Origin: Chloroflexota bacterium
GTDB lineage: Bacteria > Chloroflexota > UBA11872 > VXNJ01
Length of the DNA: 54,888 nucleotides
NCBI GenBank assembly: GCA_009840625.1
Contig: VXNJ01000001.1
Coordinates: forward strand, 663,096 to 717,983
Direction: 5' to 3'
Under the pieces are notes generated by a model. That model searched no databases. It was given only the letters and a program-made list of their open reading frames with translations, and had not been told where the DNA came from. Below, in pieces: positions 1 to 54,888 of the stretch. A program made the translations under genes and the position numbers. Positions within the stretch are counted from its first letter, which is position 1; the number at the start of each line of letters is the position of its first letter.

Positions 1-1372
1 CCGCCACCACCAGGGTTCCCGGCCGGTCCACCCGGTCCTGGGTTTCACGCTCGCGGGCGCCCTTCTGCCGCCCGCCGTCGCCGACAAACGCCACGACCGG
101 TTCATCGCCGGCCAGCGCGGCCGCGCTGGCTGCCGGAAGACCGTATGCCATCGTGGACAACCCGTTGGACACCAGGAAGGTGCGCGGGCTGTAAGAGTCC
201 CAGTACTGGCAGATGGCCAGTTTGAACATTCCAACGTCGCAAGTCGTAATTGCCGACCGCGGAGTGGCGCGTCGGATCGCCCGCAGGGCATCCACCGGAT
301 CAAGGCCCCCGCGCATGTGGTCCGGCAGGGTGCGCGCCGGCAGCGTCCCGGCGCTGCGATCTACCTCGGCCTGCCCTCGCGCCTCGGCGGCGCGGCGGAC
401 GCCCCTGAACGGGCCCAGGCCGCTCTCGCAAAGTTCGCCAAGGGTCAGGTTCAATTCGCAAATGATTTGCTCGCCCGGCACCGACGGATCGGTTCGGGAC
501 GCCGGCTCCAGGCGCAGCGGCGCGGTAAATCGCCATGGCCGGATAAAGTCCGTCCCGTCAAGGCCGATCGCCAGTATCAGGTCCGCGCCGGCAAGCAATT
601 GTTCGGAGCCGCTAGAGCCGTACGAAGCCAGGACCCCCGCCAAGCGAGGGTCGTCGCTGGAAATCCAGCCTTTGGCCTTGGGTGTTATCACCACCGGCAG
701 GTCCAGGGCGTTGACCAGCGCGCGGGCGCTGTCGATCAGGTCCGGATCACGGACTCCCACCCCCAGGATTAGTGCCGGCCTGCTGGCGCCCTCCAGGAGA
801 TCGGCCACGGTCCCCGCCGCTGATTCAAGCACCTGGCCGTTGGCAAGCGGGGCCGGAAGGTCGAGCGGGGCGGTCGGCACCCGCTGGTCGGAGGCGGAAA
901 CCAGCAGCGTAACCGGTCCGGGAACCGGCGCCTGCAGGACGTTGGTGGCATGGCTCAGGGTGGCTGCCAGATTTGCGGCGTCAATGCGCTCAACGTAAGC
1001 CGAGATGGGTTCGAACAAGGCCTTCAGGTCCAGATTCATGTGGACCATGGAGGATCGTTCCGCGGCATCATATTCGCCTACGATGGCAATCACCCGGCTG
1101 CGCTCGAGGAAGCTGTTGGCGACCCCGTTGACGAGATTGGAAGCTCCCGGGCCGACCGTAGAAACGCAAACCGCCGGCCGGCCGGTGACCTGGCTTTCGG
1201 CGTCGGCCATGTGGGCCGCCGCGGCTTCGTGGTGCACCAGCACCCAGTCGATTCCGACTTCGATCATCGCGTCGATCACGTGGGTAACCTCGCCGCCGGG
1301 CAGGCCGTAGGCGCGTTCCACCCCCAATCCGCGCAGATAACGGGCGATTTCCAGCGAGACGTTGGATTCCAC
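1..1372 (-). CDS. Thiamine-diphosphate-dependent enzyme, acetolactate synthase-like (3' end outside window)
   Basis: Read on the minus strand from a GTG at 1372-1370, the frame stays open to base 1, so the C-terminus is missing. The N-terminal part resembles the PYR domain of the acetolactate synthase/benzoylformate decarboxylase superfamily: LPGGEVTHVIDA, then the putative catalytic Glu49 in VHHEAAAAHM, then STVGPGASN. A middle domain follows, and the last visible part holds VAFVGDGG, the start of the ThDP/Mg2+-binding GDG motif. These enzymes make or break C-C bonds next to a carbonyl using ThDP. The substrate cannot be read from the sequence, and no ilvN-like regulatory subunit is visible. 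It is transcribed divergently from the cmk-plsC operon across about 120 bp. An in-frame TTG lies 18 bp upstream of the chosen GTG. The family is fairly certain, the reaction is not. Confidence 0.75.
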   Translation of the reverse strand, partial: MESNVSLEIARYLRGLGVERAYGLPGGEVTHVIDAMIEVGIDWVLVHHEAAAAHMADAESQVTGRPAVCVSTVGPGASNLVNGVANSFLERSRVIAIVGEYDAAERSSMVHMNLDLKALFEPISAYVERIDAANLAATLSHATNVLQAPVPGPVTLLVSASDQRVPTAPLDLPAPLANGQVLESAAGTVADLLEGASRPALILGVGVRDPDLIDSARALVNALDLPVVITPKAKGWISSDDPRLAGVLASYGSSGSEQLLAGADLILAIGLDGTDFIRPWRFTAPLRLEPASRTDPSVPGEQIICELNLTLGELCESGLGPFRGVRRAAEARGQAEVDRSAGTLPARTLPDHMRGGLDPVDALRAIRRATPRSAITTCDVGMFKLAICQYWDSYSPRTFLVSNGLSTMAYGLPAASAAALAGDEPVVAFVGDGGRQKGARERETQDRVDRPGTLVVA

Positions 1373-1491
1373 TGCGACTCCCGGGCGCAAAAACCTAGCA
1401 AATGATATTGAGGTTGATAACGAATCCCGGCTACCCAATCGGAGAATTACTGGGCCGCAACTATCCAGAAATGAGCTAGGGACAACGGCGA

Positions 1492-2868
1492 ATGGCCAGC
1501 CCGATCATCACAATCGACGGCCCGTCCGGTTCGGGCAAGACGACGGTAGGACTGGCGGTCGCCGAACGGCTGGGTCTCTGCCTGATTGATACCGGCCTGG
1601 TATACCGCGCGGTCGCCTACGAATGCCTGCGCTGGGGCAAGGATCCGCGCGACGGATCGGCCGCGCGTGACGCAGCCCGCGAACTCGAAGCCGACCTGAG
1701 TCCGGGCAGCCGGCCAAAGCTCCGGATCAACGGCCGCCTGCTGGACCCCCGGCTGCGCTCCTCGACGGCACATCTTTATCTGGCCCAGGTCGAACGCGCG
1801 GTCCCATTGGTGGCCCGCCAGGACGCAGTCCGGACCGCGCTTTTGCCCAAGCAGCGTGCGCTCTTGCACGATGGGGCGGTGCTGCTTGGCCGCGACGTCG
1901 GGACAACCGTTTGTCCCGAAGCCGATCTGAAGGTTTATCTGCGGGCCAGCGCCGCGGTCCGGGCGCGCCGCCTGCATTCGGACCACCGCGGCGGGGCCGG
2001 GCTTGCCGGCGGCGTTGACCAAGTCCGCAGCGAAATCGAGCGGCGCGACGATTTCGACACCAATCGCGCCAGTTCGCCCCTGCGGGTCCCGCCCGGAGCA
2101 TTGATCCTTGATACTGAGTCCCTGTCGGCGCGGGCGGTGACCAGGGCGATCCTGGCCGCCTTCAACGGCGCCCAGGCCCGTCCGGAGTGGCCGTTGGCGA
2201 ATTCGCTGCTCATGACCGCCGTTACTTCCTTTTTCGATGTCTACCTGCGCCTCTATTGCGAACCCATCCGCCTCGAGGGGCTAGAGAACGTTCCATCACA
2301 CGGCCCGGTAATCGTGGCCGCCCGCCACGTCCACAACGCCGACGTGAACTTCCTGGCCCACTACTCGCCGCGCCAGTTGCAGTTTCTGGCCAAGTCGTCC
2401 CTTTTCGAATGGCCCCTCATCGGATACGCAATTCACGCCCTGCGCGCCATCCCGGTTCAGCGCAACGTAGCTGAAACTACCGGCTTGCGGCGCGGCTTGA
2501 AGGCCCTGGCCGATGGCGGAGCGGTCTGCATTTTTCCCGAAGGGACGCGCCACCGCGACGGAATCCTGGGGCGTCCCTATCCGGGCGCCGGCTTGCTGGC
2601 GCTGCGGTCCGGAGCGCCGGTTGTCCCGGCGGTCGTTGACGGGTTGGAACGGCTGGATCTTTCGCAACTGGCCTGCCCCGAACCGGAATCGGTGGCGATG
2701 CGCTTCGGGCCCCCTTTCCGGTTGCGTCCGCCGGCTGCCCTGCGCGGCGGTCGCGCGGCCCGCTGGGCCAGCTGGGCGATCATGCACGAGATCGCCCGAC
2801 TGCTGCCTGAATCGGCCAGTGCGGCGATCGCCCCCGAACTTGAGCAATTCACCGGCGACCGGTCCTGA
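1492..2868 (+). CDS. cmk: Cytidylate kinase fused to 1-acyl-glycerol-3-phosphate acyltransferase
   Basis: A two-domain protein of 458 residues. Residues 1-225 are a cytidylate kinase (CMP/dCMP to CDP/dCDP) with P-loop GPSGSGKT at 10-17, the DTG segment at 33-35 and GRDVGTT at 133-139. Residues 235-440 are a PlsC-type acyltransferase with the HX4D motif (H279, D284) and FPEGTR at 348-353, which would acylate lysophosphatidic acid to phosphatidic acid at the membrane. CDP formation and phosphatidate formation meet at CDP-diacylglycerol, so the fusion makes metabolic sense. The ATG at 1492 has a TAGGGA Shine-Dalgarno-like sequence (1478-1483) eight bases upstream. It leads an operon with der and plsY, the latter the preceding acyltransferase of the pathway. 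Both motif sets look intact, so both activities are expected. Confidence 0.9.
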   Translation: MASPIITIDGPSGSGKTTVGLAVAERLGLCLIDTGLVYRAVAYECLRWGKDPRDGSAARDAARELEADLSPGSRPKLRINGRLLDPRLRSSTAHLYLAQVERAVPLVARQDAVRTALLPKQRALLHDGAVLLGRDVGTTVCPEADLKVYLRASAAVRARRLHSDHRGGAGLAGGVDQVRSEIERRDDFDTNRASSPLRVPPGALILDTESLSARAVTRAILAAFNGAQARPEWPLANSLLMTAVTSFFDVYLRLYCEPIRLEGLENVPSHGPVIVAARHVHNADVNFLAHYSPRQLQFLAKSSLFEWPLIGYAIHALRAIPVQRNVAETTGLRRGLKALADGGAVCIFPEGTRHRDGILGRPYPGAGLLALRSGAPVVPAVVDGLERLDLSQLACPEPESVAMRFGPPFRLRPPAALRGGRAARWASWAIMHEIARLLPESASAAIAPELEQFTGDRS

Positions 2869-2901
2869 CCCGGCGCCACGGTTGAATCAGAGGAATTTGA
2901 A

Positions 2902-4245
2902 TTGGTCGCAGTCGCCGCCTTGATCGGGCCGCCCAACGTCGGCAAATCGTCGTTGTTCAACCGCCTCACCAGGTCGCGTCACGCGGTAGTCGAGGGCCAG
3001 CCCGGCACGACCCGCGATCGCTCCTACCGGCGCGTGCAGCACCGTGGGCGGTCATTCCTCCTGGTGGATACGGCCGGACTCTTTGCCAATCAGCGCGATG
3101 AACTGGCGCTCGCCGCCGACCAGCTGGCCCGCGGCGCCGTCGAGGACGCCGACCTGCTTGTGGTCGTAGCCGACTCAACCCTGGGCGTGACGACCGAGGA
3201 CTTGGCGGTCGCCGCGGTAGTACGGCGGTCGGGCCTGCCGCGCCTGTTGTTGGTGAACAAATGCGACTCTCCGGAACGCGATCAACTGGCGCCCGAATTC
3301 CACCGCCTCGGTCTAGGCACGCCGCTGGCGGTTTCCGCCCGTCGCGGCCGCGGGACGGCCGCGGCCTTGGGTCAGATAGGCCGCCTGATTCCGGCGCAAG
3401 TCCCTGCGCCGGAAACCGCTGACCTACCGCAGGTCGCGATCGCGGGTCGTCCGAATACCGGCAAATCGACCCTGCTCAACTCATTGCTCGGACAGGAGCG
3501 CTCGCTGACCAGCCCGGTGCCGGGGACCACCCGCGACGTGGTCGATGCCGAATACCAGTGGTCCGGTCGGCGCCTTACGCTTCTGGACACGGCCGGGTTG
3601 CGCAGGCGCGGCAGGGTCCAGATGGGGGTGGAGCGTTTTTCGGTGATCCGATCGCTGCGCGCGATCGACCGCGCCGACGTGTGCGTACTGGTGATTGACG
3701 CCAGCGAGGGCGTGACCGCACAAGATGCCCACATTGCCGGGTACGCGGCCGAATGCGGTTGCGGCCTCGTCCTCGCTGCCAACAAGTGGGACCTGCTGGA
3801 AGAGGACGCGAGCGCCCTGCACCGTTTCCAGGATTCGCTGCGGGTCCGGATGCGGTTCATTGCCCATGCGCCGCTGGCGCAGGTCTCGGCGCTGACCGGG
3901 CGCAGCATCAAAAATGTGCCGCGGCTGGCGCTGGAGGTTTACGACAACCGGGCCCTGGCGATTCCCACGCCCCAGCTGAACCGATGCCTGCTAACACTGG
4001 GCCAGCGCCGCACCGCGCGCGGACCGCGCGGGCAAGTGGCCCGTCTGCGCTACGCGACTCAGACCGGTCAAAAGCCGCCGCGCTTCGACCTTTTTTTCTC
4101 CGACCCGAAGTTCGTTCACGGGTCCTATATGCGCTATCTCGAGAACGGTTTGCGACGGCAATTTAAGCTTGAGGGCACGGTGATTCGCATGCGCGCGCGA
4201 TCGGCGCGAGGCAAGCAATCGGGCGGGCGTGGCGGAAGAGCATGA
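2902..4245 (+). CDS. der: Ribosome-biogenesis GTPase Der (EngA)
   Basis: Tandem-GTPase protein of 447 residues, normal length for Der, which assists late 50S ribosomal subunit assembly in the cytoplasm. The first G domain has a P-loop around residues 9-16, DTAG near 56-59 and NKCD at 119-122. The second has GRPNTGKS at 182-189, a second DTAG and NKWD near 293. The C-terminal third is the KH-like domain, with the typical segment FFSDPKFVHGSYMRYLEN. Translation starts at a TTG (2902) with a Shine-Dalgarno-like AGAGGA seven bases upstream, and no ATG fits better. The stop overlaps the plsY start by ATGA, so the two are translationally coupled. Confidence 0.95.
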   Translation: MVAVAALIGPPNVGKSSLFNRLTRSRHAVVEGQPGTTRDRSYRRVQHRGRSFLLVDTAGLFANQRDELALAADQLARGAVEDADLLVVVADSTLGVTTEDLAVAAVVRRSGLPRLLLVNKCDSPERDQLAPEFHRLGLGTPLAVSARRGRGTAAALGQIGRLIPAQVPAPETADLPQVAIAGRPNTGKSTLLNSLLGQERSLTSPVPGTTRDVVDAEYQWSGRRLTLLDTAGLRRRGRVQMGVERFSVIRSLRAIDRADVCVLVIDASEGVTAQDAHIAGYAAECGCGLVLAANKWDLLEEDASALHRFQDSLRVRMRFIAHAPLAQVSALTGRSIKNVPRLALEVYDNRALAIPTPQLNRCLLTLGQRRTARGPRGQVARLRYATQTGQKPPRFDLFFSDPKFVHGSYMRYLENGLRRQFKLEGTVIRMRARSARGKQSGGRGGRA

Positions 4246-4907
4246 ACTCCGAAATTTCTTCGATTCTCTACCTGGTCATCGTGACCCTGGCGGCGTATCT
4301 ACTGGGATCGATGCCCTTTGCCCGCTGGGTCGCCCAAGGGGTGTTCTCAGCCGACCTTTCGACCAAAGGCAGCGGCAATTACGGTGCCACTAATGCGCTG
4401 CGCGTGGTCGGTCCGGCGGCCGGCGCGATCGTCCTGCTGGCGGACCTGCTCAAGGGTGTGGCCGCCGCGCTCATTCCGGGCCTCCTCTTCCAAGACCTGC
4501 CCGGAATCCAAGCGATTTCCGCCCTGGCGGCGGTGATCGGTCACAACTGGTCGATCTTCAACGGCTTCAGCGGCGGACGGGGGGTAGCCACCGGCATCGG
4601 CGCCGGGCTGGTCATTTACCCGGTCGTGGTGATCGCGGCGGTGATAGTCGGCGTGGGCCTGGTCGCGGCCCTGCGCTACGTTTCGCTGGGGTCACTCATC
4701 GGTACGCTGATCGCCGTGCTGCTCGCGTTCACCTTGTATTTCACCGGTCTCTGGCAGTCCCCGTGGGGAATGGTTTACGTGGCCCTGGGCAGCGCGATGA
4801 TCATCTGGCGGCATCACGACAACCTCAAGCGCCTGGCGGCGGGCAAGGAACTGCAGCTGGCGGCCTGGCCCACCTATTTCAAGCGCGCGCGACGGCCGCG
4901 CCGCTAG
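4242..4907 (+). CDS. plsY: Glycerol-3-phosphate acyltransferase PlsY
   Basis: Integral membrane protein of 221 residues with about five hydrophobic segments. It carries PlsY signatures: LGSMPFARWVAQG near the N-terminus, KGSGNYGATNALR with the glycine-rich phosphate loop, and GHNWSIFNGFSGGRGVATGIG. PlsY transfers the acyl group from acyl phosphate to glycerol-3-phosphate, the first committed step of phospholipid synthesis, at the inner face of the membrane. The canonical partner PlsX is not in the window. The ATG overlaps the der stop (ATGA, 4242-4245). Together with the PlsC domain two genes upstream it gives both acylation steps to phosphatidate. The TAG stop at 4905-4907 is in the same frame as the next gene. 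Confidence 0.95.
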   Translation: MNSEISSILYLVIVTLAAYLLGSMPFARWVAQGVFSADLSTKGSGNYGATNALRVVGPAAGAIVLLADLLKGVAAALIPGLLFQDLPGIQAISALAAVIGHNWSIFNGFSGGRGVATGIGAGLVIYPVVVIAAVIVGVGLVAALRYVSLGSLIGTLIAVLLAFTLYFTGLWQSPWGMVYVALGSAMIIWRHHDNLKRLAAGKELQLAAWPTYFKRARRPRR

Positions 4908-4916
4908 CTTTCAGCC

Positions 4917-5456
4917 CTGTCGTCCAAGGTCTGCTCGCATTGCGGGCTCCCGACTCTGCTTGACTGCATTCGCTGCCAGCGGCCCTACTGCCAGGAGTGT
5001 CTGCAGCGCACCGACGCCGGACTGATCTGCTTTGAATGCATGGGGCAGCCCCCGCCGGCAACGCGCAGGCGGCGCCAGGCGCTTTCCGAGGCCCTGATAT
5101 TGACCGGGATCGCCGGCGCGGCCAACGTCTTTTTCCTGCTGGCGTCGGGGTACAACGTCTTCTCCCCGCTGGCATTGATCGCCGGAGTGGCCGCTGGCTG
5201 GGTGATCGGGGACCGGGTGCGGCGCGGCGGAAGCGACGCGGCCCGGGCTCGCTGGCTGGGTTCCAGCGCCATGCTGCAGGGTGTGCTCGCCGGGTCGCTG
5301 CTGGTGGCAATTGCCCAACAGGTCGAAATAGCGCAAATCCCGACTGGCAGCCTGAGCGTTGAATTCCCGGCCCTCTTCCTGGCCCTGGTGATCAGTTCGG
5401 TCTTTTTCCTCGCCGCCGGGGTGGCGGCGGTCTTCTGGCGCCTGGCCCGCTACTGA
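4917..5456 (+). CDS. B-box-like zinc-finger, four-helix membrane protein; unusual start
   Basis: The frame continues directly after the plsY TAG stop, in the same frame. Its first 40 codons encode four regularly spaced Cys pairs (CSHC, CIRC, CQEC, CFEC), a B-box/zinc-ribbon pattern seen at the N-terminus of some bacterial membrane proteins. About four hydrophobic helices follow, and it ends in RLARY. The first ATG (5040) lies after all the cysteines, so starting there would discard the finger. No ATG, GTG or TTG is in frame between 4908 and 5039. I therefore chose the CTG at 4917, which is a guess. TAG readthrough giving a PlsY fusion, or start at 5040 with a fossil finger, are alternatives. 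Function is unknown. The end overlaps the convergent aldolase by 7 bp. Confidence 0.6.
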   Translation: MSSKVCSHCGLPTLLDCIRCQRPYCQECLQRTDAGLICFECMGQPPPATRRRRQALSEALILTGIAGAANVFFLLASGYNVFSPLALIAGVAAGWVIGDRVRRGGSDAARARWLGSSAMLQGVLAGSLLVAIAQQVEIAQIPTGSLSVEFPALFLALVISSVFFLAAGVAAVFWRLARY

Positions 5457-6217
5457 GCCAGTTGGCGGCGCAACCGGCGGAACGCTTCAACCATCACGCC
5501 GGCATCTGTGTGATAGCCGAGAAACTGAATTCCCATGTCCAGCCAGCGCCGGGCGGGCTCCGGATCAAAAGCGTAAATCCCCAGGGCTTTGCCGTAGCGA
5601 GCGCACAAATCCACCGTCGTCGCCACCTGTTCGATGACCGTCGGGTGCTCAGGCTGCCCAGGCACTCCCAGCGATTGCGACAAATCCATCACGCCGATAA
5701 AGAAACAGTCGACTCCGTCCAGGCGGCATAGTTGCGGCAGGCATTCAATTCCCTCTGATCCCTCGATCTGCAGGATTACCGCTGCTCGTTCGTTCTCGCG
5801 TTCGTAGAACCCGGGGTCACCCAGCGAGGAATAATCGGCATTGCGCACGTGCGCCATCACGCCGCGGTTGCCCAGGGGGTGATAGCGGGCGGCGGCCACG
5901 GCGCGTGCAGCCGCCTCCGGACTTGAGATCTGGGGGACCATAACCCCCTGAGCTCCCATATCGAGCGCCTTGGTGATTTGTGGCGGGTCCACCTGCGGCA
6001 CGCGGACGACCGCTGCCATCGACCGGGCGGCGGCAGCGCGAACCAGCTGGGCGGCCCGCTCTTCCGAATACATGCCATGCTCGGTATCGACGATCGCAAA
6101 GTCGAAACCGGCGATGGCGATCATTTCGACTACGTCGGGGCTGGGCATGGTCAAGAAAGGTCCCATCACCGTTTCGCCGGCCAGCAACTTCTGACGCAGA
6201 TTCAATTTCTCGGGCAT
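5450..6217 (-). CDS. HpcH/HpaI-family class II aldolase
   Basis: A 255-residue protein of the HpcH/HpaI aldolase/citrate lyase family, the usual length. Family hallmarks in order: GFDFAIVDTEHG with the catalytic base H47, R72 in VRVPQ, GAQGVMVPQ, the metal ligand E152 in QIEG, and the metal ligand D178 in IGVMDLSQSLG. These enzymes use a divalent metal to cleave or form 4-hydroxy-2-oxoacids such as 4-hydroxy-2-oxoheptanedioate or 2-keto-3-deoxysugar acids. Which one is used here cannot be decided. The gene stands alone, convergent with the zinc-finger membrane protein and divergent from the metal transporter, so its neighbours give no pathway. ATG start at 6217. Confidence 0.88.
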   Translation of the reverse strand: MPEKLNLRQKLLAGETVMGPFLTMPSPDVVEMIAIAGFDFAIVDTEHGMYSEERAAQLVRAAAARSMAAVVRVPQVDPPQITKALDMGAQGVMVPQISSPEAAARAVAAARYHPLGNRGVMAHVRNADYSSLGDPGFYERENERAAVILQIEGSEGIECLPQLCRLDGVDCFFIGVMDLSQSLGVPGQPEHPTVIEQVATTVDLCARYGKALGIYAFDPEPARRWLDMGIQFLGYHTDAGVMVEAFRRLRRQLAQ

Positions 6218-6334
6218 GCGCGTTCGTACATTTCTCGTCGGATGCTGAACCAGATTGCAGTTTGCCAGATGCCCGCGCGGGCGAGCTTTGCGACAAGCGC
6301 TGCGACGCCCCCGCCGGCGTGATTACAATCCTTT

Positions 6335-6357
6335 TTGTAAATGATTATCATCTGCAA
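6335..6357. promoter_or_regulatory. Fur/Zur-family-like operator upstream of the metal ABC transporter
   Basis: Palindrome with perfect core ATGAT-T-ATCAT (6341-6351) and flanks ttgtaa/ctgcaa that match at four of six positions. A/T-rich inverted repeats with a TGATNATCA-like core are typical of Fur-superfamily regulators (Zur, Fur). The site ends ten bases before the TTG start of the binding-protein gene and lies just downstream of a possible -10 box TACAAT (6324-6329), where a repressor would block transcription. It stands out in an otherwise GC-rich region. No fur/zur/mntR gene lies in the window, so the regulator's identity is inferred. Confidence 0.65.
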
Positions 6358-6367
6358 CTGAATCCGG

Positions 6368-7330
6368 TTGTTCGTTTTCATCGCCCGCGGACTCCGGTCC
6401 CGCTCACCCAGCCGGCTGCGCCTCGTCGGCGCGTTTGCGCTGCTGGCGGCGGCCCTGTTTGGTTGCGACGCCGCCCAACCGGACGACGGTCGGCTGCGGG
6501 TGGTGGTCACCACCGGGCAAATCGAGGACGTCGTCGCCAACGTGGCCGGCAATCGCGTCACGTTGCACGCCCTGATGGGGCCGGGCACGGATCCGCACCT
6601 GTACGTCCTGTCCGAAGGGGACCTGGTGCGCTTGGAACAGGCCGACGTCATCTTCTTCAACGGCCTGCATTTGGAGGCCAAACTGGCCGACATATTGGCC
6701 AATTTGGGTCGCGACGGCCGCCGTTCGGTGGCGGTCACGCGCGACATGCCCGAGAGCGCTCTCATCGATACCGCGGGTTTACAAGGCGGGCACGACCCGC
6801 ACGTGTGGTTTGACTTAGAGCTCTGGTCGCAGGCGGTCGCGACCATAACCACGGAACTCGCGGCCGCCGATCCGGCCGGTGCCGATGAATATGAGGCCAA
6901 CTCCGAGGATTACCTTCGCGGGCTGGCGGAACTTGGCCGATGGGCCGGGTCTCAGCTGGAAAAGGTACCCCCGGACCGGCGGATACTGGTCACTGCCCAC
7001 GATGCATTCGGCTACTTCGGGCGCGCATGGGGATTTCAGGTCTACGGTCTCCAGGGGATATCGACGGCTTCCGAAGCCGGGGCCGGCGACGTTCAGCGGT
7101 TGGCGAACTTTCTGACCGAAGAAAAAATCCCGGCGATATTCATCGAAACCTCGGTTCCGGACCAAACGATGCGCGCCGTTCTCGAGGCGGCACGGGCCCA
7201 GGGGCACCAGGTCCAGATCGGAGGGGAACTTTTCTCGGATGCGCTGGGGCCGCGCGATTCGGATGCCGGGACGTTTGAAGGCATGTACCGGGCCAACGTA
7301 GCGGCGATCGCGGGCGCGCTCGGGCAATGA
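6368..7330 (+). CDS. znuA: Metal ABC transporter, TroA/ZnuA-type binding lipoprotein
   Basis: A 320-residue cluster A-I solute-binding protein. The N-terminal signal ends in a lipobox-like LFGC with C33, so the mature protein is probably lipid-anchored outside the membrane. Putative metal ligands are H77 (GTDPHLY), H145 (HDPHVW), H211 (TAHDAFGYF) and D291 (LFSDALGP). His at the third position is the ZnuA/TroA arrangement; PsaA/MntC-type manganese proteins have Glu there. The His/acid-rich loop common in zinc-specific ZnuA is absent, so Zn versus Mn remains open. The start is TTG 6368, just after the operator-like palindrome, and no in-frame ATG exists upstream of the signal peptide. The end overlaps the ATPase gene (ATGA). 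Confidence 0.88.
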
Positions 7331-8076
7331 ACTCGGCCGAGGATGCTCCGGCCCTGCGGGTTGCTGACCTCACCGTTGCATACGAGGAAAAGCCCGCGCT
7401 TTGGGACCTTGATCTCGATGTCCCGCAGGGTGCCGCGATGGCGGTTGTCGGTCCCAACGGGGCCGGCAAATCGACCCTTCTGAAGGCGGTGCTGGGACTG
7501 GTGAAGCCGGCCGCCGGGACCATCGAGTTGTTCGGTACGGCGCGGGACCCGGATCGGCGACGGGTCGCCTACGTGCCGCAGCGCGAGAGCGTCGACTGGG
7601 ACTTCCCGATCAATGTCCTCGACGTGGTCCTGATGGGTCGCTTCGGGCATCTGGGTTGGCTGCGCCGTCCGGGGCGCGACGACAACCAGCGGGCCCGCGC
7701 CGCGCTGGCCGACGTCGGCATGAGCGAGTTTGCGAACCGGCACATCGCCGACCTATCCGGGGGCCAACAACAACGCGTATTCCTTGCCCGCGCCCTGGTC
7801 CAGGACGCATCGCTCTTCATCCTGGATGAACCATTCCAGGGCATCGACGCGGTATCCGAGCGCACGATCGCGGACTTATTTGCAAGGATCCAGCAGGGCG
7901 GTGGCACAGTGTTGGCGGTTCACCATGACCTGGGGACGGTGGCCGAGTACTTCGACCACGTCCTGATTCTGAACGTCTCGCGAATCGCGGCCGGCCCGGT
8001 CGCGGCCGAGTTCACCAACGCCAACCTGAGCCTGGCCTACGGGGTCCAGAACCCGCTGCTGGCAGACACCGACTGA
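7327..8076 (+). CDS. Metal ABC transporter ATP-binding protein
   Basis: A 249-residue ABC ATPase energising the metal importer. It shows Walker [10 protein letters not shown] (42-50), Q-loop Q85, signature LSGGQ (143-147), Walker B ending ILDEP (165-169) and the H-loop in AVHHD. The stretch after the Q-loop, [17 protein letters not shown], is typical of manganese/iron/zinc A-1 family ATPases such as SitB and MntB. It overlaps the binding-protein gene by ATGA and is followed four bases later by the first permease. Cytoplasmic, acting as a dimer on the two permease subunits. No degeneracy seen. Confidence 0.92.
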
Positions 8077-8080
8077 TCCA

Positions 8081-9232
8081 GTGCCCGAACTAGGCGAGTT
8101 CCTCAACCAGTACCTGCTTGGCCACACTTTCCGAACCGTGGCCGCCGGCGCGGCGGCAATGGGCCTGATCAGCGGGGTGATCGGATCGTTCGCCGTCGCC
8201 CGGGGGCAGAGTCTGATGGGCGATGCGGTTTCGCACGCCACCCTTCCCGGGGTGGTTGTGGCAGCGATGCTGGTGGGAGTCCGCGAACCCTGGGCCCTTA
8301 TTGCCGGGGCCAGTGTCACCGGAGTTGCGGCGGCGGCCGCAATCTCACTTACGGCACGCTCGACCCCGGTCAAGTTCGATTCGGCCCTCGCCCTGGTCCT
8401 GACCGCCGCGTTCGGACTCGGCATGGTCCTGCTGGTCGCCCAGTCGCGCGGCGACAGCGCCCAGGCTGGGCTGAACAACTTCCTCTTCGGCCAGGCCGCG
8501 GCGATCGTAGCCGCGGACCTGCTCACCATCGCCGCCACCGCTTTGCTGGTGCTGGCGGCAGTTGCTTGGCGATGGAACGAATTCCGGGCGATTTGCTTCG
8601 ATTACGAATTCGCCCAGGTGGCCGGAGTCGCGGTGCGTCGCCTCGACCTGTTGCTTGTTCTGCTACTGGTGGTGACGATCGCGGCCGGGCTCAAAGTCGT
8701 GGGCGTGGTGTTGATGAGCGCGATGCTGGTGGCGCCGGCCGTGGCAGCCCGCCAGTGGTCCGACCGCTTCGCGGTGGTGACCACCCTGAGCGCTGCCTTT
8801 GGCGTGACCGGGGGCGTGGCCGGCGCCTTCGTCTCGATCCTCGGCCCGTCGCTGGCGACCGGCCCGCTGGTGGTCCTGAGCCTGGGCGCAATCGCCCTCG
8901 TGTCGATCGTCGCGGCACCGCGGCACGGGGTCATTGCCGAGTACGTGCGCACCCAGCGTCGCCGCAGCCGCTTCCGGCTTGAGAAGACCCTGGCGGCGAT
9001 GCTCGCCCTGGAAGGGCAGCATTTAAGCGGTCAGCACTTGCACTCGGCGGCGGCAATCCAAGCCAGCATCCCCGACCTCGACGGCGTCGACGAGATGGTT
9101 CGGGAGCTAGCCGCGGCCGGCCTGGCGACCGGCTCCCCGGGACAGGGCTGGAGGTTGACCGCCCAGGGAATCGCGCGGGCCCGCGGGATCCTGGATGAAC
9201 GCAACATCGCGTTGCCGGGGACTTCCCCTTGA
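8081..9232 (+). CDS. Metal ABC transporter permease with C-terminal winged-helix-like domain
   Basis: A 383-residue ABC-3 family permease starting at a GTG. Residues 1-290 hold about eight hydrophobic helices, including GDAVSHATLPGVV and the helix pair around GVVLMSAMLVAPAVAARQWSDRF, characteristic of ZnuB/MntB/SitC proteins. After the last helix comes a basic linker (RTQRRRSRFRLE) and a soluble tail of about 75 residues that ends in GWRLTAQGIARARGILDE, resembling the winged-helix domains of DtxR/MarR-like regulators. Such tails occur on some Mn/Zn permeases, and their role is not known to me. It sits between the ATPase and a second permease (TTGA overlap), so the transmembrane part is probably a heterodimer. 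Confidence 0.87.
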   Translation: MPELGEFLNQYLLGHTFRTVAAGAAAMGLISGVIGSFAVARGQSLMGDAVSHATLPGVVVAAMLVGVREPWALIAGASVTGVAAAAAISLTARSTPVKFDSALALVLTAAFGLGMVLLVAQSRGDSAQAGLNNFLFGQAAAIVAADLLTIAATALLVLAAVAWRWNEFRAICFDYEFAQVAGVAVRRLDLLLVLLLVVTIAAGLKVVGVVLMSAMLVAPAVAARQWSDRFAVVTTLSAAFGVTGGVAGAFVSILGPSLATGPLVVLSLGAIALVSIVAAPRHGVIAEYVRTQRRRSRFRLEKTLAAMLALEGQHLSGQHLHSAAAIQASIPDLDGVDEMVRELAAAGLATGSPGQGWRLTAQGIARARGILDERNIALPGTSP

Positions 9233-10326
9233 CCCCCGGCCAGCTCGAAGTCCTGACCGTGGCCCTGTTGGCCGGATGGTCGTGCTGCTTGCCCGGAACC
9301 TGGCTGGTGCTGCGCGGATCGGCGATGCTGGTCGACGCGATCTCGCATACGGTGCTGCTGGGGATCGTGTTGGCGTTCCTGCTCAGCGGGGACCTGGGTT
9401 CGCCGCTGCTGCGGGCCGGCGCGGCGCTGATCGGAATCCTCACCGTAGTCATGGTGAACCTCCTTGCGCGGCGACCGCTGGTCCGCACCGACGCCGCAAT
9501 CGGGCTCGTATTCCCGGTGCTGTTCGCCCTGGCGGTACTGCTGATCACCCTGCTGGCCGAAAACGTGCACCTGGACACCGACGTAGTCCTGACCGGGGAG
9601 ATTGGACTAGCCCCCTTCGACCGGGTAGAAATCGGCCGGCTCTCGGTCCCACGATCGTTCCTGTATCTCGGCGCCGTCCTGCTGCTCAACGCCTCACTGA
9701 CGGCCGCCTTCTGGAAAGAACTCAAGGTGTCCAGCTTCGATCCGGGCCTGGCCGCCGCAATGGGCATGTCGCCGGGGGCGATCGGACTCGGTCTGGTTGC
9801 GGCCACCTCGCTGACCGCAGTGACCGCGTTCGATTCGGTCGGTTCCATCCTGGTGGTGGCGCTGGTGGTGGGACCGCCGGCGAGCGCTTTGCTGCTCACC
9901 CGACGCCTGCCACGTATGGTCGTCTGGTCGCTTGGCCTGAGCGCCAGCGCCGCGATTCTTGGGTACGGCGGCGCCTGGTATTTCGACACGACCATCGCCG
10001 GATCCGTCGCCTGCGTCATCGGGATCCAATTCGCCGGCGCGGTGCTGGCGTCCCCGCGCCGCGGCTTGATAGCGCGGCTGCGGATCCGGCGGCGGCGGCA
10101 GCTTGAATTCGCCCAGACGCTGCTGGTCAAACACCTGCTAAACCACTACGGCACCCCGCAGGAACGCCGCGAAAGCGAACTCGAGCACCTGCACGCCGGA
10201 CTCGGCTGGGAACCCGAATTTGCCCGGCGCGTGGCGGGGACCGCCGTCGGTGCCGGACTGGTTCAAATCGACGGCGACCGACTGCGCTTGCTGGGTCCGG
10301 GCCGGATCCGGGCCGAAGCCGGGTAA
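9229..10326 (+). CDS. Second metal ABC transporter permease, also with a soluble C-terminal domain
   Basis: A 365-residue ABC-3 family permease, paralogous to the preceding gene. Features include GSAMLVDAISHTVLLGIVL near the N-terminus, a series of hydrophobic helices, and DSVGSILVVALVVGPPASA, the family's conserved late helix. From about residue 285 a basic stretch (RIRRRRQLEF) leads into a soluble tail ending in DGDRLRLLGPGRIRAE, similar in position and style to the tail of the first permease. The start is a TTG whose last bases form the upstream stop (TTGA), indicating coupled translation. Two different permeases in one operon is the arrangement of MntABCD-type manganese importers. It is the last gene of the transport operon; pdxA follows after about 100 bp. 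Confidence 0.87.
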   Translation: MTPGQLEVLTVALLAGWSCCLPGTWLVLRGSAMLVDAISHTVLLGIVLAFLLSGDLGSPLLRAGAALIGILTVVMVNLLARRPLVRTDAAIGLVFPVLFALAVLLITLLAENVHLDTDVVLTGEIGLAPFDRVEIGRLSVPRSFLYLGAVLLLNASLTAAFWKELKVSSFDPGLAAAMGMSPGAIGLGLVAATSLTAVTAFDSVGSILVVALVVGPPASALLLTRRLPRMVVWSLGLSASAAILGYGGAWYFDTTIAGSVACVIGIQFAGAVLASPRRGLIARLRIRRRRQLEFAQTLLVKHLLNHYGTPQERRESELEHLHAGLGWEPEFARRVAGTAVGAGLVQIDGDRLRLLGPGRIRAEAG

Positions 10327-10427
10327 CCCGGCTGCCGCCGATACCGCCGGCGAAGGACCCGATCGGGACTTGCGTTTAGGTTGAAATTGCCCCGGCCCTC
10401 TGGCGCCCAAGATTGGACGACTGTTTG

Positions 10428-11450
10428 ATGTCGAAACGCCCGCCGCTCATCGGGTTGATGCTGGGCGACGCGGCCGGAATCGGTCCGGAGATTACGGTCA
10501 AGGCTCTGGCGTCGGGGGCACTGGAGGGCGTGGCCCGGCCGGTGCTGTTCGGCGACCGCCGGGTGCTTGAGCTGGGAATCCGGGAAGCCGGGGTCGACAT
10601 CCGGTACAAGACCCATGCATCGCTAGCCGGGGCGGAATGCGAAACGGGCGTGCCCCTGGTGGATTTGAACAACGCCGACCCGGGAGTGGTTGCCAAGGGC
10701 CGCGCTTCGGCGGCCGCGGGCAGGGCCTGCATACAAACGCTGCAGATCGTAATCGACCACGCCCTGGCTGGTGAATTGGACGCGATCTGCTTCGCCCCGC
10801 TCAACAAGGCGGCCCTGCACCTGGGCGGATCGCCATTTAACGACGGAGCCGGCCTGATCGCCAGCATGACCGGATTCGAAGGCGATTTTGGCGAAATGAA
10901 CGTCATTCCGCAGTTCAGCACCTTCCGCGTCACCTCGCACGTGTCGCTGCGCGAGGCCCTGGACCTGATTACTCCGGAGAGAATCGCCAAAGTCGTGCGG
11001 CTGGCCGACCGCACCCTGGCCGGCATGGGCAAGGCCCGACCGCGCCTGGGCGTTGCGGCATTGAATCCGCACGGCGGCGACGAGGGCTTGTTCGGCGACG
11101 AGGAAATCCGCATCATCGCCCCGGCGGTGCGCCGGCTGCAGGCGGAAGGCCTGCGCGTGACCGGTCCGATTCCCGCCGATACGATTTTTCTGCGCGCCCG
11201 CGACGGGGAGTTCGACGCGGTCGTGATGATGTACCACGACCAGGGCCAGATCGCCACCAAACTGCTCGGGTTCGACAAAGGGGTAACGGTCCAAGCCGGG
11301 CAGCCGCTGGTGATCACGACCCCGGCGCACGGCACAGCGTTCGACATCGCCGGCCAGGGCCAGGCCGATGCGCAAAGCATGGAGTACGCGCTCCGGCTCG
11401 CCGCCCGGCTGGCAGCTGAGCGATCCGGGCAAGTCGCCGCCCGGGCATGA
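10428..11450 (+). CDS. pdxA: 4-Hydroxythreonine-4-phosphate dehydrogenase PdxA family
   Basis: A 340-residue metal-dependent dehydrogenase. PdxA motifs visible: MLGDAAGIGPE near the N-terminus, the three metal-binding His at H171 (VTSHVSLREA), H215 (ALNPHGGD) and H270 (MYHDQGQ), and TTPAHGTAFDIAG near 297-309. Biosynthetic PdxA oxidises 4-phosphohydroxy-L-threonine in pyridoxal phosphate synthesis. PdxA2 paralogues instead act on four-carbon acid sugar phosphates. The segment KLLGFDKGVTV looks PdxA2-like to me, and no pdxJ or DUF1537 kinase gene is nearby to decide. I prefer the ATG at 10428 over a TTG fifteen bases upstream because the family begins close to the PPLIGLMLGD strand. Confidence 0.85.
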   Translation: MSKRPPLIGLMLGDAAGIGPEITVKALASGALEGVARPVLFGDRRVLELGIREAGVDIRYKTHASLAGAECETGVPLVDLNNADPGVVAKGRASAAAGRACIQTLQIVIDHALAGELDAICFAPLNKAALHLGGSPFNDGAGLIASMTGFEGDFGEMNVIPQFSTFRVTSHVSLREALDLITPERIAKVVRLADRTLAGMGKARPRLGVAALNPHGGDEGLFGDEEIRIIAPAVRRLQAEGLRVTGPIPADTIFLRARDGEFDAVVMMYHDQGQIATKLLGFDKGVTVQAGQPLVITTPAHGTAFDIAGQGQADAQSMEYALRLAARLAAERSGQVAARA

Positions 11451-11517
11451 CGGCCCCTTCGAACTTCCGGCAACTGCGGCCGTTGCCGCCGGCGCGTCAG
11501 AGGCGGTGATCTGACCG

Positions 11518-12213
11518 ATGGCGTCTGTGATCGCGATCCGCCACGTCCATTTCGAAGATCTGGGAGTGTTGGACCCGTTGCTCCGTCGGCGCGGGCACCA
11601 GGTCGGATACGTTGACGCCTGGCGCGAAGACCTTGCACCGGCCCGGGAGGCCGATTTGTTGGTGGTTCTGGGCGGACCGATAGGCGCCTACGAACTGGAG
11701 AGCTATCCGTTCCTGACCACCGAACTTGCCCTGGTGGCCGAGCGCCTGCAGACCGGGCGGCCGGTCCTGGGAATATGCCTGGGTCACCAGATCATGGCCC
11801 AGGCTTTGGGCGCCGAGGTCGCTCCCGGACCGCGCCGCGAGCTCGGATATTTCCCGGTCGAGCTAACCGACCGCGGCCGGCGTTCGCCGCTCGCTCCGCT
11901 GGCGGGGCTGGCGGTCCTGCACTGGCACGGCGACTGCGCCGAACTGCCCGAGGGCGCCGACCTGCTGGCGCTCACGCCGGCCTGCGGGGTGCAGGCGTTC
12001 GCGCTGGAAGCCCACGGCCTGGCCCTGCAGTTTCACGTGGAGGTTGAAGCCGCGGGGTTGGAGGCGTGGCTCATCGGGCACGCATTGGAAATCGCGCAAA
12101 CCGATGGTGTCGACCCAGCGCGCCTGCGCGCCGACGCGGCACGCTGTTCATCCTCGCTGAACCGCGCCGCCGAGAAGCTGATCGGCCAATGGCTGGAGCC
12201 GCTCGGCCTGTAG
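11518..12213 (+). CDS. Class-I glutamine amidotransferase-like protein
   Basis: A 231-residue stand-alone GATase1 domain similar to the amidotransferase half of GMP synthase. The nucleophile is C87 in GICLGHQ, and the other triad members are H173 and E175 in QFHVE. The oxyanion-side strand VVLGGPIGAYE (49-59) is also present. There is no synthetase domain and none is encoded next door, so the ammonia acceptor is unknown. Stand-alone proteins of this type include gamma-glutamyl hydrolases and peptidase-like enzymes. ATG start at 11518. It follows pdxA after 67 bp on the same strand and is convergent with the arylsulfotransferase-like gene. Confidence 0.82.
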   Translation: MASVIAIRHVHFEDLGVLDPLLRRRGHQVGYVDAWREDLAPAREADLLVVLGGPIGAYELESYPFLTTELALVAERLQTGRPVLGICLGHQIMAQALGAEVAPGPRRELGYFPVELTDRGRRSPLAPLAGLAVLHWHGDCAELPEGADLLALTPACGVQAFALEAHGLALQFHVEVEAAGLEAWLIGHALEIAQTDGVDPARLRADAARCSSSLNRAAEKLIGQWLEPLGL

Positions 12214-12224
12214 GGATCCAGTGA

Positions 12225-13412
12225 TCAGCGCCAGCGGGCGCCGCGGATCCCCAGCCCGTAGGCGCGGTTTAGCGCGGCAAACCGGCGCGGATCGAGGTCC
12301 TTGCCGACGAAAGCCGGGTAGTCGAGCCCGTACCGATAGGCCCGGAACAACCAGCTCATGGACACCCCGTCCGGCCGCTGGTTGATGAACGGATTGATCC
12401 ACTCCCAGACTTCCTGCCCAGTGCGCATTACCTCGAAGACGCGACCCGAGGTGCCTTCGCAGATGAGCACCGAGCGGTTGGGCAGCCGCTGCGCCCCGGA
12501 GATGTGGCCCGAATAGAACTGTTCGCGTGGATTTGCTTGGTAGCGCCAGGTCTCCTCATCGGTTGCCGGGTCGACCTCGAGGATTGATGAAACCTGGGAA
12601 CGGGGCGCGTGCGTGCCGTTGTCGAAGATCTGGACCTTGCCGCCGTCGACGAAGGTCGCATTGTGCTGGTGGGCGATCTTGGGCCAGCCATAGCGCCAGG
12701 TGATCGCGTCCTTTACGCGGTCGAGGATGAGAACGGTGTGGGTGTTGCGCAGCGACAGCAGCAGGCGATCGCCGTCGACATCGATGCCGTTGGCGTGGCT
12801 CCACTCGTGGCGCATATCCAGCGGGCAGAGTATGTCAACTTCGGGGTCCAGGTACTCGTGCAGCGCCCAGCGGCCGATTTCTTCGCCGTCCGCGTCGAGT
12901 TCGACCAAGTCGTCGCCGATGAGTTGCTCGGGCGCCACATCGCCTGCCGGGACAAAACCGCCCTGTACCCGGTCGGTGAGCTCTTTCGACATCTGCGCAA
13001 ATTCGAGCACGAACGTGCGTCCGTCCGCGGTCCGATGGAAATCATGGTGCAGGTACCAGTTGCGGTGGCTCCAAACCGTCTGGCCTTGCCAGTCGATTTC
13101 GCGCAATTCGGTCGCGTTGGCGCCGAGCCGCCGGACGTCCTCGTCGAACGGCAACTGGGGGTCGCCGGGCATCGGCGGATCCGGCCGGCCGATCGAGCTG
13201 TCCCGGCCGAGGGCAAGCAGGTTGCCGTTGGGGAGAAGCTTGCAATGATTGCAGCGGAAAAAACTGGGTTCCCACGTGTGAACAATCCGGCCTTGCATGT
13301 CGATCAGGTAAACCGATGCGGACCCGCTCGGGCAGATCAGCGTATATCCCTTGTACGTCTGGGTGCTGCGGTTGTAAGTGAGGCCCGTAGGCTGCGCAAT
13401 CGACCAACCCAA
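12225..13412 (-). CDS. Arylsulfotransferase (ASST)-like beta-propeller protein
   Basis: A 395-residue protein with repeated beta-blade-like segments ending in W/Y-rich strands (VWSHRNWYLHHDFH, ITWRYGWPKIAHQHNATF, EETWRYQANPREQFYSGHISGAQ), which match the arylsulfotransferase/ASST-like propeller family. Clustered histidines in HHDFH, EWSHANG and HQHNATF are candidates for the catalytic His that carries the sulfuryl group in true ASSTs. No signal peptide is visible, whereas classical ASSTs are periplasmic, so it may be cytoplasmic and its real reaction may differ. The start is a TTG (13412) preceded by AGAAGAG; an in-frame TGA lies upstream. No sulfatase or sulfate gene is nearby. Confidence 0.72.
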   Translation of the reverse strand: MGWSIAQPTGLTYNRSTQTYKGYTLICPSGSASVYLIDMQGRIVHTWEPSFFRCNHCKLLPNGNLLALGRDSSIGRPDPPMPGDPQLPFDEDVRRLGANATELREIDWQGQTVWSHRNWYLHHDFHRTADGRTFVLEFAQMSKELTDRVQGGFVPAGDVAPEQLIGDDLVELDADGEEIGRWALHEYLDPEVDILCPLDMRHEWSHANGIDVDGDRLLLSLRNTHTVLILDRVKDAITWRYGWPKIAHQHNATFVDGGKVQIFDNGTHAPRSQVSSILEVDPATDEETWRYQANPREQFYSGHISGAQRLPNRSVLICEGTSGRVFEVMRTGQEVWEWINPFINQRPDGVSMSWLFRAYRYGLDYPAFVGKDLDPRRFAALNRAYGLGIRGARWR

Positions 13413-13716
13413 AACTCTTCTCCCCAGATGTCACCTCCCGATCAGCTAGCGGAGGCGTTCAACTTGTCACTCCCAGTCGCCGCCGGCTTCGCCGCGCGGC
13501 GGTCCAGGGCGGTTGGGAATCGCCATTATTGCCCGCTATGGGGCAGTCGCCGCCGGATCGGTTCCGCCCTCCGGGGCTGCGGCGCCGGTCCGGATCGCGG
13601 AGCGGCAGCCGCGCAGAGTTGCCGCGCTTGGGTGGTGCCCGGTCAGCTTGAGCGGGCCGCGCAGTATGGTCCGGACGGCCCCGCCGCTGGTCCAGGCCGC
13701 CGTGCGCCGAACGGGT
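13413..13716. other. Non-coding gap of about 300 bp between two minus-strand genes
   Basis: GC-rich spacer between the ASST-like gene and the hydrolase upstream of it. I see no convincing protein, tRNA or terminator. A 13-base direct repeat CAGTCGCCGCCGG occurs at 13474-13486 and 13544-13556, and several short GC-rich inverted repeats could form hairpins. The end near 13413 carries the Shine-Dalgarno-like sequence for the TTG start at 13412. Confidence 0.4.
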
Positions 13717-14475
13717 TCAGGGTGCGGCAGCCGCAGGCTGATGCGATCGCAGGAAGTCGCGAACCTGATCGATTGTTCGAGCTTTAATGTCAGCCGACTC
13801 CTTCCAGGGGTAGGCGGTGACCTGCGCGTTTGGCGCCAGCGCCACCAGATCCATGGCGGCCTCGTACGAGTGGGCCGGCGTGTCGTCGGGCATCACCAGC
13901 ATCGGGGTCCGGCAGGAGCGCGCAAAATCCCGCGAAACGCTGTATGCAAAGTCGGGTCGGACGCGGTACAGATTGTGCAGGTATCGATCGACCATTTCCA
14001 TCGTCACGTCAGCGCGTTCGGCACACAGCTCCTTACCCCAACCGTCGCGCCCGTGGTCGACCATCGCGTCTGGTTCGGAGCGGTTGTAGCCGACCGGTTG
14101 GCAGAAAACGGCCGCCAGGACGCGCTCGGGCGCCCGTTCCATCAGCTTGAGCGCGAATGGGCCACCTATGCAGTAGCCCATGAACAAAAACTCTGATATT
14201 CCAAGATGGTCCATCAACCCCAACTGGTCGTCGGCGAACGCATCCCAGGGATCGTCAAACTGAATTGGCCCGCTCGAGCCGCCGCCGACCGCGTTGCGCT
14301 GGTCCATGGTGATACAGCGGAAATCATTCTTGAATTCCTCCATGGCGTTGAACACCTGCGCGGGCCAAAGGCTTAACTGGGAGTTGAGACCGCCGCCCGG
14401 GGTGACCAGCAACGGGAAGCCGGTTCCAACCTCCTCATAGCGGATTCGGACATCACCATTGACGAAAAAGGCCAT
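13717..14475 (-). CDS. Alpha/beta hydrolase with cysteine nucleophile
   Basis: A 252-residue alpha/beta-hydrolase fold protein, read from the ATG at 14475; an upstream in-frame start at 14544 would add 23 unrelated residues. The early strand and oxyanion region are FPLLVTPGGGLNS. The nucleophile elbow, normally GxSxG, is GYCIGG (100-105), placing Cys102 in the nucleophile position as in dienelactone hydrolases. Candidate acid and base are in MPDDTPAHSYEAA (D197/D198, H202), not near the C-terminus where the usual His lies. The substrate is unknown. It is probably cytoplasmic, as no signal peptide is seen. It stands between the ASST-like gene and the M23-like lipoprotein on the same strand, but gaps on both sides argue against one operon. 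Confidence 0.82.
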   Translation of the reverse strand: MAFFVNGDVRIRYEEVGTGFPLLVTPGGGLNSQLSLWPAQVFNAMEEFKNDFRCITMDQRNAVGGGSSGPIQFDDPWDAFADDQLGLMDHLGISEFLFMGYCIGGPFALKLMERAPERVLAAVFCQPVGYNRSEPDAMVDHGRDGWGKELCAERADVTMEMVDRYLHNLYRVRPDFAYSVSRDFARSCRTPMLVMPDDTPAHSYEAAMDLVALAPNAQVTAYPWKESADIKARTIDQVRDFLRSHQPAAAAP

Positions 14476-14640
14476 CGCGTTAACTCGCTCCTCGAATAAG
14501 CCCCGAATGCTGCCGACTGACCGGCCAAAAACCGGACTCTGCAAAATCGTCGGCTGACCCCATCGTATGGCCAGGAATAAAACTTATGGCCGGTGCATCC
14601 CCGAATACCGGTGGGGCGCCGGGGCCTCCGGCGCGGAAGC

Positions 14641-16398
14641 CTAGCGGTTGCCTACCGTCTGTCCAGAAGTCGGTTCGCCGATCGCCACCGGGCCGAATCC
14701 GGCGACCGCGTAATTGCTAAAGCGGGCCGGGATGCCGAACGCGTAGAGCGGATCGGCCGCATCCTGCAGGTGGATGTGGATGTGCGGGATGGATGAGGCG
14801 CCGCTGTTGCCGCATTCGCCAACTTTCTCGCCCGCTTCAACCACCTGCCCTTGCACGACCGCGATCGAACCCTGGCGGAGGTTAGTCAAGAACGAAAACT
14901 CGCCAGCGCCGTGCGAGAGCACGACGAAATTGCCGTATTCGTTCTCGTGCGAGATCTGGCCCGGTTGGTTGTCGGCCTGCCCGTCCGAAATCACGAAGAT
15001 CGAACCGCCCGCTGGCGCCAGCACCGGTTTGCCGAAGCAGAAATAGTCCTCGTTGGCAAGACCGCTGCCGCGGTGCAGGGCACCGTTCTCTACCAGCACG
15101 AAATCGTAGCCGAACTGCTGGCGGGGATCTACCGCGTAGCGGTTCTGGGGCGGCAGCCGGCCACCCCACTGCACGAGGTACTGTCCCTCGAAGGGCAGAC
15201 TGAGGCGGGTTGAGGGAGTCAAATCTGAATTCGGGTTTTCGGCCGCCGCTTGCCCGCCGGAGGCGTAATCGATATCGAATCCGGCGATCCGGCCCTGCGT
15301 ATCGAAGGCAAAGCGCAGCGAAACCGGTCCGGCCGCGTTGGGCATCTTCACAATCCGCTCGTAAATCTCAAACTCGCCGACCTTGGTCACGTACTCCTCA
15401 AAGACCAGTTCTTCCTGACCGAAAGCCCCCAGCGTCGCCGCCCGCGCTTCGATCAGGTTTTCGAGCGAGCCGAAGGCTTCCTGGGCCTCTTCGTTCATCA
15501 GGCCCCAGACGGCGTCCACCTGTTCGGCGTAGAACTTTGCGATCAACCGCCGGCCCAGGTCGCGGTACTCGATTGACCCGGGCGAAATCTCAACCTCGGG
15601 CGGCTCCGGTGCCGTTTCCTGGTTGGTCTCGGTTACCGCCGAAAGCAGGGTCAGGAACACCGTCCCGAATTGGTCCGAATCGAGTTCGGTTCCGTCGTCG
15701 GCGGGCAACTGAATGTCGATGTCGGCCGCCAGTTCGACGTCGAACTGGAGCGTGTCTTCGCCGTCGGCGGACGTTTCCAGATAACTGACCAGCCGGTACG
15801 ACTGCTCGTCGACCAGCAATTCGATCCCCGGCTCCCCGTCGCTGGTGAGCGCGTAACAGCTCTTGCCAGGACCGCAGCTGACAGTCTCGTCGGCTTCTTC
15901 CCAGGCCTTAAGGAGACGCTCGGCGGTCAGCAGGGAGAGTCCCGGCGCGCCATCGAAGAACACGTCGCGTTCGTCCCCGCTGGTCGGCAGCGAGACCCAG
16001 TCCACATCTTCCTGAGCGTTCTGGCCGCGCAGGTATATCCGGCTGGGGGTTCCGGCGATTTCTACCTCGGCCGGCCGCGGTCCGGCAGCCGTGAAAACCA
16101 TGCGGACCAGGTCCGAAGCCGGGACCGACTCGATGACAATGGTCCAGGTAACGTCTTCGCTGACATCTTCCGTGGAGACAACCCGAAGGCCTTGATTCAG
16201 CAAGGCCGCGGTCTCGGCGTGGAAACGCGCCAGTTCGAAACCAGGATCCTCGGGCGCGGCCGTCGGCGACGGGGTGGTCGCCGTCACCGCGGTCTCGGTG
16301 GTCTGTTCGCAGGCCGCCAGCAGCGCCAGCGCCAGGACCAGGAACACCAATCGCAATCTGCTCAAATTGCGGTCGCCGAATCGTCGCCAAGCACCCAT
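14641..16398 (-). CDS. Lipoprotein with degenerate M23 (LytM-like) domain
   Basis: A 585-residue exported lipoprotein. The signal peptide ends in LLAAC with C30 as lipidation site, followed by a Thr/Pro/Ala-rich linker. Residues 50-250 resemble a lipoprotein-like beta-rich domain, residues 270-380 a second unassigned domain, and residues 395-545 an M23 peptidase fold with KPVLAPAGGSIFVISDG, VVLSHG (H496), GECGNSG and the terminal HxH in IPHIHIH (539-543). The first metal-binding motif HxxxD appears as Q428-F-G-Y-D432, so one canonical ligand is replaced. It may use a variant site, or only bind cell-wall or lipid ligands. ATG start at 16398. Confidence 0.75.
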   Translation of the reverse strand: MGAWRRFGDRNLSRLRLVFLVLALALLAACEQTTETAVTATTPSPTAAPEDPGFELARFHAETAALLNQGLRVVSTEDVSEDVTWTIVIESVPASDLVRMVFTAAGPRPAEVEIAGTPSRIYLRGQNAQEDVDWVSLPTSGDERDVFFDGAPGLSLLTAERLLKAWEEADETVSCGPGKSCYALTSDGEPGIELLVDEQSYRLVSYLETSADGEDTLQFDVELAADIDIQLPADDGTELDSDQFGTVFLTLLSAVTETNQETAPEPPEVEISPGSIEYRDLGRRLIAKFYAEQVDAVWGLMNEEAQEAFGSLENLIEARAATLGAFGQEELVFEEYVTKVGEFEIYERIVKMPNAAGPVSLRFAFDTQGRIAGFDIDYASGGQAAAENPNSDLTPSTRLSLPFEGQYLVQWGGRLPPQNRYAVDPRQQFGYDFVLVENGALHRGSGLANEDYFCFGKPVLAPAGGSIFVISDGQADNQPGQISHENEYGNFVVLSHGAGEFSFLTNLRQGSIAVVQGQVVEAGEKVGECGNSGASSIPHIHIHLQDAADPLYAFGIPARFSNYAVAGFGPVAIGEPTSGQTVGNR

Positions 16399-16889
16399 GC
16401 CTAAAGGTTAAGCCGTCCACGCGCGGGGCGCGCGGGAACCCCTGATCGCGCAGGCGGGCCGGGCGGACGCATGCGGGCCACGCGGCCGCCCGATTGCGCG
16501 CCGGTTGCCGAACAAATCCGACCGGAAACCGTTCCGGAAGGGTATCGAGCCCGGCCGTTCCGAATTCACCGCTTCCCGAAGATCGGTCCTTGGGCTGATC
16601 GGGGCTGGCCGCAAAGCCCCTTCGACGATCTGCCGACCGCGGCCAGGGTCATTCCGCGTGCGACCCGGCTGCAATCAACTTGCCCGGGATCCGGGTCGCG
16701 CTGACGGCCGAGCACTCGGATCCGTTCAATAACCGGCAAGAATATTGACGGTTCGGCGTAGCAATCGTCGTTGTTCAACCAGGACCAAGGCCTCGGCTTG
16801 CACTTGACCAGTTCCCGGCCGCTTCCGATCAGGTAACCGCCCTGCGCAGGATTGCAAGACCTATTCCGGCCGTCGGCGCGGGATATTGG
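16399..16889. other. Divergent intergenic region of about 490 bp
   Basis: Lies between the M23-like lipoprotein (minus) and the DUF1538 operon (plus), so it should contain both promoters. I could not place either with confidence. TTGACG and TTGACC hexamers occur near 16745 and 16805, without a good -10 box at the proper distance. A small inverted repeat CCGGAA-ACCG-TTCCGG lies near 16531. Short open frames here lack codon character and homology that I recognise. Confidence 0.4.
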
Positions 16890-17624
16890 TTGACCAGGTT
16901 GGCCACCGGCCTGGCCGGGAGGGTGGTGGGCGCGGTGCGAGATCTGCTGCCCATCTTCGCCGTTATCGCTTTCTTCCAAATCGTGGTTCTGCGGCAGCCC
17001 TTTCCCGACGTGGCCAACGTGGCGGTTGGGCTGTTGTGCGTTGTCCTCGGATTGGCGTTGTTTATCCAAGGGCTCGAAAGCGGGCTTTTCCCGCTCGGCG
17101 AGGCGCTGGCGGAGGGTATTGCCCGCAAGGGGAGCACCCTGGCGCTGGTGGGATTGGCCTTCAGCCTCGGGTTCGGGACCACCGTGGCCGAGCCGGCGCT
17201 CATCGCCGTGGCCGCCGAGGCGGCCGATGTGGCGGCGGCGGCCGGATTCATTGGCGACAGCCTGGCCGCCCAGGAGCGGTACGCGCTCGAATTGCGGCTG
17301 GTGGTGGCGTTCGCCGTCGGTCTGGCCATTGTGCTGGGAGTGTTGCGGATTCTGAAGGGTTGGCCCATCCACCGGTTCATCATCGCCGGATATGCGGTGG
17401 TCATGGTCATGACCGTGTTCGCGCCGGCGGAGATCGTAGGCGTGGCTTACGACTCCGGGGGCGTGACGACCAGCACGATCACGGTGCCGTTGATCACCGC
17501 TTTGGGGGTGGGGTTGGCGTCCACCATCCGCGGGCGCAACCCGATGCTTGACGGATTCGGGCTGATCGCGTTTGCCAGTCTCAGCCCCATGATTTGCGTG
17601 CTGGCCTACGGATTGGCCAGGTGA
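16890..17624 (+). CDS. DUF1538 membrane protein, first copy
   Basis: A 244-residue hydrophobic protein with about six to seven membrane helices. It shows DUF1538 hallmarks: [15 protein letters not shown] (56-70), [10 protein letters not shown] (95-104), [14 protein letters not shown] (187-200) and [14 protein letters not shown] (221-234). The two small-residue/Thr/Ser-rich loops look like re-entrant or substrate-lining segments of a transporter, but that is inference; the family has no function known to me. The start is a TTG at 16890. The stop overlaps the ATG of the second copy (TGATG), and the two proteins share the motifs at nearly the same positions, which suggests a heterodimer. Confidence 0.83.
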
Positions 17625-18406
17625 TGCTGGATTTCCTGGCCTTTTCCGGCGAAACCCTGTTCAATACGCTGCGCGACGTAACCCCGATCGTCGCAATCCT
17701 GGTGGTGTTTCAGGTGGGGGTGCTTCGGCGCGGGATACCGAACCTGGCGGGTATCGCCGCGGGCTCGGTCATGGTGCTGCTGGGGCTGGCACTTTTCCTG
17801 ATTGGCCTGGAACGGGCGCTATTTCCCATCGGGGAGACGATGGCCAGACAGCTTACCGAGCAAGCGGGGGCCTTCGCGGGCGCGGTTCGCTGGGAAGGCT
17901 ACTGGCTGGTTTATCTGTTCGCGGCCGCCATCGGATTCGCCACTACGGTGGCCGAGCCGTCGTTGATCGCCGTGGCGCTGAAAGCCGAGGAGGTCTCGGG
18001 TGGCGCGGTAAACGCCTGGGGACTGCGCATCGCCGTCGCGCTGGGCGTGGCCGCCGGCGTCTCGCTGGGGTGCTTTCGCATCGTGACCGGCACGCCCCTG
18101 CCGTGGTACATCCTGGCGGCCTACATCATCGTTATCGTTCAGACTTTCCTGAGCAACCGCACGATAGTTCCCTTGGCCTACGACAGCGGAGGCGTAACCA
18201 CCTCGACCGTCACGGTGCCGGTAGTGGCGGCGCTGGGGTTGGGATTGGCCGCCAGCGTACCGGGCCGCAGTCCGCTGATCGACGGGTTCGGTCTCATCGC
18301 CTTCGCCAGCGTATTCCCGATCATGTCGGTGCTAGGCTATGCCATCACCGCCGAAAGGGTGGAACGCTGGCGCGGGCGGAGACAGCGTCAGGAGGTCAAA
18401 CCTTGA
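17624..18406 (+). CDS. DUF1538 membrane protein, second copy
   Basis: A 260-residue paralogue of the preceding gene, read from the ATG at 17624 that overlaps its stop. Motifs: ALFLIGLERALFPIG (56-70), FATTVAEPSL (105-114), [14 protein letters not shown] (186-199) and [17 protein letters not shown] (220-236). The C-terminal tail RVERWRGRRQRQEVKP is basic and soluble, which the first copy lacks; it could face the cytoplasm and contact the P-II-like protein encoded next. Duplicated, motif-sharing membrane halves in tandem are common for transporters with inverted or pseudo-symmetric subunits. Function unknown. Confidence 0.83.
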   Translation: MLDFLAFSGETLFNTLRDVTPIVAILVVFQVGVLRRGIPNLAGIAAGSVMVLLGLALFLIGLERALFPIGETMARQLTEQAGAFAGAVRWEGYWLVYLFAAAIGFATTVAEPSLIAVALKAEEVSGGAVNAWGLRIAVALGVAAGVSLGCFRIVTGTPLPWYILAAYIIVIVQTFLSNRTIVPLAYDSGGVTTSTVTVPVVAALGLGLAASVPGRSPLIDGFGLIAFASVFPIMSVLGYAITAERVERWRGRRQRQEVKP

Positions 18407-18753
18407 AGATGGCGCTGATCGTCGCGCTGGTGGGCGACGATAAGACTAGTCAGATCATCGATGTCGCGCGCGCCGGCGGAGCGACCGGTGCCACGATCAT
18501 CAGCAGCGTGCGCGGCGAGGGGCTGAAGCCGGGCAGGACCTTCCTCGGTCTGGGCTTGACATCGAAGCGGGATGTGTTGCTTTTCCTGGTGGCGGAACCG
18601 CGGGCCCGGGACATCCTCGAGGGCATCGCGAAAGCTAGCGGCATGGACCGGGAGAGCGGCGCCGGCGTCGCTTTTCAACTCGCCATCGAGGACGTGGTCG
18701 GGCTCGAGTCGCAGTTGCCGACCCTGAAAGAGGAGCTGGAAAACGCCCTATGA
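18403..18753 (+). CDS. P-II-like (GlnB-fold) signalling protein
   Basis: A 117-residue protein with P-II order: strand ALIVALVGDDKTSQIIDVAR, then GATGATIISSVRGEGLK corresponding to the T-loop base, the segment SKRDVLLFLVAEPRA and a C-terminal helix. P-II and P-II-like proteins are trimers that bind nucleotides and dock on a membrane transporter or enzyme. The T-loop region is short and lacks the uridylylated Tyr of GlnB, so it is a P-II-like variant. I chose TTG 18403, overlapping the previous stop (TTGA), because GGAGGT at 18391-18396 is six bases upstream; ATG 18409 is the alternative. The location directly after two membrane genes suggests it controls them. Confidence 0.8.
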   Translation: MKMALIVALVGDDKTSQIIDVARAGGATGATIISSVRGEGLKPGRTFLGLGLTSKRDVLLFLVAEPRARDILEGIAKASGMDRESGAGVAFQLAIEDVVGLESQLPTLKEELENAL

Positions 18754-19160
18754 ACGATTCGGGCAATGACCGATCCATTCGGGTTTCCGACGTCATGGGG
18801 TCGCAGGTGCATGCAATCGACGGATTGGCCACGGTGGCCGAGGCGATGGAGATCATGCAGCGGTTGCAAATCAGTTCGCTGGTCGTGAACCGGCGCCGCG
18901 ATGACGACGAGCTGGGGCTGATCGTGGTCAGCGACGTGGCCCGCGAGGTCATTGCCCACAATCGCGCACCGGAACGAGTAAACGTTTACGAAATCATGTC
19001 GAAACCAACGCTTACCGTTCGAACCGGCATGCTGGCGCGCTACGCGGTGCGATTGCTGGTCAACTTCCGTGTCTCGAGGGCGCTGGTGGTCGACGATGAC
19101 GGGTCGCCGCTGGGCCTGGTGACGCTGCGCGACCTGGTCCTGGGTCTTACTCCCGAGTAG
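18750..19160 (+). CDS. CBS-domain pair protein
   Basis: A 136-residue protein made of two CBS motifs (Bateman module) and nothing else. The first repeat runs about residues 8-65 (VSDVMGSQVHAIDG...DELGLIVVSDVAREVI), the second about 75-132 (VYEIMSKPTLTV...GSPLGLVTLRDLVLGL). CBS pairs bind adenosine nucleotides and relay energy state to a partner. It overlaps the P-II-like gene by ATGA, making it the fourth and last member of a tightly coupled operon. A second adenylate sensor next to a P-II-like protein suggests dual nucleotide control of the DUF1538 pair. The ligand cannot be read. Confidence 0.87.
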   Translation: MNDSGNDRSIRVSDVMGSQVHAIDGLATVAEAMEIMQRLQISSLVVNRRRDDDELGLIVVSDVAREVIAHNRAPERVNVYEIMSKPTLTVRTGMLARYAVRLLVNFRVSRALVVDDDGSPLGLVTLRDLVLGLTPE

Positions 19161-19552
19161 GCGCCGGGCGCCCTCCGCGCAAGGCCCTGGAACTTTGCCA
19201 ACTGTGTCGACCATTCCTCCGAATCGATCCCGTGCGTTCGATTGCTCGGATCGACTGACCGGCCGGCCGGCGAAACCGGCGCAGGGTACGGACCGCCACG
19301 CCGAATTCGGGGGGTGGAATTCCCGGTTGGTGATTCGGGCGAGCGCCGCTGTCGGATCCGGATGCCGGATTTCGCGCGGACCGCGTGGACGGACGGGTCA
19401 TATTGGCGCGCAATCCATTCCAAACGCGCTACACCGCCAGCCAGCGCCCCTCTCAGCTCGGATCGATCAGGTTGCAACGACAAAGCGGAAGCGGTGATGG
19501 CCGACCTTCCGGCCCCGTCCATGCCACCCGCAGCTGAACGGGACGGTGCGGC
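19161..19552. other. Non-coding gap of about 390 bp
   Basis: Follows the CBS gene. A GC-rich inverted repeat (GGCGCC/GGGCGCC) occurs right after its stop but has no T-tract, so it is not a convincing intrinsic terminator. The rest shows no ORF with recognisable homology, no tRNA features and no clear promoter. GGGACGG just before 19553 can serve as ribosome-binding site for the next small gene. Confidence 0.4.
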
Positions 19553-19807
19553 ATGTTGAGATTGCTGATCCTGGTTTCGCTGCTGTTTGCGCTCGGGTTC
19601 GTGATCCACGCCGGGTTTCGCCGCCGGCTGCTTTGGGCGATCAACGTCACCTTCGCGATTTATGCCGCGTTCTTCGTAATCCGCCTGCTGATTTGGCCGT
19701 TCTTTGACCTGAATCCCGACCTGTACCTGGTAGTGGCGGCCGTGAGCCTGGCGTGCTTTGCAATCTGGTTCGCGCTGCGCCTGTTTCTCGAACGCGGGCG
19801 CCGCTAG
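19553..19807 (+). CDS. Small three-helix membrane protein, unknown
   Basis: 84 residues, ATG start with a purine-rich GGGACGG a few bases upstream. Three hydrophobic segments (about 3-21, 28-46 and 55-75) separated by Arg/Asp-containing turns, ending in RLFLERGRR, a cytoplasmic-type positive tail. The regular membrane-protein pattern supports a real gene. I do not recognise the family. It is convergent with pheA, 25 bp from its stop, and is not obviously part of the preceding operon because of the long gap. Confidence 0.6.
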   Translation: MLRLLILVSLLFALGFVIHAGFRRRLLWAINVTFAIYAAFFVIRLLIWPFFDLNPDLYLVVAAVSLACFAIWFALRLFLERGRR

Positions 19808-19832
19808 CAGTCCCGGCGCGGGTTCAAGCCGC

Positions 19833-20942
19833 TCAAATCACCTGTGCGCCCGGCAGGTCAGCCGGCCAGGAGCCGATGATCCTCACGGTCGAACACAGTG
19901 CTCCCACATCGGCGATGGCGGCGGCGACGTTGGAATCGTTGCGGTGGCCTGCGAACTCAGCGTAAAAGACGTAATCGCCCAGGACCGCGTCATGTAGCCC
20001 GCGGGCGGGTCGGGACTGCATGTTGCTCAGGTTCACGTCCCGGTTGCGCAACGCGCCCAGAACCTCGTGCAGGGCGCCGACACGATCCTTGACGGCAAAA
20101 ATCATCGCCGTGCGGTCGTTGCCGGTCGATGGATTTGAACGGTTGCCGAGCAGGAAAAACCGGGTGCTGTTGGCGGAGAAATCGTGGATGTTGCGCCGTA
20201 CGACGCTCAAGCCGTTCGCCGTGGCCGCCGCCTCCAGGCCGATCGCCGCCGATCGCGGTTCCTGGCTGGCGCGCACCGCCGCGGCGGCGGTGCTGGCTAC
20301 CTCGGATCGTTCCGCCGCGGGCAGGTTTTGGGATAGCCAGTCCTGACACTGGGCCAATGCCTGCGGGTGCGAATAGACCACCTGGATCTCCTCCAGGCTG
20401 GAGTTAGAGAGAAGGTTGTGGACGATCCGTTCCGACGTCTCGGCGATCACGTCGACCGGGTGCCGCATGAAGCCGTCGATCGAGTCGCCGACCATCCCGG
20501 CGGCGGTGTTTTCAATCGGAACGACGCCGAAATCGGCTTCCCCGCGCGACACCTGGGCGAAGATCGCGTCGATCGAGTTGACCGCCACGTAATCGGCACT
20601 TTCACCGAACACTTTGCGGGCCGCCCCATGGCTGAACGTCATTGGCGGGCCCAGATAAGCCACCTCCAGGGTTTTCTCCAGCGCCCGGCAGGCGGCGATG
20701 ATCTGGGTAAAGATCGCCGAGATCGCCTCGCCGGAGAGCGATCCGTTGGAAACCGCGATAGCACGTCTGATCACCTCGGCTTCGCGGGTGGGTACGAAGA
20801 CCGGGTCTCCGCTGGCCGACTTTTCGTGACCAACCTTGCTCACGACCGCCGCGCGATCGTCAAGCAGGTCCACGATCTGGCGATCGATCTCGTCGATCTT
20901 GAGGCGGTGCTCGGCCAGGCGCCGGTCCGGGTCGTTGGACAA
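19833..20942 (-). CDS. pheA: Chorismate mutase-prephenate dehydratase (P-protein)
   Basis: A 369-residue bifunctional enzyme of phenylalanine synthesis. Residues 1-90 are an AroQ-type chorismate mutase (HRLKIDEIDRQIVDLLDDRAA). Residues 92-270 are prephenate dehydratase, with VAYLGPPMTFSHGAA, VVPIENTAAGMV and the catalytic STRFF. Residues 280-365 are an ACT domain (VKDRVGALHEVL...NLSNMQSRP) for phenylalanine feedback. The conserved ESRP of the ACT site reads QSRP here, a possible change in effector binding. The start is TTG (20942) with only a weak GAGA-rich upstream sequence. A 63 bp space separates it from the upstream CcdA-like gene on the same strand. Confidence 0.93.
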   Translation of the reverse strand: MSNDPDRRLAEHRLKIDEIDRQIVDLLDDRAAVVSKVGHEKSASGDPVFVPTREAEVIRRAIAVSNGSLSGEAISAIFTQIIAACRALEKTLEVAYLGPPMTFSHGAARKVFGESADYVAVNSIDAIFAQVSRGEADFGVVPIENTAAGMVGDSIDGFMRHPVDVIAETSERIVHNLLSNSSLEEIQVVYSHPQALAQCQDWLSQNLPAAERSEVASTAAAAVRASQEPRSAAIGLEAAATANGLSVVRRNIHDFSANSTRFFLLGNRSNPSTGNDRTAMIFAVKDRVGALHEVLGALRNRDVNLSNMQSRPARGLHDAVLGDYVFYAEFAGHRNDSNVAAAIADVGALCSTVRIIGSWPADLPGAQVI

Positions 20943-21005
20943 CTTGGAAGTCTCTCGGGGGCTTTCCGGGATTGAGCTAGTCGGCGGTCTTGATTCCGTC
21001 TACGG

Positions 21006-21872
21006 CTAGTTTCCCGTAACCGCCTGATCGGCCGAAATCTGCCCGGCCAGATGGGCCAGGTAGACGGGGGCCAGCGGCAGTACGCACGGGGAAATGAAAG
21101 AGAGTATCCCGGCGACGAATGCCGGCACCATCCAGCCCAGATTGATCGCTTCGTTGCCAGCCATCAGGAATTCGTCGTTAAAAACCGGCACGTCGGCCAG
21201 GTAACGCGACAGCAACGCCACCAAATCAAAGGCGATGAATAGTCCGAACGCCATCAGCAGTAAGCCGGAAACGATGGCGATCGCGTTGGAGCGCCGGCTG
21301 AGCGCGGTCAAGGGGCCCTGAAGACGCTCGGTGAATGCGGCCAGGACCAGGAAAGGGACGCCCAGGCCGAGCGAGTAGGCCAGCAGCAGCAGGTAAGCGG
21401 TGGCGACCGATTCGGAGTTGTATGCCGCGGTCAGGATTCCGCCAAGAATGAAGCCGACGCAAGGGGTCCAGCCCAACGCGAAGGCCAGGCCGACCGCAAA
21501 CGACGATCGGTACCCCGATCGGCCGGTGCGGAACTCGATTTGACCCTGACGGTAGAGCGCCCCGGCCAGCCGCGCCGAGGCGGCCGCAATGGCGCGCCGC
21601 GCCCAATCGAATCTGCCCTCGCGGGCCGGGCCAGCCAGCCGGAATGCCAGCTCGCGGAACAAGCCGGTCAGGTGCAGTCCGAAGACCGCTAACGCCACGC
21701 CGGCGACGACGTTGATGATCGGACGGTAGTCGTCCACCAGGCGGCCCACGACTCCGAATGAAAACCCGGCCAGTGAAAAGAGAAGGCTAAATCCCAGAAC
21801 GAACGACAGGGCGTGGAGGATCAGTCTGGTACGCGGCGGATTCGCCGCGACTGCGGTTGAAGCGCTGGCCAT
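21006..21872 (-). CDS. CcdA/DsbD-like thiol transporter, apparently circularly permuted
   Basis: A 288-residue membrane protein with six hydrophobic helices and both CcdA cysteine motifs, but in swapped order. In ordinary CcdA the protein opens with the helix containing PCVLPL and continues LLHALSFVLGF..., then GWTPC. Here it opens after a short tail with LILHALSFVLGFSLLFSLAG (helix 2), has GWTPCVG with C138 (helix 4), and closes with GILSFISPCVLPLAPVYL (C263), the helix that should be first. Moving helix 1 behind helix 6 keeps its membrane direction. CcdA carries electrons from cytoplasmic thioredoxin across the membrane for cytochrome c maturation or thiol reduction. No PCVLP sequence is encoded upstream. 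No thioredoxin-like or ccs gene is adjacent. Confidence 0.85.
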   Translation of the reverse strand: MASASTAVAANPPRTRLILHALSFVLGFSLLFSLAGFSFGVVGRLVDDYRPIINVVAGVALAVFGLHLTGLFRELAFRLAGPAREGRFDWARRAIAAASARLAGALYRQGQIEFRTGRSGYRSSFAVGLAFALGWTPCVGFILGGILTAAYNSESVATAYLLLLAYSLGLGVPFLVLAAFTERLQGPLTALSRRSNAIAIVSGLLLMAFGLFIAFDLVALLSRYLADVPVFNDEFLMAGNEAINLGWMVPAFVAGILSFISPCVLPLAPVYLAHLAGQISADQAVTGN

Positions 21873-22018
21873 GTTCTAGGCCTCTTTGCTGAATTCGTGT
21901 GCCGACGGGCACGAGCGTTGCCACGAACGATTATCCGGGTCGGCGCGCCGAAGGTGGCCAGCTTGGTCAGAATATGTCCAGTTGACGTAGACTGCGTTTG
22001 CGGCATTTGGCCGAATAC

Positions 22019-22303
22019 ATGTCAGATCAGATCCAACCGCCCGGCGCAAGGCCCGAAAAGGCCCTTTTGGCAATCGTGGCCCACACGGTTGCCGATCGCG
22101 TCCAGCAAGCGCTGCTGGCCGACGGCTTCAGGGTCACCCGCATCAATACCGCCGGCGGATTCCTGCGCCGCGGCAACGTCACGTTCCTGGCCGGCCTGCG
22201 GGCCGACGACGTGGATCGGGCGATCGCAAAGATGCGCGACAACGCCGGCGATCGCGGCGGCTGGGTAATGGTCGCCGACCTGGGAACCATAACGCGGGTA
22301 TAG
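22019..22303 (+). CDS. Cyclic-di-AMP receptor, DarA/PstA type (P-II-like, DUF970)
   Basis: A 94-residue protein from ATG 22019. Diagnostic family segments: LLAIVAHTVADRVQQALLADGFRVTRI, then NTAGGFLRRGNVTFLAGL, matching the conserved GGFL-GN-T motif of c-di-AMP-binding P-II-like proteins. These are cytoplasmic trimers that bind c-di-AMP and signal through their B/T loops. The usual length is about 105-110 residues, so this copy is compact with a short T-loop. No diadenylate cyclase is in the window. It diverges from the CcdA-like gene and is convergent with groEL. Confidence 0.85.
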   Translation: MSDQIQPPGARPEKALLAIVAHTVADRVQQALLADGFRVTRINTAGGFLRRGNVTFLAGLRADDVDRAIAKMRDNAGDRGGWVMVADLGTITRV

Positions 22304-22314
22304 GGGCCGGCCCC

Positions 22315-22354
22315 AAAAAACCGAACGCCCCGGCCGGTCGTCAGCCGAGGCGTT
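22315..22354 (-). terminator. Intrinsic terminator of groEL
   Basis: Read on the minus strand, AACGCCTCGG pairs with CCGGGGCGTT (ten base pairs including one G-U) around an 11-base loop, followed by CGG and six Ts. It lies 55-95 bases after the groEL stop. In the plus direction there is no T-run after the hairpin, so it acts for groEL only. Confidence 0.85.
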
Positions 22355-22408
22355 GCGCTAGCCGGCCGGGCTACCGACGATTGCCGGAAGCCCGGTGACT
22401 GTTGCGGT

Positions 22409-24037
22409 CTAGTAGCCCATTTCCGGGCCGGGCGCCGGGGCCGGATTCTCTTCCGGCAGGTCGGCAATCAGCGCCTCGGTGGTCAGGATCATGCTGGCGA
22501 TCGAGGCCGCATTCTCCAGCGCCGAACGAGTGACCTTCAGCGGGTCAATGATGCCGGCGTCGAACATGTTGACGTAGTCCTCCGAGATCACGTCAAAGCC
22601 GATAAAGGCGTTGTCGGACTCGGCGTGTCGGCGGCGCACTTCCTGCACCACCACGCCACCGTCGTGACCGGCGTTCTCGGCAATGTACTCGAGCGGTGCG
22701 ACCAGGGCGCGGCGCAAGGCCCGTATACCGGCCGATTCGTCGCCTTCGACCGCTACTTCGTCGAGCGCGGCAAGCGAATTGACCAGCGCAACGCCGCCGC
22801 CGGCGACGATGCCCTCTTCAATCGCGGCCTGGGTGGCCGAAATCGCGTCCTCGACCCGATGCTGCTTTTCCTTCTGCTCGGTTTCGGTGGCCGCGCCGAC
22901 CCGGATGATAGCCACGCCGCCGGCCAGCTTGGCCTTGCGCTCTTCGAGCTTTTCGCGGTCGTAGTCCGATGTCGCCTCGCGGATCTGGGCATCCAGCTGC
23001 TTGATGCGGCCCAGGCGCGATTCGTCGGTGCCTACGCCCTCGACGATGGTCGTCTCATCCTTGGTTGCAAACACCCGTCGCGAGCGGCCCAGATCCTCCA
23101 GGATCACGCTGTCGAGGGTTCGACCCATGTCGGACGCAATAACGGTGCCGCCGGTGATGATCGCAATGTCCTGCAGGAGTTCCTTGCGACGGTCGCCGTA
23201 ACCGGGCGCCTTTACCGCGAGGCAGTTGAGAATGCCGCGCAGCTTGTTCACTACAAGGGTGGCCAGCGCTTCGCCCTCGATGTCCTCGGCGATTACGATG
23301 AAGTCCTTTTTGCCGGCCTGGGTGACCTTTTCCAGGGTTGGCAGTATGTCGGAGACGGCCGACACCTTGCCGTCGGTGATGAGGATGTACGGATCTTCGA
23401 TCTGGGCTTCCATCCGGTCCTGGTCGGTGACGAAGTACGGCGACAGGTACCCACGGTCGAATTGCAGCCCCTCGACGTAGTCGTCCTCAAGCTCGAGCCC
23501 CTTGGACTCCTCGACGGTTATGACGCCGTCCTTGCCGACCTTGTCCATGACCTTGGCGATCATGTTGCCGATCTCGGTGTCGGCGGCCGAAATCGAGGCG
23601 ATCTGTGCGATCTCCTCGGTGCCCTTGATCTGCTTGGCCTGACCTTGCAGGTTCCCAACCAGGACAGCTACGCCCTGGCCGATTCCGCGCTTGATGATCA
23701 TCGGGTTCGACCCGGCGGCTACGTTGCGCAAACCTTCCTTGAGGATGGTCTGGGCCAAGACGGTGGCCGTCGTGGTGCCGTCGCCGGCCACGTCGTTGGT
23801 CTTGGATGCGGCCTCTTTGATCAGCTGCGCGCCCATGTTTTCAAAGGCGTGCTCAAGCTCGATTTCCTTGGCCACGGTTACGCCGTCGTGGGTCACCGTG
23901 GGGGCCCCGAATTTCTTGCCCAGGGCCACGTTGCGGCCTTTGGGTCCCAGAGTCGTGCGCACCGCGTTGGCAACGGTGTCTATTCCCTGGAGAAGAAGCT
24001 TGCGGGCTTCGGCATCGAGCGCTACTTGCTTTGCCAT
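22409..24037 (-). CDS. groL: Chaperonin GroEL (Hsp60)
   Basis: A 542-residue full-length chaperonin subunit. It begins [20 protein letters not shown] and contains the ATP-binding stretch [14 protein letters not shown] and the GVALV segment near residue 410. The tetradecameric ring refolds proteins in an ATP cycle. The C-terminus is Pro/Ala/Glu-rich and ends PGPEMGY; it lacks the usual GGM repeats that line the cavity floor. groES is not adjacent: the upstream gene is a divergent peptidase, so groES must be elsewhere. No CIRCE element was found upstream. An intrinsic terminator follows the gene. Confidence 0.98.
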
Positions 24038-24178
24038 TTACGCTCCCTCGGCAGCATGCGGCATTATTTGACGAAAAGGGTTCAAAACAAGCCCGGCGCC
24101 AGGCAAGTTGGTGCTTCACCCGCGCGCCCGCCGGCTTAAATCTTTCCAGCGCTTGTATGTACAGCGGCGGCTTGTTTC

Positions 24179-24193
24179 GATAAAGATGTTATC
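24179..24193. promoter_or_regulatory. Small inverted repeat between groEL and the M67 gene
   Basis: GATAA-AGATG-TTATC, a perfect five-base inverted repeat in an A/T-rich patch of the divergent groEL/peptidase region. It could be an operator or simply part of A/T-rich promoter DNA. No known chaperone regulator box (CIRCE, HAIR) fits it. Confidence 0.25.
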
Positions 24194-24198
24194 AGAAT

Positions 24199-24753
24199 TT
24201 GGGTGCATTTAGGCCTTCTCCAACCTTAGAAAGGCCGGGGCCCAAGCGAGATTTCGAGCGGGATTTCAATCGAGTGCAGAACCCTGAAAAATTTCCCCCG
24301 AGTTCCGGGCCGGCGGCAACTGGTCCGGCGGACGGTGCCGAACGGCTGGTTCTGGGGGTGGCGGCCTGGCGTGATCTGGTGGCCCACTGCCGGCGGGAGG
24401 CGCCCAATGAGGCCTGCGGCGTGCTCGGCGGCCAATTGTTTGCCGGGGGCCAGCGCGCGGAGCTGTCGGTCCCGGTCGTTAACGTACTCGCCGATCCGCG
24501 CCGCTACCGGATGGACCCGCGTGGCCTGATGGCCGCCTTTGATCGGATCGAAGCCGCCGGACTGGAAGAAGTTGCCTACTTCCATTCCCACCCGGCTTCG
24601 GCGCCGATACCCTCGAAGACGGACATCGCCGAAGCCCGGATCGGGACGGTGCGCATGCTGATCGTCTCGCTGGAAGACCCGCAGAATCCCAGCGCCGGTT
24701 TCTATCTGCTGGGTGATGGCGGCGCGCGAACCGGCAGGCTGGAAATCGAATAA
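24199..24753 (+). CDS. M67 (JAMM/MPN) metallopeptidase
   Basis: The JAMM domain covers the C-terminal three quarters: the upstream Glu in APNEACGVLGG, then YFHSHPASAPIPSKTD, i.e. the zinc motif HxHP followed by S and D at the proper spacing. Bacterial stand-alone JAMM proteins cleave C-terminal peptides from ubiquitin-like sulfur carriers (ThiS/MoaD/CysO) or isopeptide-like bonds. The frame is open from a TTG at 24199, but the first 45 residues are low in recognisable structure and lack a ribosome-binding site. A GTG at 24274 is an alternative start that keeps the whole domain. No sulfur-carrier gene is adjacent, although larE, a sulfur-transfer gene, is the next gene downstream. Confidence 0.82.
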   Translation: MGAFRPSPTLERPGPKRDFERDFNRVQNPEKFPPSSGPAATGPADGAERLVLGVAAWRDLVAHCRREAPNEACGVLGGQLFAGGQRAELSVPVVNVLADPRRYRMDPRGLMAAFDRIEAAGLEEVAYFHSHPASAPIPSKTDIAEARIGTVRMLIVSLEDPQNPSAGFYLLGDGGARTGRLEIE

Positions 24754-24884
24754 CGCCACGGCTGCCAGCAAAAGCGCGAGCGGTCGGGGCTGCGGCCCGC
24801 AAGGCTGGTGGCGATCTAGTAAACGCGCGGTGCGCCCGCCGCGGGCGACACAGCTGCGCTTAACCCGTCCCCGACTATTGTTTG

Positions 24885-24913
24885 GTGACAGCTACTTGGT
24901 CATACCGTATAGT
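24885..24913 (+). promoter_or_regulatory. Sigma-70-like promoter of larE
   Basis: GTGACA (24885-24890) and TATAGT (24908-24913) are separated by 17 bp, each one base off the -35 and -10 consensus. The expected start of transcription near 24920 gives a leader of about 40 bases to the ATG at 24960. This is the best-looking promoter I found in the window. Confidence 0.6.
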
Positions 24914-24959
24914 GAGGGCCGAGGACTTCCTTAACATTGGAAACCGTTGGCGGTAGCGA

Positions 24960-25877
24960 ATGCCGACTTTAATGAGCAGTGGGGGATTGCGCTTGGCGCT
25001 AAACCGCGACCCCGTAGCCGGTGTGGAAACCGCCCCGGCGATGGCCCCTGAATTGGCAGCCAAATACGGGCGGCTGCAGCAGCACCTCGAATCGCTGGGC
25101 TCGGTGATAGTCGCCTATTCGGGCGGCGTGGATTCGACCCTGCTGGCGCGGGTGGCTTATGACGTCCTGGGTTCGGAAGCGGTCGCGGTCACCGCGATTT
25201 CGCCCAGTTTTTCGGCCAAGGACCGCGCCGATGCAGAGTCGTTTGCGGAACTGATCGGAATTCGCCACGAGTTCGTATACACCGAAGAAGTGGACAACCC
25301 CGACTACCAGATCAACGATTCCAACAGGTGCTATTTCTGCAAACAGGAATTATTCATCAACCTGGACGAATTCCGCGGCGCCAATCCGCAGTTCGCCAGC
25401 GTCGTCTACGGTCCGGTGACCGACGACCTTGGCGACCACCGCCCGGGCATGGCGGCGGCGAAAGTGGCCGGCGCGGCGGCCCCCCTTGCCGAAGCCGGGC
25501 TGTCCAAATCCGAGGTGCGGGCGCTCTCATTGGCGCTGGAGCTTCCCAGCTGGAACAAGCCGGCCGCCCCCTGCCTGTCCTCGCGGGTCGCCTACGGCGA
25601 GCACATTACGGCCGCCAAACTGGCCCAGATCGAAGCGGCCGAAGCGATTGTGCGCGCCGAGGGTTTCGCGGAGTTCAGGGTCCGCCATCACGGCGACATC
25701 GCCCGCCTGGAAATTCCCCAGGACCAACTCGAGAAGATACTGACGGATGGCCGCCGCGAGCGAATCGTGAGCGGCCTCAAAGCGGCCGGGTACCGCTACG
25801 TTGCGCTTGACTTGCAGGGGTTCAGGTCGGGCTCGCTCAACGAGGTTCTGCAGGTCCTGCCGGTCATATCGTCCTGA
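24960..25877 (+). CDS. larE: LarE-type sulfur transferase for nickel-pincer cofactor synthesis
   Basis: A 305-residue PP-loop ATPase. P-loop SGGVDST (54-60), NRCYFCK with C124 and C127, and KPAAPCLSSR with C205 identify LarE, which adenylates pyridinium-3,5-biscarboxylic acid mononucleotide and inserts sulfur. The Lactiplantibacillus enzyme sacrifices a single Cys at the C205 position. Copies with the extra CxxC, like this one, hold a [4Fe-4S] cluster and can act catalytically, so this is predicted to be the cluster type. larB, larC and larA are not in the window. An ATG at 25041 is an alternative start, because the first 27 residues are not part of the domain. A good promoter lies upstream. 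Confidence 0.9.
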   Translation: MPTLMSSGGLRLALNRDPVAGVETAPAMAPELAAKYGRLQQHLESLGSVIVAYSGGVDSTLLARVAYDVLGSEAVAVTAISPSFSAKDRADAESFAELIGIRHEFVYTEEVDNPDYQINDSNRCYFCKQELFINLDEFRGANPQFASVVYGPVTDDLGDHRPGMAAAKVAGAAAPLAEAGLSKSEVRALSLALELPSWNKPAAPCLSSRVAYGEHITAAKLAQIEAAEAIVRAEGFAEFRVRHHGDIARLEIPQDQLEKILTDGRRERIVSGLKAAGYRYVALDLQGFRSGSLNEVLQVLPVISS

Positions 25878-26008
25878 CCTAGTCCGCACCCACCAACTGG
25901 ACAGCTGTGTTGGCGCGCTGCTACCGCTCTCGCACGCATCCACTTGCTCCGTATCGACCGGCTGGACGGCGTGCGATCCGGACGCTTTGATTCCAGGATC
26001 CACCGACC

Positions 26009-27802
26009 ATGAAACTATCTAGCCCCCGACGATTGCGCCGCATCCTGTTGCGAGCCGGAATCGCGCTGGCGCTTCTGGCGGCGGTTGCGGCCGCGGCCCT
26101 TTTCTTCGGTCCGTTCGGATTCGGACCCGGTTCCGAGGATCCGGAATCCGACGTTCAGCTGGGCCGGGCCGTGACGGTCGAGCGCGGCGATCTGGCCCGG
26201 GTGGTGTCGGCGGTCGGCAACGTCGCCGCCGCAAAGGCTGATGAACTGGCGTTCGAGGTGAACGGCAAGCTGGCCCGGGTCCTGGTTGCGCCGGGCGACG
26301 TGGTCGAGTCCGGACAATTGCTGGCCGAGCTGGACGCGGCCGATCTCGAGCAGGCGTTGCTGGAGGCCGAGGAATCGCTGGAATCGGCGAGCCTGGACCA
26401 CGCGACCCTGCTGGATCCGCCCGACCCCGACGATCTGCTGTTGGCCAAGCTCTCCCTCGCCGAAGCCGAGGCCGCGCTCGCCCGGCTGCGCGATTTCGAG
26501 GATCCCCAGACAGAGGTGATGCTGCGCAGTTCGCTGCTGACAAACGAGCGCAGCCTGCGCCAGGCGCAGGCCAAGCTCACCGATCTCGAGGGCGGCGCCA
26601 CCGCCGAGCAGATCGCGGCTGCTACGGCCAGGTTCCAGCGCGCCGAGGCCAGTTGGCTAAGCGAGCGGGAGTCGTATGAAGATTTCCTTGACGGACCAAG
26701 TGATCTGCAGCTGGAAACGGCCCGACTGACGCTGAAGCAGGCCGAGGAAAAACTCGAAGACTATCGCGATTCGTCGCGGACAACGCAAACCGACATTGAC
26801 CTGCAGGAACTCGTGGTGATCGAGGCCCGGGAGGCGTTGGCCGAGCTGGAAGCGCCGGTAAGCGAAGCGGAAAAACGGCGCCGCGCCGTCAGCCTGGCCG
26901 CGGCCGAGCAGGAATACGAAAACGCACGCCTGCAGCTGCTGGAGTTGACCGAGTCCGATTCAGAGGAGATCGCCGTTGCCCGGATCGACTACCAGGCGGC
27001 GCTGCTCGGCATGTCGTCGGCTCAGCTGGCGCTGCAGGATTACCAGGACGGCCCGGCCGAGCACGAGATCACCACTGCCGAGAACGCGATCGTTCGCCGC
27101 CAAATCGAATTGCGGCGCCTGCAGGAACCTCCGTCCAAGAACGTGGTGCGCAAGTCCGAATTGGGACTGGCCGCGGCCCGGCGGCGCGTCGACGACGCCC
27201 GCGAGCAGTTGGCCAAAACGCGGCTGAACGCGCCGTACGGCGGGGCGATCACCAAGGCCGACGCGACAATCGGCGTCCAACCGGCGGCGGGATTCATCGC
27301 GATCCAATCCGGCGCACGGCCGCAGATCGAAACCCGAGTCACCGAAATCGACGTGGGCAAGGTGGCGGTGGGACAGGCAGTTACGATCGAACCCGACATA
27401 TTCGGATCGGAGGAAATATTCGAGGGCACCGTCAGCAGCATCAACCCCGAGCCCTCCAGCGACGCCGGCCTGATCACCTACGACCTGACGATCGAATTCG
27501 GTTCCGACCCGGGTTCGCTGCTGCCGGGGATGACGGTGGCCCTGGAGATCATCATCGAGTCGCGCAGCAACGTGATAGTCATTCCGCTGGCGGCTTTGAC
27601 CGAGGAAGACGGTCGCGTAACCGTAGAGGTCGTCGACCCGCAAACCGATCTGCCCGCCGAACGCGAAATCGAAGTCGGCCTGCGCAACGAAATCGAGGTC
27701 GAGGTGCTCTCCGGGCTCTCGGCCGGCGAGTTGGTCCGCACCAGCCTGACCGGGGCCGAAGAAATCGATCTCTCCTTTGGCCCGCCGGACGATGAAGAGT
27801 AG
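26009..27802 (+). CDS. Efflux adaptor (MacA/HlyD-like) with long coiled coil
   Basis: A 597-residue membrane-fusion-type protein. One N-terminal membrane segment (about 12-36) is followed by a half lipoyl domain (57-110: ELAFEVNGKLARVLVAPGD), a long coiled-coil hairpin rich in Glu/Ala/Leu (about 112-400), the second lipoyl half (LNAPYGGAITKADATIG) and beta-barrel and membrane-proximal domains (440-580). The coiled coil is about twice as long as in typical MacA. Partners are the ATPase and FtsX-like permease directly downstream. No outer-membrane channel gene is present, which fits a single-membrane cell where the adaptor reaches into the wall. ATG start; the ATPase start overlaps the 3' end. 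Confidence 0.88.
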   Translation: MKLSSPRRLRRILLRAGIALALLAAVAAAALFFGPFGFGPGSEDPESDVQLGRAVTVERGDLARVVSAVGNVAAAKADELAFEVNGKLARVLVAPGDVVESGQLLAELDAADLEQALLEAEESLESASLDHATLLDPPDPDDLLLAKLSLAEAEAALARLRDFEDPQTEVMLRSSLLTNERSLRQAQAKLTDLEGGATAEQIAAATARFQRAEASWLSERESYEDFLDGPSDLQLETARLTLKQAEEKLEDYRDSSRTTQTDIDLQELVVIEAREALAELEAPVSEAEKRRRAVSLAAAEQEYENARLQLLELTESDSEEIAVARIDYQAALLGMSSAQLALQDYQDGPAEHEITTAENAIVRRQIELRRLQEPPSKNVVRKSELGLAAARRRVDDAREQLAKTRLNAPYGGAITKADATIGVQPAAGFIAIQSGARPQIETRVTEIDVGKVAVGQAVTIEPDIFGSEEIFEGTVSSINPEPSSDAGLITYDLTIEFGSDPGSLLPGMTVALEIIIESRSNVIVIPLAALTEEDGRVTVEVVDPQTDLPAEREIEVGLRNEIEVEVLSGLSAGELVRTSLTGAEEIDLSFGPPDDEE

Positions 27803-28544
27803 GCGGGACCAGAGCTCCGGCGGCGCCGCCACGGCCGCCCCGGTCCGGCCGGATCCCGTCATCAGGATCGCCGACCTGACCAAGACTTACGACACCGGCG
27901 CCACCAAGGTCCCGGCCCTGCGGGGCGTTAGTTTCCAGATTCAGCCCGGCGAGATGGTGGCCATCGTGGGTCAGTCCGGATCCGGCAAATCGACCCTGAT
28001 GAACATCCTGGGTTGCCTCGAGGTTCCCACCGCCGGCGATTACTGGCTCGACGGCGAATACGTCGCCGACCTCGGCGATGGCGCCCTGGCCAAGATCCGC
28101 AACGCCAAGATCGGCTTCGTATTCCAGTCCTACAACCTTCTGCCGCGGCTAAACGCGCTGGAGCAAGTGAAGCTTCCGCTTATATACCGGCGCGCGCGCC
28201 GGCGGTCGGACCTGGCCCAGGCGGCGCTGGTTCGGGTGGGTCTGGGCGACCGGATGCACCATACCCCCAACCGGCTCTCCGGCGGACAGCAACAGCGGGT
28301 GGCGATCGCCCGCGCCCTGGTGACCGAACCGGAAATCATCCTGGCCGACGAACCGACCGGAAACCTCGATTCGTCGATGTCGCTGGAAATCATGGACGTC
28401 ATTTCCCGGCTCAATTCCGAGCAGGGGATGACGATTGTCCTGGTCACTCATGAACATGAAATCGCGGCGCGCTGCCGGAGGGTGATTACCCTGCACGACG
28501 GCCGTATCGCCAGCGACGTGCGTTCGGACGCCGGGGAATGCTGA
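27792..28544 (+). CDS. MacB/LolD-type ABC ATPase
   Basis: A 250-residue ABC ATPase of the MacB/LolD class: Walker [11 protein letters not shown]-loop [10 protein letters not shown], signature LSGGQQQR, Walker [13 protein letters not shown] and the H-loop VTHEHE. It powers a mechanotransmission-type exporter with the following permease. I start it at ATG 27792, inside the end of the adaptor gene; an in-frame TTG at 27777 would add five residues. The first 20 residues are an unstructured Arg/Ser/Ala-rich leader before [11 protein letters not shown]. The three genes form one operon. Confidence 0.92.
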
Positions 28545-28557
28545 TCGGTCCGCAGAA

Positions 28558-29877
28558 ATGCAGCTGACCGCCGCGCTCGCCCAAGCGGTGCGTTCGCTGG
28601 CTACCAACCCGCTGCGCACCCTGTTGACCACGCTAGGAATCGTGATCGGGGTTGGTTCGGTGATCGCCCTGCTTTCGCTGGCTGCAGGGTTCAACCAACT
28701 GATCGTCTCCGAGATTCGCGGCGCCGGCGCCAATCTGATGGTCGTGTTCCCGGGCGGAAGCGGCGGCGGCTCGGGTTCGGTGTTTAGGCCCGGCACCAGT
28801 GGCTTCCTGTCTCTGGAGGACGCCCAGGCCCTGCGCGAGGCCGAAATCCCCAACCTCGACGCGATAACCGTGAAGAGCACCACCGGCACGGTGGTACGCA
28901 TTCAAGATTGCGCCGATTTCGTTGGAATCGACGGTACCGACTTCGAGCATTTCGCCGTTTCCGGGATGGAGATCGATTTCGGCCGCGGCTTCACCCGCGC
29001 CGAGTACGAATCGGGTTCCGCGGTCGCGATCCTGGGATCCAACGTCGCCGAACGCATGCTCGGCATACGCGGCGATTGCGAGGCGATCGTAGCCGGTCTG
29101 GACGCCGATTCCCCCGACACTGAACTCGCCGGCGCATCCGAGCAACTGCTGGGCCAGGCCGTACGGATCGGCAACGGCTCCTTCACCGTGATCGGGATCG
29201 CGAAAGGCGTCGGACAAGGTTTCCTGATCGACGACAACAACATCGTAGTTCCGCTGACAACCAAGCATTACCGCCTGGCCGCCGAGTACACCCCGACCGG
29301 GGAGATTTCGGTCAACCAGATCTCCCTGGCGCTCGCGGACGAAAGCGACGAGACCCTGGCTCAGGTGCGCGCCGAAGTCGCCAGCATCCTGCGCGCCCGG
29401 CACCGCGTCGAGGAAGACGACTTCCAGTTCCTGAGCCAGAGCCAGATCCTGGAGATATTTGCCCAGATCACCGTCGTGGCCAGCGTCTTTCTGGGCAGCA
29501 TCGGCGGTATTTCGCTGCTGGTCGGCGGAATCGGGATCATGAACATCATGCTGGTCACGGTGACCGAACGCACACGCGAGATCGGCATCCGCAAAGCACT
29601 CGGGGCCCGCTACCGCGACCTGATGTTCCAGTTCCTGATCGAAAGCGTCGTGCTGAGCATCCTGGGGGGCGCCCTTGGAGTCGGATTCGGGTGGTTGATC
29701 GCATTCGGCGTCGGACAGATTCCGATCGCCGACGGCGACCCGCTGCCCACGCTGGTTGAAACGGGTTCGGTAATGCTGGCGCTGGGCGTGGCGTCCGGAA
29801 TCGGGCTTGTTTTCGGTCTCTACCCGGCGAATCGGGCCGCGCGTCTGAACCCTATTGACGCGTTGCGATACGAGTAA
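28558..29877 (+). CDS. MacB-type ABC permease (FtsX fold)
   Basis: A 439-residue permease with the FtsX/MacB plan: N-terminal membrane helix after ALAQAVRSLATNPLRTLLTTLGIVIG, a large extracellular periplasmic-core-like domain (about 50-300), then three C-terminal helices including GGIGIMNIMLVTVTERTREIGIRKALGA, the family signature. The extracellular domain has two Cys (in RIQDCADF and IRGDCEAIV) that might form a disulfide. It lies 13 bp after the ATPase gene. With the adaptor it would expel amphipathic compounds, peptides or lipids; the substrate is unknown. Confidence 0.92.
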   Translation: MQLTAALAQAVRSLATNPLRTLLTTLGIVIGVGSVIALLSLAAGFNQLIVSEIRGAGANLMVVFPGGSGGGSGSVFRPGTSGFLSLEDAQALREAEIPNLDAITVKSTTGTVVRIQDCADFVGIDGTDFEHFAVSGMEIDFGRGFTRAEYESGSAVAILGSNVAERMLGIRGDCEAIVAGLDADSPDTELAGASEQLLGQAVRIGNGSFTVIGIAKGVGQGFLIDDNNIVVPLTTKHYRLAAEYTPTGEISVNQISLALADESDETLAQVRAEVASILRARHRVEEDDFQFLSQSQILEIFAQITVVASVFLGSIGGISLLVGGIGIMNIMLVTVTERTREIGIRKALGARYRDLMFQFLIESVVLSILGGALGVGFGWLIAFGVGQIPIADGDPLPTLVETGSVMLALGVASGIGLVFGLYPANRAARLNPIDALRYE

Positions 29878-30076
29878 CCCGGGCTGGAATTGAAGTGCCC
29901 GCCGCGCGCGCAGACTCAATCCGCCGCCGCCGGAATTCGATTCCACCCCGGTTCGGGGCGGACGGGCATCTGCTAGATTTGTCGCTCCGGCAAGGTCGAT
30001 CAGGCGCGCCGGGGATTCGCGGGCCGGCACCGGTCCGCCGACGGTCCGTTGCAAAACCAATACCGGCCCAGACCCA

Positions 30077-31747
30077 ATGAACCGGACTCGAATCGAGGCC
30101 TTGCTGGCGACGGCGCTCGAGCGCCTTGCCGAATCCGGCACCCTCCCGGAGATCGAGCTCGGCTCGATGGCCGTCGAAAAAGCGCGCATTCCCGACGCCG
30201 ACTACTCGTCCACCCTGGCACTGCGCCTGGCCAGCGCGGTCAATCAACCTCCGCGGTCGATTGCCGAAAAAATAATCGGCGCGCTGCCGGACCACCCCAT
30301 GATCGGGTCGGTCAGCATCGCCGGACCGGGCTTTGTCAATTTCGTCCTCGATCCGGCCTGGATCGCAGGTCAAGTCGAGGCGATCATCTCCAGCGACGCG
30401 GGCTTCGGCAATACCGCGAGCCTTTCCGGTCGACGCATCCAGGTCGAATTCGTGAGCGTCAACCCGACCGGCCCGCTGACGGTGGGCCACGGCCGATCGG
30501 CGGTGATCGGCGACGTCCTGGCACGCCTGTTGCAGGCCGCCGGGGCAATCGTTGAACGCGAGTATTACATCAATGACGCCGGAAATCAGGTCCGAATGCT
30601 CGGACTGTCGCTGCGTCACCAGTACCGGTTGCGGCACGGATTCGAATCCCAGGCGCCGTCGGCGGGTTACCGGGGTGCTTATGTGGCCGATTGGGCCGCC
30701 GAGATCGACTGGCCGCCGGAAGAAATTGCCGAATTGAGCGAACCAGAGCAGGTTGAACGGTTCACCGACTGGGGGGTGGCGCGCGCGCTGGCTGAGATCA
30801 AGGCCCACCTGGCGCCGCTAGACATCGAATTCGACAGCTGGTATTCGGAAAGCCGGTTGCACGCCGATGGCGCGGTGACCGCCGCGATCCAAGCACTCAA
30901 GCAGCGCGGATTCGTCCAGGAACGCGAAGACGCGGTCTGGTTCGCGCACGGCGAAGACCAGTCGCAAGCCAACGTGCTCGTCAAACGCACCGGCGAACCG
31001 ACGTATCTTGCGGCCGACGTCGCCTACCACTGCGACAAGCTGCAACTGCGCGAGTTCGACACCGCGATAGATATAGTGGGCGCCGACCATCACGGCCACA
31101 CGGCGCGGATGAAGGCCGCGTTGGGGGCGCTCGGGATCGATCCCGAACGACTCACCTACGTGCTGTGCCAGATCGTGCACGTGGTAGTCGACGGAGAACC
31201 GGTGCGCCAGAGCAAACGGGCCGGTGATTTCGAACTGTTGGTGCAATTGCTTGACGACGTCGGCGCCGACGCGGTGCGCTACTTCATGCTCTCGCGCGAT
31301 CCCAACAGCCAGATGGAATTCGATCTGGACCTGGCGCGGCGCCAGAGTGACGAGAACCCGGTCCACAAGATCCGCTACGCCCACGCTCGGATCGCCAGCA
31401 TCCTCAGGCGCGCCGGCGAGCAAGGCCTGGCTCCCGACATTGCATTGCTTTCGCTGATTACCGAGCCCGAAGAGATTGCCATTGTCAAGCGGATGCTGGA
31501 GCTGCCCGAAGTGGTGGATATGGCCGCCACCAATTTCGAACCGCATCGATTGGCCCATTACTCGCTGGCGCTGGCCAGCGAATTCAATTCGCTTTACCAC
31601 CGCCACCGGGTGATATCAGAAGATCAGAGGCTCAGCCGCGCCCGCCTGGCCCTCACCAGGGCGGTGGGAATTACCCTTGCCCGTTCGCTCGAACTTATGG
31701 GCATAGAAGCCCCGCAATTCATGCAGCGCGAAGCCGGATCCACTTAA
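30077..31747 (+). CDS. argS: Arginyl-tRNA synthetase
   Basis: A 556-residue class I aminoacyl-tRNA synthetase. The N-terminal additional domain is followed by SVNPTGPLTVGHGR at 127-140, the HIGH-type signature. Its first residue is Thr135 where most ArgS have His (HVGH). The KMSKS-like loop is QSKRAGDF. The C-terminal anticodon-binding domain (RLAHYSLALASEFNSLYH, ending GIEAPQFM) is complete. It charges tRNA-Arg and is essential. ATG at 30077, with no good ribosome-binding site visible. The 3' end overlaps the convergent neighbour by 4 bp. Confidence 0.95.
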   Translation: MNRTRIEALLATALERLAESGTLPEIELGSMAVEKARIPDADYSSTLALRLASAVNQPPRSIAEKIIGALPDHPMIGSVSIAGPGFVNFVLDPAWIAGQVEAIISSDAGFGNTASLSGRRIQVEFVSVNPTGPLTVGHGRSAVIGDVLARLLQAAGAIVEREYYINDAGNQVRMLGLSLRHQYRLRHGFESQAPSAGYRGAYVADWAAEIDWPPEEIAELSEPEQVERFTDWGVARALAEIKAHLAPLDIEFDSWYSESRLHADGAVTAAIQALKQRGFVQEREDAVWFAHGEDQSQANVLVKRTGEPTYLAADVAYHCDKLQLREFDTAIDIVGADHHGHTARMKAALGALGIDPERLTYVLCQIVHVVVDGEPVRQSKRAGDFELLVQLLDDVGADAVRYFMLSRDPNSQMEFDLDLARRQSDENPVHKIRYAHARIASILRRAGEQGLAPDIALLSLITEPEEIAIVKRMLELPEVVDMAATNFEPHRLAHYSLALASEFNSLYHRHRVISEDQRLSRARLALTRAVGITLARSLELMGIEAPQFMQREAGST

Positions 31748-32763
31748 CCGGACTCGGCGCTGCTGGCCGATTTCGATATGACCCATTCCGTGTTTGCGGC
31801 CGCCAGTGCGTGCGCCTCCTTGCCAACCAGCAACCGGGCGCCCTCGAGCAGCCTTCCCCCGGCGATACGTACGGCCGGTATATCGGCGGCATCACTTCTC
31901 CGGCCGGTAATGATTCCATCCGGACCGAATCCACGCACCAATTCGCAATCGATCACGGCGTTGTCCGCTGAACCGGATACAACAAATTCGCCGGTCCCGG
32001 AATCCGCGTCCACGGTCAGGCTTACCGGGCACCCTGAATACGCCTCAAGGACCGCCCAAAGCGGCTCCGGCAGCACGCTCGACGTGACCGCCTCAACTAC
32101 CCCGTAGGTAATCGGCGCCGGGCCGGCAGATTCATCCGCGGCGGCGATGTCCGAATCGTCGGCTAGCCAAGAATCCGGCATTCCCGGCAGGAGCAATCCG
32201 GCCAGGTTTTGGGACCGCGGCGAGGTCAGTTCATCGGGATCGAAGTCCCCGTTCACCGCCAGGACGGTCGCGTCCGGGTAAGCCGAAACCGCCTCACCGG
32301 AGTCTCCGCCCCGCAATGCCAGGGTTCCGAAAACACTCGGTCCGCGCGCGATCGGACAGTACATCGCCAGCCCTTCGCCGGTGATCTCGACGAGGCGGTC
32401 GGGTTCGATCGGCCCGACCACGCCCCCGATCCGCGCTTTTATTTCGGATTGGATTTCAGGTCCGCTCAGGAACGCGTATCCGGCGTCCGAATTCAACGCA
32501 ACCACTCGGGCATCCCAGTCGATTTCCCGGCGCCGCCCGCGCCACCCGCCTTCTCCCCCGACGGTCGTCCCGGCCGGAATAGGGTCTCCGACTTCGGCAC
32601 CCTCCAGATGCTTGAGGGGTACCGCGCGGACTTTCCGCGGCGCATGGAATTCGGCAATAGGCGCGCCGGGAATTACCTCCTGGCCGGAACTGCATAGCAA
32701 CCGGGCTCCGGCCGGCAACCGGTGGCCGACCGATAGCGTTCCAAACAGCGCTGCGGGTTTCAA
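31744..32763 (-). CDS. Conserved protein paired with MutL-like gene; probable lipoyl/biotinyl-like domains
   Basis: A 339-residue soluble protein starting at a TTG that overlaps the stop of the upstream MutL-like gene (TTGA). The first 80 residues contain glycine-rich turns (GQEVIPGAPIAEF, GAEVGDPIPAGTTVGGEGG) reminiscent of lipoyl/biotinyl-like beta barrels, but without a modified Lys motif. The middle part has GGVVGPIEPDRLVEITGEGLAM. I do not recognise a catalytic motif. From memory, Chloroflexota genomes often carry a comparable protein next to MutL-like genes, so I read the two as a functional pair. Function unknown. Confidence 0.6.
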   Translation of the reverse strand: MKPAALFGTLSVGHRLPAGARLLCSSGQEVIPGAPIAEFHAPRKVRAVPLKHLEGAEVGDPIPAGTTVGGEGGWRGRRREIDWDARVVALNSDAGYAFLSGPEIQSEIKARIGGVVGPIEPDRLVEITGEGLAMYCPIARGPSVFGTLALRGGDSGEAVSAYPDATVLAVNGDFDPDELTSPRSQNLAGLLLPGMPDSWLADDSDIAAADESAGPAPITYGVVEAVTSSVLPEPLWAVLEAYSGCPVSLTVDADSGTGEFVVSGSADNAVIDCELVRGFGPDGIITGRRSDAADIPAVRIAGGRLLEGARLLVGKEAHALAAANTEWVISKSASSAESG

Positions 32764-34454
32764 TCCGGAACTCCGAGCACGGCCGGCGAATCGGCCCCGT
32801 ACACCGCGAGTCCCTGCAGCCAGGCCAAAACCAGCTCGGAGCGTTCGTCAGGGTCCGCGCCCTCGGCCGGCGGGCGGCCGCGTGCGTCTACCAACAATCC
32901 GCCGACCCCGAGGTCGACAGACGGCGACAGTCCCACCGCCCGTCCCGGACCGCCGCCGACGTCCAGACCACCGGCCGGCATCGCGCCGATCCGGGCGGGT
33001 TGGCCGGCCAGGGCCGCCAGGCGGAGGGTCGCGCCGAAGGGGACAACCTCCTCGACGCTGGATCCGTCATTCCGTTGCGCGGCCACGTGCAGGGCAGGCT
33101 CGTTGGGCCGCGCGCTGCCGGTTGCGGCAACACTCATCGCCAGCGGCGCCAGCGCGTCGGAAGGATCGACGGTTTCGCCCAGTAAGTCGAGGCATCCGAG
33201 CATTGGAAGGGCGCTGGCCTGGTCCTGGGCCAGCTGGCAGAACCGCACCGGCAGCAGGCCGTTCAGCAAGCACGCCGCCGCCTCCAAGGGGGCGCAGTCG
33301 CCACCCAGCATTGCGCCGCTGCCAACCACCAGGTCGCATTCGAATTCGGCCAGGCGCAATTGAGTTCGGGCGCGCGACAGCGCGGCCACTATCGCCGCAT
33401 CTTGAATCAACCGTTCGCGGTGAGTGGACGGCACGCCCCAGGGACGCCCGGCGCGGTCGAGCAATCCGGCGCGGATGTCGGCGTCCGGCAGGCGGACCGG
33501 CAGCCAACGCGCGACCTCTTCGACCGGCAGCTGCAAACCGAAATGGCCGCCCCGGTTCTCGCCGGCCACGTGTCCGAAGTTGGCGATCCTGACCGAACCC
33601 TGATCGGCCAACGCCAGCGTGACACCGCGAGGCTCGACATGCGCGACCGCCAGGCGCAACCCCATCAGGTGTGAGAGCCGCCACGTCGCCCTGCGCAGCG
33701 CTGCGGTGATCGGAATGAGCGGGCGATCGACCAGCTTTGGTGGCAGATTGCGATTCATGACGGGGGCGTTCGCCGCCAGATATGCGGAAGCGAAATGCTG
33801 ATGTAGGGCATTTAGGTTGTCGGGGTGGGCGGCATCCGGATCCATGGTCGCGACCGTGATCTCGGGTTCCAGAATCCGGCGCGCCCCAGCGGTCGTGTCC
33901 GCGTCCCCCAAAAGGACTACCGCAGGCCGCGGCTTCGGCTCAGCCTCGCAATAGAGGTGCCGAACGGTTTGCGCCGCCAGTTCGGTGGCGGCGGCGCCCC
34001 GCGGTCCCGCGAAAGCAATCAGAATGAGTGCAGCCCGAGACTTACGGATCCGCTCAGCCAACTCGTTGGGATCATTGCGTCGCAGGAAATCGGTGGCCAG
34101 CTGCGCAACGCTGTCGCCGGTCAGAAATCCCTGGCCGCGCATCGCCGAAACAAGCCTCCGGCGCTCCGCGGCGGCCAGATCCGTCACCAGTACCGCCCCC
34201 AGCGGGGGAGCGATCTCGGACCCGGTGATCGCGGCATAGTCGCCGGCCGACACCGCGGGCGCGCCCAGCGACGCCTGCGACCAGGTCCGCCGCCAATCAC
34301 CCTTAAGCGGGCCGCCGGGGTTGGGTACGTCCGCCAGATCAGTCAGGACGCGCCGTCCATCGAACGCGCCGAATTTCCCGATCCGCAGCCGTGGCCCCAC
34401 ATCTGCGACCGAAATCGCCGGCTCGGAAGGCAATTCCCCGGCCGACGGCGGCAC
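32760..34454 (-). CDS. MutL/GlmL-like ASKHA-fold protein
   Basis: About 565 residues, related to the MutL/GlmL family, the Hsp70-actin-type ATPases that accompany B12-dependent glutamate mutase. Supporting segments are a degenerate phosphate-1 loop (SVADVGPRLRIGKFG), VEEVARWLPVRLPDADIRAGLL, DLVVGSGAML followed by LEAAACLLNGLLPV, and a C-terminal VGGLLVDARGRP. No glutamate mutase (glmS/glmE) gene is present, so its client is unknown. The start is unresolved: the frame is open back to 34631 inside dapA, but codons there do not look like this family. I use GTG 34454; ATT and CTG codons lie closer to an AGGGAG sequence. Coupled to the downstream partner. Confidence 0.65.
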   Translation of the reverse strand: MPPSAGELPSEPAISVADVGPRLRIGKFGAFDGRRVLTDLADVPNPGGPLKGDWRRTWSQASLGAPAVSAGDYAAITGSEIAPPLGAVLVTDLAAAERRRLVSAMRGQGFLTGDSVAQLATDFLRRNDPNELAERIRKSRAALILIAFAGPRGAAATELAAQTVRHLYCEAEPKPRPAVVLLGDADTTAGARRILEPEITVATMDPDAAHPDNLNALHQHFASAYLAANAPVMNRNLPPKLVDRPLIPITAALRRATWRLSHLMGLRLAVAHVEPRGVTLALADQGSVRIANFGHVAGENRGGHFGLQLPVEEVARWLPVRLPDADIRAGLLDRAGRPWGVPSTHRERLIQDAAIVAALSRARTQLRLAEFECDLVVGSGAMLGGDCAPLEAAACLLNGLLPVRFCQLAQDQASALPMLGCLDLLGETVDPSDALAPLAMSVAATGSARPNEPALHVAAQRNDGSSVEEVVPFGATLRLAALAGQPARIGAMPAGGLDVGGGPGRAVGLSPSVDLGVGGLLVDARGRPPAEGADPDERSELVLAWLQGLAVYGADSPAVLGVPD

Positions 34455-34470
34455 TGTGCTCAGCGGAATG

Positions 34471-35379
34471 TCACTCCCTGACGGGCACGCGCAAATGCGA
34501 CTCGACCCGGGCGAATGCCGCTTCCGCGGCGTCGGCCGACAGACGCTGCATAGGTGGCGCCACCACCGGTGAGCAGAGCCCCATCTTCCAGAGGACCGCC
34601 TTGGCGTAAGGCTGGCCGAGCGGCGGAGCATTGAGTTGGTTCGAGAACTCGACCGCCTGGCGCTGGTATTTTTCGGCGCTGGCCAGGTCGCCGGCCTGGT
34701 AGGCGTCGTAGAGCTGCGCGGAAATGTGCGGAACGACGTTTTGGGTGAGGCCGATACAACCCGCGCCGCCGTTTACCAATGCGTCCAGGAGATGACCGTC
34801 ACCGCCGATAAAAACCTTAAATCCTGGGTTAGACGCGGTCGCGGCGAGGGCCGAATGCAACCAGCCGGTCGAACCGCCTGAATCCTTTAGTCCTACGACT
34901 CCGCATTCGGCCAGGCGCCTGACAGTGGGCGGGGCGGCGACCAACTTGGTCATAACCGGGAAGTGGTAATAAAGGATTGGGAGCGATGAAGCCTCGACCA
35001 GGCGCGCGAACCAGTCGACTATTTCGTCCTGGCCGATCGGGAAATAGTAGGGCGGAGTCACCAGCGTTGCATCAACGCCACAATCGGCTGCCTCCTGGAT
35101 CTGCTCGATGGTCGCCCAGAGGTTGGGCAGTCCGGCACCGCCGATTACGGGTATCCGGCCGGCGGCGGCGGCGACCGCGGCTGCCAGCGCCCGGCGCCGC
35201 TGGCCGTAAGCAATCCCCTGGAATTCCCCCGAACTTCCCAGCACGACCACGCCGTGGGCGCCGTTGTCAATAAAGAATTCGATCAATGCCGCGATGGCGC
35301 CCGTATCGACTGAATAGTCGTCGTTCAACGGCGTAATCATCGCCGGCATCGATCCGCAAAGCCGTTGGCTGTCAATCAT
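34471..35379 (-). CDS. Dihydrodipicolinate synthase/N-acetylneuraminate lyase family protein
   Basis: A 302-residue class I aldolase. The pyruvate-binding motif GSSGE (48-52), the Tyr of YYHFP (Y138) and the Schiff-base Lys K165 in VGLKDSGGS are all in place. The family includes DapA (lysine synthesis), sialic acid lyase and keto-sugar aldolases. The Arg that binds aspartate semialdehyde in true DapA is not evident to me, and the neighbouring carbohydrate genes make a catabolic or sugar-acid role at least as likely. ATG start. The end runs into the MutL-like gene. Confidence 0.85.
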   Translation of the reverse strand: MIDSQRLCGSMPAMITPLNDDYSVDTGAIAALIEFFIDNGAHGVVVLGSSGEFQGIAYGQRRRALAAAVAAAAGRIPVIGGAGLPNLWATIEQIQEAADCGVDATLVTPPYYFPIGQDEIVDWFARLVEASSLPILYYHFPVMTKLVAAPPTVRRLAECGVVGLKDSGGSTGWLHSALAATASNPGFKVFIGGDGHLLDALVNGGAGCIGLTQNVVPHISAQLYDAYQAGDLASAEKYQRQAVEFSNQLNAPPLGQPYAKAVLWKMGLCSPVVAPPMQRLSADAAEAAFARVESHLRVPVRE

Positions 35380-35824
35380 TGGAATGAGATCCTAGTCGGT
35401 GCAAATCCACGCAGGCTGCATGGGTGGTCGGGGGGCACATGCCTTATCGGACTCCCGCGATTATTGTCAGTTCGCGCAACGCTGCGCCCGCGCGGTCCAC
35501 GCCGTTGCCTGTCAATTAGCCGCGACCCTCCCTGCAGTAACGAACACGCCGCAGAACCGTGGCAGGCAGCGGCGGGATCGGAGGCCGGCGACCCCAGACC
35601 GACCCTGTGGGGCAGCTTAAATCCAGGTACGCGGGCGGCGATGCGGCTCCGTTTATCGTCCCGTCCGGCGGACCAGTCGCACTGAACGGCAATTTGCCGC
35701 GGTGGGGTCGCGACGATTACCGCTCGCGGGCAAAATAGGCGCAGGTCGGATCGGCACCAGTGCCTGACCGTGGCCGATGCGGGCCGGCCAATCCCGATTA
35801 CCAAACAAATGCGAGGGTGCGCGC
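35380..35824. other. Divergent intergenic region of about 445 bp
   Basis: Between the DapA-like gene (minus) and the first oxidoreductase (plus). It must hold both promoters, but I see no convincing -35/-10 pair. There is no tRNA or recognisable riboswitch, and the open frames in it look random. GAGG at 35813-35816 is the ribosome-binding site that selects the GTG at 35825. Confidence 0.4.
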
Positions 35825-36823
35825 GTGGACCCGGTCGGCGTCGGCTTCATCGGACTTGGCCAAACCGTAAATCTCTGGCATATTCCCTTCATTGCAGGTT
35901 CGTCGCTGGTACGCGCCGTCGCCGGCGTCGACATCACGCCGGCTCGCCGCGATCTCATGGCCCCGCACATTCACGGGCCGGTGGGGGCGGAAATAGATTC
36001 CTTGCTGGCCAACCCCGAGGTCGAAATAGTGGTGGTTGCAACGCCCCATCGCTTCCACAAAGAGCACGTAATCGCATCCCTTGAAGCCGGCAAGCACGTT
36101 ATCTGCGAAAAGCCACTTGGGCTCAATCTGGCCGACGCGCGAGAAATCGCGGAGGTGGCCAATCGCTGTCAGCGCTATGCGTCGGTGTATCAGAACCGGC
36201 GATTTGACGCCGATTCGCTGGCAATCAAGAAGGCGGTCGACGGCGGTGCGATTGGGGACCTGATTTCAATCTCGCGCGCCCATTACCGCGACCGGCCGCA
36301 CACCGACATGGCGGCCCAGGAATACCGTCCCGATTGGCGGCTCGAGTCCTGGGCCGGACACCTGATCGACTGGGGACCGCATCTGCTCAACCAGCTTCAG
36401 CACTTTGCCGGTGCAAAGCCGAAGTCGGTCTATTGCCATCTGCGTGGAGTGAAGTGGACGACCGAGTCCGACGACTTCTTCACCCTGCTGGTCGAATTTG
36501 AAAACGGAGTCCTGGGCAAGGCCGAGGTCTGCGTTTTCGCCCACGACGGCCAGAAGGAGTGGCACCTCATCGGCAGCGAGGCAACCTTGTCCTGCCAAGG
36601 ATGGGGGGAGCCCATTTACGTGTACGGATCCAATGGGGACAAGACCGAGGTGAAGACTGGTGAGCACCGCTGGGCCGATATCTACGAATCGCTGGCGCGA
36701 TTCATCCGGGGCGAGGGCGAACCGGCGGTCTCGACCAGGGAAGCCCTGGAAACGATGGAATTGATCGAGGCGGCGCGTATTTCCGCCCAGACCGGGCGTT
36801 CGGTCGACCTTCCCCTCAGCTGA
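35825..36823 (+). CDS. Gfo/Idh/MocA-family NAD(P)-dependent oxidoreductase
   Basis: A 332-residue protein. N-terminal Rossmann motif VGVGFIGLGQ, VVVATPHRFH, and EKPLG at 95-99, which holds the catalytic Lys of the family. The C-terminal alpha/beta half carries the GHLIDWGPHLLNQLQHF helix, with His/Asp likely in the active site. Members oxidise or reduce sugars, inositols or their derivatives. The start chosen is GTG 35825, supported by GAGG eight bases upstream; an in-frame start at 35777 adds an unrelated leader. It stands 190 bp before a sugar-binding lipoprotein gene, suggesting carbohydrate metabolism. Confidence 0.88.
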   Translation: MDPVGVGFIGLGQTVNLWHIPFIAGSSLVRAVAGVDITPARRDLMAPHIHGPVGAEIDSLLANPEVEIVVVATPHRFHKEHVIASLEAGKHVICEKPLGLNLADAREIAEVANRCQRYASVYQNRRFDADSLAIKKAVDGGAIGDLISISRAHYRDRPHTDMAAQEYRPDWRLESWAGHLIDWGPHLLNQLQHFAGAKPKSVYCHLRGVKWTTESDDFFTLLVEFENGVLGKAEVCVFAHDGQKEWHLIGSEATLSCQGWGEPIYVYGSNGDKTEVKTGEHRWADIYESLARFIRGEGEPAVSTREALETMELIEAARISAQTGRSVDLPLS

Positions 36824-36925
36824 GCTGAATCCGGCGGCGCGCGATAGGCCGCTATATCTGGCCGGCATCGCAATTGAGGTCGTGAGGTCATTCCCCACCT
36901 TTCAAGCGTGGTAACATGACCAAAC

Positions 36926-36937
36926 TTTGGTTCCAAA
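36926..36937. promoter_or_regulatory. Short palindrome upstream of the sugar-uptake operon
   Basis: TTTGG-TT-CCAAA, arms of five bases, located about 75 bases upstream of the binding-protein start. A 10-base direct repeat CAATTGAGGT also flanks it (36871-36880 and 36975-36984). It could be an operator for a sugar-responsive repressor, but the match is short and no regulator gene is nearby. Confidence 0.25.
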
Positions 36938-37011
36938 CCAGCGCGTGCGGGTTCACGCCCTGCGCAAGGTTGGACAATTGAGGTGGAATGCACATCAGGG
37001 AGGCGATGCGA

Positions 37012-38466
37012 ATGCACGATTCCAAACTCAGCCGCCGCAAGCTAATGGCCACCGGTCTTGCCGGTGGGGCCGCTGCTGCGGCCTTGGCTGCTTGTGGCGA
37101 AACCGTGGTGGAAGAGCGAGTCGTCACCCAAGTCGTCGAAGTCGAGAAGGTCGTGACCGAAGTCGTGACGGAAACCGTCACTGAAGTCGAGTCCAAGATC
37201 CTCGAAGTCGAAAAGATCGTTGAGGTCGAACGCGACGCTGGTGAAGTCGAGATCTTCTCCTGGTGGACAAATGCAGGTGAGGTGGAAGCCCTCAACACGC
37301 TGTTTAAGAACCTACAGGCGAGCGTTCCCGGCATCGAAATCATCAATGCCGCGATTGCTGGTGGCTCGGGTCCAGGTGGGAACGCCAAGGCGATCCTCAC
37401 GACCCGGATGCTGGCCGGTGAGCCGCCTGACTCCTTCCAGATTCACTGGGGTCACGAGTTGACTTACTCGCACGTGTCCCCGAATCCCAACGTCGAGCCT
37501 CTCGACGACCTCTGGCTGGAGGAAGGTTACTTCGAGCAATACCCCGAGGGGTTCGTTGAAAACGGTAGTTTTGACGGCAAAGTTTGGGCAGTGCCAGTCA
37601 ACATTCACCGCTCGAACGTAATGTGGTTCGACAAGCAGTTCTTCCGAGACACGGGAATACCGGACCCGACCACCTACGAGACCTGGGACGACGCTTTTAA
37701 CGCCTACGATGACATCAAGGCGACCGGGCGCGCTCCGTTCTCAATCGGTGAGGTTCGACCTTTCTACACCGGTCACGTTCTTGAAAACGTGATCCTCGGT
37801 GTTCTTGGGGGACAAGGCTACGTCGATCTGTTCAACGGCAACAGCGACTGGAACGGCGATGCCATTACCCAGTCACTGGAGATCACCAAGAACCTGGTCG
37901 AAAACTACGTTAACGAGGACATCCTCAGCGTTGACCCGGCTACCGCGTTCGAGAAGATCTTCTCGGATGGTGAAAACGGCGGGGTCATGACGATCAACGG
38001 CGACTGGGCCGAGGGTTTCTACCGCGGCAAGGGCTACGACGGCCAGTACGGCTACGCCCGACCGCCCGGGACCCAGGGGCACTACATGGCTCTGTGTGAC
38101 GCGTTCACACTGCCAACCGGTGCGCCAAATCCCGAGAACGCGATTGCATTCCTGAAGGTATGTGGTTCGCAAGAAGGACAGGACGAGTTCAACCACTTCA
38201 AAGGTTCGATCTCGGTGGGTAGCGATCCCAACCTGACCTACTTCAACAACTACCAGAAGGAAGCGATCAAGGACTGGCAAGACCCGTCCACGTTCATCGC
38301 CCCGAGCGTCGTGCACGGTTTCGCCGCACGGCAGAGCTGGATTACCGAATTCGTCAACATCGGCAACACTTTCTCAGCGGAAGTGCGCAGCGGTGACGCG
38401 AACGCGGTGGCGAACGCTCAGGCCTCAATGCAGCGAGCCTGCGAAGACTCGGCAATCTGCACCTAG
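37012..38466 (+). CDS. Tat-exported ABC solute-binding lipoprotein (carbohydrate type)
   Basis: A 484-residue extracellular solute-binding protein, family 1. The signal is of twin-arginine type (SRRKLM, 7-12) and ends in a lipobox LAAC (C28). A Val/Glu/Thr repeat of about 40 residues (32-73) separates the lipid anchor from the binding domain, which starts at VEIFSWWTNAGEVEALN and is typical of sugar-binding proteins. Of three in-frame ATGs (36988, 37006, 37012) the last is best placed, eight bases after GGGAGG. The two permeases downstream complete the importer. A strong hairpin follows the gene. Substrate probably a sugar or oligosaccharide. Confidence 0.9.
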   Translation: MHDSKLSRRKLMATGLAGGAAAAALAACGETVVEERVVTQVVEVEKVVTEVVTETVTEVESKILEVEKIVEVERDAGEVEIFSWWTNAGEVEALNTLFKNLQASVPGIEIINAAIAGGSGPGGNAKAILTTRMLAGEPPDSFQIHWGHELTYSHVSPNPNVEPLDDLWLEEGYFEQYPEGFVENGSFDGKVWAVPVNIHRSNVMWFDKQFFRDTGIPDPTTYETWDDAFNAYDDIKATGRAPFSIGEVRPFYTGHVLENVILGVLGGQGYVDLFNGNSDWNGDAITQSLEITKNLVENYVNEDILSVDPATAFEKIFSDGENGGVMTINGDWAEGFYRGKGYDGQYGYARPPGTQGHYMALCDAFTLPTGAPNPENAIAFLKVCGSQEGQDEFNHFKGSISVGSDPNLTYFNNYQKEAIKDWQDPSTFIAPSVVHGFAARQSWITEFVNIGNTFSAEVRSGDANAVANAQASMQRACEDSAICT

Positions 38467-38482
38467 CAGTTTCCTAAAGGGA

Positions 38483-38513
38483 GGGGGAGCCGTTCCCAAG
38501 CGGCTCCCCCTTT
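38483..38513 (+). terminator. Strong hairpin after the binding-protein gene
   Basis: GGGGGAGCCG (38483-38492) pairs perfectly with CGGCTCCCCC (38501-38510) over an 8-base loop, followed by only three Ts. Such a hairpin between a binding-protein gene and its permeases usually acts as partial terminator and RNA stabiliser, so that more binding protein than permease is made. Confidence 0.7.
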
Positions 38514-38562
38514 GCTGGAAATCCGCTGGGATTACTTTTCGATTTGAATAACTGACCGGTTA

Positions 38563-39534
38563 ATGGCCACCCCAGCACTCACTAGACCCCCGCAGCCGCA
38601 GCGCAGCGCCTTGGCCCGCGCCTGGCGCTTCGTGAACCGCGATCGGGTACTGGCGCTTATCGTCCTAGCGCCATCTCTGCTGCTGGTGGCCATCTTCATT
38701 TACGGGTTCATCGCCTGGACGTCGCTGGTGGCGTTCCTGGAGTGGAACCTCCCCAATACGCCGGTATCGATCGCCGGTCCCTACAACGGCATTGACAACT
38801 GGCAGTGGTTGTTCGAGTTACCGCGCTGGTACAAGGACATCCGCAACATGGTGATCTTCACCGTGCTGTTTCTTGCCGAATGCATGATCCTGGGGTTCCT
38901 GATCGCCGCATTTCTGGACCAGCAGGTCAAGGGCGAGGGCTTCTTCCGGACGATTTACATCATGCCGTTTGCAATTTCGGCAGTCGTCACCGGGGTGGTC
39001 TGGCAGTGGATGATGCACCAGACCAACGGCTTCAACCGGCTGATCGACATCCTTGGCTTCAATCACATTCTGGGGTTGTTTGGTCTCGGGCCATTTGAGT
39101 GGCTCTGGATGTCGGACCAGAACATCGGGATGGTGGCAATATCCTTTGCCGCCTCCTGGCAAATGGTTGGGTACACCATGGCCCTTTACTTTGCGGGCAT
39201 CCGCGGCATCTCGCAGGACCTGCGTGAGGCCGCCCAGATCGATGGGGCCGGAACCGTAGCCCTTTACCTGAACATAATCATTCCGCTGGTGCGCCCGGTC
39301 TCCTTGACCGCCTTCATCATTCTGTTCGGGCTCGCGCTGCGCCTGTTCGACCTGGTTGCTGCAATCGGCGGTTCGGGCATTAATTTCTCAACCGACACGT
39401 TCGCGTATCACATGGTCCAGCTCGCATTCCAGGACCTAAGATTTGCTCGCGGTGCGGTGATCGCAGTGATCATGGTCCTCTTGTCGGCGATCGTAGTGGT
39501 GCCCTACCTGTGGAGCATCCGAAGGGAAGTCTGA
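38563..39534 (+). CDS. Sugar ABC transporter permease, MalF/UgpA type
   Basis: A 323-residue inner-membrane permease with six predicted helices after a basic N-terminus. The ATPase-docking EAA loop is EAAQIDGAGTVALYLNIIIP. It pairs with the next gene to form the channel for the substrate delivered by the Tat-exported lipoprotein. No ATPase gene lies in the operon, so a shared MsmK/UgpC-type ATPase encoded elsewhere is needed. ATG start at 38563, 96 bp after the binding-protein gene. Confidence 0.92.
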   Translation: MATPALTRPPQPQRSALARAWRFVNRDRVLALIVLAPSLLLVAIFIYGFIAWTSLVAFLEWNLPNTPVSIAGPYNGIDNWQWLFELPRWYKDIRNMVIFTVLFLAECMILGFLIAAFLDQQVKGEGFFRTIYIMPFAISAVVTGVVWQWMMHQTNGFNRLIDILGFNHILGLFGLGPFEWLWMSDQNIGMVAISFAASWQMVGYTMALYFAGIRGISQDLREAAQIDGAGTVALYLNIIIPLVRPVSLTAFIILFGLALRLFDLVAAIGGSGINFSTDTFAYHMVQLAFQDLRFARGAVIAVIMVLLSAIVVVPYLWSIRREV

Positions 39535-39537
39535 GCC

Positions 39538-40479
39538 ATGGCTACCACCACCGCTCCTCCTGAACTGGTCGCCGCCGGTTCGACCATCCGCACCAACCGC
39601 GTCGGACGGGTGGCGCGCAGGACTTTCGTCTACTTGTTCCTGATTGTGGTGGCGATCCTGATTTTCATGCCGTCCTACGTGGTGCTGGTAAACGCGCTAA
39701 AACCCTTCAGCGAGGTCCACCCCACGACCATGTGGCAGCCGCCGACGAGCGGTATTTCGCTGGAATCCTTCCAGCGCGGCTGGCTTGCCGTGAACAACAA
39801 CATGATCGCCAGCGCCAAAGTCACGATCCCGGCCGCGATAGTTTCCTCCCTGCTGGGATCTATCAACGGTTACGTTTTCGCAAAGTGGCGATTCCGCTAC
39901 TCGAACATCATCTTTCTGCTGGTCCTGTTCGGGCTGTTCCTTCCCTACCAGGGGATCCTGATCCCGCTGGTGATAACCCTGACCCAGATAAAGGCCCCGT
40001 GCATCCTGTTGACGGCCGATTTCGACCGAGCGTTCGAAATCTGCACTTTCTACGGCACGATCCCCGGCCTTGTCCTGACCCACACGATCTTCGGGATCCC
40101 AATCACGGCGTTGATTTTCCGGGCCTATTTCGTCTCGGTGCCGACTGACCTGATCGAAGCCGCGCGGGTCGACGGAGCCGGGTTCTTCGGCGTTTATCGA
40201 CACATCATGTTTCCGATTGCCGCACCGGCCTTCGCAGTGGTCTTGATCTGGCAGTTCACCCAGATATGGAACGACTATCTGCTCTCGCTCTCAATCCTGA
40301 ACAACCCCAAGGACGCGCCGGTCATGGTCGGCGTGGTGAACACTTCCAATTCGTACTTCATCGAGTACAACGTCCAGTTTGCGGCGGCTCTGCTGGTGAG
40401 CATCCCCACGCTGCTGTTCTATTTCCTGCTGGGCCGGCTTTTTATGCGCGGTCTGCTGGCGGGAGCCGTAAAGGGGTAA
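39538..40479 (+). CDS. Sugar ABC transporter permease, MalG/UgpE type
   Basis: A 313-residue permease with six helices, starting three bases after the previous stop. EAA loop: EAARVDGAGFFGVYRHIMFP. The second periplasmic loop is slightly expanded and contains two Cys (in IKAPCILLTADFDRAFEICTFYG) that could form a disulfide, an insertion I do not expect in most MalG-like proteins. It completes the transporter; the next gene follows after a 129 bp gap. Confidence 0.92.
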   Translation: MATTTAPPELVAAGSTIRTNRVGRVARRTFVYLFLIVVAILIFMPSYVVLVNALKPFSEVHPTTMWQPPTSGISLESFQRGWLAVNNNMIASAKVTIPAAIVSSLLGSINGYVFAKWRFRYSNIIFLLVLFGLFLPYQGILIPLVITLTQIKAPCILLTADFDRAFEICTFYGTIPGLVLTHTIFGIPITALIFRAYFVSVPTDLIEAARVDGAGFFGVYRHIMFPIAAPAFAVVLIWQFTQIWNDYLLSLSILNNPKDAPVMVGVVNTSNSYFIEYNVQFAAALLVSIPTLLFYFLLGRLFMRGLLAGAVKG

Positions 40480-40608
40480 TCGCCGATCCGGCCGCAGTAT
40501 GGCCGGGCGCAGGATATTGCGGTTCGCGGGGCGGTGGGCGGATAATTGGCCATCGACGGCAGATTTGGGCCGAATTGTGAGCGCGCGGAAATTGACATGG
40601 AGGCACCG

Positions 40609-41292
40609 ATGCGATTGAGCAGGCGAAGATTTATCCGGTTCTCGACCACGGCGTCGGGCGTTGCGTGCGCCAGCGCTTTGCTTGCCGCCTGCGGCGAGGG
40701 TGGGGCTAGCACGCCCGACCAGCAAGGTCTGCAAGGCTGGACCGAGGGGCAAAACCTCGAAGGTGGCCAGGAAGTCCAGCAAGGGCAACCCGGGGGAATT
40801 CCTGACGAACGCGCCCGGCTGGGGCTGCCGCCGGGCCGGTTGGTGATCATCTCGCTCAGCTTTGCGGGACCCGATTCCAAGATCGTGATCGAAAACCGCA
40901 ACACCGCCCAGGACACGCTTTTCTACTGGATCCTGGCCGCCAATGGTGAGCAATGGGAGATCCCCGGGGTGTTCAAACTCCAGCCCGGCGAACAGCTGAC
41001 CATCGGGTACGGCGAGGGCACCGACACCGAGAACGAAGTGTTCATGAACGGCGCGCTCGGCGAGCCCGACCCGGCCGGTGGCGAGCTTGGACTCTACAAC
41101 GAGACCGACGACCTTCAGGACTGGACCTACATGCACCAGTACCTGCAGTGGGGTTCCCCGGGCCAGCCGCTTGCCTCGGTGGCTATCGAAGGCGGCATCT
41201 GGGAAGAAGGGGTCGCGGTTGAAGTCGAGGCCGGCCAGACCATCACCTATGACCACTCGCAACCGGGACAGGGTACCTTCTCGGCTTCATAA
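40609..41292 (+). CDS. Tat-exported lipoprotein with possible lamin-tail-like domain
   Basis: A 227-residue exported protein. RLSRRRFIRFST is a twin-arginine motif, and the signal ends LLAAC (C28). After a Gln/Gly-rich linker, residues 75-225 are beta-rich. The stretch KIVIENRNTAQDTLFYWILA, with the later LQPGEQLTIGYGEGTDTENEVFMNG, resembles the lamin-tail/LTD beta-sandwich pattern (EIxN...LPPGxxLTV...GTDT), a distant similarity by eye. It starts at ATG 40609, five to six bases after GGAGG. It sits between the sugar permeases and an oxidoreductase, so it may be an accessory surface protein for carbohydrate capture. Function unproven. Confidence 0.7.
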   Translation: MRLSRRRFIRFSTTASGVACASALLAACGEGGASTPDQQGLQGWTEGQNLEGGQEVQQGQPGGIPDERARLGLPPGRLVIISLSFAGPDSKIVIENRNTAQDTLFYWILAANGEQWEIPGVFKLQPGEQLTIGYGEGTDTENEVFMNGALGEPDPAGGELGLYNETDDLQDWTYMHQYLQWGSPGQPLASVAIEGGIWEEGVAVEVEAGQTITYDHSQPGQGTFSAS

Positions 41293-41345
41293 AGCACTTG
41301 CCGGTCCAAGTGTGCCGGCACAAGTTCTAAATCCCGGGTTGCCTG

Positions 41346-42632
41346 TTGGCACTTGAACGGTACTCCCGCGCCAAGCCGCTCAAGTTGGCGCTGGTCGGTT
41401 GCGGCGGCATGGGTCGCCGCCACCTGCACGGGCTCGCGCAATTGGAGAGCGCGGGCTTAAACCCGTTCGATTTGGTCGGGGTTTGTGATCCGTTCGCGGA
41501 AGCGGCCAACGCGGCCGCGCATTTGGCGGAAAAGTTATTGGATGTTCAACCCCGTGTATATGCCGGACTTGAAGACTTGGCTGCGGCGGAAGAGCCCGAC
41601 GCGGTCGACATCGTAACCACGCCGGCAACCCACCACCTGGTCGGCGCCGCCGCGCTCGACCTCGGGCTACACGTCCAGATTGAAAAACCGGTCGCGATCA
41701 CCATTTCGGCAGCCAATTTCCTGGAGCGGGCCGCGGACGAATCCGGCCGCGTGCTTTCGGTCGCCGAGAACTTTCGCCGCGATCCGATAAACCGCCTGCT
41801 GCGGGCCGTCATCGACTCCCAGGAACTCGGGCAGCCAGCCATGATGATTGACACAACCCTGAGCGGAGGCGGGGCGGTCGTTATCACGCCCTGGCGGTCC
41901 ACCAGCGCCCAGGGAGGGCTGCTGATGGACGTCGGCGTTCACAACGCCGATATGTTCGAGTACTTCATGGGTCCGGTCGAAGAAATCACCGCCTGGGCGG
42001 GGGTTCTGGAGCCGCAAAGAAGTTTCCGGGGCTTAAACAGCAACCTGGCCCGCTTTTATGAACTCTCCAATAGGCAGGCAGCGGGAGATTACCGTGCCGA
42101 CGGGGTCGACTCGGGGTTCGCGCTGCTGCGTTTCTCTTCCGGAGCCGCCGGGCAATGGTCAATGGCCCTCGGCGTGGGCGGCGGCGATCCGGTGCGAATG
42201 CGCCGAATCTATCTCGAAGACGGGATGATCGAATGTCCCGACGACCGGTCCGGTCAGCCGCCGTCGATCGTCAGGCGTGGCGACCGCAGCGAGTATTGCG
42301 GCGATGCGGTCCTAGGCTTGGTTCCCGAATTCGAGCTTCCCGAGGTGACCGCGCATCTTTTCGGCGGCAACCGATTCGGCCGGATCGAGATGGGATTCAA
42401 CGAGATCGACGCGCGAATCACCGCCTCCGAATACTGGGAGCTGGGCGATTGCATCCTGAACAACAAGCGGCCCGAGGTGGGGATCACCGAAGGGCGCGCG
42501 GCGCTCGCGGTGGTGCTCGGCGCGATCGAGTCCGGACTGTCGGCGCGGAGCGTAAAGGTCTCCGACCTGCTGGAGGGGCGGGTGTCGGCCTACCAGGACC
42601 GGCTCCTGCCTGAATCACCGGGGCCTGGCTGA
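41346..42632 (+). CDS. Gfo/Idh/MocA-family oxidoreductase, second copy
   Basis: A 428-residue oxidoreductase with N-terminal Rossmann motif LALVGCGGMGRRHLHGL, VTTPATHHLVGA, and the catalytic-Lys motif IEKPVAI. The C-terminal half includes GGLLMDVGVHNADMFEYFMG, where His and Asp probably bind the sugar. It is longer than the first copy by about 95 residues because of insertions in the C-terminal half. The start is TTG 41346. It is followed four bases later by the guanylyltransferase gene, so the two are probably co-translated. Substrate unknown, likely a sugar or inositol derivative. Confidence 0.88.
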   Translation: MALERYSRAKPLKLALVGCGGMGRRHLHGLAQLESAGLNPFDLVGVCDPFAEAANAAAHLAEKLLDVQPRVYAGLEDLAAAEEPDAVDIVTTPATHHLVGAAALDLGLHVQIEKPVAITISAANFLERAADESGRVLSVAENFRRDPINRLLRAVIDSQELGQPAMMIDTTLSGGGAVVITPWRSTSAQGGLLMDVGVHNADMFEYFMGPVEEITAWAGVLEPQRSFRGLNSNLARFYELSNRQAAGDYRADGVDSGFALLRFSSGAAGQWSMALGVGGGDPVRMRRIYLEDGMIECPDDRSGQPPSIVRRGDRSEYCGDAVLGLVPEFELPEVTAHLFGGNRFGRIEMGFNEIDARITASEYWELGDCILNNKRPEVGITEGRAALAVVLGAIESGLSARSVKVSDLLEGRVSAYQDRLLPESPGPG

Positions 42633-42636
42633 GGAT

Positions 42637-43728
42637 TTGAGCGAAAACCCCTTCATTGCGATCATTGCCGGCGGCGCCGGTACGCGTTTGTGGCCCCGCT
42701 CGCGGTCAGGTAATCCGAAGCAACTGCTCGATTTCGGCCAGGGGGAGAGCTTTATCCGTCAAACCTATCGGCGCGTCGCCCCGCTGACTGCGCCCGACCG
42801 GTTGATGGTGATAACCGGGCCCGAGCTAGCCGGAGCCATTGCCGGCGAACTGCCCGAGCTCGATCCCTCCCAGATCATCTGCGAGCCGTCCCCTAAAGGC
42901 ACTGCGCCGGCGATCACCGTGGCCGCCGCGCACGCCGCCCGACGTGCGCGGGATCCGACCTTGATAACCGTCGGATCCGACCACTACATAGGCGACGTTG
43001 ATGCGTTTCGCAGGTGTCTGAGATCCGCCGCCGCCGCCGCCCGCCAAACCGGTGGACTGCTCACGGTCGCGGTCCGTCCGACCCATCCGGACACCGGAAT
43101 GGGCTACATCCACGTTGGGGAATCGGCGGGTGCCTTCGTGGGTATACCAGTCCACCGGACGCGCGAATTCGTGGAAAAACCGGACAAGGCGACCGCTGCC
43201 AGATATGTGGCCGGCGGCCAACACCTCTGGAACTGCAACTACTTCGCTTTCAGCACCGGGTCTCTCCAGGCAGCACTGGCCCGCCATGCGCCGCACCTGG
43301 AACTGCTCCTTGCGGCATTGATCCGGTCGACGGACTTTTCGGGAGAGCTCCGGGATCATTGGGCCGATCTTCCCAGCGAAGCCATCGACACGGCGCTGAT
43401 GGAACGGGCCGACAACGTCTTTACAGTTCCGGCGGAATTCGATTGGGCCGACATCGGATCCTGGGACGGGGTATACAAGATCGCAAAGTCGGTTCCCGGC
43501 GCCACCGAGAACTACGTCGCCGGCGGGGAGCACCTCGGTCACGAGTTCTTGGGGAGCCGGGGCTGCCTGGTCGACGCGGAATCAAAACCGGTGGCGGTAA
43601 TTGGCCTGGACGACGTCGTGATCGTCGAGTCTGCTGATGCGGTTCTGGTGTGCCATCGCGACCGCGCCCAGGAAGTGGCCGATTTGTTGGCGCAACTGCG
43701 CTCCGACGGCCGAGCCGAGCTGCTCTAA
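42637..43728 (+). CDS. manC: Mannose-1-phosphate guanylyltransferase
   Basis: A 363-residue sugar-phosphate nucleotidyltransferase. The pyrophosphorylase signature AGGAGTRLWPRSR with PKQLL begins at residue 11; VGSDHYIGD, FVEKPDKATAARYV and the late FDWADIGSWDGVY are the mannose-1-phosphate guanylyltransferase hallmarks. It makes GDP-mannose from GTP and mannose-1-phosphate for glycan synthesis. It lacks the C-terminal isomerase domain of bifunctional ManC/AlgA. TTG start with GAGGA upstream. Likely co-transcribed with the preceding oxidoreductase. Confidence 0.9.
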   Translation: MSENPFIAIIAGGAGTRLWPRSRSGNPKQLLDFGQGESFIRQTYRRVAPLTAPDRLMVITGPELAGAIAGELPELDPSQIICEPSPKGTAPAITVAAAHAARRARDPTLITVGSDHYIGDVDAFRRCLRSAAAAARQTGGLLTVAVRPTHPDTGMGYIHVGESAGAFVGIPVHRTREFVEKPDKATAARYVAGGQHLWNCNYFAFSTGSLQAALARHAPHLELLLAALIRSTDFSGELRDHWADLPSEAIDTALMERADNVFTVPAEFDWADIGSWDGVYKIAKSVPGATENYVAGGEHLGHEFLGSRGCLVDAESKPVAVIGLDDVVIVESADAVLVCHRDRAQEVADLLAQLRSDGRAELL

Positions 43729-43740
43729 GGGACGGTTGCG

Positions 43741-44478
43741 GTGATCGAAGCCGGGACGGCCGGCGCACAGCGAGCGCCCGGCTTCCAGCGCGGGCCAATC
43801 CTGGTGTTGGCGACTTCGGCGGCAGTGCTTTTAGGGGCCGGGCTGCTGTGGCGCGAAGAGCTGCGCGCCTTGCCGCCCTGGTATTTCGGCCTGGCCTTTT
43901 TGGGGCTCCTGACGCTTACCGGTGCGCTTGGGCGCTGGCGGCTGGGCCTTCCCTGGCCGCACGTCGGTCAAACCGTGGTGGCCGCGTCGGCGGTTGCAAT
44001 CGCGGTCCTGGCCTGGATATACGCCGACCTGGTCCGCGACCTGGAAGGACCGGCCGCAGTGGTTGCGTTCGCGGTCACGATGGTCGGCGCATCGACCGTG
44101 ATCCTGCCCGCGCCTACAGCTTTAACCGTCGTCGCCCTGGCCAGCTCCCTGGACAACCCGGTAGGAGTAGGCGTGGCGGCGGCGGCCGGGCAGACCGTCG
44201 GCGAGGGGGTGGGCTACTTGCTGGGCCGCAGCGGGTCGGCACTCCTGCCGGAATTTGGTTGGAGCCGGCGCCTGGCGGACCGAATGCGCCGCAACATCCT
44301 CGTCACCGACGGCGTCATAGTTCTCTTCGCCGCGGTCCCGAACCCGGTTTTTGACGTTATCGGAATCATCGCCGGGACGCTTCGACACCCGGTCTGGCGC
44401 TACGCGGCGGCCGCGTTCCTGGGCAATGTTTTCAAGTACGTGATCGTGTGGGGCGGCCTGGGGGCGCTGCTGGGCTGA
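43741..44478 (+). CDS. VTT/DedA-like membrane protein
   Basis: A 245-residue membrane protein starting at GTG 43741. Two to three N-terminal helices precede a region resembling the VTT (SNARE-associated/DedA) domain: VILPAPTALTVVALASSLDNP with a re-entrant-loop character, AAAGQTVGEGVGYLLGRSG, and the late helices around AAVPNPVFDVIGIIAGTLRHPVWRY. Members are thought to flip lipids such as undecaprenyl phosphate or phospholipids. The 3' end overlaps the convergent HD-domain gene by 47 bp, an unusually long coding overlap. Confidence 0.75.
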   Translation: MIEAGTAGAQRAPGFQRGPILVLATSAAVLLGAGLLWREELRALPPWYFGLAFLGLLTLTGALGRWRLGLPWPHVGQTVVAASAVAIAVLAWIYADLVRDLEGPAAVVAFAVTMVGASTVILPAPTALTVVALASSLDNPVGVGVAAAAGQTVGEGVGYLLGRSGSALLPEFGWSRRLADRMRRNILVTDGVIVLFAAVPNPVFDVIGIIAGTLRHPVWRYAAAAFLGNVFKYVIVWGGLGALLG

Positions 44479-45850
44479 CCGGCCTGAACGCCCGCCCACC
44501 GGCTTCTTTTTGCAGTTGGTCCCACAACCGCGCCAAGGCCGTGCGGTCCTCTTCACCGGGCACGTAAAACCGGAGTACCCGCTCCGGAGCGATCGAGGCC
44601 ACCAGTTTCGAGACTTTGGTGATCTCTACCGGGGCCCCGTTCGGGGAGGGCTTGACCAGCACCGCGCGCTGCGATCCCGGGCCGTGCGGTCCCGCGCTCG
44701 AAATCGCATCTATTGCCGCTTCGTCGCTCAGCAAGTCCAGTCCCTCGACCAGTCCCCAGGCGGGCGCCTCGGCGCGCAGACGGGCCCGGAACCGGATCGA
44801 GAACTGGAGTCCACGCTCGGGAATCCGCTCGCCGGCGTCAAAACACTTGAAGATGCGTCGCCGGCGCAGCCGGGACGTCAACTCCGCCAAGTGAACGTCG
44901 CCCGCCGTGGCCATCTCGGCCAGCGCGCCGCCGAGCACCTCGTCGTCCAGGGAAAGAAAACTCGCGAGCCCGCGCGGCCCGCCGACGTGGTCGAGCAGGG
45001 GGTGCGGCTGCGTCAAACCGGTGAGCGAAACACTTCCGTCGGCGATCAGTTCGGCGAGGCGTACGATCGCCGCCTCGAGCATCAACTCGGCGCCGCGCGA
45101 GGTCTTGTGCAGATAGATCTGGCGGTAGAGATTGATTCGCGCCAGCAGGTATTCTTCGGCCGAGCGAAGTCCCTTCGACGCCAATACCAGGCCCCGGCCC
45201 CCTCCCCAGCGGTCAGCCAGCGACTCAACCCGGAGGCTGTCGAGAAGCCAGGTCAGGTCGATCGAGCCGCTAGCGACACCCGTCATGCGCCGGTCGCGTT
45301 GCAGGTAATCGAGCCGGTCAGCGTCGAAATGCGAAGCCACCACGCTGGCGTAAATGTCATCGGGCCCGTCACCGCAGATCTCGTCGGCAACCAACCCGGC
45401 CAGTCCGGTTTCGGCGTCGTCCAGGATCTGGCGGACGGCCGTATCGCCGCAAAGTACCGCCCGCGACCAGTGCTCGTGGTTGCCGGGACCGCCGACCGCC
45501 CGTTCGGATTTTTCGAACACGTGCGAGAGCGGCCCGTGTCCAATGTCGTGCAGGAGCGCCGCCAAGGCCGAAACGCGGGCCCGCCGTTCGTCGAAACTGC
45601 CCGGCCCGAGCTCGCGCCGGATCACACCCAGCAGCTGCCGGGCCACGTGATAGACCCCGACCGAATGGCCGAATCGGGTGTGAGTGGCCCCGGGAAAGAC
45701 CAGATGCAGAAAGCCGAGCTGCTTAATCGATCGCAGGCGCTGCATTTCGGGCGCATCGAGCAACCGCCAGGCCAATTGATCGACCTCGGATTCGGCTTCG
45801 AAACGAATCAAGCCGTGAATCGGGTCGCGAATTCGCTTGGTTGAAGGCAT
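44432..45850 (-). CDS. HD-domain phosphohydrolase, SAMHD1/dGTPase-like
   Basis: A 472-residue HD-superfamily protein. It starts MPSTKRIRDPIHGLIRF, the usual opening of this family. Metal ligands: H62 (THTRFGHSVGVYH), H101-D102 (LLHDIGHGPLSH) and D176 (SHFDADRLDYL). Homologues hydrolyse dNTPs to nucleosides and triphosphate, controlling nucleotide pools or defending against phage. ATG start with GGAAGG upstream. The last residues (Pro/Arg-rich, ending RSRT) are antisense to the end of the DedA-like gene. It diverges from prs, another nucleotide-metabolism gene. Confidence 0.9.
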   Translation of the reverse strand: MPSTKRIRDPIHGLIRFEAESEVDQLAWRLLDAPEMQRLRSIKQLGFLHLVFPGATHTRFGHSVGVYHVARQLLGVIRRELGPGSFDERRARVSALAALLHDIGHGPLSHVFEKSERAVGGPGNHEHWSRAVLCGDTAVRQILDDAETGLAGLVADEICGDGPDDIYASVVASHFDADRLDYLQRDRRMTGVASGSIDLTWLLDSLRVESLADRWGGGRGLVLASKGLRSAEEYLLARINLYRQIYLHKTSRGAELMLEAAIVRLAELIADGSVSLTGLTQPHPLLDHVGGPRGLASFLSLDDEVLGGALAEMATAGDVHLAELTSRLRRRRIFKCFDAGERIPERGLQFSIRFRARLRAEAPAWGLVEGLDLLSDEAAIDAISSAGPHGPGSQRAVLVKPSPNGAPVEITKVSKLVASIAPERVLRFYVPGEEDRTALARLWDQLQKEAGGRAFRPVSPAAPPGRPTRSRT

Positions 45851-46006
45851 GGGGCCTTCCGATTATCCCGACAGCGTCCTCCGCAACCTCCAGGCAATTA
45901 AACTTTTTTTGCGTTGCCGGACGGCGGCCCGGATGCGGTCGCCGAGGAATGTTGGCCGCCGGCACCCGGGCACGATTAGGACCAGCGGAGGCAGCGTCTA
46001 GCGCCG

Positions 46007-46945
46007 ATGACCGGAAATTTGAAAGTATTCGCCGGCGCGTCCAACCACGCATTGGCAAAGTCGATCTGCGCCAACTTGGGTATACCGCTGGGCAACGCGG
46101 CGGTGAGCTCATTTCCGAACCGTGAAACCCGGATCCAGATCGAAGAGAACGTGCGCGGTTTCGACGCCTACGTGGTGCAGTCCATGTGCGCACCGGTAAA
46201 CAACAACCTGATCGAGCTGCTGATCATGGTCGACGCCTTGCGGCGCGCATCGGCGGACCGGATCACCGCGGTCGTCCCCTACTACGGCTATGCGCGGCAA
46301 GAGAAGAAGACCGCCGGCCGGGAGCCGATTTCGGCCAAGCTCGTGGCGAACCTGATGCAGGTCTCGGGAGTGTCGCGGGTTTTGACGGTCGACCTGCACG
46401 CGGCTGCCATCGAAGGGTTCTTCGACATACCGGTCGACCACCTGCGCGCCGCCGGGCTGCTTGCGCAGGCACTTCGCGACCAGGGTTTCGACCGTTCGGC
46501 GGCGGTGGGTTCGACCGACGCCGGCGGCGTGGCACGGGCCGAAGATTTTTCCCGCCGGATGCAGGCCGAGGACCTCTTCGTGACATTCAAAAAACGCAAT
46601 TCCGGGGATGACGTGACCCCGATTTCGCTGGTTGGGGACGTAGCCGGCAAGACCTGCATAGTCATCGACGACATCATCTCGACCGGCGGGTCGCTGCTGG
46701 CGGCGGCCGACCTGTTGTTGCAAAACGGCGCCGCCGCCGTCCACGCAGCCGCCGTCCACGCGGACTTTACGGCCAAGATCGATCGCCTGTTCGAATCCGA
46801 GAACATCGACAGCGTTTTGGTGACGGATACGATCCCGGTTGAATTCAAACACCCCAAACTGACGGTATGTTCGACTGCGCGCCTGCTCGCCGAGGCGATC
46901 CGGCGCATACACTTACACGAATCGGTCAGTGCTCTGTTCATTTGA
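46007..46945 (+). CDS. prs: Ribose-phosphate pyrophosphokinase
   Basis: A 312-residue PRPP synthetase of normal length. Motifs in order: FSNRETRIQIEENVRG-like region (FPNRETRIQIEENVRG here), PYYGYARQEKK, the signature LTVDLHAAAIEGFFDIPVDHL with the catalytic region, and the PRPP-binding loop VIDDIISTGGSL. It makes PRPP from ribose-5-phosphate and ATP for purines, pyrimidines, His, Trp and NAD. ATG start at 46007. A six-base inverted repeat AACGCT/AGCGTT directly follows the stop (46947-46964) but lacks a T-tract. It marks the host boundary before the CRISPR-Cas locus. Confidence 0.96.
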   Translation: MTGNLKVFAGASNHALAKSICANLGIPLGNAAVSSFPNRETRIQIEENVRGFDAYVVQSMCAPVNNNLIELLIMVDALRRASADRITAVVPYYGYARQEKKTAGREPISAKLVANLMQVSGVSRVLTVDLHAAAIEGFFDIPVDHLRAAGLLAQALRDQGFDRSAAVGSTDAGGVARAEDFSRRMQAEDLFVTFKKRNSGDDVTPISLVGDVAGKTCIVIDDIISTGGSLLAAADLLLQNGAAAVHAAAVHADFTAKIDRLFESENIDSVLVTDTIPVEFKHPKLTVCSTARLLAEAIRRIHLHESVSALFI

Positions 46946-47050
46946 TAACGCTGTTTCAAGCGTTGGTCAGGAACAAAACGTCTTGCGCGGTCGCCCGAAA
47001 GTGTCGCTGAGGGCAGTCGTCACAACTCACATCAAATAGCGTCCAATACA

Positions 47051-49243
47051 GTGACGCTTTATGCGCATTCGCGCAACGCAAATGGAAGCCGTCAGCTCCT
47101 TACCGAACACTTACGTAACGTCGCCGAACTTGCGCGTGAGCGCGCCTACCCTTTCGGTGGAGGCAACCTCGCTTTCCTCGCCGGCCTCTGGCACGACGCG
47201 GGAAAGGCTGACCCGGAGTGGCAGCGCTACCTACGGGAGAGCGAGGCTGGTGCGCGTGGCAGGGGAGCCGGACCAGATCACAAATGCGCCGGAGCGCTGC
47301 TGGCCGAGCGCCAAGATCTCTGGTACGTAGGTCACCTGATTCATGGGCACCACGGTGGGCTTGCAAATCCTCATTCCGGATACCGCCCGTGGCTTACTGG
47401 CAAGCGGAACCTCCCGGGCCCAACCCGGGCGCTCGATGCCCTGCGAAGCGCGTTTCCTGACCTCTTGGGCTGGCCGAACCCCGACATCCCTCCGCACATA
47501 AAGGGCGATCCATTAGCCGCAGAATTCTTTTTGCGGATGACTTACTCGGCGCTCGTCGATGCCGACAGTCTTGACACCGAATCGCATATGCTGGGTGTCG
47601 CGAATCCTAGACGTGGCAGCACCGCGACGTTCGCAGAGCTCTGGCGACGCTACGAATCTTTCTTGGCAAACGAACCTCGAGCCCCGGACACTGACGTTAA
47701 CCGCGTCCGACGCGAGGTGCACGAAGCCTGTCTCGACGCAGCCAAGGCACCACCTGGCTTCTTCCGGTTGACGGTCCCAACGGGCGGAGGCAAAACGCGA
47801 TCGGCAGTCGCGTTCGCACTCAGACACGGAATCGAGCACGGTATGCGTCGGGTGGTCGTAGCCGTCCCTTTCACAACCATTACACAGCAGACTGCGGGGG
47901 TGTACCGGCGCATCTTTGAACGCGGTTACGAAGATGCTGGGCGTGTGGTGCTTGAGCATCACTCAGCTGGTGCGGAAGGTGGAGGCCGCGCAAGCGACGA
48001 CGAGAGCCCGGCCCATGACGCCGTCTGGCAACGTCTTGCTTCCGAGAACTGGGACGCGACTGTTGTCGTGACCACGACAGTACAACTGTTTGAAAGTCTC
48101 TTCTCGAATCGCCGCGGGAAGGCGCAGAAACTTCACAATCTCGCCGGTAGTGTTCTCATTCTGGACGAGGCCCAGGCGCTGCCGGCTGGCTTGCTTGCCC
48201 CAATCCTCGATGGGTTACGGCAGCTCACGGAATACTATGGCGGTAGTGTTGTGCTTTCCACTGCGACGCAACCCGCATTCGATCTCGTGCCCGAGTTCAG
48301 AGGCATCCCGGCCCGCGACATCGTGCCCGGTCACGCCCGGCACTTCGCAGCGTTAAAACGTGTCGAGTACGACTTCTCAAAGACCGCAGGGCCGAATGAT
48401 TGGTCGGAAGTCGCCAATTGGATGCGCGCGAAATCCAGCGTCCTCACCATCGTCAATACAAAGCGCCACGCGATGGAATTGCTTGACGCCCTTGGCGATC
48501 CGGATGCCTTGCACCTCTCTACTCTCCTCTGCCGCGCACATCGCGACGAGGTGCTAACCGAGATTAGGGGGCGTCTAGCCGCTGCCAAACCATGTCGAGT
48601 CGTAAGCACGCAAGTAGTCGAGGCTGGCGTCGACCTCGACTTCGCCACAGTGTTGCGCGCCGAGGCTCCACTCGATTCCATCATCCAAGCAGCCGGACGG
48701 TGTAACCGTGAGGGGCGGCTCGGAGGCCTTGGGCGCGTGGTGGTGTTCCGGCCCCCGGATGACTCAGCGCCGCCGGGGGTTTACCGCTCAGGGATTGATA
48801 TTGCGAGGGTCGTACGCGAGCTGCCAGGCTTCGATCCGCACGATCCGAGGGCTGTCGGCTCTTACTTCAAGTTGTTGTTCGGAGCAGCAGTAAATGCCGA
48901 CAGCAAAAAGATCCAGAACGCTCGCAAAAGCCTCGATTTCCCTACCGTGGCTGATCGATTTCGCATGATCGAAAGCGATGCATGTGACGTGATTGTGGAC
49001 TTCCCCAAGCTGGAAACTCCGAGAATCGACATCCTTGTCGATCAGCTGCGAAATCGCGAACGACCTGCTCGCGAGATATTGCGGGATATTCAACCGCATA
49101 TCATCTCAATCTACCGACGCGAGTACGAACGGCGCCACCGGGACGGATTCATAGAAGAGCTCTTGCCGGGCGTTGGGCGTTGGCTCGGATACTATGACCC
49201 GGTGCGCGGAATCATCGAAGCCGATCCCGATACCATCATTTGA
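47051..49243 (+). CDS. cas3: CRISPR-associated helicase/nuclease Cas3 (type I)
   Basis: A 730-residue Cas3 with fused HD nuclease. HD ligands: H20, H48-D49 (WHDAGK), H77 (PDHKCAGALL) and H100/H101 (IHGHHGGL). A DAD motif (170-172) follows. The superfamily 2 helicase has Walker A PTGGGKT (243-249), DEAQ (372-375), STQVVEAGVDLDF and motif VI QAAGRCNREG. It is recruited by Cascade to nick and degrade invader DNA. GTG start at 47051, 105 bp after prs. It heads the cas operon; a 99 bp gap separates it from cas5c. Confidence 0.96.
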   Translation: MTLYAHSRNANGSRQLLTEHLRNVAELARERAYPFGGGNLAFLAGLWHDAGKADPEWQRYLRESEAGARGRGAGPDHKCAGALLAERQDLWYVGHLIHGHHGGLANPHSGYRPWLTGKRNLPGPTRALDALRSAFPDLLGWPNPDIPPHIKGDPLAAEFFLRMTYSALVDADSLDTESHMLGVANPRRGSTATFAELWRRYESFLANEPRAPDTDVNRVRREVHEACLDAAKAPPGFFRLTVPTGGGKTRSAVAFALRHGIEHGMRRVVVAVPFTTITQQTAGVYRRIFERGYEDAGRVVLEHHSAGAEGGGRASDDESPAHDAVWQRLASENWDATVVVTTTVQLFESLFSNRRGKAQKLHNLAGSVLILDEAQALPAGLLAPILDGLRQLTEYYGGSVVLSTATQPAFDLVPEFRGIPARDIVPGHARHFAALKRVEYDFSKTAGPNDWSEVANWMRAKSSVLTIVNTKRHAMELLDALGDPDALHLSTLLCRAHRDEVLTEIRGRLAAAKPCRVVSTQVVEAGVDLDFATVLRAEAPLDSIIQAAGRCNREGRLGGLGRVVVFRPPDDSAPPGVYRSGIDIARVVRELPGFDPHDPRAVGSYFKLLFGAAVNADSKKIQNARKSLDFPTVADRFRMIESDACDVIVDFPKLETPRIDILVDQLRNRERPAREILRDIQPHIISIYRREYERRHRDGFIEELLPGVGRWLGYYDPVRGIIEADPDTII

Positions 49244-49342
49244 GGCCACTACGGTCAGAGTTGTCTGTTCGCATTCCATCAATGCCGTGTTGCTCAGTAG
49301 CCCGACTTTCTGATTGCGATATATTCGGGCGGGAGATGATAC

Positions 49343-50002
49343 ATGGCCGGTGATCCGCCAACGTTAGAGGCAAAGTTCTGGGGCGACTATGCGTGCTTCA
49401 CTCGCCCAGAAATGAAGGTCGAGAGAGTCACCTATCCGGTGATGACGCCTTCCGCCGCCCGCGGCGCGTTGGAGGCGATTTTCTGGAAACCTCAGGTCGC
49501 TTGGCGAATCGAGGAGATTCACGTCCTTAAGCCGATCGTCTACGCGTCCATCCTTCGAAACGAGATCAACGACCGCCAGAGTGCGCGCTCGGCGCGCGGC
49601 TGGGGGCAGAACGGGGGTGGCTATGACGCTGCTGACCGGCGCAGTCGCGCTCAGCGTCACACGCTTGCGTTGCGCGACGTGGCCTACGTCGTACGGGCGC
49701 AACTCATTCTGCAAGGCGGCACGGTTGACGACGTTGCGAAGTACCGTGACCAATTCCGCCGCCGCGTCGCTCAGGGCCGATGCTTCGCCACCCCGTACCT
49801 TGGCTGTCGAGAATTCAGTGCCTCGTTCGGTAAGCCGGAGCCCGGGGATGAGCCGATTAAACGGAGTGAAGACCTCGGGTTGATGTTGCTTGACATAGAT
49901 TATGAATCCGGCAGTATCGGCCGCGGGAAACCGAGGTTCTTCACGGCCACACTTGATCACGGCGTGCTGCGCGTCCCGGATCGACTCGTGGGGTCCGCAT
50001 GA
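49343..50002 (+). CDS. cas5c: Cas5c (Cas5d), pre-crRNA processing endonuclease of type I-C
   Basis: A 219-residue RAMP-fold protein. EAKFWGDYACFTRPEMKVERVTYPVMTPSAARGALEAIFWKP is split here as two typical Cas5 parts: the early strand with the RPE/KVER element and the PSAARG helix. A basic segment RSRAQRHTLALRD probably contributes the catalytic His/Lys-like residues. In type I-C systems Cas5c replaces Cas6 and cuts the repeat RNA, then stays on the crRNA handle. ATG with GGGAGA upstream. Its stop overlaps cas8c (ATGA). Confidence 0.93.
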   Translation: MAGDPPTLEAKFWGDYACFTRPEMKVERVTYPVMTPSAARGALEAIFWKPQVAWRIEEIHVLKPIVYASILRNEINDRQSARSARGWGQNGGGYDAADRRSRAQRHTLALRDVAYVVRAQLILQGGTVDDVAKYRDQFRRRVAQGRCFATPYLGCREFSASFGKPEPGDEPIKRSEDLGLMLLDIDYESGSIGRGKPRFFTATLDHGVLRVPDRLVGSA

Positions 50003-51765
50003 CCTTGTTGAGCAAGCTGAAGGAATACGCGGACGAGCGACTTGACGATCAGCTTCCATCTCTCTATGCGAATACTCCTGTCGCCTGGATAGTCATGCTC
50101 GATTTGGACGGGCGCGTGCTGTCGCCGCGCCCGATTTCGCGCGTAGATTCGAGCACAACTCGCGGCAAGCGCGGCCTCGATATGGTTGCGCCGGAAGTGC
50201 AGCGTGCGGCTGGCATCAAGCCGTTGCTGCTTGCCGACAACGGCGAGTACACATTCGGGCGCGCACGTGATCCCGCAAAGCAACAGCGCGTCGACCGAGC
50301 GCACTCTGAATACCGCAATCTTCTCGACCGTTGTGTTGTTGAGACGGAAGAACCCTCAGTGCTTGCTGTGAAACGGTTCTACGAGCGTGGCGGGGTCGAC
50401 CAACTGACCCTCGACGACGAGTGGGATTACGGGCTCAAGATCACGTTCCAGGTGACCCTGAAAGATGGCGCATTCCAGCGCCCAATTGACTTACCCTCCG
50501 TGCAGGAGTTCTGGCTTGCGTCGAACACGCCGGACGCCGCAGCCAAGGATCAATGCCTCGTGTGTGGCGATACCAGGCCCGTGCTCGATCGATTGCAGGC
50601 GAAAGTCAAAGGGGTTCGTGGTGGCCAATCGGCGGGCACGTCGATCATCTCCGCAAACAAGAGCGCGTTCGTTTCGTACGGGCTGAAGGCGTCAAGGATT
50701 GCCCCCACCTGCGGAGGGTGTGGGGAATCCTTTACGCGCGCGCTCAATAGCCTGCTGGCTGATGAGCACACCAGCCTCGTGGTCGCAGAATCGACATTTG
50801 CCTTTTGGGCGCGGGACGTTGTTGAATTCGATTTTGGAAGTCACATGCGGCGACCCGACCCCTTACAGGTAAAGTCGGCCATCGACTCGCTGCGGACAGG
50901 GCGAAAAGCAACGATCGAGGACGAAACGGAGTTTTACGCTGTAGCGTTAACGGCGAGCGGTGGTCGCGTTGTCGTCCGGGACTGGATTGAAACGACCGTC
51001 GGGAGCGTGAGGGAAAGCGTCGCTAGGTGGTTCAGACTGCAGGAAATCTCCGATCCTCGAGTTGAGGATCCCGAAGGCGAGGATCCCCGTCCCTTGAGTC
51101 TCTTCCAACTTGCCGCCTCAACAGTGCGGGATGTGCGTCGAGACCTCCCTGCCACGATGCCACGTTCATTGTTCAGGTGCGCGTTTTCGGCCGTACCGCT
51201 TCCACTGGAAATCGCCTTTCAAGCGGTCAATCGCTGTCGCGCTGATAAGGGCGTAACCCGCCCCCGTGCCGCACTCATCAAGCTCGTCTTGCTTAGCCGT
51301 GAGGCTACCCTGCCAAAGGAAGACTACATGATTGCTTTGGAATCCGAACACCCATCGCCAGCCTATCACTGCGGCCGCCTGCTAGCCGTCATTGAAGATG
51401 TGCAGCGAGCCGCCCTCCCGGGCGTGAACGCGACCGTCGTCGACCGCTATTTTGGTGCGGCGTCTTCCACGCCTGCTGTAGTTTTCGGCACGCTGCTACG
51501 TGGAGCGCAGCCCCATCTCGCTCGTTTGGAACGCGACCGTCCAGGGGCCTATGTGAATCTCCAACGCAGCCTTGAGCAAGTCATGGCGCGGATCGGCGAC
51601 TGGCCGGCGACGCTCGCGCTCGAGGAGCAGGCGCTTTTCTCGCTCGGTTATTACCACCAGCGCGCGTATGGCAGGGCAGAGATGCGAAGACGCCAGGCGA
51701 CACGTAGCGCCGAGCCGGGCGCCGAAGACTCGAAAATCGGTTTCGGACAGGAGCAACATTCATGA
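49999..51765 (+). CDS. cas8c: Cas8c (Csd1), large subunit of type I-C Cascade
   Basis: A 588-residue Csd1-family protein, the usual length. It recognises the PAM and stabilises the R-loop in the I-C effector. Two CxxC pairs (C186/C189 in QCLVCG and C238/C241 in PTCGGCG) suggest a zinc knuckle in the middle of the protein. The N-terminal part MTLLSKLKEYADER and the segment YFGAASSTPAVVFGTLLRGAQPHLARL are family features. The gene overlaps cas5c and cas7c by ATGA on both sides, so the three Cascade genes are translationally coupled. In I-C systems a Cas11-like small subunit is often made from an internal start in cas8c. Confidence 0.93.
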   Translation: MTLLSKLKEYADERLDDQLPSLYANTPVAWIVMLDLDGRVLSPRPISRVDSSTTRGKRGLDMVAPEVQRAAGIKPLLLADNGEYTFGRARDPAKQQRVDRAHSEYRNLLDRCVVETEEPSVLAVKRFYERGGVDQLTLDDEWDYGLKITFQVTLKDGAFQRPIDLPSVQEFWLASNTPDAAAKDQCLVCGDTRPVLDRLQAKVKGVRGGQSAGTSIISANKSAFVSYGLKASRIAPTCGGCGESFTRALNSLLADEHTSLVVAESTFAFWARDVVEFDFGSHMRRPDPLQVKSAIDSLRTGRKATIEDETEFYAVALTASGGRVVVRDWIETTVGSVRESVARWFRLQEISDPRVEDPEGEDPRPLSLFQLAASTVRDVRRDLPATMPRSLFRCAFSAVPLPLEIAFQAVNRCRADKGVTRPRAALIKLVLLSREATLPKEDYMIALESEHPSPAYHCGRLLAVIEDVQRAALPGVNATVVDRYFGAASSTPAVVFGTLLRGAQPHLARLERDRPGAYVNLQRSLEQVMARIGDWPATLALEEQALFSLGYYHQRAYGRAEMRRRQATRSAEPGAEDSKIGFGQEQHS

Positions 51766-52658
51766 CTAGCGCCGACAACTTGCCGACGGACATCACCCGC
51801 CGCCATGATTTTGTACTCCTCTTCGATGTGCGGGATGGAAACCCCAACGGCGATCCGGACGCTGGAAATCTGCCTCGCGTCGATCCCGAAACCATGCAGG
51901 GGCTCGTGACGGATGTAGCAATCAAACGCAAAGTGCGCGACTTTGTTGACATGGCGCGCGGCGAGGGGCGCTTCAAGGTGTATGTTCAGCACGGCCAGTT
52001 CCTCACGAATCGTCGGAAGATGGTCTTTGACGAGCGTGCGAGCGGGGACAGGGTGCCCGCCGTCAGCGACGCGCAAAGTTGGATGTGTGAGGAGTTTTTT
52101 GACGTGCGGATGTTTGGGGCGGTCATGTCGATGACCGAACGCAATGCGGGCCAGGTGCGCGGCCCGATGCAGCTCACCTTCGCACGATCCGTCGATCCCA
52201 TCATCCCTTTTGACTTGAGCATCGTCGGCCCGGCGCAGAACGAACGGGACGTAAATCGCGAGAACGCCTCTGGTCAAGCTACTAATTACGGTACGATGGG
52301 CCGCAAATCAACGGTTCCGTACGGGCTATACCGTGCGCACGGCTTCTTCAATCCTCACTTCGCCGCGAGGACTGGGGTGGATGCCGAGGACTTGTCAGTT
52401 TTCTGGAACGCCCTCGAGATGATGTGGGATGTCGACCGCTCCGCCTCGCGTGGTGAAATGGCCTGCCGGGGCCTCTACGTCTTCAGTCACGAGAGCAAGC
52501 TCGGTAACGCCGCCGCACACCGTCTGTTCGACGTTATCCGCACTCCCCGGAGCGCGGCCGATGCGCCGCGATCATTTTCCGATTACTCGATTGGGCGCCC
52601 GCCGGACGGCCCGATCGAAGGCGCCCCCGGAGTGTCTCTTAGCACTCTAGTCGGCTGA
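51762..52658 (+). CDS. cas7c: Cas7c (Csd2), backbone subunit of type I-C Cascade
   Basis: A 298-residue Cas7/Csd2 protein. It opens with FVLLFDVRDGNPNGDPDAGNL-type sequence (residues about 17-37), diagnostic of the family, and contains DVRMFGAVMS and GPMQLTFARSVDPI. Several copies coat the crRNA and form the Cascade filament. Overlaps cas8c by ATGA. The following gene starts 17 bp later. No missing motif noticed. Confidence 0.95.
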   Translation: MTSADNLPTDITRRHDFVLLFDVRDGNPNGDPDAGNLPRVDPETMQGLVTDVAIKRKVRDFVDMARGEGRFKVYVQHGQFLTNRRKMVFDERASGDRVPAVSDAQSWMCEEFFDVRMFGAVMSMTERNAGQVRGPMQLTFARSVDPIIPFDLSIVGPAQNERDVNRENASGQATNYGTMGRKSTVPYGLYRAHGFFNPHFAARTGVDAEDLSVFWNALEMMWDVDRSASRGEMACRGLYVFSHESKLGNAAAHRLFDVIRTPRSAADAPRSFSDYSIGRPPDGPIEGAPGVSLSTLVG

Positions 52659-52675
52659 TCCGCGAATCCGGCTCC

Positions 52676-53338
52676 GTGGAAGGAACCGCCACGCCATGGG
52701 GCGACCAGGAGTTGCTCGATGTGCCAATCTCGGCCATTGAGCACTTCTCCTATTGCCCTCGGCAATGCGCTCTAATTCACGTCGAGCAGACTTTCGAGGA
52801 AAACGTATTCACAGTCCGTGGACGCATCTCGCACGAGCGCGTAGATAGCGGCGAGACTGAGAATCGACCCGGCGTCCGCGTGCTTCGCGGACTCCCGCTC
52901 TGGTCCAAACGTCTTGGCCTGCGAGGCAGGGCGGATGTAGTCGAGTTGCGTCCGGGCTCGCCGCCCTTTCCGGTCGAATACAAGGTCGGCCGCAGGCGTC
53001 CTCCACACGCCGACTTGCAACTCTGCGCGCAGGCGCTTTGTCTTGAGGAGATGCTCGGAACAGAGGTTCCAGAAGGGGCGATCTACTCGCACGCCGAACG
53101 GCGGCGCTATAGGGTGCCTCTGACCGAAGAATTGCGGCAGCGGACGGTGTCGCTTGTTGCAGAAGTGCGAAATCAACTCCGCGATCAAATGTTACCGGAG
53201 GCCGCCGACGATGCACGGTGCCCACCGTGTTCGCTAATCAATGCCTGCCTACCCCAGGTAGCTGCGCAACCGAATCGCCTGCGTGGCATGCAAGGCGCTC
53301 TCTTCCGACCGCTGGTTCCGGTAATCGAAGATGTATGA
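52676..53338 (+). CDS. cas4: Cas4 (RecB-like nuclease of spacer acquisition)
   Basis: A 220-residue protein with Cas4 plan: iron-sulfur Cys C27 in SYCPRQC, then H53, D87 (GRADVVE), E101 and K103 (PVEYKVG) of the RecB nuclease, and C182, C185 and C191 (RCPPCSLINAC) completing the [4Fe-4S] site. Cas4 trims prespacers and helps select those with the right PAM before Cas1-Cas2 integration. GTG start at 52676. It overlaps cas1 by 8 bp. Confidence 0.95.
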   Translation: MEGTATPWGDQELLDVPISAIEHFSYCPRQCALIHVEQTFEENVFTVRGRISHERVDSGETENRPGVRVLRGLPLWSKRLGLRGRADVVELRPGSPPFPVEYKVGRRRPPHADLQLCAQALCLEEMLGTEVPEGAIYSHAERRRYRVPLTEELRQRTVSLVAEVRNQLRDQMLPEAADDARCPPCSLINACLPQVAAQPNRLRGMQGALFRPLVPVIEDV

Positions 53339-54362
53339 GTTGCTCAATACCCTTTACATCACAACCCAAGGGGCTGTGCTCCGTCTCGATCACGACACCG
53401 TGCGCATCATAGTCGAGAACGAGACTCGCGCGCGCTTGCCGCTTGCACGTCTGCAGGCAATCGTAGCCTTCGGCCGAGTTTCCCTAACGACTCCGCTCAT
53501 CCACCGGTGTGCGAATGACGGAAGAGGGGTCGTTTGGCTTTCCGCCTACGGCCGGTTCCGCGCGCGCCTAACCGGGCGTACGCTTGGTAATGTTCTGTTG
53601 CGTAAGGCGCAGCACGAGGCCGTTAGCGATCAAGATCGGACGCTGGCTCTTGCTAAGCAGTACGTGGCCGGAAAAGTACAAAACGCGCGAACGCTTACAT
53701 TGCGAGCGGCGCGCGAAAGCGCCGAAGCCGGCGACGAAACCGAACTTCGCGCCGTCGCGGACCGATTGGCCCCACTTCTTGGTGAGATTGGCGATGCATC
53801 CGATCTGGACATACTTCGCGGACTTGAAGGAATCGCGGCTCGGACCTACTTCCGTGGTTTCAAAAAAATGGTCCGAACTGACCGGGCAATGTTTGCGCCG
53901 GATGGCCGCAGCAGGCGTCCGCCGCGGGATCGCACGAATGCGCTACTGTCTTTTTGTTACGCATTGCTTCGCGCCGAGTGCGAAGCGGCACTTGAAGGCG
54001 TAGGCCTTGATCCACAAGTTGGGTTCCTGCATGCCCTGCGCCCAGGAAGGCCCGCCCTGGCGCTCGACTTGATGGAGGAATTGCGGCCCGCAATCGCAGA
54101 TCGACTCGTGCTTCGCCTGGTTAACCGCCGCCAGATCCGCGCAGACCACTTTGAGGAGACACCGGGGGGCGCGGTGAATCTCACTGAGCAGGGGCGCCGC
54201 GCGATGCTTACCGGGTACGAGAGACGAAAGAATACCTCGGTGCCGCACCGGCTGCTCAAAGAGCGAATTCCGGTTGGGCTAATACCCCATGTGCAGGCGC
54301 GGTTACTTGCCCGCCACTTGCGGGGGGATCTGCGTCACTACGTCCCATACTTGGCTCGCTGA
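53331..54362 (+). CDS. cas1: Cas1 integrase (type I-C)
   Basis: A 343-residue Cas1. The metal ligands expected from the family are E166 (LEGIAARTYF), H234 (GFLHALRPGR) and D246/E249 (ALDLMEELRP). N-terminal beta domain (1-85) and C-terminal helical domain are complete. It forms the integration complex with Cas2 and inserts spacers at the leader end of the array. Overlaps cas4 by 8 bp and is followed by cas2 after 18 bp. Confidence 0.96.
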   Translation: MYELLNTLYITTQGAVLRLDHDTVRIIVENETRARLPLARLQAIVAFGRVSLTTPLIHRCANDGRGVVWLSAYGRFRARLTGRTLGNVLLRKAQHEAVSDQDRTLALAKQYVAGKVQNARTLTLRAARESAEAGDETELRAVADRLAPLLGEIGDASDLDILRGLEGIAARTYFRGFKKMVRTDRAMFAPDGRSRRPPRDRTNALLSFCYALLRAECEAALEGVGLDPQVGFLHALRPGRPALALDLMEELRPAIADRLVLRLVNRRQIRADHFEETPGGAVNLTEQGRRAMLTGYERRKNTSVPHRLLKERIPVGLIPHVQARLLARHLRGDLRHYVPYLAR

Positions 54363-54380
54363 GGCAGCGTCGGCGGAACG

Positions 54381-54671
54381 ATGGAGGTTTTAGTTGCGTA
54401 TGACGTGGCGACTGACGATGCAGTGGGGCGGAGAAGGTTACGTCGCGTGTCGCAAGCCTGTGCCGCTTACGGTCAACGTGTCCAGAAGTCTGTCTTCGAG
54501 TGCGTATTGACTGACGCGGACATGGAGGTCCTCGTCGCACGTCTACGATCAGAAATTGATGAAACGGTGGACAGCGTCCGCATCTACCGGCTACGCGAGC
54601 CTCTAGCCCGACACTTGCGCACGTTTGGTGCACAACCCCCGCATGACCAACGCGACCCACTAGTATTCTGA
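54381..54671 (+). CDS. cas2: Cas2
   Basis: A 96-residue ferredoxin-fold protein beginning MEVLVAYDVAT with the conserved Asp8; the second half RIYRLREPLARHLRTFG is the swapped strand region. A dimer of Cas2 bridges two Cas1 dimers. ATG start shortly after the cas1 stop. Last gene of the locus before the leader. Confidence 0.93.
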   Translation: MEVLVAYDVATDDAVGRRRLRRVSQACAAYGQRVQKSVFECVLTDADMEVLVARLRSEIDETVDSVRIYRLREPLARHLRTFGAQPPHDQRDPLVF

Positions 54672-54851
54672 ACCTTACCGGCGAGCGGACCTCGTGCGAT
54701 CACCCACAACCCTTCCATCCGCGCAATTCTTCCGGTCGAATTGGCGAAATTGTGGCCCAAATCGTTCGAAGAATCTCGCGTTTGGCGGGATTATGGGCTC
54801 TGTGATCGACAATAATGCGACCTATGGCCCGCAAATGCGAGGTTTCGTAGG
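54672..54851 (+). promoter_or_regulatory. CRISPR leader
   Basis: About 180 bp between cas2 and the first repeat, more A/T-rich than the neighbouring genes, as leaders are. It should contain the array promoter and the Cas1-Cas2 docking sequence. AATGCGA occurs twice, at 54814-54820 and 54834-54840, exactly 20 bp apart and 12 bp before the repeat. This is a candidate leader-anchoring motif. An open frame crossing into the repeat is not a gene. Confidence 0.75.
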
Positions 54852-54888
54852 GTTGCGCCCGGCCTTCGGGACGGGCGGGGATTGAAAC
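54852..54888 (+). CRISPR. First repeat of a type I-C CRISPR array (array continues beyond window)
   Basis: The window ends exactly with ATTGAAAC, the conserved 3' end of type I repeats. The repeat of about 37 bases starts GTTGCGCCC and can fold with CGCCCG pairing with CGGGCG around a loop containing CCTTCGGG. The stem-loop plus ATTGAAAC handle is what Cas5c processes. With one copy visible, the 5' boundary is uncertain and no spacer can be read. Orientation (leader on the left) follows from the position of cas2 and the ATTGAAAC end. Confidence 0.8.

Follow-up and report, generated by a model that had tools for sequence, protein, structure and literature searches.

Does the open reading frame on the complementary strand at positions 21006-21872 of the window (the whole stretch of 54,888 nucleotides of Chloroflexota DNA analysed here) encode a CcdA protein whose transmembrane helices follow a circularly permuted order? 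The gene starts with ATG and encodes 288 residues, with helices ordered TM2-3-4-5-6-TM1; all parts given below lie on the same strand. Behind a short basic N-terminal tail the chain opens with TM2 (about residues 17-41, 21750-21824, placed from the AF2 model and charge statistics), followed by TM3 (about residues 50-70, 21663-21725, AF2 model and profile match). The long basic TM3-TM4 loop (21513-21662) is predicted to be cytosolic from the AF2 model and charge statistics, and its residues 89-110 form an amphipathic-looking helix in the model. TM4 (about residues 121-152, 21417-21512) carries the GWTPC motif, the C138 codon lying at 21459-21461, and precedes TM5 (about residues 156-180, 21333-21407) and TM6 (about residues 195-216, 21225-21290), both delimited in the AF2 model. 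A new acidic linker, which has no counterpart in normal CcdA and is predicted to be extracytoplasmic (residues 217-244, 21141-21224), then leads to TM1 (about residues 245-279, 21036-21140, located by profiles), which bears SPCVLPL with the C263 codon at 21084-21086. TM1, the opening helix of normal CcdA, is here the last one and is followed by a C-terminal tail predicted as cytosolic on the same grounds as the TM3-TM4 loop (residues 280-288 and the stop codon, 21006-21035). The initial annotation had placed the PCVLPL helix, with C263, at the end of the chain and the second active cysteine at C138; both assignments hold, and W135, P137, C138, P262, C263 and P266 are invariant in 114 permuted proteins.

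The Pfam model DsbD_TM (PF02683) matched the reading frame at 5.7e-11, above its cut-off. Matches to the Pfam family Bax1-I (0.043) and to the NCBIfam models ArsG and TsoB (far below their cut-offs) were rejected as evidence of membership. Helix order was assessed with a profile trained on 92 normal-order CcdA proteins. The unrotated protein matched this profile in two blocks of swapped order, model positions 40-227 at residues 9-225 (171.5 bits) and 5-38 at residues 249-282 (44.5 bits). Once rotated, as the initial annotation had proposed for checking the alignment to CcdA, it gave a single match over positions 5-227 with 217.7 bits, and neither of two normal-order CcdAs used as controls scored better when rotated. 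A profile of the permuted proteins matched the solved CcdA structure 5VKV at chain residues 3-35 and 40-212, swapped as well (E 2e-54). Homology to CcdA/DsbD_TM extends across all six helices and both redox cysteines are present (C263 in PCVLP of TM1, C138 in WTPC of TM4); the TM1-to-TM6 chain order of the family is the feature that departs, TM2-6 being followed by TM1. The homologous parts are swapped, a new linker joins the old ends and former chain neighbours have become the termini. The circular permutation of the helix order was thus confirmed by the rotation test, by the two-block match to 5VKV and by relatives sharing the order. The reading frame is a CcdA variant with permuted helices, filed apart from ordinary members.

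An assembly error, a frameshift or a wrongly chosen start could have split a normal N-terminus from the gene, and the genomes concerned are mostly metagenome assemblies. Searching all six frames of the window with a TM1 profile, the sole match was the C-terminal end of the reading frame (8.5e-18), with no second TM1, and the gene is one unbroken frame, in line with the earlier statement that the start was not mis-chosen. Moreover, all five genomes of the host family that were examined share this order, hereafter order A, the four others being colinear at 49-52% identity. It is also carried by three public MAG records of Chloroflexi from the host lineage, and it recurs in independently assembled genomes of several phyla. 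The same order in independent genomes rules out the assembly error that the initial annotation had named as a refuter, and we consider the probability of any such artefact to be negligible. Downstream of ccdA lies a chorismate mutase-prephenate dehydratase gene of the pheA type with an ACT domain (19833-20942, complementary strand), which also follows ccdA in the three MAG records; no functional link to ccdA is known. Two other features of the surroundings were recorded. A gene for a protein of the cyclic-di-AMP receptor family (PF06153) adjoins ccdA at 21998-22303 on the forward strand, and a small gene resembling it lies near ccdA of one of the MAG records (L063). Two adjacent, slightly overlapping DUF1538 genes (16890-17624 and 17594-18406, forward strand) apparently form a tandem membrane-protein pair of unknown function.

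The fold was predicted with AF2 from the 114 permuted sequences alone (pLDDT 81.5, pTM 0.74); a prediction from 7 sequences was discarded (pLDDT 51). The top PDB match of the model was CcdA 5VKV with probability 1.00, and the TM-scores against this NMR structure were moderate (0.42/0.52, rmsd 7.6), Foldseek aligning in chain order. The structure prediction suggested in the initial annotation thus returned a CcdA-like fold. In all orders the basic loops remain TM3-4 and TM5-6, with the loop charge pattern unchanged between them, and the TM6-TM1 linker is net acidic in order A (median length 24). From the unchanged loop charges and the acidic linker, the helix directions are predicted to be kept and the chain ends to have moved from outside to the cytosol. 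The predicted fold and charge pattern support the earlier argument that the permutation preserves every helix direction.

The initial annotation had also called for a search for the same order in related genomes. We used a profile spanning the junction TM6-linker-TM1, a full-span match indicating a permuted gene and a match to the TM1 half only a normal one. Full-span genes numbered about 25 in 400 genomes of Chloroflexota, one of which had a second permuted order (order B, below). In phyla reached through single records, the counts were 22/193 (Woesearchaeota record), 12/116 (Micrarchaeota), about 20/149 (a record titled Melainabacteria), 1/199 (Paenibacillus), 1/198 (Actinobacteria) and 0/198 (Geobacteraceae). 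Order A was also present in Aenigmarchaeota and Diapherotrites records; besides the host family, its carriers include other Chloroflexota, several DPANN groups and the phylum reached through the record titled Melainabacteria. A plasmid collection gave only partial matches to other CcdAs. Helix order read from the frames of the fetched loci, in which some genes are repeated, was A in 144, B in 9 and normal in 115. Candidates from Geobacter, Halanaerobacter, Paenibacillus and others that looked permuted by query-residue span were rejected, since their reading frames had the normal order. Two permuted CcdAs carry extra hydrophobic helices (about 60-100 residues) between TM3 and TM4 (L222, 1599-2660, complementary strand; L226, 1007-2146, forward strand). 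An actinobacterial sample contains a very divergent permuted CcdA-like protein (L207, 907-1743, forward strand), with SCIGCIGP replacing WTPCIGP in TM4 and PCFFP in TM1.

Order B, TM4-5-6-linker-TM1-2-3, is kept in 7 genomes of one Chloroflexota order, in 8 distinct copies (L250 at 1498-2313 on the complementary strand, L251-L256 and L266). Its cut point maps to the TM3-TM4 loop, and its TM6-TM1 linker is longer and more acidic (median length 30). The copies match that of genome G308 colinearly at 61-73% identity and, after rotation, their nearest normal-order relatives at 61-65%. One of these relatives comes from the family of G308, in which G308 has order B and G1479 the normal order. A comparable switch was found in the phylum of genome G401, reached through the 'Melainabacteria' record, where we compared 4 permuted and 4 normal ccdA genes at about 54-55% identity between the two forms. 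The gene lgt was listed as a neighbour in 7 of the 8 and tgt nearby in all 8, with lspA and rluD between ccdA and tgt where frames were resolved. Of all the signs that the permuted protein is orthologous to the normal one and stands in for it, this shared lgt/ccdA-lspA-rluD-tgt locus is the strongest.

To what extent the scatter of permuted forms reflects repeated events was addressed with a careful, unrooted tree computed from rotated sequences (100 rows by 229 columns). On this tree, order A required 8 changes, 6 of them forced by well-supported branches, and order B formed one clade beside normal relatives. Order A could have arisen once, or twice, and then spread by descent and gene transfer, the scatter being due to transfer, reversals or tree error. 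Transfer does occur, a Bacillota copy (L181) nesting inside Chloroflexota. In addition, holding together the host family and the Anaerolineae-type clade, both within Chloroflexota, was not rejected (p-AU 0.456), so these two may share one permutation event. Against so few origins, uniting the host family with the clade of the G401 phylum was rejected (p 0.0085), and holding all A-forms together was worse by 267 log-likelihood units (p-AU 2.3e-8), in tests whose groups, that for the single origin included, were chosen after viewing a first tree and whose tree included one very divergent normal-order row (L148_N). Nor can transfer account for the scatter of A-forms, because the tree is a gene tree, and order B represents another cut and nests next to relatives of normal order. 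Under the model used, a single origin of order A is thus rejected, gains and reversals being indistinguishable without a root, and we regard one or two origins as improbable. It is instead likely that CcdA was permuted several times independently, by at least 4 events and probably more, into 2 orders and sometimes at an orthologous locus.

Both new cuts fall in predicted cytosolic loops, and in the normal, A and B orders one chain end always lies beside TM1 or TM4, which likely points to rules governing the permutations that a helical membrane protein can tolerate. CcdA is built of six helices in two inverted repeats, and TM1 and TM4 are the postulated moving elements of an elevator mechanism (PMC7329351). 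A chain end beside TM1 or TM4 may keep one of them mobile, but we offer this as a hypothesis only, because 4 of the 6 possible cuts would give the same result.

Concerning function, the one DsbD_TM locus found in the host genome is the permuted ccdA, the genome being about 97% complete, so that a second CcdA could be missing from it. Contig C8 of the same genome carries an operon for cytochrome c maturation, comprising CcmAB-type, CcmC, CcmE, CcmF and CcmH genes together with one for a WCVPC thioredoxin-like protein. The thioredoxin of the Ccm system depends on CcdA or DsbD for its reductant. Since the genome has this operon with a thioredoxin, and since no other CcdA or DsbD was found in it, the permuted CcdA is probably the membrane thiol-reductant transporter of the host, and the genomic context is consistent with outward electron transfer to thioredoxin-like partners. 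A paralogue that derives from CcdA but serves a different purpose, for instance as a metal or small-molecule exporter, would fit the position of the host-family gene, which adjoins pheA and not redox genes. It would also fit the matches to the ArsG efflux permease model, which lie below threshold and show the closeness of such transporters to the family. However, the active-site cysteines with their proline and tryptophan surroundings are invariant in the 114 permuted proteins, a ccm operon accompanies the sole DsbD_TM locus found in the genome, and redox neighbours occur in several other lineages. In three DPANN loci (L066, L092, L100) the permuted gene comes immediately after a thioredoxin-fold gene whose start resembles that of a lipoprotein, and is followed by another thioredoxin-fold gene. 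In Anaerolineae it adjoins DsbA-like and TlpA-like genes (L067) or lies behind a TlpA-like (L140) or a CcmC-type gene (L097). We therefore consider a different job to be quite unlikely. Counts of WCxxC and CXXCH neighbours did not separate the orders, and a fused WCxxC domain was found in one normal frame and in no A or B frame, which makes no rule. DsbD carries fused extracytoplasmic domains, unlike the permuted frames; its transmembrane domain is homologous, with the same cysteine-bearing helices and, as we infer, the same outward electron role.

We estimate at roughly 90% the probability that this protein is a genuine CcdA with a circularly permuted chain, very probably working as CcdA, in a family permuted repeatedly in at least two forms (TM1 moved to the end; TM1-3 moved to the end). 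The cut lies in the TM1-TM2 loop, on the cytosolic side, and the new extracytoplasmic TM6-TM1 linker connects the former ends. With all helix directions kept, the same bundle could close with both chain ends in the cytosol. In the mechanism that we propose, the cysteine pair on the two mobile helices (Cys263 of TM1, Cys138 of TM4) would accept electrons from cytosolic thioredoxin and pass them outward to thioredoxin-like proteins, probably a CcmG/TlpA-like protein of the ccm operon. The permutation probably proceeded through a tandem duplication and a later loss of outer helices, a route that agrees with the new linker and with cuts on the cytosolic side and that has been proposed for VKOR/DsbB (PMC4555120). 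Duplicated intermediates with TM1 at both ends, for which the initial annotation had proposed a search, were absent from about 268 classified CcdA reading frames, and such forms may be short-lived. Frames of 320-350 residues with weak junction matches, from DPANN and one Chloroflexota genome, were rejected, being paralogues of normal order that have one additional helix at the N-terminus. These paralogues (L293-L299), most of which also have an extra C-terminal helix, show WTACLGP or WSACLGP in TM4 in place of WTPCIGP.

Compared with CcdA (PF02683, 5VKV), the permuted protein shares the six helices, both cysteine motifs, the helix directions, the predicted fold and a genomic setting among genes for cytochrome c maturation or for thioredoxin-like proteins. 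It differs by its chain running from TM2 to TM1, by the acidic TM6-TM1 linker and by its ends, both predicted to be cytosolic, whereas those of normal CcdA are extracytoplasmic. VKOR and DsbB are likewise membrane thiol-redox helix bundles linked by circular permutation, in a 2015 paper that presents itself as the first to report such a case for distant alpha-helical membrane proteins (PMC4555120). That case concerns two distant families and a structure-based argument (PMC4555120), whereas here one family shows clear sequence homology, the identity between orders reaching about 65%, and offers several events, 2 permuted orders and orthologues that share a locus. No description of a circular permutation of CcdA or DsbD was found in the open-access papers searched, in line with the initial annotation, to which none in the family was known; of the alternative that it might be a common, described subfamily, only the first part applies, order A being fairly common.

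Beyond what the initial annotation had recognised, CcdA has been permuted recurrently and occurs in a second permuted order. The permutation also explains the weak, piecemeal matches of these proteins to family models, and linear domain models can miss permuted CcdAs. Natural circular permutation is hardly documented in polytopic alpha-helical membrane proteins. As the family offers several events, two permuted orders and close relatives of normal order at a shared locus, permuted and normal pairs at about 55-65% identity make membrane insertion, folding and the tolerance of chain reordering directly testable in this family.
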